From Alphaproteobacteria bacterium (lineage in GTDB: Bacteria > Pseudomonadota > Alphaproteobacteria > Micavibrionales > Micavibrionaceae): a stretch of DNA of 33,113 bases. Below, piece after piece: positions 1 through 33,113 of this stretch. The stretch is taken from positions 1 through 33,113 of the forward strand of contig JASBUS010000092.1 in NCBI GenBank assembly GCA_030147745.1, given 5' to 3'. Position numbers and translations under genes: made by a program. A model generated the notes under the pieces. The model made no database searches and was not told the origin of the DNA. It saw nothing but the letters and a program-made list of their open reading frames with translations. Position 1 is the stretch's first letter. Each line of letters starts with the position of its first letter.

Positions 1-846
1 CTCGGCCCATTTCATAGGCAAAGCATGGCCGAAATACTGCGTATTGCGGCGGGGGGCACGAAAGTGTTCTATGAGCCATGTAATCACGATGAGACCCTAC
101 GCGGTAAAAAGACGGAAAGCGGGTTGATGCGCCGCCAGATGGTTGGAAAAACGCTCTTTAATATTGAATTTGTAGAAAATCATGTCTATGTCGACCGTAA
201 TGGTCGACGTTTTTATGTGACCCATGGTGATGAGTTTGACCCAGATATCTATAAATCTGAAAAAGGCCTCGCTTATAAGGCAGGAGACTTGGTCATTGCG
301 AAGCTTGGCGACTTTGATGGCTGGACCACAGATAAGCTTAATAAAGACTTCCGTGCCGCTGCGCGTTTGAAGCGTGCTTTTAAAGTCATTGAAGAACGTG
401 TCATGCCGAATTTAAAGAATGCGGAAAAAGTGGCGCTCGCCGGTGAATTTGATGGCGTGGTTTTCGGGCATTCTCATCTGCGCGGCTTTAAGAAAAGTAA
501 ATCAGGCGTGCTAATGGTCAATGATGGCTGCAGTACCGATGACGGTATTGAATTTGCTGCGGTTGATAAATCGGGTAATTGGGCGATTTTGAAATGGATG
601 AAAGATGGTCTGAAAATCAACCCGGAAGATGGCAAAGAATATTTTTCCACTTGGGTGGAGCTTGGTTTAGCACAAGAGCCCATAAAGCCAGAGCCAAAGG
701 AAGATGACGCCACATATAAGATAGACCGTGTACAGCGTTTACTTTACCGTCTTTGGCCACCAATTGAACGCCGCGAAACAATGGAAGCCATGGCCGCGCA
801 GCGTCCTTTGCCCATTCCGCTCCATAATCCGAAATTACAGAAATAA
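1..846 (+). CDS. LpxH-like UDP-2,3-diacylglucosamine diphosphatase family metallophosphoesterase, 5' truncated
   Basis: The reading frame is open to the left edge, so the true start lies outside the window; the ATG at 25 is internal to the family domain. Numbering from that Met, the visible motifs are a C-N-H-D-E block (19-23) where calcineurin-like phosphoesterases have GNHD/E, an H-G-D-E-F-D block (67-72) and a G-H-S-H block (148-151). These are metal-binding motifs III to V of the fold, and the order HGDEFD then GHxH is typical of the LpxH/YbbF-like UDP-2,3-diacylglucosamine hydrolase branch, which removes UMP in lipid A synthesis on the inner face of the membrane. The C-terminal 60 residues are charged, with a proline-rich end. 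The Gly-to-Cys change in motif III is unusual. The family is clear; the exact substrate is inferred, since many alphaproteobacteria carry several paralogues. A strong hairpin follows the stop. Confidence 0.8.
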   Translation, partial: LGPFHRQSMAEILRIAAGGTKVFYEPCNHDETLRGKKTESGLMRRQMVGKTLFNIEFVENHVYVDRNGRRFYVTHGDEFDPDIYKSEKGLAYKAGDLVIAKLGDFDGWTTDKLNKDFRAAARLKRAFKVIEERVMPNLKNAEKVALAGEFDGVVFGHSHLRGFKKSKSGVLMVNDGCSTDDGIEFAAVDKSGNWAILKWMKDGLKINPEDGKEYFSTWVELGLAQEPIKPEPKEDDATYKIDRVQRLLYRLWPPIERRETMEAMAAQRPLPIPLHNPKLQK

Positions 847-847
847 A

Positions 848-875
848 AAAGAGGCCGCTAAGGCCTCTTTCTTTT
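848..875. terminator. Bidirectional rho-independent terminator
   Basis: A 9-bp perfect stem (848-856 with 862-870) with a five-base loop is flanked by A's on the left and a T-rich tract on the right. It sits between the convergent phosphoesterase and GGDEF genes and can serve both. Confidence 0.85.
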
Positions 876-892
876 AACTTTATGCATATATA

Positions 893-1567
893 TTAAGCGG
901 CTTTTTTCGCGCTTCGTTTGCTCCGCATATTTTCAACGGCGCGCATCCAGAATTTTTCAGCGTTATCGCCATGTTTGTATTTGGCAATACCAGAGGAAAG
1001 GCTGCTTTGATATTTATTCAAAATTTTCTGCCCGCTGGCACTTAAGGTCACTAAATTAGTGACTATTTGCTCTTCAAGTTTACTGTCTACTTCAGGGTAA
1101 AGCAGAGCAAAAGTATCACCGCCCAGACGATAAAGTTGGCCTGAGTTTTCTGGTATGATCGTTTTGATTTGCTTTACGATTTTGATAAGAACATCGTCGC
1201 CAGCGCTATAGCCGTAAGTTTCATTAAGCTCTTTGAAATTTTCGACATCAATACAGACTAAATGCATATTTTGTTCTTCATGCAAATTTTTGCTAACGGC
1301 TTGCTGTAAATCTTTTTCAAAATTTTCACGTAACGGCAGTTGCGTCAACGGGTCATGTGATGATGTTTCTTTAATTGTTTCTTCGAGTTTTTGAATCTCT
1401 TTGGACTGTTTGCGTGATACTAATATCAACACTAATAGTATAGCGGTTAAAGATACGTCTGTTATGATGTCGTGCGCCGTGCTAGGCAGCCTTCCAGATT
1501 CAATGAATTCAGTAACAGTTGGGATCAGTAACGCTAGATATATGAGTTTTTCTTTTATATTTTTCAT
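893..1567 (-). CDS. Membrane-anchored GGDEF-domain protein with degenerate active site (GGDTF)
   Basis: The 224-residue protein has two predicted N-terminal membrane segments (about 8-22 and 35-51), a short coiled linker and a GGDEF domain (about 70-215). The substrate-binding stretch D-x-x-x-F-K-x-x-N (107-115, followed by G118 and D124) is intact, but the signature reads G-G-D-T-F (149-153), with Thr replacing the catalytic-loop Glu. Diguanylate cyclases make c-di-GMP from two GTP and normally need GG(D/E)EF, so this copy may be weak or inactive, perhaps acting as a GTP or c-di-GMP sensor. No RxxD inhibitory site is visible just before the signature. There is no periplasmic sensor domain beyond the short loop between the helices. 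The ATG at 1567 has a GAGG ribosome site about six bases upstream. The lysine-rich C-terminus is unremarkable. The family is sure, the activity uncertain. Confidence 0.85.
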   Translation of the reverse strand: MKNIKEKLIYLALLIPTVTEFIESGRLPSTAHDIITDVSLTAILLVLILVSRKQSKEIQKLEETIKETSSHDPLTQLPLRENFEKDLQQAVSKNLHEEQNMHLVCIDVENFKELNETYGYSAGDDVLIKIVKQIKTIIPENSGQLYRLGGDTFALLYPEVDSKLEEQIVTNLVTLSASGQKILNKYQSSLSSGIAKYKHGDNAEKFWMRAVENMRSKRSAKKAA

Positions 1568-1765
1568 TTAAAGCCTCATTTTTGGATTAATACAAGGCGG
1601 CAGCGAAATGTTGTCGCACTTATTGAGTATAGGCCGAAAAGGTTAATTTTAAAGAATCCTCTCAAAATAAACTTTTTTTTATGTGCCAACAATTCTCAAC
1701 AGATGATTCGCGCCTTTTCGCGGGTTATGATTGTGATCTCTACCGAATCTTTGTACAAAACTTAC

Positions 1766-3517
1766 ATGGCTGAAAACACAACGGACAAAAAAGAAGAGTA
1801 TCGCGTCTTGGCGCGTAAATATCGACCGCAGAATTTTGATGATCTGCGTGGTCAGGATGTGCTTGTCCGCACGTTAAAAAATGCCATTGAATCTGGCCGT
1901 ATTGCGCATGCTTTCATGTTAACAGGTGTGCGTGGTGTCGGTAAAACGACAACAGCACGTATTATCGCCAAAGCACTTAACTATACAGGCGCGGATGGTA
2001 AAGCAGGGCCAACAACAGGTCCAACGGAAGATTGTGATATTTGCCGTGCGATTGCTGCGGATCGTCATCCTGATGTTATTGAAATGGATGCGGCGTCAAA
2101 TACAGGCGTTGAAAATATCCGTGAAATTCTAGACAGTGTGCGTTATGCCCCAAGTTCAGCGCGCTATAAAATATACATTATCGATGAAGTGCATATGCTT
2201 TCGAAGTCAGCCTTTAATGCGCTGCTTAAAACTTTGGAAGAGCCGCCAGAGCATGTGAAGTTTATTTTCGCGACTACTGAAATTCGTAAAGTGCCTGTCA
2301 CCGTGCTTTCACGTTGTCAGCGTTTTGACCTGCGCCGTATTGAACCATCGACATTGATGGAGCTGTTCACGGATATCTGCCAAAAAGAAAAAGCAGAAAT
2401 TGAAGACGAAGCCCTCGCGATGATCGCGCGCGCCGCTGATGGTTCAGCGCGTGATGGTTTGAGTATCCTTGACCAAGCCATTTCAATGGCGGACGGAAAA
2501 GTAACATCTGAGCAAGTTAAATCGATGCTTGGCCTTGCAGACCAGTCATGCATTCTTGATTTGTTTGATGCAGCGGTGAGCGGCAAAACAGAGACAGCAC
2601 TTGATATATTGGATGACCTCTATAATGCAGGGGCAGAGCCAATGGTCGTGATGCAAGATCTGCTCGATATGTCTCATATTCTGACACGTTTGCATACCTC
2701 AAAAGACAGCACCAATTTAAAAGGCCGTTTCCCTGAATCGGAATTAAAACGCGCATCTGAATTGGCGCAAGCGTTGTCATTGCCGGCGCTTGCCAAGTCA
2801 TGGCAGATTCTGCTTTCAGGTCATCAAGACGTGATGCATGCACCGCGCCCACAAGCGGCATTGGAAATGGTGATTATTCGTCTTGTTTATGCGGCGAATT
2901 TACCTGACCCTGACAAGCTTTTGAAACAGCTTGAAGAGCTTAAAAATAGCGGTGAAGCCTATACAGGCGGCCATGTTGGCGGCGGTATGCCTGCGCATCC
3001 AACGCAGATGCACGCGCAAAAAAAAACTGAATTTTCCGGAAGCGGTGTAGGGCGCGTTAGCTCCCATGTTCAAGGCGTAACGCGCGCCGCGACAAAGGCA
3101 CAGACATCAGCGCAGCCTGTTGCGGTCGCCAATGCCAATTTAAATACATTAGAAGACATTGTTGCCTTGCTGGAGCAAAATAAGAAAATGGTGCTCGCTA
3201 GCCAGATTTATAACAATGTGCATTTGATCTCTCTTAAAGGCCGCCGCCTTGAAATTGCGTTAGCTGAAGATGTATCGCAAAAACTCGCCGGTGAAATCAC
3301 AACTGAGCTACGCCGCATTACGGGGCACCGTGATTGGGTTATTTCTATTGGTGATCTTGCGAAGGGCCAAAAAACATTGGCAAAAGTCGCAGAAGAGCGC
3401 GTAGAAGCGCGCCTTAAAGATATTATGGGGCAGCCATTTATTGCGAAATTATTAGATTTCTTCCCGGGCACTGAAGTTCGGGATATTATTGAACCGATTG
3501 ATGATGTAGAGGACTAA
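1766..3517 (+). CDS. dnaX: DNA polymerase III subunit tau (and probable gamma)
   Basis: Clamp-loader ATPase and replisome organiser. From the chosen start, the sequence has the R-V-L-A-R-K-Y-R-P opening, Walker A G-V-R-G-V-G-K-T (54-61), a sensor/Walker B with D-E-V-H (140-143) and the S-R-C motif (182-184), then domain III and an alphaproteobacterial tau C-terminus (about 460-570). An upstream in-frame ATG (1703) adds 21 residues that do not look like the family, and neither start has an evident ribosome site, so 1766 (583 residues) is preferred on homology. The zinc module has only two of its usual four Cys (90 and 93); the first two positions are Tyr73 and Thr87. A run of nine A's after the ATPase part is a likely slippage site. 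ybaB follows after six bases, the usual partner; recR, often third, is absent here. Confidence 0.95.
   Translation: MAENTTDKKEEYRVLARKYRPQNFDDLRGQDVLVRTLKNAIESGRIAHAFMLTGVRGVGKTTTARIIAKALNYTGADGKAGPTTGPTEDCDICRAIAADRHPDVIEMDAASNTGVENIREILDSVRYAPSSARYKIYIIDEVHMLSKSAFNALLKTLEEPPEHVKFIFATTEIRKVPVTVLSRCQRFDLRRIEPSTLMELFTDICQKEKAEIEDEALAMIARAADGSARDGLSILDQAISMADGKVTSEQVKSMLGLADQSCILDLFDAAVSGKTETALDILDDLYNAGAEPMVVMQDLLDMSHILTRLHTSKDSTNLKGRFPESELKRASELAQALSLPALAKSWQILLSGHQDVMHAPRPQAALEMVIIRLVYAANLPDPDKLLKQLEELKNSGEAYTGGHVGGGMPAHPTQMHAQKKTEFSGSGVGRVSSHVQGVTRAATKAQTSAQPVAVANANLNTLEDIVALLEQNKKMVLASQIYNNVHLISLKGRRLEIALAEDVSQKLAGEITTELRRITGHRDWVISIGDLAKGQKTLAKVAEERVEARLKDIMGQPFIAKLLDFFPGTEVRDIIEPIDDVED
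3017..3030 (+). promoter_or_regulatory. Candidate dnaX slippage/frameshift site for gamma subunit
   Basis: Nine consecutive A's (3018-3026) in the frame CAA-AAA-AAA-ACT. A -1 ribosomal slip, or a transcript with one extra A, reads AAC then TGA (3028-3030), ending after 421 residues, close to the 431 of E. coli gamma. Loss of one A also reaches a TAG within eight codons. An 8-bp perfect stem (3052-3059 with 3078-3085) lies downstream, but about 25 bases away, further than the usual stimulator spacing. Confidence 0.6.
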
Positions 3518-3523
3518 ACAATC

Positions 3524-3847
3524 ATGATGAATATTCAAAAAATGATGAAACAAGCACAAGAAATGCAGAAGAAAATGCAAGAAGTGCAAGAAACTGTCGG
3601 CCAGATGGAAGCAGAAGGCCGCGCAGGCGGTGGCTTGGTGCGCGTAACAATGACATGCCGCGGTATGGTGACATCACTTAGTGTTGATCCATCATTGGTT
3701 AACGCAAGTGAAGTCGAAGTCATGGAAGATTTGATTGCGGCAGCGGTGAACGATGCACGTGCAAAAGCCGATGCAATCATGACGGAAGAAACACAAAAAG
3801 CGATGCAAGGCATGGGCTTGCCACCAGGTTTGGATTTGCCATTCTAA
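3524..3847 (+). CDS. ybaB: YbaB/EbfC family nucleoid-associated protein
   Basis: The 107-residue protein has the family layout: a Met/Gln/Lys-rich N-terminal amphipathic helix (about 2-30), a central G-G-G-L-V-R-V-T-M-T-C beta segment (36-47), and a C-terminal part with E-D-L-I-A-A-A-V-N-D-A (65-75), ending in G-L-P-P-G-L-D-L-P-F. YbaB/EbfC proteins are small dimeric DNA-binding proteins encoded next to dnaX and recR. The start is one of two adjacent ATGs (3524 or 3527); an AGAGG lies upstream inside the end of dnaX. The gene is in operon with dnaX, six bases apart, and is followed by a strong terminator rather than by recR. Confidence 0.93.
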   Translation: MMNIQKMMKQAQEMQKKMQEVQETVGQMEAEGRAGGGLVRVTMTCRGMVTSLSVDPSLVNASEVEVMEDLIAAAVNDARAKADAIMTEETQKAMQGMGLPPGLDLPF

Positions 3848-3883
3848 TGATAGGCAAACAGTCTGATTGATAGATATAAAACG

Positions 3884-3913
3884 AAGGCGCTTAATATTCT
3901 AAGCGCCTTTTTT
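3884..3913. terminator. Rho-independent terminator after dnaX-ybaB
   Basis: A 10-bp perfect GC-centred stem (3884-3893 with 3900-3909), six-base loop, and six T's at 3908-3913. It separates the dnaX-ybaB unit from the convergent carboxypeptidase gene. Confidence 0.9.
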
Positions 3914-3942
3914 AATGGTCTCTATTTATTGCATATGTGTTG

Positions 3943-5199
3943 TTACTTGCGTGGCGCAACGATCAGGCAATCGCGGAAATAATTACAGGCGCTTTCAGCT
4001 TGGGCAAAGGTCAAGCCCGCTAAACGCGCGCGGAACATCCAGCCACTTCCAGCGGTGCGGAGTGGGGCGATGATTGGATAAGCGCCGTTTAATTCATGCG
4101 GTAATACTTTTACTGCGTCTTGTAGTAGGTTATCGACCTTGACGCGGCTTTTAAATGCACCAATCTGTACAGACCATAACGATTGTGCAGTGCTGTCATT
4201 ATTGTCATCTGCAGTATTTAGGCTCGCGTTAAGCGCGGCAATTTGCATCGCACCGCCTGATGCTGGTTCAATTGCGCTATTGCTATTAGACATACTGGCA
4301 TTGTTGCTTGCATAAACAGCCGCAGGCTTTTTCTTTGGCACTGGCATATCACGTAAGGCAGCTAGATGCAGTTTTTCCATTTTAAGGAAGCCTTGATCAA
4401 GAATGTCTTTCATGTGGTTATTGCGCGTTGTACCGCTGCGGCCACCAAAAACCACGCCGATCACACGGTTACCATTGCGCTCGGCTGACGCCACAAGGTT
4501 AAAGCCTGATTTTGCAGTATAGCCCGTCTTTAAACCATCCATGCCTTTATAGGTCAGCATTAACTTGTTGTGGTTGTTATAAGTCACACCTTGATAGCGG
4601 AAGGATTTTTTAGAGAAGTAATGATAATAAGAATCGTAATTATTGATCAAATAACGTGCCATGCGTGCCATGTCTGCGGCTGTCGAAAGCTGGCGGTCAT
4701 GATGCAAGCCAGAGGCATTTTTAAACGTCGTGTCTTTCATGCCAATAATATGTGCTTTAGCGGTCATGATTTGCGCAAAGCGATATTCTGTACCCGCCAA
4801 ATGTTCGGCAAGGGCAACGGCGATGTCATTCGCTGATTTCGTGACTAATATATAAATAGCATCTTTAACGCGGATCGTTTCACCTGGTTTCAAACCAAGC
4901 TTACTTGGTACCATAGACGCCGCATACGGTGATATGACGACGCGGTCATAAAGGCTGATTCGTCCTTCTTTAATCGCATCGAAAGTCAGCATCAATGTCA
5001 TGACTTTGGTTAAAGAAGCAGGGTGTAATTTTTTATTCGCATAGCGTTGCGATAAGATGGCGCCTGTATCCGCATCAATAACTATAGAGGCATATTTAGG
5101 GTTACCCTTAGCCGCGGATTCGCGCGATGGGAAGTAGAATGCCGAAACCATAATGGCGGCAAGAACTAATATGCGGATACATTTGTTTAGGTGCATCAT
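3943..5199 (-). CDS. D-alanyl-D-alanine carboxypeptidase (peptidase S11, PBP5/6 type) with C-terminal SPOR domain
   Basis: A periplasmic penicillin-binding protein that trims the terminal D-Ala from peptidoglycan stem peptides. It has an N-terminal signal segment (about 8-32). Numbered from a TTG two codons upstream of the chosen ATG, the three catalytic motifs are intact: S-L-T-K (64-67), S-A-N (124-126) and K-T-G (226-228). A low-complexity Ser/Asn linker (295-340) leads to a SPOR domain (about 343-418), which binds denuded glycan at division sites; this S11-SPOR fusion is common in alphaproteobacteria. The extreme open frame begins with that TTG; the ATG at 5199 (or 5196) is the likelier start. 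It is a stand-alone gene, divergent from the phasin. The usual PBP5 C-terminal amphipathic anchor is absent, replaced by SPOR. Confidence 0.92.
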   Translation of the reverse strand: MMHLNKCIRILVLAAIMVSAFYFPSRESAAKGNPKYASIVIDADTGAILSQRYANKKLHPASLTKVMTLMLTFDAIKEGRISLYDRVVISPYAASMVPSKLGLKPGETIRVKDAIYILVTKSANDIAVALAEHLAGTEYRFAQIMTAKAHIIGMKDTTFKNASGLHHDRQLSTAADMARMARYLINNYDSYYHYFSKKSFRYQGVTYNNHNKLMLTYKGMDGLKTGYTAKSGFNLVASAERNGNRVIGVVFGGRSGTTRNNHMKDILDQGFLKMEKLHLAALRDMPVPKKKPAAVYASNNASMSNSNSAIEPASGGAMQIAALNASLNTADDNNDSTAQSLWSVQIGAFKSRVKVDNLLQDAVKVLPHELNGAYPIIAPLRTAGSGWMFRARLAGLTFAQAESACNYFRDCLIVAPRK

Positions 5200-5371
5200 G
5201 AACAAATAGTCTCTATGAAATAATAATTACCCTGATAGGGTTATCGTAGGATCTGTATGCTATGGCAGCAATAGTAATCTCTGCTTTATGCACATAATCC
5301 ATAAGTATAATATTATCATATTTCATTATTTATTGTCAGTAGTTTTCATTTGCGCACAACAGCACACACCA

Positions 5372-5386
5372 TTGTGCGATGCACAA
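5372..5386. promoter_or_regulatory. Operator-like palindrome upstream of phasin (possible PhaR site)
   Basis: A perfect inverted repeat TTGTGC-N3-GCACAA sits nine bases upstream of the phasin -35 element, with a further GCACAA half-site at 5354-5359. The TGC-N3-GCA core resembles the TGC-rich operators of the PHA regulator PhaR. Assignment to PhaR is inference. Confidence 0.45.
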
Positions 5387-5394
5387 AATTTACC

Positions 5395-5423
5395 TTGACT
5401 CAAAATTGGACTCATGGCACAAT
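5395..5423 (+). promoter_or_regulatory. Putative sigma-70-type promoter of the phasin gene
   Basis: TTGACT (5395-5400), 17-base spacer, CACAAT (5418-5423); a perfect TATAAT lies slightly downstream at 5423-5428 but at poor spacing. Two GANTC sites (5397-5401, 5409-5413) overlap the -35 and spacer. The implied transcript start near 5430 excludes the ATG at 5414 as the translation start. Confidence 0.45.
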
Positions 5424-5506
5424 ATAATTGTTGCAATGCAAAATACGGGCGTTATAATAGGCCTAATTTTTTAAAGCAATTTTATATTTTTTGGAGGAGG
5501 CCAGTA

Positions 5507-6124
5507 ATGCAAAATGCAAAGAGTAACGAACCCGAAAAGAAAGCACCTTCTGCTGTCGTTCAACCCCTTGTAAAAAAGGAAGAAGCGAAAAAAGTTGAGC
5601 CGGAAAAAGCAGAAAAAACGGTTAAAGTAAAAGCGGTAAAAAAAGCACCTAGCAAGGCGAAAAAGAAAAAGCCTGCACAAGCGAGTAAAACCACTGAAAA
5701 TAAAGCTAAGAAAACCAGCACAAATTATAATTTTATGGAGACAATCATGACAGCTAAAACATATGATTTCGACAAATTCACTAAAGACGCAACAGCAAGC
5801 AGCAAAGACCTTTTTGAAGCGATGCAAAAATCTATGAACATCTGGGCTAAAGGTGTTGAGCAGATTAACCAAGAAGCTATTGCGCTTTCACAAGAAATTG
5901 CAAACAAGAATCAAGAAGCTTTCAAAGCTTTGATCGCTTGCAAAGATATTAACGAGCTTACAGACGTACAAAACAAACTTGCGAAGAAAAACTTCGACGC
6001 GATTGTTTCTGCATCAACAAAACTATCTGAAATCAGTGTTAAAGTTGCAACTGACAGCTTTGCACCGATTAATGACCAAGTGAATAAAGCGGTTAAGAAG
6101 GCAACTGAAAGCGTTGCTGCTTAA
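5507..6124 (+). CDS. Phasin family protein with Lys/Ala-rich N-terminal extension
   Basis: Phasins coat polyhydroxyalkanoate granules. The C-terminal ~125 residues carry the phasin helical domain, with the recognisable opening Y-D-F-D-K-F and heptad-like stretches around S-K-D-L-F-E-A-M-Q-K and N-K-N-Q-E-A-F-K-A-L. The preceding 80 residues are very rich in Lys, Ala, Pro and Glu, like the histone-like tail of PhaF but at the opposite end. The start at 5507 has an excellent GGAGGAGG ribosome site (5493-5500); an in-frame ATG at 5414 lies in the promoter. A second ATG at 5747 also has a canonical GGAG six bases upstream and would yield the 125-residue phasin domain alone, so two isoforms are plausible. 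No PHA synthase or phaR is in the window. The phasin domain is confident; the tail's role is not known. Confidence 0.85.
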   Translation: MQNAKSNEPEKKAPSAVVQPLVKKEEAKKVEPEKAEKTVKVKAVKKAPSKAKKKKPAQASKTTENKAKKTSTNYNFMETIMTAKTYDFDKFTKDATASSKDLFEAMQKSMNIWAKGVEQINQEAIALSQEIANKNQEAFKALIACKDINELTDVQNKLAKKNFDAIVSASTKLSEISVKVATDSFAPINDQVNKAVKKATESVAA

Positions 6125-6156
6125 TCTACGAATTCCTTTAATGGAAATCTAGGGAT

Positions 6157-6188
6157 GCCGCCATGTGTATGCATGGCGGCTTTTTTTT
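6157..6188. terminator. Rho-independent terminator after phasin gene
   Basis: A 9-bp stem (6157-6165 with 6172-6180) rich in GC, six-base loop, then eight T's (6181-6188). The T tract overlaps the last codon of the convergent trmFO. Confidence 0.9.
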
Positions 6189-7569
6189 ATGCGGCTTTTT
6201 TTAGCGCGTTTGCGCTTGCCCATGTTTTGATGTCGTTAATCGCGCGACCCGCCATGGCCTTTTTCTTTTCACGGCCTTTAACGTATTTGCCGCGCTCGTT
6301 ACGGACATCCATATGTGCCATCAACCCGAAATTAATATTCATCGGCTGAAATGTTTTGGCATCCGCGCCGCCTGTAATATGGTGGATCAAGGCGCCATGC
6401 GCTGTGGTTTGTGGCGGTGTTTCAAAGCTTAGGCCGAGTTGTTCAGCCGCTGCCAAACGACCGGCGATTAAGCCGACAGATGCGCTTTCCACATAACCTT
6501 CGCAGCCCGTAACCTGACCTGCAAAACGGATATATGGACGTTTTTTCAAACGCAGCTGTTCATCAAGCAGGCGCGGTGAGTTGATGAAGGTGTTACGGTG
6601 CAAACCGCCAAGGCGTGCGAATTCAGCATTCTCTAAACCTGGGATGGTTTTAAACACACGCACCTGTTCGCCATATTTCATCTTTGTTTGGAAGCCCACC
6701 ATATTATATAGCGTGCCAAGCGCGTTATCTTGGCGAAGCTGTACAACGGCATATGGCTCTTCACTATCCGTATGTGGGTTTGTCAGGCCAACAGGCTTCA
6801 TTGGACCAAAACGCAATGTTTCAACCCCGCGTGAGGCCATAACTTCGACCGGCATACAGCCTTCAAAATACGGCGTGTCTTTTTCCCAGTCTTTAAAGTC
6901 TAGATATTCCGCATTACACAATGCATCAATAAAGGCGAAATATTGTTCTTTATTCATTGGGCAATTGATGTAATCTTTGCCTGTACCTGCAGGGCCAGCC
7001 TTGTCGTAGCGGGATTGGAACCATGCAACATCCATATTAATACTGTCGGTTTCGACAATCGGCGCAATCGCATCAAAGAAGGCGAGGGAATCTTCACCAG
7101 TTTCGGCGCGAATGGATTCTGCAAGCGCGGTTGATGTTAGCGGGCCAGTCGCAATAATCACGCGGCCCATATCTTCACTTGGTAAGGCGCTGACTTCTTC
7201 GCGCGAAATGGTAATGAGCGGATGATTTTCGAGCGCCTGCGTCACGCCTTCAGAAAAGGCATCACGGTCAACCGCAAGCGCGCCGCCCGCAGGGACGGCG
7301 GCTTTATCACCCTCACGCATGATTAATGACCCAAGGGCACGCATTTCTGCATGCAAAACGCCCACGGCATTATATTCAGCATCATCAGAACGGAAAGAAT
7401 TTGAACACACAAGCTCCGCCAAGCCATCGGTCTTGTGGGCATCGGTTCCACGAACAGGACGCATTTCATGTAAAACAACAGCTACGCCCATTTCAGCAAT
7501 TTGCCATGCCGCTTCACTGCCTGCTAATCCACCGCCAATAACATGTATAGGTTTCTGTTCTGCGCTCAT
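6187..7569 (-). CDS. trmFO: Methylenetetrahydrofolate--tRNA-(uracil-5-)-methyltransferase TrmFO
   Basis: This FAD enzyme makes ribothymidine at position 54 of the tRNA T-loop using methylene-THF, the route used by Gram-positives and many alphaproteobacteria in place of SAM-dependent TrmA. The N-terminal FAD-binding fingerprint [13 protein letters not shown] is followed by the TrmFO/GidA-type H-E-M-R-P and by [10 protein letters not shown], and the C-terminal half has the family's G-C-E-G-Y-V-E-S-A motif. The open frame offers ATGs at 7578 and 7569; an AAGGA sits about eight bases before the second, which is chosen (460 residues). The length fits the family. It is divergent from the unknown gene at 7690 and convergent with the phasin. 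Confidence 0.95.
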
Positions 7570-7653
7570 TCGTCTCATCCTTATAAATTATTTGGCTAGG
7601 TGTAACGAAACTTTAATAGTAAATCAATTATTTTAAGAGATAGGCGGTAAAAT

Positions 7654-7683
7654 TTGACATAAAATTACGGAATGATGTATATT
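7654..7683 (+). promoter_or_regulatory. Promoter with consensus -35 and near-consensus -10
   Basis: TTGACA (7654-7659), 18-base spacer, TATATT (7678-7683). The expected transcript start at about 7690 coincides with an in-frame ATG, suggesting a leaderless mRNA. Confidence 0.6.
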
Positions 7684-7689
7684 AGCAGA

Positions 7690-8454
7690 ATGAAAGATAC
7701 ATGGCGTATAGCACTTGCAGAAGAAAATATGGATGTCGGGCAAATCGACAACATGGTCTTTGGCAATGACACATGTCATTCTTTTCTGGTCTTGATAAAT
7801 CCTGAAAATGAAATTGTTTCTGAACTGCATGGTTATCCGTATAAGAAAACCACCCGCACAGAAGGGCAGTGCCCAAACAGTTATCTAAGCTCACTCGCTG
7901 GGTCAGTTAATATGATGTCCGCTTTTGAAAGCGTTTGCCGCGCTTTGGATGTTGATGATGCTTTCCCGCGTCTAAAGGTGATCAACACAAACGGCAAATG
8001 GCGCACAGATCTGTCTGAAGTGATGCAGGTGGTATTTTCAGGTGACAAACAAACAGTTATGAGTGAATGGCTAGATGCTTGTTCACTAGGCGGAAAAATC
8101 AATAATATGGATTTATTCTATACGCCAGTATCCTATGTCACAGAAAACCGTAAAAACTGTAACACAGCAACGCGTGCCTTTATCCATGCAATGGACATCA
8201 CGGTTGATCAAACAGAATTTTATTTAGAGCCACATGGCTATGAAAACGAAATTAACAAGATCAAAGACCTCGCCGAATTTAATACCCGCGCGCAATATAG
8301 CGAAGCAGATGTGCAGCGTTATCTAGATTACGTCGCACAGAACCTAGCGGCCAATGAACCTGTATTAGCCGACCATAATGTCGATATGCGCGGGAAAAGT
8401 CCTGAGGCTATTACAAAACCACAGCCTGTTATTGCCTTGCCACTTCTAGCTTGA
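7690..8454 (+). CDS. Hypothetical protein, possibly a permuted papain-like fold
   Basis: I do not recognise the family. An in-frame ATG at 7672 gives 260 residues, but the promoter at 7654-7683 overlaps it and no ribosome site fits, so the ATG at 7690 (254 residues, leaderless) is preferred. There is no signal peptide or membrane segment. Numbered from the longer form, the N-terminal part contains C-H-S-F-L-V-L-I-N (35-43) and E-L-H-G (51-54); later come N-C-N-T-A-T-R-A-F (162-170) and an Asp/Glu-rich helix. A His followed much later by N-C-N recalls the permuted papain-like (PPPDE/LRAT-like) cysteine hydrolase arrangement, but that rests on short motifs only. The C-terminus is Pro/Ala-rich. 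It is transcribed alone, ending eight bases before the convergent yejF stop, with no obvious terminator. Confidence 0.6.
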   Translation: MKDTWRIALAEENMDVGQIDNMVFGNDTCHSFLVLINPENEIVSELHGYPYKKTTRTEGQCPNSYLSSLAGSVNMMSAFESVCRALDVDDAFPRLKVINTNGKWRTDLSEVMQVVFSGDKQTVMSEWLDACSLGGKINNMDLFYTPVSYVTENRKNCNTATRAFIHAMDITVDQTEFYLEPHGYENEINKIKDLAEFNTRAQYSEADVQRYLDYVAQNLAANEPVLADHNVDMRGKSPEAITKPQPVIALPLLA

Positions 8455-8462
8455 GTGCAAAT

Positions 8463-10079
8463 TTAATAGAGCGCAGCTTTTAACAATTGCTGCGTATATT
8501 CTTCCTGCGGGTTATCGAATACCTTTTGTGCTTCGCCGCTTTCAACCACTTGTCCGTTTTTCATGACGATGATGCGGTGAGAAAGGGCGCGCACAACGCG
8601 TAAATCATGACTGATGAAAATATAAGACAGGTTATGCGTCTGCTGTAACTTGCGCAACAGCTCAATAACTTGCGATTGGATCGATACATCCAATGCCGAT
8701 GTCGGTTCATCAAGTACTAATAGTTTCGGTTTTAAAACTAAGGCGCGGGCAATCGAAATACGTTGGCGCTGACCACCTGAAAATTCATGCGGGAATCTGT
8801 GACGTGTATCTGGGTCAAGTTCAACGGTTTTAAGCGCGTCAATCACGGCCGCATCACGTTCGCTTTGGCTCATCTTCGGTTGATGGACACGCAGACCTTC
8901 GGCAATAATTTGTCCAACGCTCATACGTGGGGAGAGTGAACCAAACGGGTCTTGGAAAACAATCTGCATATCTTGACGTAAATTACGCAGCTTTTGTCTA
9001 TTTAGCGCATTTACATCCTGACCGCAGAAAACGATTTTGCCATCTGAATTTATCAAACGTAAAATCGCCAAACCAAGCGTGGTTTTTCCTGAACCAGATT
9101 CCCCAACAATACCTAAAGTTTCCCCTTGGTCGAGATGGAAGGAAATATCATCAACGGCCTTCACAAATTTGGTTGGCTTGCCGAAGAAGTTTTTGCTGAG
9201 CGGGAAATAGACCTTCATATTTTCGGCATCAATAATGCGCGGATGATCTTTGCTCATATCGCGCGGCGGTGCATCCCCTGATGGAATGGAATTAATCAGT
9301 TTTTTGGTGTAATCCGCCTTTGGTGCATCAAACAACGCGCTTGTCGCATTGCTCTCAATAATATGGCCATGCTGCATGACGCTGACATGGTCGGCATATT
9401 TTTGTACAACGGGCAGGTCATGGGTAATCATCAACATCGCCATACCAAGCGCGCTTTGTAATTCTTCAAGCAGATCAAGGATTTGTGCCTGTACCGTCAC
9501 ATCAAGCGCTGTGGTTGGTTCATCCGCAATCAACAGGTCAGGTTTATTGGCGAGCGCAATCGCAATCATAATGCGCTGACGCTGCCCGCCTGATAATTCA
9601 TGCGGGTAAGCCTTCATACGTTCTTTTAGCCGCGGTAATTGCACCATATCAAGCAATTCTTTGACGCGTTCACGCAGCGCCGCACCATCCAAATTATCGT
9701 GCAGTTTAATCACTTCGCCAATTTGCTTTTCAATGGTGTGAAGCGGGTTTAGCGATGTTAAAGGCTCTTGGAAAATCATGCCGATTTCATCACCGCGCAA
9801 CTTACGCAAATCTTTTTCAGGCAGGGCGAGAACATTCTGCCCCTTGTAAAGAATTTCACCATTCGGGAAGGATGCTGACGGTGTAAGCAGGCGCATCATC
9901 GCCAAAGCCGTGACGGATTTACCTGACCCAGATTCCCCAACCAAAGCATGGGTTTCACCTTTTTTGATGGTGAGATTTACGTTTTTAACGGCATCCGTAA
10001 CTTGTTTGCCATTGCGAAAGCTAATCGACAAGTCGTTGATTTGCAGTAGGACATCATTTTCTTTTACATCTGTGCTCAT
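8463..10079 (-). CDS. yejF: Peptide/microcin C-type ABC transporter, fused dual ATP-binding protein YejF
   Basis: One 538-residue chain carries two complete ABC ATPase domains: Walker A G-E-S-G-S-G-K-S (48-55), signature L-S-G-G-Q (162-166) and Walker B with L-L-I-A-D-E-P (182-188); then Walker A G-E-S-G-S-G-K-T (326-333), signature F-S-G-G-Q (433-437) and L-L-V-L-D-E-P (453-459). The fused DppD-DppF layout is characteristic of YejF, which powers import of oligopeptides and, in E. coli, microcin C. It is the last gene of yejB-yejE-yejF, starting 12 bases after yejE ends. All catalytic motifs are intact. Confidence 0.93.
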
Positions 10080-10091
10080 GACCGTCGTCCT

Positions 10092-11120
10092 TTAATGAAT
10101 ATTTTTACGTGGGTCAAAGGCATCACGCACCGCTTCACCAATGAAGGTGAGAAGGGTCAGCATGATAGCAAGCGAAGCAAAGGCCGTCATACCAATCCAT
10201 GGCGCTTCCTTCACATAGTTTTTACCTTGTTTCAGCAATTCGCCAATCGAGGCTGAACCCGGCGGCATCCCAAGGCCAAGGAAATCTAAACTGGTCAAAG
10301 CAACAATTGAGTCCGTCAAAATAAACGGCATGAAGGTCAATGTCGCGACCATCGCATTTGGTAAAACGTGACGATACATAATGGTTAGGTTCGATACGCC
10401 AAGCGCCTTCGCTGCGCGTACATATTCAAAATTACGTGCCCGTAAAAATTCCGCACGGACAAGGTCAACCAAGCGCACCCATGAGAAAAGCAGCAAGATC
10501 AAAAGTAATGTCCAAAAACCCGGCACGAACATCGCTGAGAAAATGATCAAGATATAAAGGCTTGGTAGAGACGACCAAATCTCAATCAAACGCTGCATGA
10601 TCAAATCTGTCTTGCCGCCATAATAACCTTGAAACGCGCCCGCAATAATGCCAATCACTGAACTGCATAACGTCAAAATTAAACCGAACAGAATGGATAT
10701 ACGGAAGCCATAAAGCATACGCGCAAAAACATCGCGCCCTTGATCGTCCGTGCCTAATATATTCACCATATCTGGTGGGGCGGGGGCAGGTTGTGATAAG
10801 TCATAATTGATTGAGTTGTAAGAAAACCTGATTGGCGGCCAAACCATCCAACCTTTTTCTTCGATTAGCTCTTTAGCGAAACTATCGCGATAATCTGTCG
10901 CGGTTTCAAAGTCACCACCAAAGGTCGTTTCAGGATATTCCACAAATGTCGGGAAATAATATGCACCATCATATTTAACCAATAACGGTTTATCATTCGC
11001 GATAAATTCCGCGCCGAGGCAAATAAAGAATAGGGCAATAAAGAGCCAGAAGCTGTAATAGCCACGTTTGTTAGCCTTGAATAATGCAAGACGGCGTTGT
11101 GTGATCGGGGATAAAATCAT
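10092..11120 (-). CDS. yejE: Peptide ABC transporter permease YejE
   Basis: The 342-residue inner-membrane permease has an N-terminal membrane helix (about 22-40), a large periplasmic loop with the YejE-typical [11 protein letters not shown] and Y-Y-F-P-T-F, then five further helices with the permease EAA loop [10 protein letters not shown] that contacts the ATPase. The C-terminus keeps the family ending D-A-F-D-P-R. It belongs to the DppC/OppC superfamily. Its ATG overlaps the yejB stop by four bases (ATGA), so the two are probably translationally coupled, and yejF follows 12 bases later. Substrates are most likely short peptides; a periplasmic binding protein is needed but not encoded beside it. 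Confidence 0.93.
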
Positions 11121-12217
11121 GTGCGCGCCTCGAAATCAATACGTGGGTCAACCATAACATAAACAACGTCACGAAGAATCGCCATGGCCAAACCAATTAA
11201 CGCATAAAAATAAAGCGTACCTAAGACCACAGGATAATCACGGTTGATGATGGCTTCATAACCAAGCAGGCCAAGCCCATCAAGGGAGAAGATTACCTCA
11301 ATCAACAATGACCCAGTAAAGAAGATCGAGACAAAAGCCGCAGGGAAGCCCGCAATAACAATCAGCATCGCATTGCGGAAGACATGCTTATAAAGAACGT
11401 CTTTTTCTTTTAAACCTTTGGCGCGCGCCGTTAGAACATATTGCTTATTAATCTCATCAAGGAATGAGTTTTTCGTCAGCATGGTGAGGCTCGCAAAGCC
11501 GCTAATTACCATCGCTGCGGTTGGCAAAACCATATGCCATGCGTAATCGAGGGCAAGCTGAATAAAGTTCATATCATCGGCGTTGTCTGACACTAAGCCC
11601 CGAAGTGGAAACCATTCTAAATAACGCCCACCTGCGAAAAGGATGATCAGCAAAATCGCAAACATAAAGGATGGAATAGCATAGCCGATAAAGATAAATG
11701 CGCTGCTCCACATATCGAAAGCTTGGCCATCTTTGACGGCTTTTTTAATGCCGAGTGGAATGGATACTAAATAGATGATCAATGTCGACCATAGGCCGAG
11801 CGAGATTGATACGGGCATTTTTTCAAGGACAAGGCCCAATACATCAATGTCGCGATAATAACTTGTACCAAGGTCAAAACGTAAATAATTAATCACCATA
11901 TCGAAAAAGCGAATATAGGCAGGCTTATCAAAGCCATACATCGCTTCTAATTCTTTGATAAATTCAGGGTCTAAACCTTGTGCGCCTTTATAGGCAGATG
12001 TCGCGGCGCTGCCGCCGCTTTGACCTGCCGCGCTGCTAATGTCACTGCCGCCGCCTGCGAAGCTTGAGGTCGCGCTCGTATTATGTCCCTGCAATTCCGC
12101 GATCATGCGCTCAACAGGGCCGCCAGGGACGAACTGAATAATCACAAAGCTGACCAGCATGATGCCGAGCAGCGTTGGAAGAAGAAGCAATAGTCGTTTG
12201 AAAATATAATTTGCCAT
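11117..12217 (-). CDS. yejB: Peptide ABC transporter permease YejB
   Basis: This DppB/OppB-type permease is first in yejBEF. The M-A-N-Y-I-F-K-R-L start is family-like and gives 366 residues, near the 364 of E. coli YejB; longer in-frame starts at 12289 (TTG) and 12274 were rejected because their extra residues look non-coding. The first helix (about 10-30) ends in the F-V-P-G-G-P-V-E-R motif of OppB permeases. A Ser/Gly/Ala-rich insert (about 45-78) precedes the Y-G-F-D-K-P segment. The EAA loop reads [10 protein letters not shown]. The operon lacks yejA: upstream lies a divergent unrelated gene, so the substrate-binding protein must be encoded elsewhere. Confidence 0.92.
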
Positions 12218-12335
12218 GCGCGTATTATCCTGCGCCGCGCTTAAATGGACAAGGTGGCACTGAAACTTATCCATTGCAAAATTGTGCAAGGCTAACTATC
12301 CTTAAAACAGGTTATAATTTAGGAAGGTATCTATA

Positions 12336-13097
12336 GTGGTTTGGCTTATTATTTGGCTGGTTCTAGCACTCTCAATACTTGTTTTGACATTCTGGACATA
12401 TGCGATTCTGATTAAGCAGAAAGCTGTATGGAAATCATTCGCAGCGAAGAATAAGCTTAAAGTCAGTAATCGAAAGATTTTACAGTCGCCTGATATTGAA
12501 GGCATGTATAAAGGTTTGCCGCTGCAAATATTCTCTGAACGTCAGGCGATGCCTGATGGCCGCGGCGTACAATATCGCACCATTATTCAATTTGTTTTGA
12601 AACCAAATATGCCAACGGAAGGTGTAATCGCTAGCCGTCACTTCACACCATTTGTCACAAATTTGGGTTTGCCGAAAAAATGGCCGTTACCGAAAGATGT
12701 GAAATGGAAAGAACAGCCATTAGCGCGCGCAGGCGTTGCGGCACGTTTAGAAACCTTCTTAACGCCAGATCGTTTGAAAGCATTGGAAATCGTTTCAAAT
12801 ATGCAGCGTTCAAATTTTGTGTTTATCTTTGATGAAACCGATGCATATCTTCGTGTGGAATCGCCAGACCCACTAGATAACGAAGAGCGCATGGATCGCG
12901 TTATTCAAAAAATTCATGCTGTGGCACAGGCCTTGGTCGTGAAAGATGAAGAAATCGAAGGCTTTAATGAGTTAGCTGGCCGCGAAGAAGCATTCGATTC
13001 CATTCATGACTTTGAAGAAACCGCTCAGGATGATGCGGATGAAGATGAAGATGATTTAGGCCAGCAAAAAGTCAGCCAGAAATTAGGTGCAGAATAA
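12336..13097 (+). CDS. Hypothetical membrane-anchored protein with acidic C-terminus
   Basis: Starts with GTG at 12336, eight bases after a strong AGGAAGG (12321-12327). The 253-residue product has one N-terminal membrane helix (about 2-25), then a soluble, presumably cytoplasmic domain (30-210) with alternating beta and helix propensity, and a strongly acidic tail (about 213-243, many Asp/Glu). No catalytic motif is evident and I do not recognise the family. It is divergent from yejB and ends at a bidirectional terminator, so it is probably a single-gene transcript. A TATAAT at 12313-12318 may be a -10 element, but I see no matching -35. Confidence 0.75.
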   Translation: MVWLIIWLVLALSILVLTFWTYAILIKQKAVWKSFAAKNKLKVSNRKILQSPDIEGMYKGLPLQIFSERQAMPDGRGVQYRTIIQFVLKPNMPTEGVIASRHFTPFVTNLGLPKKWPLPKDVKWKEQPLARAGVAARLETFLTPDRLKALEIVSNMQRSNFVFIFDETDAYLRVESPDPLDNEERMDRVIQKIHAVAQALVVKDEEIEGFNELAGREEAFDSIHDFEETAQDDADEDEDDLGQQKVSQKLGAE

Positions 13098-13100
13098 ATA

Positions 13101-13133
13101 AAAAAGAGCGGCGCAATGGCCGCTCTTTTTTTT
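13101..13133. terminator. Bidirectional rho-independent terminator
   Basis: A 12-bp perfect stem (13101-13112 with 13119-13130), six-base loop, with five A's at its left end and eight T's (13126-13133) on the right. It lies between the convergent genes at 12336 and 13142. Confidence 0.92.
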
Positions 13134-13141
13134 GTCTTTCT

Positions 13142-14737
13142 TTATGCGGCGAGCGCCTTATTGGTATCAAACACCGCGCCAAAGGCTGCAATCTCTTTCC
13201 CATTAAAGCTTTGCGCATGATCCGCAAAATTGAATATGCATTCCACATGCTGTCCTTCATAGCTGCGCGTGAAAGCGAGGAGGGTATCACTGCCTGTCTC
13301 AACAAAGCGAATATCCCCCTTAACAAGTGCAGGCAAGGTTTTGCGTTTTTGCAAAAAGGCACGTGTGAAGTTCAATACTGAATTCGGGTCTTGATCCTGC
13401 GTCGCGGCATCTTTACCAATATGTTTATCAGATATCGGCAGCCATGGTTTTACTGTATGCGTTGAAAAACCAAAATTAGTCTTCGCATCAGCTGACCAAA
13501 TCATCGGCGTACGGCAGCCATCGCGGCCTTGCCATTTCGGATAAAGGTAAATGCCCCATGGGTCTTGCAAATCTTCATAGGCAAGCTCTGCTTCGGGTAG
13601 GCCAAGTTCTTCACCTTGATAGATGAAGACTGTGCCGCGTAATGATGTCAGCAGTGCAATCAGCATCTTGGCGAAGTTGGGGTTAAATTCACCGTTATTT
13701 TGTTTACCCCAGCGGGATACCACGCGGACCACATCATGGTTACAAAACGCCCATGCAGGCCAGCCGGCTTCGTCTAACGCTTCATAATATTCAAGCGGTT
13801 CACGAATGGTCTCCGCGGTTAGTTTTTTGTCCTGACCAACCATCAGCGACAAATTGTAACAGGTGTGCAGCATCGAATCGCCAGCGGTATAACGGCCAGA
13901 TGCGCGCAATGGATCATCTTCACCCACTTCACCAACGGTCATCGTCGCATTATATTCATCCATCAGACTGCGGATGCGTTTAAGGAAGTCATAGACTTCT
14001 GGCTGCGCTTTATCAAATTTGTGATATTGCATGTTATACGGGTCAAGATGGTCAAGCTGCGTATTGCCAAAATTCGCTTCAGCCGCAGGGTTGTCTTGTA
14101 AGCTTAGGTGATGGAAATAATGTGACATCGCATCAAGGCGGAAACCATCGACGCCGCGTTCCAACCAAAAACGGCAGGCATCAAGCACAGCATCTTGCAC
14201 GTCAGGATTATGCAGGTTTAAATCGGCCTGCGATGTCAGGAAACTGTGCAGATAATATTGCCCGCGATGGGAATCATATTGCCATGCACTGCCGCCAAAA
14301 ACGGATAACCAGTTATTCGGCGCTGTGCCATCAGCCTTTGGATTTTCCCAGACATACCAATCGGATTTTGGATTGTCGCGGCTTTGGCGGCTTTCATCAA
14401 ACCATGGATGTTGGTCAGATGTATGTGAAAGCACCATATCAATAATGACTTTTATGCCATGATCATGCGCGGCGCTGACGAAAGCATCAAAGTCTGACAA
14501 ATCACCGAAGAGGGGATCAACATCACAATAATCAGACACATCATAACCAAAATCCTTCATAGGGGATTTTTGGAATGGAGAAAGCCAGATCGCATCAACA
14601 CCAAGTGAGGCAATATAATCCATCTTACCCGTAATGCCCGGTAAATCACCCGTGCCATTGCCAGATGAATCGCAATAACTACGTGGATAGATTTGGTAAA
14701 TTACGGCGCCTTTCCACCAGTCTTTATCAATGCTCAT
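13142..14737 (-). CDS. GH13 alpha-glucosidase / oligo-1,6-glucosidase type
   Basis: The 531-residue glycoside hydrolase of the alpha-amylase clan shows the four GH13 conserved regions: D-M-V-L-S-H-T-S-D; G-F-R-L-D-A with nucleophile Asp202; T-V-G-E-V-G with acid/base Glu270; and F-C-N-H-D with His334-Asp335. The opening W-W-K-G-A-V-I-Y-Q-I-Y-P-R-S-Y and the G-Y-D-V-S-D-Y segment are typical of exo-acting alpha-glucosidases, including the alphaproteobacterial GH13_23 group. No signal peptide is seen, so it probably acts in the cytoplasm on imported maltooligosaccharides or sucrose-type sugars. The start at 14737 has AGAGGGG eight bases upstream; an ATG at 14758 is an alternative without one. 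There is no sugar transporter next to it. The precise linkage preference cannot be read from sequence. Confidence 0.92.
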   Translation of the reverse strand: MSIDKDWWKGAVIYQIYPRSYCDSSGNGTGDLPGITGKMDYIASLGVDAIWLSPFQKSPMKDFGYDVSDYCDVDPLFGDLSDFDAFVSAAHDHGIKVIIDMVLSHTSDQHPWFDESRQSRDNPKSDWYVWENPKADGTAPNNWLSVFGGSAWQYDSHRGQYYLHSFLTSQADLNLHNPDVQDAVLDACRFWLERGVDGFRLDAMSHYFHHLSLQDNPAAEANFGNTQLDHLDPYNMQYHKFDKAQPEVYDFLKRIRSLMDEYNATMTVGEVGEDDPLRASGRYTAGDSMLHTCYNLSLMVGQDKKLTAETIREPLEYYEALDEAGWPAWAFCNHDVVRVVSRWGKQNNGEFNPNFAKMLIALLTSLRGTVFIYQGEELGLPEAELAYEDLQDPWGIYLYPKWQGRDGCRTPMIWSADAKTNFGFSTHTVKPWLPISDKHIGKDAATQDQDPNSVLNFTRAFLQKRKTLPALVKGDIRFVETGSDTLLAFTRSYEGQHVECIFNFADHAQSFNGKEIAAFGAVFDTNKALAA

Positions 14738-14796
14738 ATTATAAACCCCTCTCGTCATAAATAATGGTCTAGATCATGATGAGAGTAATTTAATAT

Positions 14797-14823
14797 AAAA
14801 AAGGCCAGTTTAACACTGGCCTT
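14797..14823 (-). terminator. Rho-independent terminator after peptidylprolyl isomerase gene
   Basis: A 9-bp perfect stem (14801-14809 with 14815-14823) with a five-base loop. On the minus strand it is followed by six T's, placing it 28 bases after the isomerase stop. Confidence 0.85.
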
Positions 14824-14850
14824 AATCGAAACGATGTTTTTATCAGCACA

Positions 14851-15384
14851 TTATTCTGCAAGGTCTGCAGCAATGCTTGCTTTGATAATTTTGTCTGGGT
14901 TTGCAGGTGGCTCACCTTTTTCGATCATGTCGACATATTTCATGCCTTCAACAACTTGACCCCAAACAGTGTATTGACCGTTAAGGAAGCTTGCATCATC
15001 AAAACAAATGAAGAATTGTGAGTTCGCTGAATCAGGGTGTCCTGCACGTGCCATACCGACTGTACCGCGACCATAGTTATAATCGCTAAATTCTGCCTTA
15101 AGGTCTGGCAGACCAGAACCACCAGTGCCTGTACCTGTCGGGTCACCTGATTGCGCCATAAAGCCGCTAATCACACGGTGCCAAACGATGCCATCATAGA
15201 AACCTTCACGTGTAAGCTTTTTAATACGTTCCACATGATTCGGGGCAATGTCAGGAAGTAATTTGATTTCGACACGGCCGTAATCAAGGTCAAGGTAAAG
15301 TAGATTTTCTTTGTCTGTATCTGCGTAAGCAGCGCTGCTAGCGGTCATAATTAAACTCCAAACCAATAGTAATAGTTTTCGCAT
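14851..15384 (-). CDS. Periplasmic cyclophilin-type peptidylprolyl cis-trans isomerase
   Basis: The 177-residue protein has an N-terminal signal peptide (about 1-21, ending S-A-A-Y-A before D) and a compact cyclophilin domain. Family motifs present are F-Y-D-G-I-V-W-H-R-V-I-S-G-F-M (the catalytic Arg is in H-R-V-I), Q-S-G-D-P, S-Q-F-F-I and the N-G-Q-Y-T-V-W-G-Q-V-V turn. It should catalyse proline isomerisation in secreted proteins, as PpiA does. The gene stands alone, divergent from the beta-propeller gene, with its own terminator. The short length matches bacterial periplasmic cyclophilins. Confidence 0.93.
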   Translation of the reverse strand: MRKLLLLVWSLIMTASSAAYADTDKENLLYLDLDYGRVEIKLLPDIAPNHVERIKKLTREGFYDGIVWHRVISGFMAQSGDPTGTGTGGSGLPDLKAEFSDYNYGRGTVGMARAGHPDSANSQFFICFDDASFLNGQYTVWGQVVEGMKYVDMIEKGEPPANPDKIIKASIAADLAE

Positions 15385-15505
15385 AGTATTCCCAAGTTAT
15401 TTGTTAGGTCCTCATAATATGCTTTATTCCTGCCATAGCTTGCCTTAACATGCAAGCAGCACTAAGTTTTATACGCAAGATTATATGTGTATACAGGGAA
15501 ATAGC

Positions 15506-16687
15506 ATGAAATATACATCTACTTTATTCGCTTTATTCGTCTTAATCATTATGCCGCTGCACGCTTTTGCGCAGAGCAATGTCACCATGGATGATTTGTT
15601 AAAACAAAAAGACGAATCTCTTATGGTTCAAAAATATAGCTATAACAATACAGAGCCGCCAAAGCTTGAGATTGTCGCTGAACTTGATTTCCGCCCTGCG
15701 AATATCGCGCTATCGCAAGATGGTCGTATATTTCTAACAACGCATCCTGTTGATCATTATAAATATGCATTGGTTGAATTATTGCCTGACGGTTCGGTTA
15801 AGCCATATCCAAACGAAGATTGGTCAACCAAGCCAGATAAACAAGGTAAGGGCATGACGGCCGCAATTGGCCTTTCCGTTACATTTGAAGATGAAATGTT
15901 CATACTTGATCTTGGCAGCCCTGAACACCAAGCTAAAATTGTTTCATGGGACATGACCAATGAAATTTTGGCTGATACTTATTACATCCCGAACCACGTC
16001 ACCACGCCGCAAAGCTTTTTCCAAGATTTAACGGTCGATTGGACAAAACGTTATTTCTATGTCGCGGATATGGGGCAGGCGGATTTAGCTAAACCTGCGC
16101 GTCCTGCAATTTTAACCATGGGGCAGTTAACAGGGTACACACGCCGCTTACTTGATTCGCATCCCGCTTTGATGCCGACAGATGCGCCTGTAAAAGTCGA
16201 TGGACAAGAAATTCATGCCGCAGACGGTAGCGTTGTTAAGGCGGGTCTGAACCCGATTACATTGCTGCCACTGCGCAGCTGGTTCTATCTTGCACCAATG
16301 GGTGAGGGCATGGTTTATAAAATCCGCACCTATCATCTATTGGACGAAGAACTCAGCGAAGAAGACTTGGCTGAAAAGCTTGTTCCCGTTGGTAAGAAGC
16401 CAGCAAGCGATGGCATGACCATTGATGCGGCAGGGAATATCTATATGGGTGACCTTGAACATAACGCGATTGTCGTTATGGATTCAAACGGCGAAACAAA
16501 ACCTTATTTGCAAGACGAGCGCCTGAAATGGGTTGATGGTTTTGCCTTTGGTCCAGATGGTTATCTATACATCACCATCAACCAACTGCATAAATCACCG
16601 CTACTAAATGGCGGTAAGGAAGAAGGCAAGCCACCATATTATGTGGCACGCTTTAAGCCATTGGCAGCAGGTGCATTAAGCCGATAA
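15506..16687 (+). CDS. Secreted yellow/major royal jelly protein-like beta-propeller
   Basis: The 393-residue protein begins with a clear signal peptide (about 1-22, ending A-F-A). The chosen ATG has AGGGAA five bases upstream; an ATG at 15485 only adds residues before the signal. The mature part resembles the yellow/MRJP (L-dopachrome tautomerase-related) family: repeated beta blades with R-P-A-N-I-A-L-S-Q-D-G-R-I-F-L, the Q-D-L-T-V-D segment, a Y-F-Y-V-A-D stretch and, near the end, D-G-M-T-I-D-A-A-G-N-I-Y and W-V-D-G-F-A-F-G-P-D-G-Y-L-Y. In insects these proteins bind amines or act on melanin intermediates; bacterial members have no settled function and resemble SMP-30-type sugar lactonases in fold. 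The gene is transcribed alone and ends 11 bases before a convergent gene. Confidence 0.8.
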   Translation: MKYTSTLFALFVLIIMPLHAFAQSNVTMDDLLKQKDESLMVQKYSYNNTEPPKLEIVAELDFRPANIALSQDGRIFLTTHPVDHYKYALVELLPDGSVKPYPNEDWSTKPDKQGKGMTAAIGLSVTFEDEMFILDLGSPEHQAKIVSWDMTNEILADTYYIPNHVTTPQSFFQDLTVDWTKRYFYVADMGQADLAKPARPAILTMGQLTGYTRRLLDSHPALMPTDAPVKVDGQEIHAADGSVVKAGLNPITLLPLRSWFYLAPMGEGMVYKIRTYHLLDEELSEEDLAEKLVPVGKKPASDGMTIDAAGNIYMGDLEHNAIVVMDSNGETKPYLQDERLKWVDGFAFGPDGYLYITINQLHKSPLLNGGKEEGKPPYYVARFKPLAAGALSR

Positions 16688-16698
16688 AAACTGTTTGA

Positions 16699-17088
16699 CT
16701 AAGGCGCCATATTGCGGCGTTGACGTTGAATTTCGCGGCGCTCTGTCGCTGCATCTTCAACATCATCAGGGATACTTGTATTACGAAGCTCTATAAACTG
16801 GCTATCGTCAATATCTTCCCCCGCATGTGAAAGAATATACATTAATGTATTGGTACAGGCGCGCATGCAGCCTGGCTTACGGTCGAGCAAGTTGACGTAG
16901 AAAACTTCATAAAGTGCACCGCCATCTGCCAATAGGGCTTCACGTAGCGCGGTTTTATCTTCAGGAACGCTTTGACCAATATCAGTGAATGTCTTGTCTA
17001 AAGCATCTTCAACGCGCTGTTTTGTCTCAGCTGCATCTGCGAATTCTTTTTGAAAATTAATGCCGTGGCAATTGCAATCATATGGCAT
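16699..17088 (-). CDS. Small Cys-motif hypothetical protein, probably iron-regulated
   Basis: The 129-residue protein is not one I recognise. It has C-N-C-H near the N-terminus (Cys5, Cys7, His8) and G-C-M-R-A-C further on (Cys74, Cys78), a helical middle and an acidic, then Arg-rich tail (Q-R-Q-R-R-N). The C-x-C ... C-x3-C layout suggests metal or iron-sulfur binding; it differs from Bfd-type ferredoxin (CxC then CxxC about 31-34 residues later) in spacing and length. A strong Fur-box match lies 45-63 bases upstream, overlapping a plausible promoter for this gene (TTGAGA at 17148-17153, minus strand). I infer Fur repression under iron-replete conditions. There is no signal peptide, so it is likely cytoplasmic. 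The function is unknown. Confidence 0.7.
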   Translation of the reverse strand: MPYDCNCHGINFQKEFADAAETKQRVEDALDKTFTDIGQSVPEDKTALREALLADGGALYEVFYVNLLDRKPGCMRACTNTLMYILSHAGEDIDDSQFIELRNTSIPDDVEDAATERREIQRQRRNMAP

Positions 17089-17132
17089 GGTCTGTCCTGT
17101 TCAGTTACGTTTTTTTTATTTTTTATAATGGC

Positions 17133-17151
17133 TCAAATAATAATCATTCTC
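17133..17151. promoter_or_regulatory. Fur-box-like operator
   Basis: Matches the 19-base E. coli Fur consensus at 14 of 19 positions, including the whole core AATNATAATCATT apart from one central base. It overlaps the likely -35 region of the minus-strand Cys-motif gene and lies about 100 bases upstream of the plus-strand small gene. Confidence 0.6.
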
Positions 17152-17184
17152 AACTGGAAAAGTCAATCTAAAATTAGTGCCGTG

Positions 17185-17213
17185 TTGACATAACGGTGAG
17201 CGCTGTGTAAAAA
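17185..17213 (+). promoter_or_regulatory. Putative promoter for the 17252 gene
   Basis: Consensus TTGACA (17185-17190), 17-base spacer, then TAAAAA (17208-17213), four of six to the -10 consensus. The Fur-box match ends 33 bases upstream. Confidence 0.4.
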
Positions 17214-17251
17214 AACATTTAGATACAAAATAAATATTAGGGAGCGCCATT

Positions 17252-17590
17252 ATGGCAAGTTTATTCAAAAGAAATAAAGACGGAAAGACAGTGCTAAGCA
17301 GTATGTATAATGCGGCGGCAATTGTTCCTAAAGAATGCATCAAAGAAGGCAAAGAATTTGTAAAGTTATTTGATGGGAAGAAAAGCAGTTATTTGGATGG
17401 TGTGTTAAATCTAGATGGTGAAAAGAGATTGGACCGTAGTTTTGCAATTGTGACTTCGCCACTTTTCTTGAACACGGCGATTATAACCTCAGTTGTGGCT
17501 GCGCCCTGTATGGCGTTAACAAAAGGCGTTTTAGATCACTTATTAGCCGAAGAACAAAAACCGCCACAAAATAAATTTGATAAGATGTAA
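17252..17590 (+). CDS. Small hypothetical membrane protein
   Basis: The 112-residue product is basic at its N-terminus (K-R-N-K-D-G-K), with a single hydrophobic stretch (about 63-90) and a hydrophilic tail rich in Gln, Pro and Lys. A ribosome site AGGGAG lies about eight bases before the ATG, and a TTGACA-type promoter precedes it. The stop codon abuts the proC stop back to back with no terminator between them, so antisense read-through is possible. I do not recognise the family. Sharing a regulatory region with the Cys-motif gene is its only contextual clue. Confidence 0.65.
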   Translation: MASLFKRNKDGKTVLSSMYNAAAIVPKECIKEGKEFVKLFDGKKSSYLDGVLNLDGEKRLDRSFAIVTSPLFLNTAIITSVVAAPCMALTKGVLDHLLAEEQKPPQNKFDKM

Positions 17591-18439
17591 TTAAGCCTTA
17601 CCCAAGGCCTTACCGCGGGCTTCGGCGGCTTTGACGGTTGCGGTGAGGAGTTGTTCTAGATTGCCTTGCTCATTTTGCATCAATACTTTTAAACCAGCCT
17701 CGGTCGTGCCGCCGGGGCTTGTTACGTTTTTGCGTAGTGTCGTTGCGTCAACATCAGGCTGCGCCGCGGCGAGGGATGCTGCGCCAATCACTGTTTGACG
17801 GGCGAGGGTTGTGGCGCTGCTGTCATCAAAGCCCAAGGCTTTCGCGGCATTTGTAAGTGCCTCAATAAAATGGAATATATAAGCTGGGCCGCTACCAGAC
17901 ACGGCGGTGATAGCATCCATCTGCGTTTCATCATTAATCCAGATATATGCGCCAATCGCGCTAAGTAGTGCATTAACAGCGGACTTGCTGTCATCACTTA
18001 CGGATGGGGTCGCATAAGCGCCGCTCATACCCTGACCGATCGCGGCAGGTGTATTTGGCATCACGCGTATGAAAGGATGCGCCGCGCCGATATAAGCGGC
18101 AAAGAAAGCATGCGATAAGCCTGCCGCGACACTTAACACAGGCAGGGCATCAGGAATATGCGCGGAAATATCCGTCATTAAATCCGCCATGCCTTGTGGC
18201 TTAATGGCAAGGATCAGTAGGTCGCTTTGATTCAGATGATCGGCAAGGGCGCTAAAATCTGGCGCGAAATGAATTTGCCCATGCGCCATTAAATCATCAG
18301 CGAGGGGCTCATGGTTATAAATATAGGCTTGCTGTATGATATTTGCCTGTAGCCAGCCGCGTATCATTGCTCCACCCATATTGCCGCAGCCGATTAGTGT
18401 AATAGTCAACTTATCTGTGCGAGGCTGTGGGGTGATCAT
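17591..18439 (-). CDS. proC: Pyrroline-5-carboxylate reductase
   Basis: Last step of proline synthesis: NAD(P)H reduction of pyrroline-5-carboxylate. The 282-residue protein has the N-terminal Rossmann fingerprint L-I-G-C-G-N-M-G-G-A-M-I, the R-V-M-P-N-T-P-A segment and the C-terminal dimer/substrate block A-V-S-G-S-G-P-A-Y and T-S-P-G-G-T-T-E-A-G-L. The ATG at 18439 is preceded by TTGGAGC with GGAG about six bases away. It follows ybjN by 16 bases and is the distal gene of ubiK-ybjN-proC, an arrangement common in alphaproteobacteria. Confidence 0.96.
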   Translation of the reverse strand: MITPQPRTDKLTITLIGCGNMGGAMIRGWLQANIIQQAYIYNHEPLADDLMAHGQIHFAPDFSALADHLNQSDLLILAIKPQGMADLMTDISAHIPDALPVLSVAAGLSHAFFAAYIGAAHPFIRVMPNTPAAIGQGMSGAYATPSVSDDSKSAVNALLSAIGAYIWINDETQMDAITAVSGSGPAYIFHFIEALTNAAKALGFDDSSATTLARQTVIGAASLAAAQPDVDATTLRKNVTSPGGTTEAGLKVLMQNEQGNLEQLLTATVKAAEARGKALGKA

Positions 18440-18455
18440 AGTGCTCCAAATGGAT

Positions 18456-18965
18456 TTAAGCGTTACCTGCTGTAGCTAGATAGGCGAGGTTATAGTTTTC
18501 TTCACCGAATACGTGGCTTGACGCGTCGTCTTCTTTTTCAAGAACGGCATAAAGCTGCGCATAGTGTTTTTCACATGACAGAAGCGCAACTTCCATGATG
18601 TCGGCAAGGTAATCTGCGCCGTTAAAGCTGGTCATACCGCGCATGAAACATGCGTAGCGGAATGTTGGGCACAGTTGGTCTTGTGAAATTTCAAAGTGAC
18701 CAAGCCACATTTTGCTGTTAATCGCGCTAATGACTGACGCTGCATCGCTATATTGATATTGGCTATATTGAATATCAGTTTTGATCGACATTTGCAGCGC
18801 GCTGACTGATTCTTGCCATGTGAATTGCAAATCGTAATTGCCGTTATCGCCAGAAACCTGAAGCAAAATTTCATCTTCATTTAAGCGTTCGAAATCCCAT
18901 CCTTGTGCGTTTAGAATCTCTTCAACTGTGTTCATTGGGTTTTGGGCGTCGTCTAAAATATGCAT
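18456..18965 (-). CDS. YbjN domain-containing protein
   Basis: The 169-residue protein fits the YbjN family: N-terminal V-E-E-I-L-N-A-Q-G-W-D-F, a beta-rich middle, then the helical G-H-F-E-I-S and F-R-Y-A-C-F-M-R-G segments, resembling type III secretion chaperone-like folds. YbjN proteins are described as sensory or stress-related regulators with no defined biochemical activity. It sits between ubiK and proC, 30 bases after ubiK. Starts at 18965 and 18935 are both possible; neither has a strong ribosome site, and the longer one is kept. Confidence 0.85.
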   Translation of the reverse strand: MHILDDAQNPMNTVEEILNAQGWDFERLNEDEILLQVSGDNGNYDLQFTWQESVSALQMSIKTDIQYSQYQYSDAASVISAINSKMWLGHFEISQDQLCPTFRYACFMRGMTSFNGADYLADIMEVALLSCEKHYAQLYAVLEKEDDASSHVFGEENYNLAYLATAGNA

Positions 18966-18995
18966 CGGCGTATACTTTACTCTTTAGAATTGATG

Positions 18996-19253
18996 TTACT
19001 TCTTAACTTTTTTGCCTTGTTCTAAGGCTTCAATACGTTTGAGCATGTCTTCCTGCTCTTGACGCGTTTTAACCAGCATGGCTTCAACGCGGTCAAATTC
19101 ATCGCGGCGGACTAAATCCATACGTTTTAGGCGTTCTTCAACCCAACCACGCATGTCATCTTGAATTTGCTGGCGAAGACTATTGGCGATGCCTGCGGCA
19201 CTTCCTGCAGCTTTTGCAACACCATCCAGAAATTTAGAATCTGTGTTCAGCAT
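18996..19253 (-). CDS. ubiK: UbiK-type accessory factor (BMFP/YqiC family)
   Basis: The chosen 85-residue product has the YqiC/UbiK layout: an N-terminal amphipathic region (F-L-D-G-V-A-K-A-A-G-S-A), a middle helix, then a C-terminal coiled coil (V-R-R-D-E-F-D-R-V-E-A-M-L and L-K-R-I-E-A-L-E) and a lysine tail. UbiK assists ubiquinone biosynthesis complexes, and BMFP homologues associate with membranes. The open frame extends upstream to 19334, but those 27 residues run through the GCCGAGTC repeats and look non-coding; the ATG at 19253 starts the conserved part. It is divergent from hldD and leads the ybjN-proC unit. Confidence 0.85.
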   Translation of the reverse strand: MLNTDSKFLDGVAKAAGSAAGIANSLRQQIQDDMRGWVEERLKRMDLVRRDEFDRVEAMLVKTRQEQEDMLKRIEALEQGKKVKK

Positions 19254-19289
19254 ATTCGTTACTCGTCCGTCTTTAATAAATGAATGATG

Positions 19290-19391
19290 GACTCCTAACA
19301 TCCTCTGCCGAGTCTTTGCAAGCCGAGTCCGCAAATTAAATCTGTGGATAGTGTAAATAATTTTTGGGACTCGGCTTAACGCTGTGCATAA
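19290..19391. promoter_or_regulatory. GANTC and DnaA-box-like cluster with inverted repeat, between ubiK and hldD
   Basis: Four GANTC sites (19290, 19310, 19325 and 19368) fall within 83 bases. Two DnaA-box-like nonamers, each with one mismatch to TGTGGATAA or TGTGNATAA forms, lie at 19343-19351 and 19383-19391. An 11-bp perfect inverted repeat (19320-19330 with 19367-19377) encloses the first, and GCCGAGTC is also repeated directly at 19307 and 19322. This looks like a compound control region for one or both divergent units. Confidence 0.5.
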
Positions 19392-19477
19392 CTGCTTATT
19401 TGGGGCAGAAATTAACCAGCAGCCATGTTTATACTAGCGTACAGATTTTTAACGCTCCCCTTTGAGAGGATATAGTC

Positions 19478-20479
19478 ATGATTATTGTCACCGGTGGTGC
19501 AGGTTTTATTGGTTCAGTTTTAGTTGCCGCGCTTGAGCGTAAGGGCGTAGGCGATATTGTCGTTTGTGACTGGCTTGGTAGCGCTGACAAATGGAAAAAC
19601 ATTTCTAAACGCGCATTGCGTGATGTTGTGAAGCCAGAGAATCTTTTTGAATATCTAGATCAGCATAAGGGCGAGATTGAAGCCATCTTCCATATGGGTG
19701 CAATTTCATCAACAACGGAAAAAGACGCGGATCTGATCATCGAAACAAACTTCACCTTGCCACGTAATTTGTGGAAATGGTGTGGTGTGCATGATGTGCG
19801 TTTTATTTATGCATCATCAGCGGCAACATATGGCGGCGGTGAATATGGCTTTAAAGACGATGAACGCCCAGAAGGGTTAGAACAACTCCGCCCATTAAAT
19901 CCATATGGTTGGTCTAAGCATGTATTCGACCGCCGCGTATCCCGTTTGATCTATGAATCAGACAATGTGGTGCGTGAACCAATTCCACCACAATGGGTTG
20001 GCTTAAAATTCTTCAACGTTTATGGCCCGAATGAATATCATAAGGGTGACCAGATGTCGGTTGTCTGTAAACTGTTTGAACCTGTCATGGCGGGCGCCGC
20101 AGCGAAGCTATTTAAATCAGATCATCCTGAATATGGTGATGGCGGTCAATTGCGTGACTTCGTTTACGTGAAAGACTGTGTTGATGTTATGCTCTGGATG
20201 TATGACCACAAAGATGTCAGCGGTATTTTTAACGTGGGTACAGGTAAAGCGCGTAGCTTTAAAGACTTGGCTGTCAGTGTATTCAAAGCGGCGAACAAGC
20301 CAGAGAAAATAAACTACATCGATATGCCACAACAGCTAAAGGGCAAATATCAATATTTCACTGAAGCGGATATGACGAAATTGCGTGAAGTGGGTTACGA
20401 TAAACCGTTTACTGAACTTGAAGACGGTATCCGTGATTACGTACAGAATTATCTGTCATCTAAGGATCAATACGAATAA
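19478..20479 (+). CDS. hldD: ADP-L-glycero-D-manno-heptose 6-epimerase
   Basis: Converts ADP-D-glycero-D-manno-heptose to the L-glycero form, the precursor of LPS inner-core heptose. The 333-residue short-chain dehydrogenase fold shows T-G-G-A-G-F-I-G (5-12), the HldD-typical G-A-I-S-S-T-T-E-K-D, the catalytic Y-x-x-x-K as Y-G-W-S-K, and K-F-F-N-V-Y-G-P-N-E-Y-H-K. The D-Y-x-x-x-Y/F specificities of UDP-galactose epimerases are absent, supporting HldD. An insertion around P-I-P-P-Q-W-V-G-L appears in the family. The ATG at 19478 has GAGAGGA upstream. lgt follows after 20 bases, so an envelope operon hldD-lgt-midA-pgeF is likely. No other heptose genes are in the window. Confidence 0.93.
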   Translation: MIIVTGGAGFIGSVLVAALERKGVGDIVVCDWLGSADKWKNISKRALRDVVKPENLFEYLDQHKGEIEAIFHMGAISSTTEKDADLIIETNFTLPRNLWKWCGVHDVRFIYASSAATYGGGEYGFKDDERPEGLEQLRPLNPYGWSKHVFDRRVSRLIYESDNVVREPIPPQWVGLKFFNVYGPNEYHKGDQMSVVCKLFEPVMAGAAAKLFKSDHPEYGDGGQLRDFVYVKDCVDVMLWMYDHKDVSGIFNVGTGKARSFKDLAVSVFKAANKPEKINYIDMPQQLKGKYQYFTEADMTKLREVGYDKPFTELEDGIRDYVQNYLSSKDQYE

Positions 20480-20499
20480 ACGCGTTAGTGATATAAATC

Positions 20500-21294
20500 A
20501 TGATTGTAAATTTTCCTGATATTCATCCGGTCGCTTTTTCAGTATTCGGTCTGGATATTCGCTGGTATGCGCTTGCTTATCTCACGGGCTTTTTGCTTGG
20601 CTGGCAATATATCATTTATCTCACCAAAAAATTCGCACTCAATGTGGTCTTTACGAAAGAGATTATTGATGATTTCCTCGTTTGGGCGGTGCTCGGTGTC
20701 GTCTTAGGTGGACGTATTGGCTATGTATTGTTCTATAACTGGGCCTATTATGCTGATAACCCATTACAAGCTTTGCAGATATGGCAGGGGGGCATGTCTT
20801 TCCATGGTGGCTTAATTGGTATGTCCATCGCGATGCTCGCCTTTTGTAAGCTTAAACATCTATCGGTCCTGCGTCTTGCGGACTTCGTCGCGTGCGCCGC
20901 GCCGATAGGTTTATTCTTTGGCCGTTTAGCAAATTTCATTAATGGTGAATTATTCGGTCGCCCGACTAATGGCGAGTGGGGGATGATCTTTGGCTTTGTT
21001 GATAATCAACCGCGCCATCCTTCACAGCTTTATGAAGCAGGGTTGGAAGGGATTGTCTTGTTCCTCATTCTATTTGCTTGTGCGCGTTTAAAGCCAGTTC
21101 AGAAAGTCCCTGGTTTATTGGCGGCAATATTTTTGGCAGGTTACGGCGTCTTCCGTTTCATGGTTGAATATGTGCGTCAGCCTGATCCACAGATTGGCCT
21201 GTATTGGGATATGTTCTCTATGGGGCAGATTTTGAGTGGCTCGATGCTGCTTGCGGCAATACTCCTTGGCCTGATTTGTAAGGCGCGCGCGTGA
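20500..21294 (+). CDS. lgt: Prolipoprotein diacylglyceryl transferase
   Basis: Transfers diacylglycerol from phosphatidylglycerol to the lipobox Cys of prolipoproteins, in the inner membrane. The 264-residue protein is multi-spanning and shows the N-terminal I-R-W-Y-A-L-A-Y, the G-G-R-I-G-Y-V-L-F-Y motif, S-F-H-G-G-L-I-G (essential His) and the Lgt signature G-R-L-A-N-F-I-N-G-E-L-F-G-R. The C-terminal F-M-V-E-Y-V-R-Q-P is also typical. Its stop overlaps the midA GTG start by four bases. The lgt-midA-pgeF order is conserved in alphaproteobacteria. Confidence 0.96.
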   Translation: MIVNFPDIHPVAFSVFGLDIRWYALAYLTGFLLGWQYIIYLTKKFALNVVFTKEIIDDFLVWAVLGVVLGGRIGYVLFYNWAYYADNPLQALQIWQGGMSFHGGLIGMSIAMLAFCKLKHLSVLRLADFVACAAPIGLFFGRLANFINGELFGRPTNGEWGMIFGFVDNQPRHPSQLYEAGLEGIVLFLILFACARLKPVQKVPGLLAAIFLAGYGVFRFMVEYVRQPDPQIGLYWDMFSMGQILSGSMLLAAILLGLICKARA

Positions 21295-22397
21295 GTGATT
21301 TAGACACAATCATCAAAAACACAATTCGTCATGATGGGCCAATGGATTTAGCCCGTTATATGGATCTATGCTTAACCCATCCGCAATATGGTTACTATGT
21401 CACCCGTGACCCATTTGGTGGCGCGGGGGATTTTGTCACCGCGCCTGAAATTTCACAAATGTTTGGGGAAATGGTCGGCATGTGGCTTGCTTTGCTATGG
21501 CAAAATATGGGGCAGCCCGCGCGTTTGAACTTAATTGAATGTGGCCCTGGCCGCGGGACATTAATGGCGGATTTATTACGCGCCACGCGGCATGTTAATG
21601 GGCTGCATCAGGCCTTATCCATCACCTTCATTGAAAAAAGCCCGACATTAGCTCAAAAACAAGCGGCGGCCATCGATGCCGTTGGTTTTGACGGAACGCG
21701 GCGCTGGGCATCACATTTAAACGAAATTGCTGCGGATAGTGATTATGATGGCGCCCCCGCAGTGGTTATCGGCAATGAATTTATTGATGCACTGCCTATT
21801 CACCATTGCGTGCTAACCGACAAAGGCTGGATGGAGCGTGTCATCGGTTTAAGTGATGATGATAAGCTTCAATATGGTTTAATCCCTGCGCGCACGGAAT
21901 TAACGGATATAATCGCCGAGCGTAAAACCCCACCAGAACAAAATGAAATTATCGAAGTATCACCTGAACGCGATGCGTATATTCGGGACATATGCGCCTT
22001 TATCAAAACACGTAGCGGCGCAGCTTTATTTATCGATTACGGACATGATGTTGTGGATGCGGTCGGCGATACATTCCAAGCCATGCGCGACCATGCCTAT
22101 ACTGACCCACTTAAAAAGCCAGGCAGTGCGGATTTAACCTCACATGTTGATTTCTTCCGTGTGAAACAAGTGGCAACAGATGCAGGCTGCACGCCACAGG
22201 GCACAATGACCCAAGGAGATTTCTTGCATCACCTTGGCATCGGGCAGCGCGCACAGGCGCTTGTCCAAAATGCTGCAGCTGATAAAGCCGAAGATATTTA
22301 TAATGCCTATCAACGCCTAACCGCCAAGGATCAAATGGGCGAGTTATTCCGCGTGGTGGCATTTTCACATGGGGTAAATGGAGTGCCAATTTTATGA
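21291..22397 (+). CDS. Class I SAM-dependent methyltransferase, MidA/NDUFAF7 family
   Basis: Starts with GTG inside the end of lgt and ends with an ATGA overlap with pgeF, so all three are probably co-translated. The 368-residue protein has the MidA/NDUFAF7 N-terminus (G-P-M-D-L-A-R-Y-M-D and H-P-Q-Y-G-Y-Y), the D-F-V-T-A-P-E-I-S-Q-M-F-G motif, and the SAM-binding E-C-G-P-G-R-G-T-L. Later come F-I-D-Y-G-H and the T-S-H-V-D-F motif. The mitochondrial relative methylates an arginine of a Complex I subunit during assembly; the bacterial protein's target is inferred, not shown. The start and length fit the family. Confidence 0.92.
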   Translation: MSDLDTIIKNTIRHDGPMDLARYMDLCLTHPQYGYYVTRDPFGGAGDFVTAPEISQMFGEMVGMWLALLWQNMGQPARLNLIECGPGRGTLMADLLRATRHVNGLHQALSITFIEKSPTLAQKQAAAIDAVGFDGTRRWASHLNEIAADSDYDGAPAVVIGNEFIDALPIHHCVLTDKGWMERVIGLSDDDKLQYGLIPARTELTDIIAERKTPPEQNEIIEVSPERDAYIRDICAFIKTRSGAALFIDYGHDVVDAVGDTFQAMRDHAYTDPLKKPGSADLTSHVDFFRVKQVATDAGCTPQGTMTQGDFLHHLGIGQRAQALVQNAAADKAEDIYNAYQRLTAKDQMGELFRVVAFSHGVNGVPIL

Positions 22398-23188
22398 GTA
22401 ACTTAACCAAAATCGAATTACCGCAATTTAAAGCGCAGGATAATGCTTTCACCTATGGTTTCTTCGGTAAGAATGGCGGCGTCAGTCCCGCGCCATATGA
22501 TAGCTTGAATATCAGCTATCAATCAGGTGATAAGCCAAACCATATTCATGAGAACCGCCGCCGTATTGCGACGCAGTTAAATCGAGATTTAATGGAAATC
22601 TATACCGTTAAACAAGTCCATGGGCGTGATTGCCTTGTCGTGACGGGGGATTATGATAGCGAAAGCGAAGCGCCAGATGCAGATGCTTTGGTTACAGATC
22701 AACCCAATATGCCCATCGCGGTGATGACAGCGGATTGCGTACCAATACTTTTCGCCGCGCGTAAAAGCAATAACGCACCAGTTATCGGCGCAGCGCATGC
22801 AGGATGGGGCGGGGCGCTAAAAGGTATAATTGAATCGACCCTAGCCGCCATGCAGCATTTAGAAGCCGACTTAACCACTGTTCAAGCCTGCATTGGCCCC
22901 GCCATACAGAAAAAGAGCTATGAAGTCAGTATGGAATTCGCAGCGCCATTCCTTGATGGGGATGAAACATCCGAACGCTTTTTCAGTGAAGGACAAAACC
23001 CTGATAAGTTACAATTCGACTTACCAGCCTATGTGATGGCGCGTTTGGCTAAGGTAGGCGTAAAACAGATCTTTGATCTGGGGCTCGATACTTACAGCCT
23101 CAAGGATGATTTTTTCTCTTACCGCCGCGCCACACATGAAGGCCAAAGTGATTACGGCCGTCAAGCAAGCGTGATCATGATAAGATAA
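22394..23188 (+). CDS. pgeF: Peptidoglycan editing factor PgeF (YfiH, multicopper-like polyphenol oxidase family)
   Basis: The 264-residue protein has the family N-terminus (G-F-F-G-K-N-G-G-V-S) and the His-Cys-His zinc triad: V-K-Q-V-H-G (His76), T-A-D-C-V-P (Cys115) and A-A-H-A-G-W-G-G (His135). A later C-I-G-P-A-I and the terminal Y-R-R-A segment are also typical. YfiH-type proteins were named laccases, later found to remove L-Ser-containing muropeptide errors and to have purine nucleoside phosphorylase-type activity. It is the last gene of the coupled lgt-midA-pgeF block. The SemiSWEET gene follows after about 50 bases with its own ribosome site. Confidence 0.94.
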   Translation: MSNLTKIELPQFKAQDNAFTYGFFGKNGGVSPAPYDSLNISYQSGDKPNHIHENRRRIATQLNRDLMEIYTVKQVHGRDCLVVTGDYDSESEAPDADALVTDQPNMPIAVMTADCVPILFAARKSNNAPVIGAAHAGWGGALKGIIESTLAAMQHLEADLTTVQACIGPAIQKKSYEVSMEFAAPFLDGDETSERFFSEGQNPDKLQFDLPAYVMARLAKVGVKQIFDLGLDTYSLKDDFFSYRRATHEGQSDYGRQASVIMIR

Positions 23189-23239
23189 TCTTAACATCCG
23201 TGCTTTAAGCTTGCTCCTAAGATAGTGGAGTAAAGTGAC

Positions 23240-23539
23240 ATGGAATTAGAACTTATAGCTTTTTTAGCATCAACCATGGGTGTAGGTGGCTGCCTGCCGC
23301 AAATCATCAAAATTTTAAAAACCAAAGAAACAGAAGCCTTATCCTATAGTAAATATTTGATGGGCGTTGTCGCAGGTATTCTTTGGGTGGCATATGGTTT
23401 AATGGCGCCAGTTTATTCAATTGTATTTTGGAATAGCATTTCAACCGTTATGGCGATGACCGTTGTTGCCTTGAAATTCTATAATGAATTTGGCGCGCAT
23501 TTGCAGGCTGAAGTCTTGCTGAACAAACAAACTGAATAA
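23240..23539 (+). CDS. SemiSWEET-type sugar transporter (PQ-loop repeat)
   Basis: The 99-residue membrane protein carries three helices (about 4-22, 39-58, 62-82), the half-size SWEET fold that works as a dimer. The characteristic G-C-L-P-Q-I-I-K (Pro20-Gln21) is present, as is T-K-E-T-E-A-L-S-Y after helix 1 and W-V-A-Y-G in helix 2. SemiSWEETs carry small sugars such as sucrose or glucose by facilitated diffusion. A ribosome site GTGGAG precedes the ATG. The substrate is not deducible. It lies downstream of pgeF in the same direction and may be in the same transcript. Confidence 0.9.
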   Translation: MELELIAFLASTMGVGGCLPQIIKILKTKETEALSYSKYLMGVVAGILWVAYGLMAPVYSIVFWNSISTVMAMTVVALKFYNEFGAHLQAEVLLNKQTE

Positions 23540-23624
23540 AAGCGCTATACATTAAGGTAATATTTACATTTACCAGATAGTATAGGGCTTAGTTATATAG
23601 TACGAGGATATAAGGAGCGTAATC

Positions 23625-23810
23625 ATGAATTTAGTTGGGGCATTTGAACTTGGTGGGACAACACAGGCAACAGGCCTAGACCCGTATAACCCAATAACAC
23701 CAGATGTGAATGGCAATTGTTCGCCATCTGATGCTGTTATTATTCCAAAGGGTGATCCGACACGATCAACACAGGTTTATAGTAATTCAAAGTCTGGCTG
23801 TGGACTGTAA
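23625..23810 (+). CDS. Small orphan protein (61 residues)
   Basis: Supported by an AAGGAG ribosome site seven bases before the ATG, separation from its neighbours, and a perfect terminator 25 bases after the stop. The peptide is polar, rich in Gly, Asn, Pro, Ser and Thr, with two Cys (33 and 59), no membrane segment and no recognisable domain. I do not recognise it; codon use looks ordinary. Confidence 0.6.
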   Translation: MNLVGAFELGGTTQATGLDPYNPITPDVNGNCSPSDAVIIPKGDPTRSTQVYSNSKSGCGL

Positions 23811-23834
23811 TTAGAACAAACATTTAATTCGCAT

Positions 23835-23866
23835 AAAAGCTCTGCTCTGGCAGGGCTTTTCTTTTT
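23835..23866 (+). terminator. Rho-independent terminator
   Basis: An 11-bp stem (23835-23845 with 23850-23860, one G-U pair) with a four-base loop, then a T-rich tract to 23866. It ends the small-gene transcript before prs. Confidence 0.9.
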
Positions 23867-23952
23867 GTCTGATTCTTTGGTTGAATTTTTCTAATATATG
23901 CGTAATATCAGTTTTGTAATTTTGCGCGGAAATAGACATACAGGTCATGACA

Positions 23953-24888
23953 ATGAAACTGATTGCTGGTAATTCAAACCTTAGCCTTTCTCAGTCCATC
24001 GCCGAAGAGCTCGGCATTCCTCTAACAAACTCGACCATTAAACGGTTTTCGGATAATGAAATTTTCGTTGAAATTAACGAAAATATCCGTGGGGAAGACG
24101 CCTTTGTCATTCAGTCCACATCATTTCCTGCCAATGACAATTTAATGGAATTGTTGGTGATTATCGATGCTTTGCGCCGCAGTTCAGCTAAGCGTATTAC
24201 CGCGGTTATGCCATATTATGGCTATGCCCGTCAGGACCGCAAAACATCAGCACGTTCGCCAATTTCAGCTAAGCTTGTTGCGAATTTGATTACCTGCGCG
24301 GGTGCAAACCGCGTTTTGGCGATGGATTTGCATGCGGGTCAAATTCAAGGCTTCTTTGATATTCCGACCGATAATCTTATGTGTTCACCGGTCTTTATTC
24401 CTGACATGGAAACACAGCAAGGCCGCGGCGAAGATGTTTGTATCGTCAGCCCAGATGTGGGCGGCGTTGTCCGTGCGCGTGCATATGCAAAACGCCTTGG
24501 CGCATCTTTGGCTATTATTGATAAACGCCGTGAACATGCCAATGTATCTGAGGTCATGAATGTCATTGGTGATATTAAAGGCAAAAAATGTGTAATGGTT
24601 GATGACATCATTGATACGGCAGGCACATTGTGTAATGCCGCGGATGCCTTAATCGAAAAAGGCGCGGCTGAAGTGCATGCTTATGTTGTGCATGGCGTAT
24701 TGTCAGGCCCAGCCGTTGACCGCATTGAAAAGTCGGGTTTGTCGACTTTGGTGGTGAGTAACACCATTCAAGCGACAGATGCCATTAAAAACTCTTCAAA
24801 AATCCGTCAGCTCTCCGTTGCGCCGCTTATGGCAGAAGCCATTCGCCGCATCCACGAAGACCGCTCAATTTCGGTTTTGTTTAATTAG
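23953..24888 (+). CDS. prs: Ribose-phosphate pyrophosphokinase
   Basis: Makes PRPP from ribose-5-phosphate and ATP for purine, pyrimidine, His and Trp synthesis. Two nearby ATGs exist: 23947 lies only two bases after the AGG, so the second (23953, eight bases away) is preferred, giving 311 residues. Class I PRPP synthetase features are all present: [10 protein letters not shown], the flexible loop R-Q-D-R-K-T, the [11 protein letters not shown] segment and the PRPP site [10 protein letters not shown]. No operon partner is close; rplY follows after 144 bases. Confidence 0.96.
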
Positions 24889-24990
24889 TCTTACTTAACG
24901 GCTAAGGTTGCATTTAATTCTTGCATTTTTTATCTAAATGCTGTTTATTCACACGGCTTCTAAGATCCTATTGTCCCCCCTGGAGGTATA

Positions 24991-25009
24991 GAGGAGAAGC
25001 AAAATGTAA
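24991..25009 (+). promoter_or_regulatory. Start-stop element upstream of rplY
   Basis: GAGGAG (24991-24996), seven-base spacer, then ATG-TAA (25004-25009), a minimal initiation site followed at once by a stop. The genuine rplY start, with its own AAGGA, is 24 bases further on. This may be a ribosome-holding leader element or chance. Confidence 0.35.
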
Positions 25010-25032
25010 CCAAAGCAATAAAGGAAAAGACT

Positions 25033-25695
25033 ATGGTAACAACAAACTACGCACTTGCTGCTGAAGCAAGAGACCGTGCCGGTAAGGGGGTCGCACGCGC
25101 TCTACGTCGTGAAGACAAGATACCTGCTGTTATTTACGGCGGTAAACAAGAGCCTGCACCGATCGCAATATCTGCACATGACATGACTATCGAATACCAC
25201 AAAGGTGGTATCTTCACAAAACTTTGTGAAATCGAAGTTGCAGGCAAAAAAGAAGTTGTTCTTGCACGTGATGTTCAAACACACCCTGTAAGCGACAAAG
25301 TAATGCACGTGGACTTCCTACGCGTTACAGATAAAACGAAAATCGTTGTTTCTGTACCTGTTAAGTTCATCAACCAAGAAGAGTGCCCAGGCATTCAGCG
25401 CAAAGCCGTATTGAACATGGTTCGTCACACTGTTGACCTTGTATGTTCTGCGAAGAGCATTCCTTCGGAAATCGAAGTGAACTTGGCTGGCCTAAATGTT
25501 GGTGATACAGCACGTTACTCAAACGCAGTTCTACCAACTGGCGCGGAATTCGCGGATACAGATCGTGACTACACGATCATGACACTTGTTGCTTCTCGTG
25601 CGATGGCGTCTGCTGCAGGTGCATCAGCGGCTGAAGGTTCAGCTGAAGGTGAAGCTGAAGGCGAAGGCGAAGCAGAAGAAGCTTCTGAAGAATAA
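25033..25695 (+). CDS. rplY: 50S ribosomal protein L25/general stress protein Ctc
   Basis: The 220-residue protein is the long Ctc/TL5 form that binds 5S rRNA. The N-terminal domain has the R-D-R-A-G-K-G-V-A-R-A-L-R and I-P-A-V-I-Y-G-G motifs; the middle has the H-V-D-F-L-R-V and P-V-K-F-I-N segments of the TL5 second domain; the last 30 residues are an acidic Glu/Gly/Ala tail built of E-G-E-A-type repeats. The start at 25033 has an AAGGA about eight bases upstream. Codon use is strongly biased, as in highly expressed genes. pth and ychF follow, a common order. Confidence 0.95.
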   Translation: MVTTNYALAAEARDRAGKGVARALRREDKIPAVIYGGKQEPAPIAISAHDMTIEYHKGGIFTKLCEIEVAGKKEVVLARDVQTHPVSDKVMHVDFLRVTDKTKIVVSVPVKFINQEECPGIQRKAVLNMVRHTVDLVCSAKSIPSEIEVNLAGLNVGDTARYSNAVLPTGAEFADTDRDYTIMTLVASRAMASAAGASAAEGSAEGEAEGEGEAEEASEE

Positions 25696-25723
25696 TTTAA
25701 TTATTCCTTCTGACGAATTTTAT

Positions 25724-25765
25724 GAAAGCAGGGCAGATTTTAAATATGTCCTGCTTTCTTATTTT
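25724..25765 (+). terminator. Hairpin between rplY and pth (terminator or attenuator)
   Basis: A 9-bp perfect stem (25724-25732 with 25750-25758) with a 17-base AT-rich loop, then TTATTTTT. It lies just before the pth ribosome site, so it may reduce rather than block read-through. Confidence 0.65.
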
Positions 25766-25778
25766 TGAGAGGTAAATT

Positions 25779-26351
25779 ATGTGGCTTGTCATTGGTTTAG
25801 GTAATCCCGGACAGAAATACGAAAAAAACCGTCATAATATTGGCTTTATGGCCGTGGATGCGTTGGCGTATGATTACAGCTTTGGCCCATGGAAGAAAAA
25901 ATTCCAAGGACAAATTTCTGAAGGGCAAATTGACGGTCAAAAAGTCCTGTTGCTGAAGCCTGAGACCTATATGAATGAATCAGGCCGCGCGGCGCAGGAA
26001 GCTGCAAAATTTTATAAAATCGCGCCAGATCATATTTGCACAATTCATGACGAGTTGGATTTAGAACCATCAAAACTTCGCGTCAAAAAAGGCGGCGGCA
26101 CAGGCGGACATAATGGTTTAAAATCATTAGATAGCCATTTGCCAAATAAGGATTATTGGCGTGTCCGCATGGGCATCGGCCACCCGGGGCATAAAGACCG
26201 CGTCCATGGCTATGTCTTAAGTGACTTTGCCAAAGCGGAGCGTGACGGCTGGGTTGAGAAAATTTTGGCTGTACAGAGTGACCATTTTGGCTTAATTCTA
26301 AACGGCGATCATGAGCGCTTCATGAGTAATGTCGCTCTGGATATGAAATAA
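25779..26351 (+). CDS. pth: Peptidyl-tRNA hydrolase
   Basis: Frees tRNA from prematurely released peptidyl-tRNA. The 190-residue protein has G-L-G-N-P-G-Q-K-Y, R-H-N-I-G-F with the catalytic His (about residue 23), K-P-E-T-Y-M-N-E-S-G, the I-H-D-E-L-D-L motif with its catalytic Asp, and G-G-G-T-G-G-H-N-G-L. All key residues are intact. GAGAGG precedes the ATG. ychF starts 20 bases after the stop, so the two are probably co-transcribed. Confidence 0.97.
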   Translation: MWLVIGLGNPGQKYEKNRHNIGFMAVDALAYDYSFGPWKKKFQGQISEGQIDGQKVLLLKPETYMNESGRAAQEAAKFYKIAPDHICTIHDELDLEPSKLRVKKGGGTGGHNGLKSLDSHLPNKDYWRVRMGIGHPGHKDRVHGYVLSDFAKAERDGWVEKILAVQSDHFGLILNGDHERFMSNVALDMK

Positions 26352-26371
26352 CGTAACTATAAGGTGAATTT

Positions 26372-27472
26372 ATGGGTTTTAACTGTGGTATTGTCGGCTT
26401 GCCGAATGTTGGTAAATCAACTCTATTTAACGCGCTAACCGCAACAGCTGCGGCGCAGGCGGCCAATTATCCGTTCTGTACAATTGAACCAAATGTTGGC
26501 CGTGTGGGTATTCCTGATAAACGCCTAAATCAATTGGCTGAAGTTGCAGGTTCTGCGAATATCATTCCGGCGCAGCTTGAATTTGTTGATATTGCAGGCT
26601 TGGTTAAGGGCGCGAGCAAGGGCGAAGGCCTTGGTAACCAGTTCTTGGCGAATATCCGTGAAACAGACGCGATTATTTATGTGCTACGTTGTTTTGAAAA
26701 TGACGACATCACCCATGTTGAAGGCAGCGTTGACCCAATTCGTGATAGCGAGATTATCGAGACAGAATTGCTTTTGGCGGATTTGGAATCGATTGATAAA
26801 CAAATCACCAATATGGGCCGTAAGGCGAAGTCAGGCGACTCAGAAGCTAAGGCACAATTGGCCTTCATGGAAAGCGTCAAAAAATTATTGGAAGACGGTG
26901 AGCCTGCACGTAAGGCAGAGGTGCCAGCTGATTTGGCAACATTCTCTCGTCAAATTGGTTTGATGACGATGAAGCCAGTGCTTTATGTTTGTAACGTATC
27001 AGAAGATGATGCGTCTACAGGCAATGAATGGAGCGAGCAAGTCGCGGCGATGGCAAAGGAAAAAGGCGCGAATAGCGTTGTGATCTGTGCGGCGATCGAA
27101 GCAGAAATCGCGCAACTTGAAAGCGATGAAGAGAAAACAGAATTCCTTGCCGATATGGGCCTTGATGAACCGGGCTTGAATAAAATTATTCGCGCGGGTT
27201 TTGACTTGTTGAACTTGCAAACATATTTCACAGCAGGTCCAAAAGAAGCGCGCGCATGGACAATCCACAAAGGCGACAGTGCGCCACAAGCAGCTGGCGT
27301 CATTCACACTGATTTCCAACGCGGCTTTATTAAGGCTGAAGTAATTGCATTTGATGATTACATCACATGCAAAGGCGAAACTGGTGCGAAAGAAACTGGT
27401 AAAATGCGCCAAGAAGGTAAAGATTACATCGTTAAAGATGGTGATGTTATTTTGTTCCGCTTCAATGTGTAA
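26372..27472 (+). CDS. ychF: Redox-regulated ATPase YchF (OBG family)
   Basis: The 366-residue P-loop protein binds ATP rather than GTP, has a ribosome-linked role and affects the oxidative stress response. The N-terminal domain begins [15 protein letters not shown]; the G3 region has D-I-A-G-L-V; the G4 motif reads N-V-S-E rather than NKxD, which explains ATP preference in the family. The C-terminal TGS domain shows L-Q-T-Y-F-T-A-G and A-A-G-V-I-H-T-D-F and ends [16 protein letters not shown] lies about nine bases before the ATG. A strong terminator follows. Confidence 0.96.
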
Positions 27473-27491
27473 TTGAATATCAAGATAAAAG

Positions 27492-27520
27492 AAAAGGCGC
27501 TCAAACCGAGCGCCTTTTTT
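27492..27520. terminator. Bidirectional rho-independent terminator
   Basis: An 11-bp perfect stem (27492-27502 with 27508-27518), five-base loop, A's on the left and a T run on the right. It separates ychF from the convergent metalloprotease gene. Confidence 0.92.
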
Positions 27521-27541
27521 GTGTCTGTAGCTCGCTTAACT

Positions 27542-28783
27542 TTAGCTTAAACCTAAAGCATCAAGGCCTTTATCTAAAATAGATTTAGGTTTTTCAGGCG
27601 CAACCTTACGCTCGATATCTAATGGAATTTGCGTGTGATCAAAATTCTTAACATCAGGCACAAGATATTGAACGCCTTCAAGGTAAACTTCACCAGCGCG
27701 GCGTGCCGCATCGGTAATATCAAACTTACCACTGTTCAAAATTTGGTAAACTTTAACATATGTGTCAAGGAAGTAGATATCCTGTCCTGTAGTTGGGAAG
27801 AAACCAAAATAAGGGTGAATATCTGCCTGCATGTCTTTGATTAAAACATTCAAGTGCACATATGCAGCGTAAATGTCTTCTTCCGCAAATTCTTTGCCAT
27901 CATTTAGCGGTGATTTTGCAATTGGAGATGTCGAGTGACTTGCGCCAAAGCTCCATGGTCTAGAGAGCGCACTAACGGCACGTACATGATACCAGTAATC
28001 TGAAAAACTCGTGTCGTTAAAATGTTTGTTTAATGTTTTGTACATTTCGCTATCTGCACTTGTTTCACCTTTAAGGGTGTATACAGGTGAGTATAGATCA
28101 TGTAATGAGCGCGCATCAGGGTAGTTGTTGCAATGTGAGGCTTCGTGCAGCATAACTGGTGTGCGAAGGTCGATTGTTTCTACACCTTGATATTGGCGCA
28201 TATATTCTGGGTATATACCTGTCATTAGATAAGCAAAATCAGCCATATCTTCAACGCGTTTTGGAGCGTTAATGTGACATGCGTCCTCTGACGGAAGTTT
28301 TAGGGCATATGCATTGAGTGGATGCTCAGAAAAATGTTCATCTTTAACGGTGACTGAGTATTTGATTAAGCTTGGTATACCAGTTGTTATCCAGATACCA
28401 GCGCGCGTAAGAATGCTTGATGTGGCTTCTTTATCTTGTGCTTCAATTTTAGCTGCGACATCCGCTTCTGCGATTGCATCGCTTACGGACCAATTTGTAT
28501 ACTGACCAACTTTATATAAATATCCGCCTAGCCCATCGTCGTAAACGCGGATGACATCAGAATTTGGGACATCATCTATTATGTCTTGTGGCATTTCAAT
28601 ACGTTCGCCATATTCACGGAAGCTGTCTGTGCCTAGGTCTTTGCCGATTGTATAAACGGATGAAACGGTAAGCGCGGCAACGGTGAATGCGGCTGCCAAA
28701 GAGGCTGCGGTATATTTTGCAACTTTATTGAAAACGTTTACACAGCTTCTTAGCACGCTCGGTGCTTTGTTCTCTTCTGTCAT
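27542..28783 (-). CDS. Putative membrane-anchored zinc metalloprotease (HEASH) of unknown family
   Basis: The 413-residue protein has one N-terminal hydrophobic segment (about 24-46) after a short cytoplasmic tail, predicting a type II anchor with the bulk in the periplasm. A single H-E-A-S-H motif (213-217, positions 28133-28147) and a downstream G-E-T-S-A-D-S-E-M-Y (239-248) could supply a third ligand, the layout of gluzincin-type proteases; Glu240 or Glu246 would be the ligand. Several Trp/Tyr-rich segments follow. It is not M48 or M50: no multi-spanning region is seen and the motif context differs. I do not recognise the family, so the substrate is unknown. The gene is single, with a very AT-rich upstream region. 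The ATG at 28783 has no strong ribosome site. Confidence 0.7.
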   Translation of the reverse strand: MTEENKAPSVLRSCVNVFNKVAKYTAASLAAAFTVAALTVSSVYTIGKDLGTDSFREYGERIEMPQDIIDDVPNSDVIRVYDDGLGGYLYKVGQYTNWSVSDAIAEADVAAKIEAQDKEATSSILTRAGIWITTGIPSLIKYSVTVKDEHFSEHPLNAYALKLPSEDACHINAPKRVEDMADFAYLMTGIYPEYMRQYQGVETIDLRTPVMLHEASHCNNYPDARSLHDLYSPVYTLKGETSADSEMYKTLNKHFNDTSFSDYWYHVRAVSALSRPWSFGASHSTSPIAKSPLNDGKEFAEEDIYAAYVHLNVLIKDMQADIHPYFGFFPTTGQDIYFLDTYVKVYQILNSGKFDITDAARRAGEVYLEGVQYLVPDVKNFDHTQIPLDIERKVAPEKPKSILDKGLDALGLS

Positions 28784-29303
28784 AATTAGTCCCTGATCGT
28801 ATTTTATAGTTATAGAAGTTATAAAACTTTCAATTTTGCGAAGTTAGCACGTAAAAATCGATATTTCAATAATTATATTTTATTCTGTGGATTTTTTTAA
28901 ATTAATATTTAAAAACAATTTGTTATATGTGGATTAAATCCTATGTTTTGTGTTTTGTAAAATCAAGTTTTGACCAATTTCTATTTTGCGCTCAAAAATA
29001 GAAAATGATTCGAAACTTAAATTTTTTCTTGCAGTAACTTTACTTTTTATGGTTTTATGGCCTTATGAAACATTTGAACGACACAGTGTTAAACATTACT
29101 TCAAGCGGCAAGCCTTTGTCTGCTCCTGTGTTGGTATTATCTATCCGACGACGAATTAGCTGCTGATATACAGTTGAGCGTTCGTCATCTTATCCCATTT
29201 TTGATTATCACTCTTTGCATATCAGCTATCTTGAGCACTTAATTTGAGTTCTCCTGATTTTTTCGACATATGACACAAATATAGATGATAAGAAGATAAG
29301 ACG
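28784..29303. other. 520-base AT-rich gene-free region
   Basis: No convincing gene. It holds the divergent promoter regions of the metalloprotease and GNAT genes, a 10-bp AT-rich inverted repeat, and two DnaA-box-like nonamers (28886-28894, two mismatches; 28929-28937, one). A 33-codon frame at 29065-29166 has no ribosome site. The left half is markedly more AT-rich than its surroundings. Confidence 0.6.
28978..29004. repeat. 10-bp perfect inverted repeat
   Basis: Arms 28978-28987 and 28995-29004, seven-base loop. It is AT-rich and lacks a following T tract, so an operator or weak structure is more likely than a terminator. Confidence 0.55.
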
Positions 29304-29897
29304 ATGCAAGCTTCAGTTAAATTAGACACAAATGGCAAAGACGTTATAAGCGAAGGCCAATTCGAGAATTTCAATTTCAAATATCAGATCGTATCCCTGA
29401 CCAGTGCGGATATTCAAACTATGCTATGTTTCCAAACTTTGATTTTGGGCTCTTTAAAGCCTGGTGAAGAAGGTTATTTCCTTGAAAAATCAGAAAGTTT
29501 CTTTCAGGAACATTTTAACACAGGCAGCAAAGCCATTGCCGTTGTTAGTAATAGCAATGTGCTTGGTCAGGCCTTAATTGTTCATCCCAATATGCAATAT
29601 CCGAAAACAGGCATGACCGATATGGTTTTACCTGAGCCCGTTGATAGCCTTAGTATAATTCAGGGTGTTGGCGCACATCCGAATACGCGTGGTATGAAGA
29701 TTGGTGACAAGCTCATCAAAGCATGGTTGGATGTCGCGGCAAATGATGGACGTCATAATGCCCTTGCAGAAACCGATCAGAAAAATCATTATAGCTGGGA
29801 ATTATTTGTTAAAAACGGCGTGAATATTGTCAGTGCAGGCGTTGACCCAAGCGATGGGACGCAGCTATATAACCATCACAAAGTCTTGAAGATATAA
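29304..29897 (+). CDS. GNAT-family N-acetyltransferase
   Basis: The 197-residue protein has the GNAT acyl-CoA-binding motif around V-G-A-H-P-N-T-R-G-M-K-I-G-D-K-L (122-137), preceded by a beta strand (S-L-S-I-I-Q) and followed by a helix, and it ends in a variable region (Y-S-W-E-L-F-V-K-N-G). The first 30 residues may be a flexible extension. The acceptor substrate is not deducible. The next gene, an aspartoacylase-like deacylase, begins nine bases after its stop and has its own AAGGTG, so the two form one operon; an acylation/deacylation couple is inferred. The start codon has only a weak purine-rich stretch upstream. Confidence 0.85.
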   Translation: MQASVKLDTNGKDVISEGQFENFNFKYQIVSLTSADIQTMLCFQTLILGSLKPGEEGYFLEKSESFFQEHFNTGSKAIAVVSNSNVLGQALIVHPNMQYPKTGMTDMVLPEPVDSLSIIQGVGAHPNTRGMKIGDKLIKAWLDVAANDGRHNALAETDQKNHYSWELFVKNGVNIVSAGVDPSDGTQLYNHHKVLKI

Positions 29898-29906
29898 GGT
29901 GAAGAC

Positions 29907-30761
29907 ATGCAGCAAGATCAAGTTGTAAGCTATAGCTTTGATAGCGGGGTAGTGGGCGCTTCTGTCCTGATCCTTGGCGCTATTCATGGAAATGAAAAAT
30001 GCGGTTCAAACGCGATTGAAAAGATTGTCGCGCAATTCAACGATGGCACATTAAAACCATTAAAAGGCAAGGTGACTTTTGTGCCGATATGTAACCCTGC
30101 GGCGTATAAAGCGCATCAGCGTTATATGGATGTGAATTTAAACCGCGTGATGAAATTACACGATGCGCCAGATAATTATGAAGCGCATTTGGCTAATCAA
30201 ATTGTGCCATTAATTGCATCACATGATTTTACTTTGGATTTACACTCGATACATTCTAAAGGCGCATCTTTCGCCTTCTTGGATTATCCGAACAAAATGG
30301 CTGCGGATATCTGTGATGTGCTTGGCGTCAAAACAATCTTCACGGGTTGGGTTGAAATGTATGAAGATACAGGCGACATGACGACATTAGACTGCGCGCA
30401 TAAATCAGGTAAAGCATCAGTCACGGTTGAATGTGGTCAGCATGAAGATCCTGACAGTGTGAAAGTTGCCGAAGAATGCATCCTTAACACATTGCAATAT
30501 TTTGGAACGATTGCAGGGCAGGTTTCAAAAACAGCTGATTGCCAAACCGTGCATGCAAAGCACCGTATTGTAAAATCATCCGAAGGCGCGCTACGCCCGC
30601 TTGAGCATATGAGCAGCGTTAAAAGCGGCGAGATTATTGCCGATCTAGATAACGGTGAAAAAATCATCGCGCCTGAAGATGGCGTTGTGCTTATCCCGTT
30701 TAAAGAAGCGCAAGTCGGTGATGAGTGGCTCTATCTCGGCCAAATAATAAAAGCGGCTTAA
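29907..30761 (+). CDS. Succinylglutamate desuccinylase/aspartoacylase family amidohydrolase
   Basis: The 284-residue zinc-dependent deacylase of the AstE/AspA type (M14-like carboxypeptidase fold) shows all the ligand motifs: A-I-H-G-N-E (His27, Glu30), D-V-N-L-N-R (75-80, substrate-binding Arg), D-L-H-S (His113), and V-E-C-G with catalytic Glu175. The C-terminal part (about 205-284) resembles a beta-barrel/lipoyl-like domain with G-E-I-I-A-D and A-P-E-D-G-V-V. The enzyme would hydrolyse an N-acyl amino acid or related amide. It is distinct from AstE of the arginine pathway, none of whose other genes are here. The paired GNAT gene is just upstream. The stop codon sits within the terminator loop. 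Confidence 0.85.
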   Translation: MQQDQVVSYSFDSGVVGASVLILGAIHGNEKCGSNAIEKIVAQFNDGTLKPLKGKVTFVPICNPAAYKAHQRYMDVNLNRVMKLHDAPDNYEAHLANQIVPLIASHDFTLDLHSIHSKGASFAFLDYPNKMAADICDVLGVKTIFTGWVEMYEDTGDMTTLDCAHKSGKASVTVECGQHEDPDSVKVAEECILNTLQYFGTIAGQVSKTADCQTVHAKHRIVKSSEGALRPLEHMSSVKSGEIIADLDNGEKIIAPEDGVVLIPFKEAQVGDEWLYLGQIIKAA

Positions 30762-30775
30762 GGGCCGCTTTTTTA
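30749..30775 (+). terminator. Rho-independent terminator overlapping the deacylase stop
   Basis: A 9-bp perfect stem (30749-30757 with 30764-30772) with a six-base loop that contains the TAA stop (30759-30761), followed by T's. A translating ribosome at the stop would cover the stem. Confidence 0.85.
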
Positions 30776-30780
30776 TTGTT

Positions 30781-32079
30781 TTAACCAAAGGCACGTTCAA
30801 AGATGATATCGATGTTTTTAGTGTAGAATTTATAATCAAAAATGCCTTTTAGATCATCTTCATCCAAAAGCTCCATCACTTCTTCATCTTCTTTGAGATA
30901 CATTTTAAGGGATTTCGCGGCATCACAATTCCAGACTTTCATGGCGTTGCGTTGAACGATGCGATAAGCCTTTTCACGTGACATGCCTGCCTGTGTGAGG
31001 GCGAGCAATGTGCGTTGTGAGAAAACAAGGCCGCCCATGCTTTCCATGTTCTTTTTCATGCGCTCAGGATAGACCACAAGGTTTTTCACAACATCGGTCA
31101 GGCGGCTAAGGGCAAAGTCCAATGTGATACAGCTATTCGGCGCAATCAGACGCTCCGTTGATGAATGCGAAATATCACGTTCATGCCATAGCGCAACATT
31201 TTCAAGCGCAGGCGTTACAGATGAACGAATATTGCGTGCAAGACCTGTTAGGTTCTCTGACAAGATCGGGTTGCGCTTATGTGGCATAGCGGAGGAGCCT
31301 TTTTGGCCTTCTGTGAAATATTCTTCGACTTCACGAATTTCAGTGCGCTGAAGGTGACGAATTTCAACCGCCAAGTTTTCGATGGAAGATGCAATCACGC
31401 CGAGCGTTGCAAAATACATTGCATGACGGTCACGTGGGATAATTTGTGTTGATACCGTTTCAGGCTTTAAGCCAAGTTCTTTCGCAACATGTTCTTCAAT
31501 GCGTGGGTCAAGCGTAGCATATGTGCCAACCGCGCCAGACATCGCACAAATCGCAATTTCATCGCGTGCTTGGATTAGGCGCTCTTTTGCGCGTTTGAAC
31601 GCGGCATAGTGACCCGCTAACTTTAAACCAAATGTTGTTGGCTCAGCGTGAATGCCATGGCTGCGGCCAATGCAGATGGTGTTTTTATGTTCCTGCGCGC
31701 GTTGTTTCAGCGCGTTAATTAAACCGTCCAAATCTTTAATCAGAATGTCTGCGGATTGTTTCAGCTGCACACCAAAGGCCGTGTCGATCACGTCAGATGA
31801 AGTCATACCCTGATGGATGAAACGAGAATCTTCGCCGACATGTTCCGCAACAGATGTGAGGAAAGCAATCACGTCATGCTTAACTTCTTTTTCAATTTGG
31901 TTGATGCGATCAACGCTGAAATTACCATGGGCGCGAATGTTTTTACCTGCACCTTCAGGAATAAGGCCAAGCTCTTCCATTTTCTCAGCGGCGAGCATTT
32001 CAATCTCAAGCCAGATATTGAATTTATTTTCAATTTCCCAAATTTTTGACATTTCGGGGCGGGAGTAACGCGGAATCAT
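30781..32079 (-). CDS. purB: Adenylosuccinate lyase
   Basis: Cleaves SAICAR and adenylosuccinate in purine synthesis. The 432-residue protein has the fumarase/aspartase superfamily signature G-S-S-A-M-P-H-K-R-N-P (about 260-270), the N-terminal R-Y-S-R-P-E-M, F-I-H-Q-G-M-T-S-S-D-V, and the catalytic His region G-R-S-H-G-I-H-A-E-P-T. The length and all three conserved regions match PurB of the shorter, B. subtilis-like class. It lies 50 bases downstream of radC, on the same strand. No T-rich hairpin for the minus strand was clear beyond the shared 30749-30772 stem. Confidence 0.96.
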   Translation of the reverse strand: MIPRYSRPEMSKIWEIENKFNIWLEIEMLAAEKMEELGLIPEGAGKNIRAHGNFSVDRINQIEKEVKHDVIAFLTSVAEHVGEDSRFIHQGMTSSDVIDTAFGVQLKQSADILIKDLDGLINALKQRAQEHKNTICIGRSHGIHAEPTTFGLKLAGHYAAFKRAKERLIQARDEIAICAMSGAVGTYATLDPRIEEHVAKELGLKPETVSTQIIPRDRHAMYFATLGVIASSIENLAVEIRHLQRTEIREVEEYFTEGQKGSSAMPHKRNPILSENLTGLARNIRSSVTPALENVALWHERDISHSSTERLIAPNSCITLDFALSRLTDVVKNLVVYPERMKKNMESMGGLVFSQRTLLALTQAGMSREKAYRIVQRNAMKVWNCDAAKSLKMYLKEDEEVMELLDEDDLKGIFDYKFYTKNIDIIFERAFG

Positions 32080-32129
32080 GTTTCTTTTACCTTATCAATC
32101 AATTGTGAGGCTTATTATTAGCAATTGAA

Positions 32130-32834
32130 TTACATTAAGTCCATATTGCGGAGCGAATTACAGCCCGATTTAGACACAATAATGTGGTCATGGACAATAA
32201 TATTAAATGGACGGCCTGCGTCAATTATACGATTGGTCATGTCTATATCATCAGGGGATGGTGTGGCATCGCCGCTTGGGTGGTTGTGACATAGGATAAT
32301 TGCCGTTGCGCCAAGTTCTAATGCACGTTTCATAACCTCGCGTGGATAGGCAGGTGTGTGGTCAACTGTACCGCTTTGTTGCACTTCATCGGCAATAAGC
32401 TCGTTTTTCTTATTCAGGAAGAAAACACGGAAATGTTCTTTCTTCTCATGCGCCATCGTTGCTTTGGCGTAATCGGTTACTTGCACCCAGTTCGATAATA
32501 TTTCTTTGCCCTTAATATCATCCTGTAACAAATGATGGGCGGCGGCGCGCACGGTACGGAGCGCTATGGCGACATTCTCACTTAAGCCTGCGGCAACTAA
32601 TTCAGGAATAGGGGCGTTAAGGACGGCGGCAAAGCTGCCAAAATGATGAATAAGGCTTTTGGCGAGGGGCTTAACATCGCGGCGCGGGATGCTCATAAAC
32701 AATAACAGCTCAAGCATCTCATAATCTGCCAATGCATCGGCGCCGCCTTTAACAAAGCGCTGACGTAAGCGGTCACGGTGACCTGTGTGATGCGGTTTAT
32801 CGCTTGTACGTTCCTGTTCGCTACTCATGTTCAT
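32130..32834 (-). CDS. radC: RadC family JAB/MPN-domain protein
   Basis: The 234-residue protein begins with a charged tail and G-H-R-D-R-L-R-Q-R-F, a helix-hairpin-helix-like region (about 35-100) and a C-terminal JAMM domain. The metal motif H-N-H-P-S-G-D-A-T-P-S-P-D-D (183-196) supplies His183, His185 and Asp196 with Ser193, fitting HxH-x7-S-x2-D. The preceding R-V-F-F-L-N-K-K-N and the terminal I-I-V-H-D-H-I-I-V are typical. Despite the name, a DNA repair role of RadC is disputed; the activity is not established. The start could be either of two nearby ATGs (32834 or 32828). purB follows. Confidence 0.93.
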   Translation of the reverse strand: MNMSSEQERTSDKPHHTGHRDRLRQRFVKGGADALADYEMLELLLFMSIPRRDVKPLAKSLIHHFGSFAAVLNAPIPELVAAGLSENVAIALRTVRAAAHHLLQDDIKGKEILSNWVQVTDYAKATMAHEKKEHFRVFFLNKKNELIADEVQQSGTVDHTPAYPREVMKRALELGATAIILCHNHPSGDATPSPDDIDMTNRIIDAGRPFNIIVHDHIIVSKSGCNSLRNMDLM

Positions 32835-32860
32835 CTTTCATAAGCCTGTATTCTGTAGCG

Positions 32861-32980
32861 TATAATATGTGATGAGCGGATAAATACAAGAGGGCTTAAT
32901 ATTAGGGAGGTTAAATATATTGACATTATGTGAAATCTTTGGTAAAAAGCGTTCTAACTAAATTTTGGTAATAGTTAGAA
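32861..32980 (+). promoter_or_regulatory. Promoter and possible leader-peptide/hairpin region of the right-edge gene
   Basis: TATAAT at 32861-32866 is a consensus -10 with a weak -35. AGGGAGG (32904-32910) is followed nine bases later by TTG (32920), opening a 13-codon frame ending at TAA (32959-32961). A 9-bp perfect inverted repeat (32952-32960 with 32972-32980) directly abuts the ribosome site of the next gene. The same TTGACA at 32920 could instead be a -35 element with TAAAAA at 32943-32948; the two readings exclude each other. Confidence 0.4.
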
Positions 32981-32991
32981 AGGTGTCTGAT

Positions 32992-33113
32992 ATGGTCTGG
33001 TCTATATCTGTCGATATGTCGAATGAAGCGCTAAAGCAAGAAGTTCTCAATGCTTTTTCAGGAGCTTCCGAAAAGAAATCCCTACTTGATCGTTTTACTA
33101 TGTATGAATGGCC
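32992..33113 (+). CDS. Unknown protein, 3' truncated at the window edge
   Basis: The ATG at 32992 follows AAAGG with eight-base spacing, and the frame stays open for 40 codons to the edge. The visible part is hydrophilic and helical (A-L-K-Q-E-V-L-N-A-F; S-E-K-K-S-L-L-D-R-F), with no signal peptide or membrane segment. Too little is present to assign a family. Confidence 0.5.
   Translation, partial: MVWSISVDMSNEALKQEVLNAFSGASEKKSLLDRFTMYEW

Follow-up and report, generated by a model that had tools for sequence, protein, structure and literature searches.

A nine-adenine run conserved in the dnaX linker of a Micavibrio-like alphaproteobacterium as a candidate slip site for gamma and tau

We analyzed a stretch of 33,113 nucleotides, referred to below as the window, from an alphaproteobacterium of the family Micavibrionaceae. 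The window carries dnaX, a clamp-loader gene, on its forward strand, and within this gene lies a run of nine adenines (A9) close to stop codons in both shifted frames (Table 1). Pfam matches cover DnaX residues 30–192 (PF13177), 201–244 (PF22608), 246–389 (PF12169) and 459–574 (PF12362); the AAA+ core spans residues 30–244 and domain III corresponds to PF12169. The start codon chosen for dnaX is supported by a relative of the same genus (G001), because the stop-to-stop frame in that genome opens only three residues before the same methionine.

Table 1. Features of the dnaX locus, in window coordinates.
Feature	Position	Strand	Remarks
dnaX, tau (583 aa)	1766..3517	+	ATG at 1766, TAA ending at 3517; mechanical ORF opens at 1703
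Variable linker, domain III to C-terminal domain	2933..3139	+	Pfam borders
Invariant block CAA AAA AAA ACT GAA (QKKTE)	3017..3031	+	Codons identical in three congeners
A9 slippage run (candidate)	3018..3026	+	Also in G001 (L004) and G002 (L005)
TGA, −1 frame; would close a 421-residue gamma	3028..3030	+	Same place in all three congeners
TAG, +1 frame; would close a 427-residue gamma	3048..3050	+	Congeners have other +1 stops
C-terminal domain PF12362; in tau, absent from the predicted gamma	3140..3487	+	Pfam
ybaB/ebfC, downstream neighbor outside the device	3524..3847	+	PF02575

The original prediction was that dnaX carries a slippage run after domain III, and the Pfam borders agree: PF12169 ends at residue 389, ahead of the A9, and the C-terminal domain of tau begins beyond it. 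A −1 shift at the run reads AAC TGA and so stops after one codon, and a +1 shift reads seven sense codons before TAG, in line with the expectation that such a slip would terminate within eight codons. Translation from the ATG yields 421 residues ending K-K-N if the run has ten As, 427 residues if it has eight, and the full 583 residues of tau from the nine As present; coordinates and translation thus both bear out the numbers given for the proposed gamma. The gamma of E. coli is of similar length. On the 3′ side of the run, at 3052–3085, there is also a perfect inverted repeat, GCGCGTTA...TAACGCGC, in a region that folds no better than shuffled sequences.

Alignment of the run in relatives had been suggested as a check, and it showed the run kept in all three genomes of the genus and recurring in other genera of the order. 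The DnaX proteins of the two other genomes examined of the genus are 90% (G001) and 79% (G002) identical to that of the window, and the 15-base block CAA AAA AAA ACT GAA stands at the same place in 3 of 3. Around the block the codons are scrambled, with 1 of 35 codon columns identical in the three congeners after it and 8 of 40 before it. The +1 stops differ too, being TAG after seven codons in the window and TAA after nine or TAG after three in the others. Of 426 degenerate residues common to all three in a codon alignment, 140 have the same codon throughout. Identical codons run for five or more positions at only two sites in dnaX, DVIEMD in the core and QKKTE. From per-residue codon retention, the chance that all five QKKTE codons would be kept is about 0.017, a rough figure drawn from few cases.

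A genome-wide control gave a similar picture. The three congener genomes have 27, 21 and 25 distinct runs of at least nine As. In turn, 16, 12 and 15 of these fall in no open frame of at least 100 aa, and dnaX is the only run-bearing ORF of that size common to all three. Two other pairs of ORFs have such a run in two genomes: in one pair (L255/L138) it reads as a T-run on the sense strand near the start of the open frame, and in the other (L273/L285) it falls right at the ORF's end. This comparison covered open frames; intergenic runs were judged by eye, and some look shared. One such intergenic A9, in surroundings of approximately AGAGTAAAAAAAAACTTAAGAT, was seen by eye in all three congeners (L266, L279 and L140), at C97:5588-5596 in G000, C13:371102-371110 in G001 and C26:1304-1312 in G002, and is perhaps a promoter or regulatory element.

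Across the Micavibrio-like order, we found dnaX matches in 131 of 142 genomes. We used 128 of these genes, leaving out G098 and two loci with no recognisable ORF (L243 and L245); several of the 128 are truncated within the linker or ahead of it, and for these the absence of a run is meaningless. Runs of at least nine As occur in 10 of the 128 genes, and 10 of 10 lie in the linker; linkers account for 25,767 of 208,839 bases, or 12% of the length. In the window's family, the bearers are the three congeners (G000, G001 and G002), G058 and G061; in other families they are G029, with ten As, and four members of family f5 (G036, G038, G040 and G041). Also in f5, G028 and G034 are without the run and the contig of G039 ends before the site, and two congeners of G058 (G007 and G057) both lack it.

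Could such a run simply be a chance product that persists because the linker is disordered and truncation there does no harm, with no selection for gamma? We redrew synonymous codons from each gene with the amino acids fixed, and the linker amino acids alone gave 3.8 runs of at least nine As (sd 1.5) compared with the 10 seen, a number that 0 of 300 shuffles reached; for split or truncated genes (L226 and L241 are affected) everything remaining of the ORF was counted as linker, a rule adopted once these genes had been seen, and the order-wide counts overstate the evidence given that several genes are close kin. The expected 3.8 runs are in keeping with chance, as are the other A9 runs within ORFs of the window genome and the absence of the run from most relatives.

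In the linkers of the order, runs of five As were seen 57 times against 34.2 expected, six 25 against 22.9, seven 8 against 11.7, eight 0 against 2.6, nine 9 against 3.3 and ten once against 0.4. The excess at five As points to an A-rich codon choice in linkers in general, which also favors chance, whereas the change from zero at eight to an excess at nine (0 of 200 shuffles as high) argues against it. At a run length of nine, a large share of bacterial genomes begin to show selection against slippage (PMC1088944).

The run is not general in the order. On a quick tree of the core domains, with long branches, it is absent from 110 and present in 10 of 120 scored genes (4 were unscorable and 4 were left out), and this distribution needs six changes, five of them forced by well-supported branches; the run has therefore been gained or lost repeatedly. 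Outside the order, we considered 77 named alphaproteobacterial dnaX genes, leaving out L112 as well as L033 and L034, which have identical stretches with L020 and L206. Here 5 of 5 runs of at least nine As, in four genes, fall in the linker, where 2.1 were expected and 3 of 300 shuffles were as high. Near stops accompany an A9 or A10 in L050 (P 0.12 alone) and L102 (0.07) and, less convincingly, in L041 (0.15); the dnaX of Bartonella tamiae (L087) has an A9 without near stops. The L050 gene, from uncultured alphaproteobacterium SI.O27, has both an A9 and an A10 in its linker, and at each of them both other frames reach a stop within eight codons.

Together with its −1 stop, the run forms a 14-mer, CAAAAAAAAACTGA, that occurs at 11 places in the 142 genomes of the order. 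Five of these are dnaX genes (G000, G001, G002, G058 and G061), which belong to genera g1, g6 and g40; the remaining six are scattered, and by eye no gene recurs among them. Linkers make up so little of these genomes that recurrence of CAAAAAAAAACTGA in dnaX of three genera is far above chance. Among 385 genomes of the class, a sample holding four genomes of the order, the exact motif was found at 18 places and in dnaX only in the window. The same 14-mer was seen at L310:1501-1514 (G009), with near stops one and seven codons off in the other frames; this ORF looks, by eye, like coaBC.

Taken alone, the pair of near stops in the window is unremarkable (P 0.13 compared with nearby codon positions). 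When seven genes are taken as lineages, which are not fully independent, near stops in both non-tau frames give a combined P of 5.7e-5, and with the split genes described below and G061 removed, P is 0.011. We regard the run as above chance because of its retention among congeners, the genome-wide control, the order-wide enrichment, the excess at nine As and the recurrence of the 14-mer in dnaX.

In some relatives, the zero frame stops just after the run. In G040, on a single contig, the zero frame ends in ...QKKSLKQA and a stop, with PF12362 next matched in the −1 frame (E 3.3e-26); in G041, the zero frame ends in ...VKKKL and a stop after the A9, and PF12362 again continues in −1 (E 8e-22). 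G038 shares the A9 and the zero-frame stop of G040, with 86% DNA identity over 1282 bases. Its contig ends 20 bases past the run, short of where a tau part would lie, and this gene is probably split in the same way, tau being encoded in −1 relative to gamma. By contrast, G036, a congener of G041 (70% identity, 389 residues), has a single ORF with near stops in both other frames, so that one-ORF and split-ORF dnaX are found within one genus. Miscounted homopolymers could imitate such a frame break, but this seems less likely because the split is seen in two genera and three assemblies. G061 (L226) has an A9 with both stops, and a C9 further along the linker puts its C-terminal domain in the +1 frame. 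This C9 may come from misassembly or phase variation, or may be a second slip site, and we treat the gene as uncertain.

Two-ORF dnaX genes in which tau arises by a shift have precedent in the GeneTack survey, which cites 17 such genes, nine of them with ten As (PMC3711429); three species are named in the passage, a Chloroherpeton and two Chlorobium. G040 and G041 resemble these in encoding gamma in the zero frame and tau's domain in −1, with an A9 at the junction, whereas the gene in the window is one ORF. Since the tau domain of the split genes needs a shift, a run that is merely tolerated would not account for them, nor for its unchanged sequence in three species that have diverged and whose flanks are scrambled, or for the recurring 14-mer. 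We therefore consider an unselected chance run improbable.

What, then, could the run be for? In our view the A9 is probably a maintained slip site from which RNA polymerase slippage makes both gamma and tau from one gene. RNA polymerase would add or drop As at the run; transcripts with nine As, or with nine plus or minus a multiple of three, would encode full-length tau, and other transcripts would meet TGA at once in the −1 register or TAG soon after in the +1 register. The resulting gamma would consist of the AAA+ core and domain III without the C-terminal domain. The run, its two stops, its position, conservation and recurrence, and the splitting of related genes at a like run can be read directly in the DNA. 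We infer from them the occurrence of slippage and its origin in RNA polymerase rather than the ribosome, as well as any ratio of the products and any role for gamma. That this alphaproteobacterium would have a programmed gamma, as the original prediction held, is supported by the conservation of the run, its recurrence in several genera and the split-gene junctions.

The closest known parallel is Thermus thermophilus, in which dnaX undergoes transcriptional slippage at an A9 (PMC1088944, PMC5009743, PMC4320859), the reported stops being UGA two codons past the run in one register and another stop sixteen codons past it in the other (PMC4320859). In both cases the A9 lies past domain III in an open dnaX frame, the two other registers have near stops, and UGA is the nearest. 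The window belongs to another phylum, its stops fall after one and seven codons rather than two and sixteen, and slippage here is predicted from sequence. Thermus slippage has also been linked to the two lysine tRNAs of that organism (PMC5009743), whereas the only lysine tRNA we found, among 30/31 tRNA loci, is UUU. The tRNA argument from Thermus, which is not a strict requirement, therefore points the other way here.

That single tRNA-Lys fits better with a ribosomal mechanism. In E. coli, dnaX undergoes −1 ribosomal frameshifting on A_AAA_AAG (PMC5009743), and a similar shift on A_AAA_AAA could give the same products in the window: the heptamer is present in frame, the −1 TGA lies one codon past the shift, and the product would end Q-K-K-N at 421 residues, exactly as with ten As. 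As in E. coli, the short product would end one codon past a slip on lysine codons in a genome with a sole tRNA-Lys, and the tau domain of the split genes is in the −1 frame. An A9, whatever its phase, includes A_AAA_AAA in the phase needed for a ribosomal slip, a point against the transcriptional reading. Stimulators also differ among genomes. Fairly stable downstream folds, as the best of eight windows, were obtained for G002 (−2.6), G061 (−3.4) and G040 (−2.0), and G036 has GAGG 13 bases upstream of the run, all of which would suit the ribosome. However, no Shine-Dalgarno-like sequence was found in the 22 bases upstream of the run in any of the three congeners, and the best-of-eight values for these are −0.93, 0.03 and −2.6, the last being G002, so that the window and G001 lack a notable fold. 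A downstream fold as a frameshift stimulator seems unlikely in the window (z 0.27) but may act in G002, G061 and G040, and a search of Rfam at the locus returned two weak, unrelated matches only. The window thus differs from E. coli in having nine As rather than A_AAA_AAG and in showing neither a Shine-Dalgarno-like sequence nor a notable fold. Moreover, a ribosomal −1 shift does not account for close stops in the +1 frame as well, or for an excess at nine As with none at eight when the heptamer needs only seven bases. Transcriptional slippage agrees with a run of this length, with stops paired across the two other frames and with the failure to find stimulators in the window. On the sequence, transcription is favored over the ribosome as the probable mechanism, and ribosomal frameshifting seems to us unlikely, if still a serious contender.

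A third route to gamma is proteolysis. In Caulobacter, also an alphaproteobacterium, short DnaX forms are reported to arise through processing by ClpXP (PMC5422525), and tau in the window could be trimmed to gamma in the same manner, with the run incidental or additional. This would leave the conserved nucleotides and the split genes unexplained, and we consider it very improbable as the source of gamma here. Slippage on an A9 in Thermus dnaX, −1 frameshifting in E. coli and the split form found by GeneTack are already known; among the matches listed in open-access titles and abstracts, we found no report of dnaX slippage or frameshifting in Alphaproteobacteria, which is not proof of absence.

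It is tempting to speculate further on why one-ORF and split genes occur so close together. With slippage, gamma and tau would both be made regardless of the frame encoded in the DNA, so the template would be free to drift between frames. The slip site may have arisen or been lost several times in the order and been kept as a switch, with the template drifting between tau-coding (G036) and gamma-coding (G041) forms within a genus, such that some bacteria would depend on slippage for full-length tau; we put this forward tentatively, as a reading about which we are nearly evenly divided. If true, it would mean a slippage-dependent replisome in Alphaproteobacteria that replaces ClpXP processing.

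There is a long-standing dispute over why bacteria produce gamma and why their routes to it differ so much (PMC5009743). The studied example of the class, Caulobacter, uses proteolysis for gamma, whereas this lineage appears to use slippage. Comparison of close relatives, together with the recoding of two lysine codons, could then put both the need for gamma and the mechanism behind it to the test.
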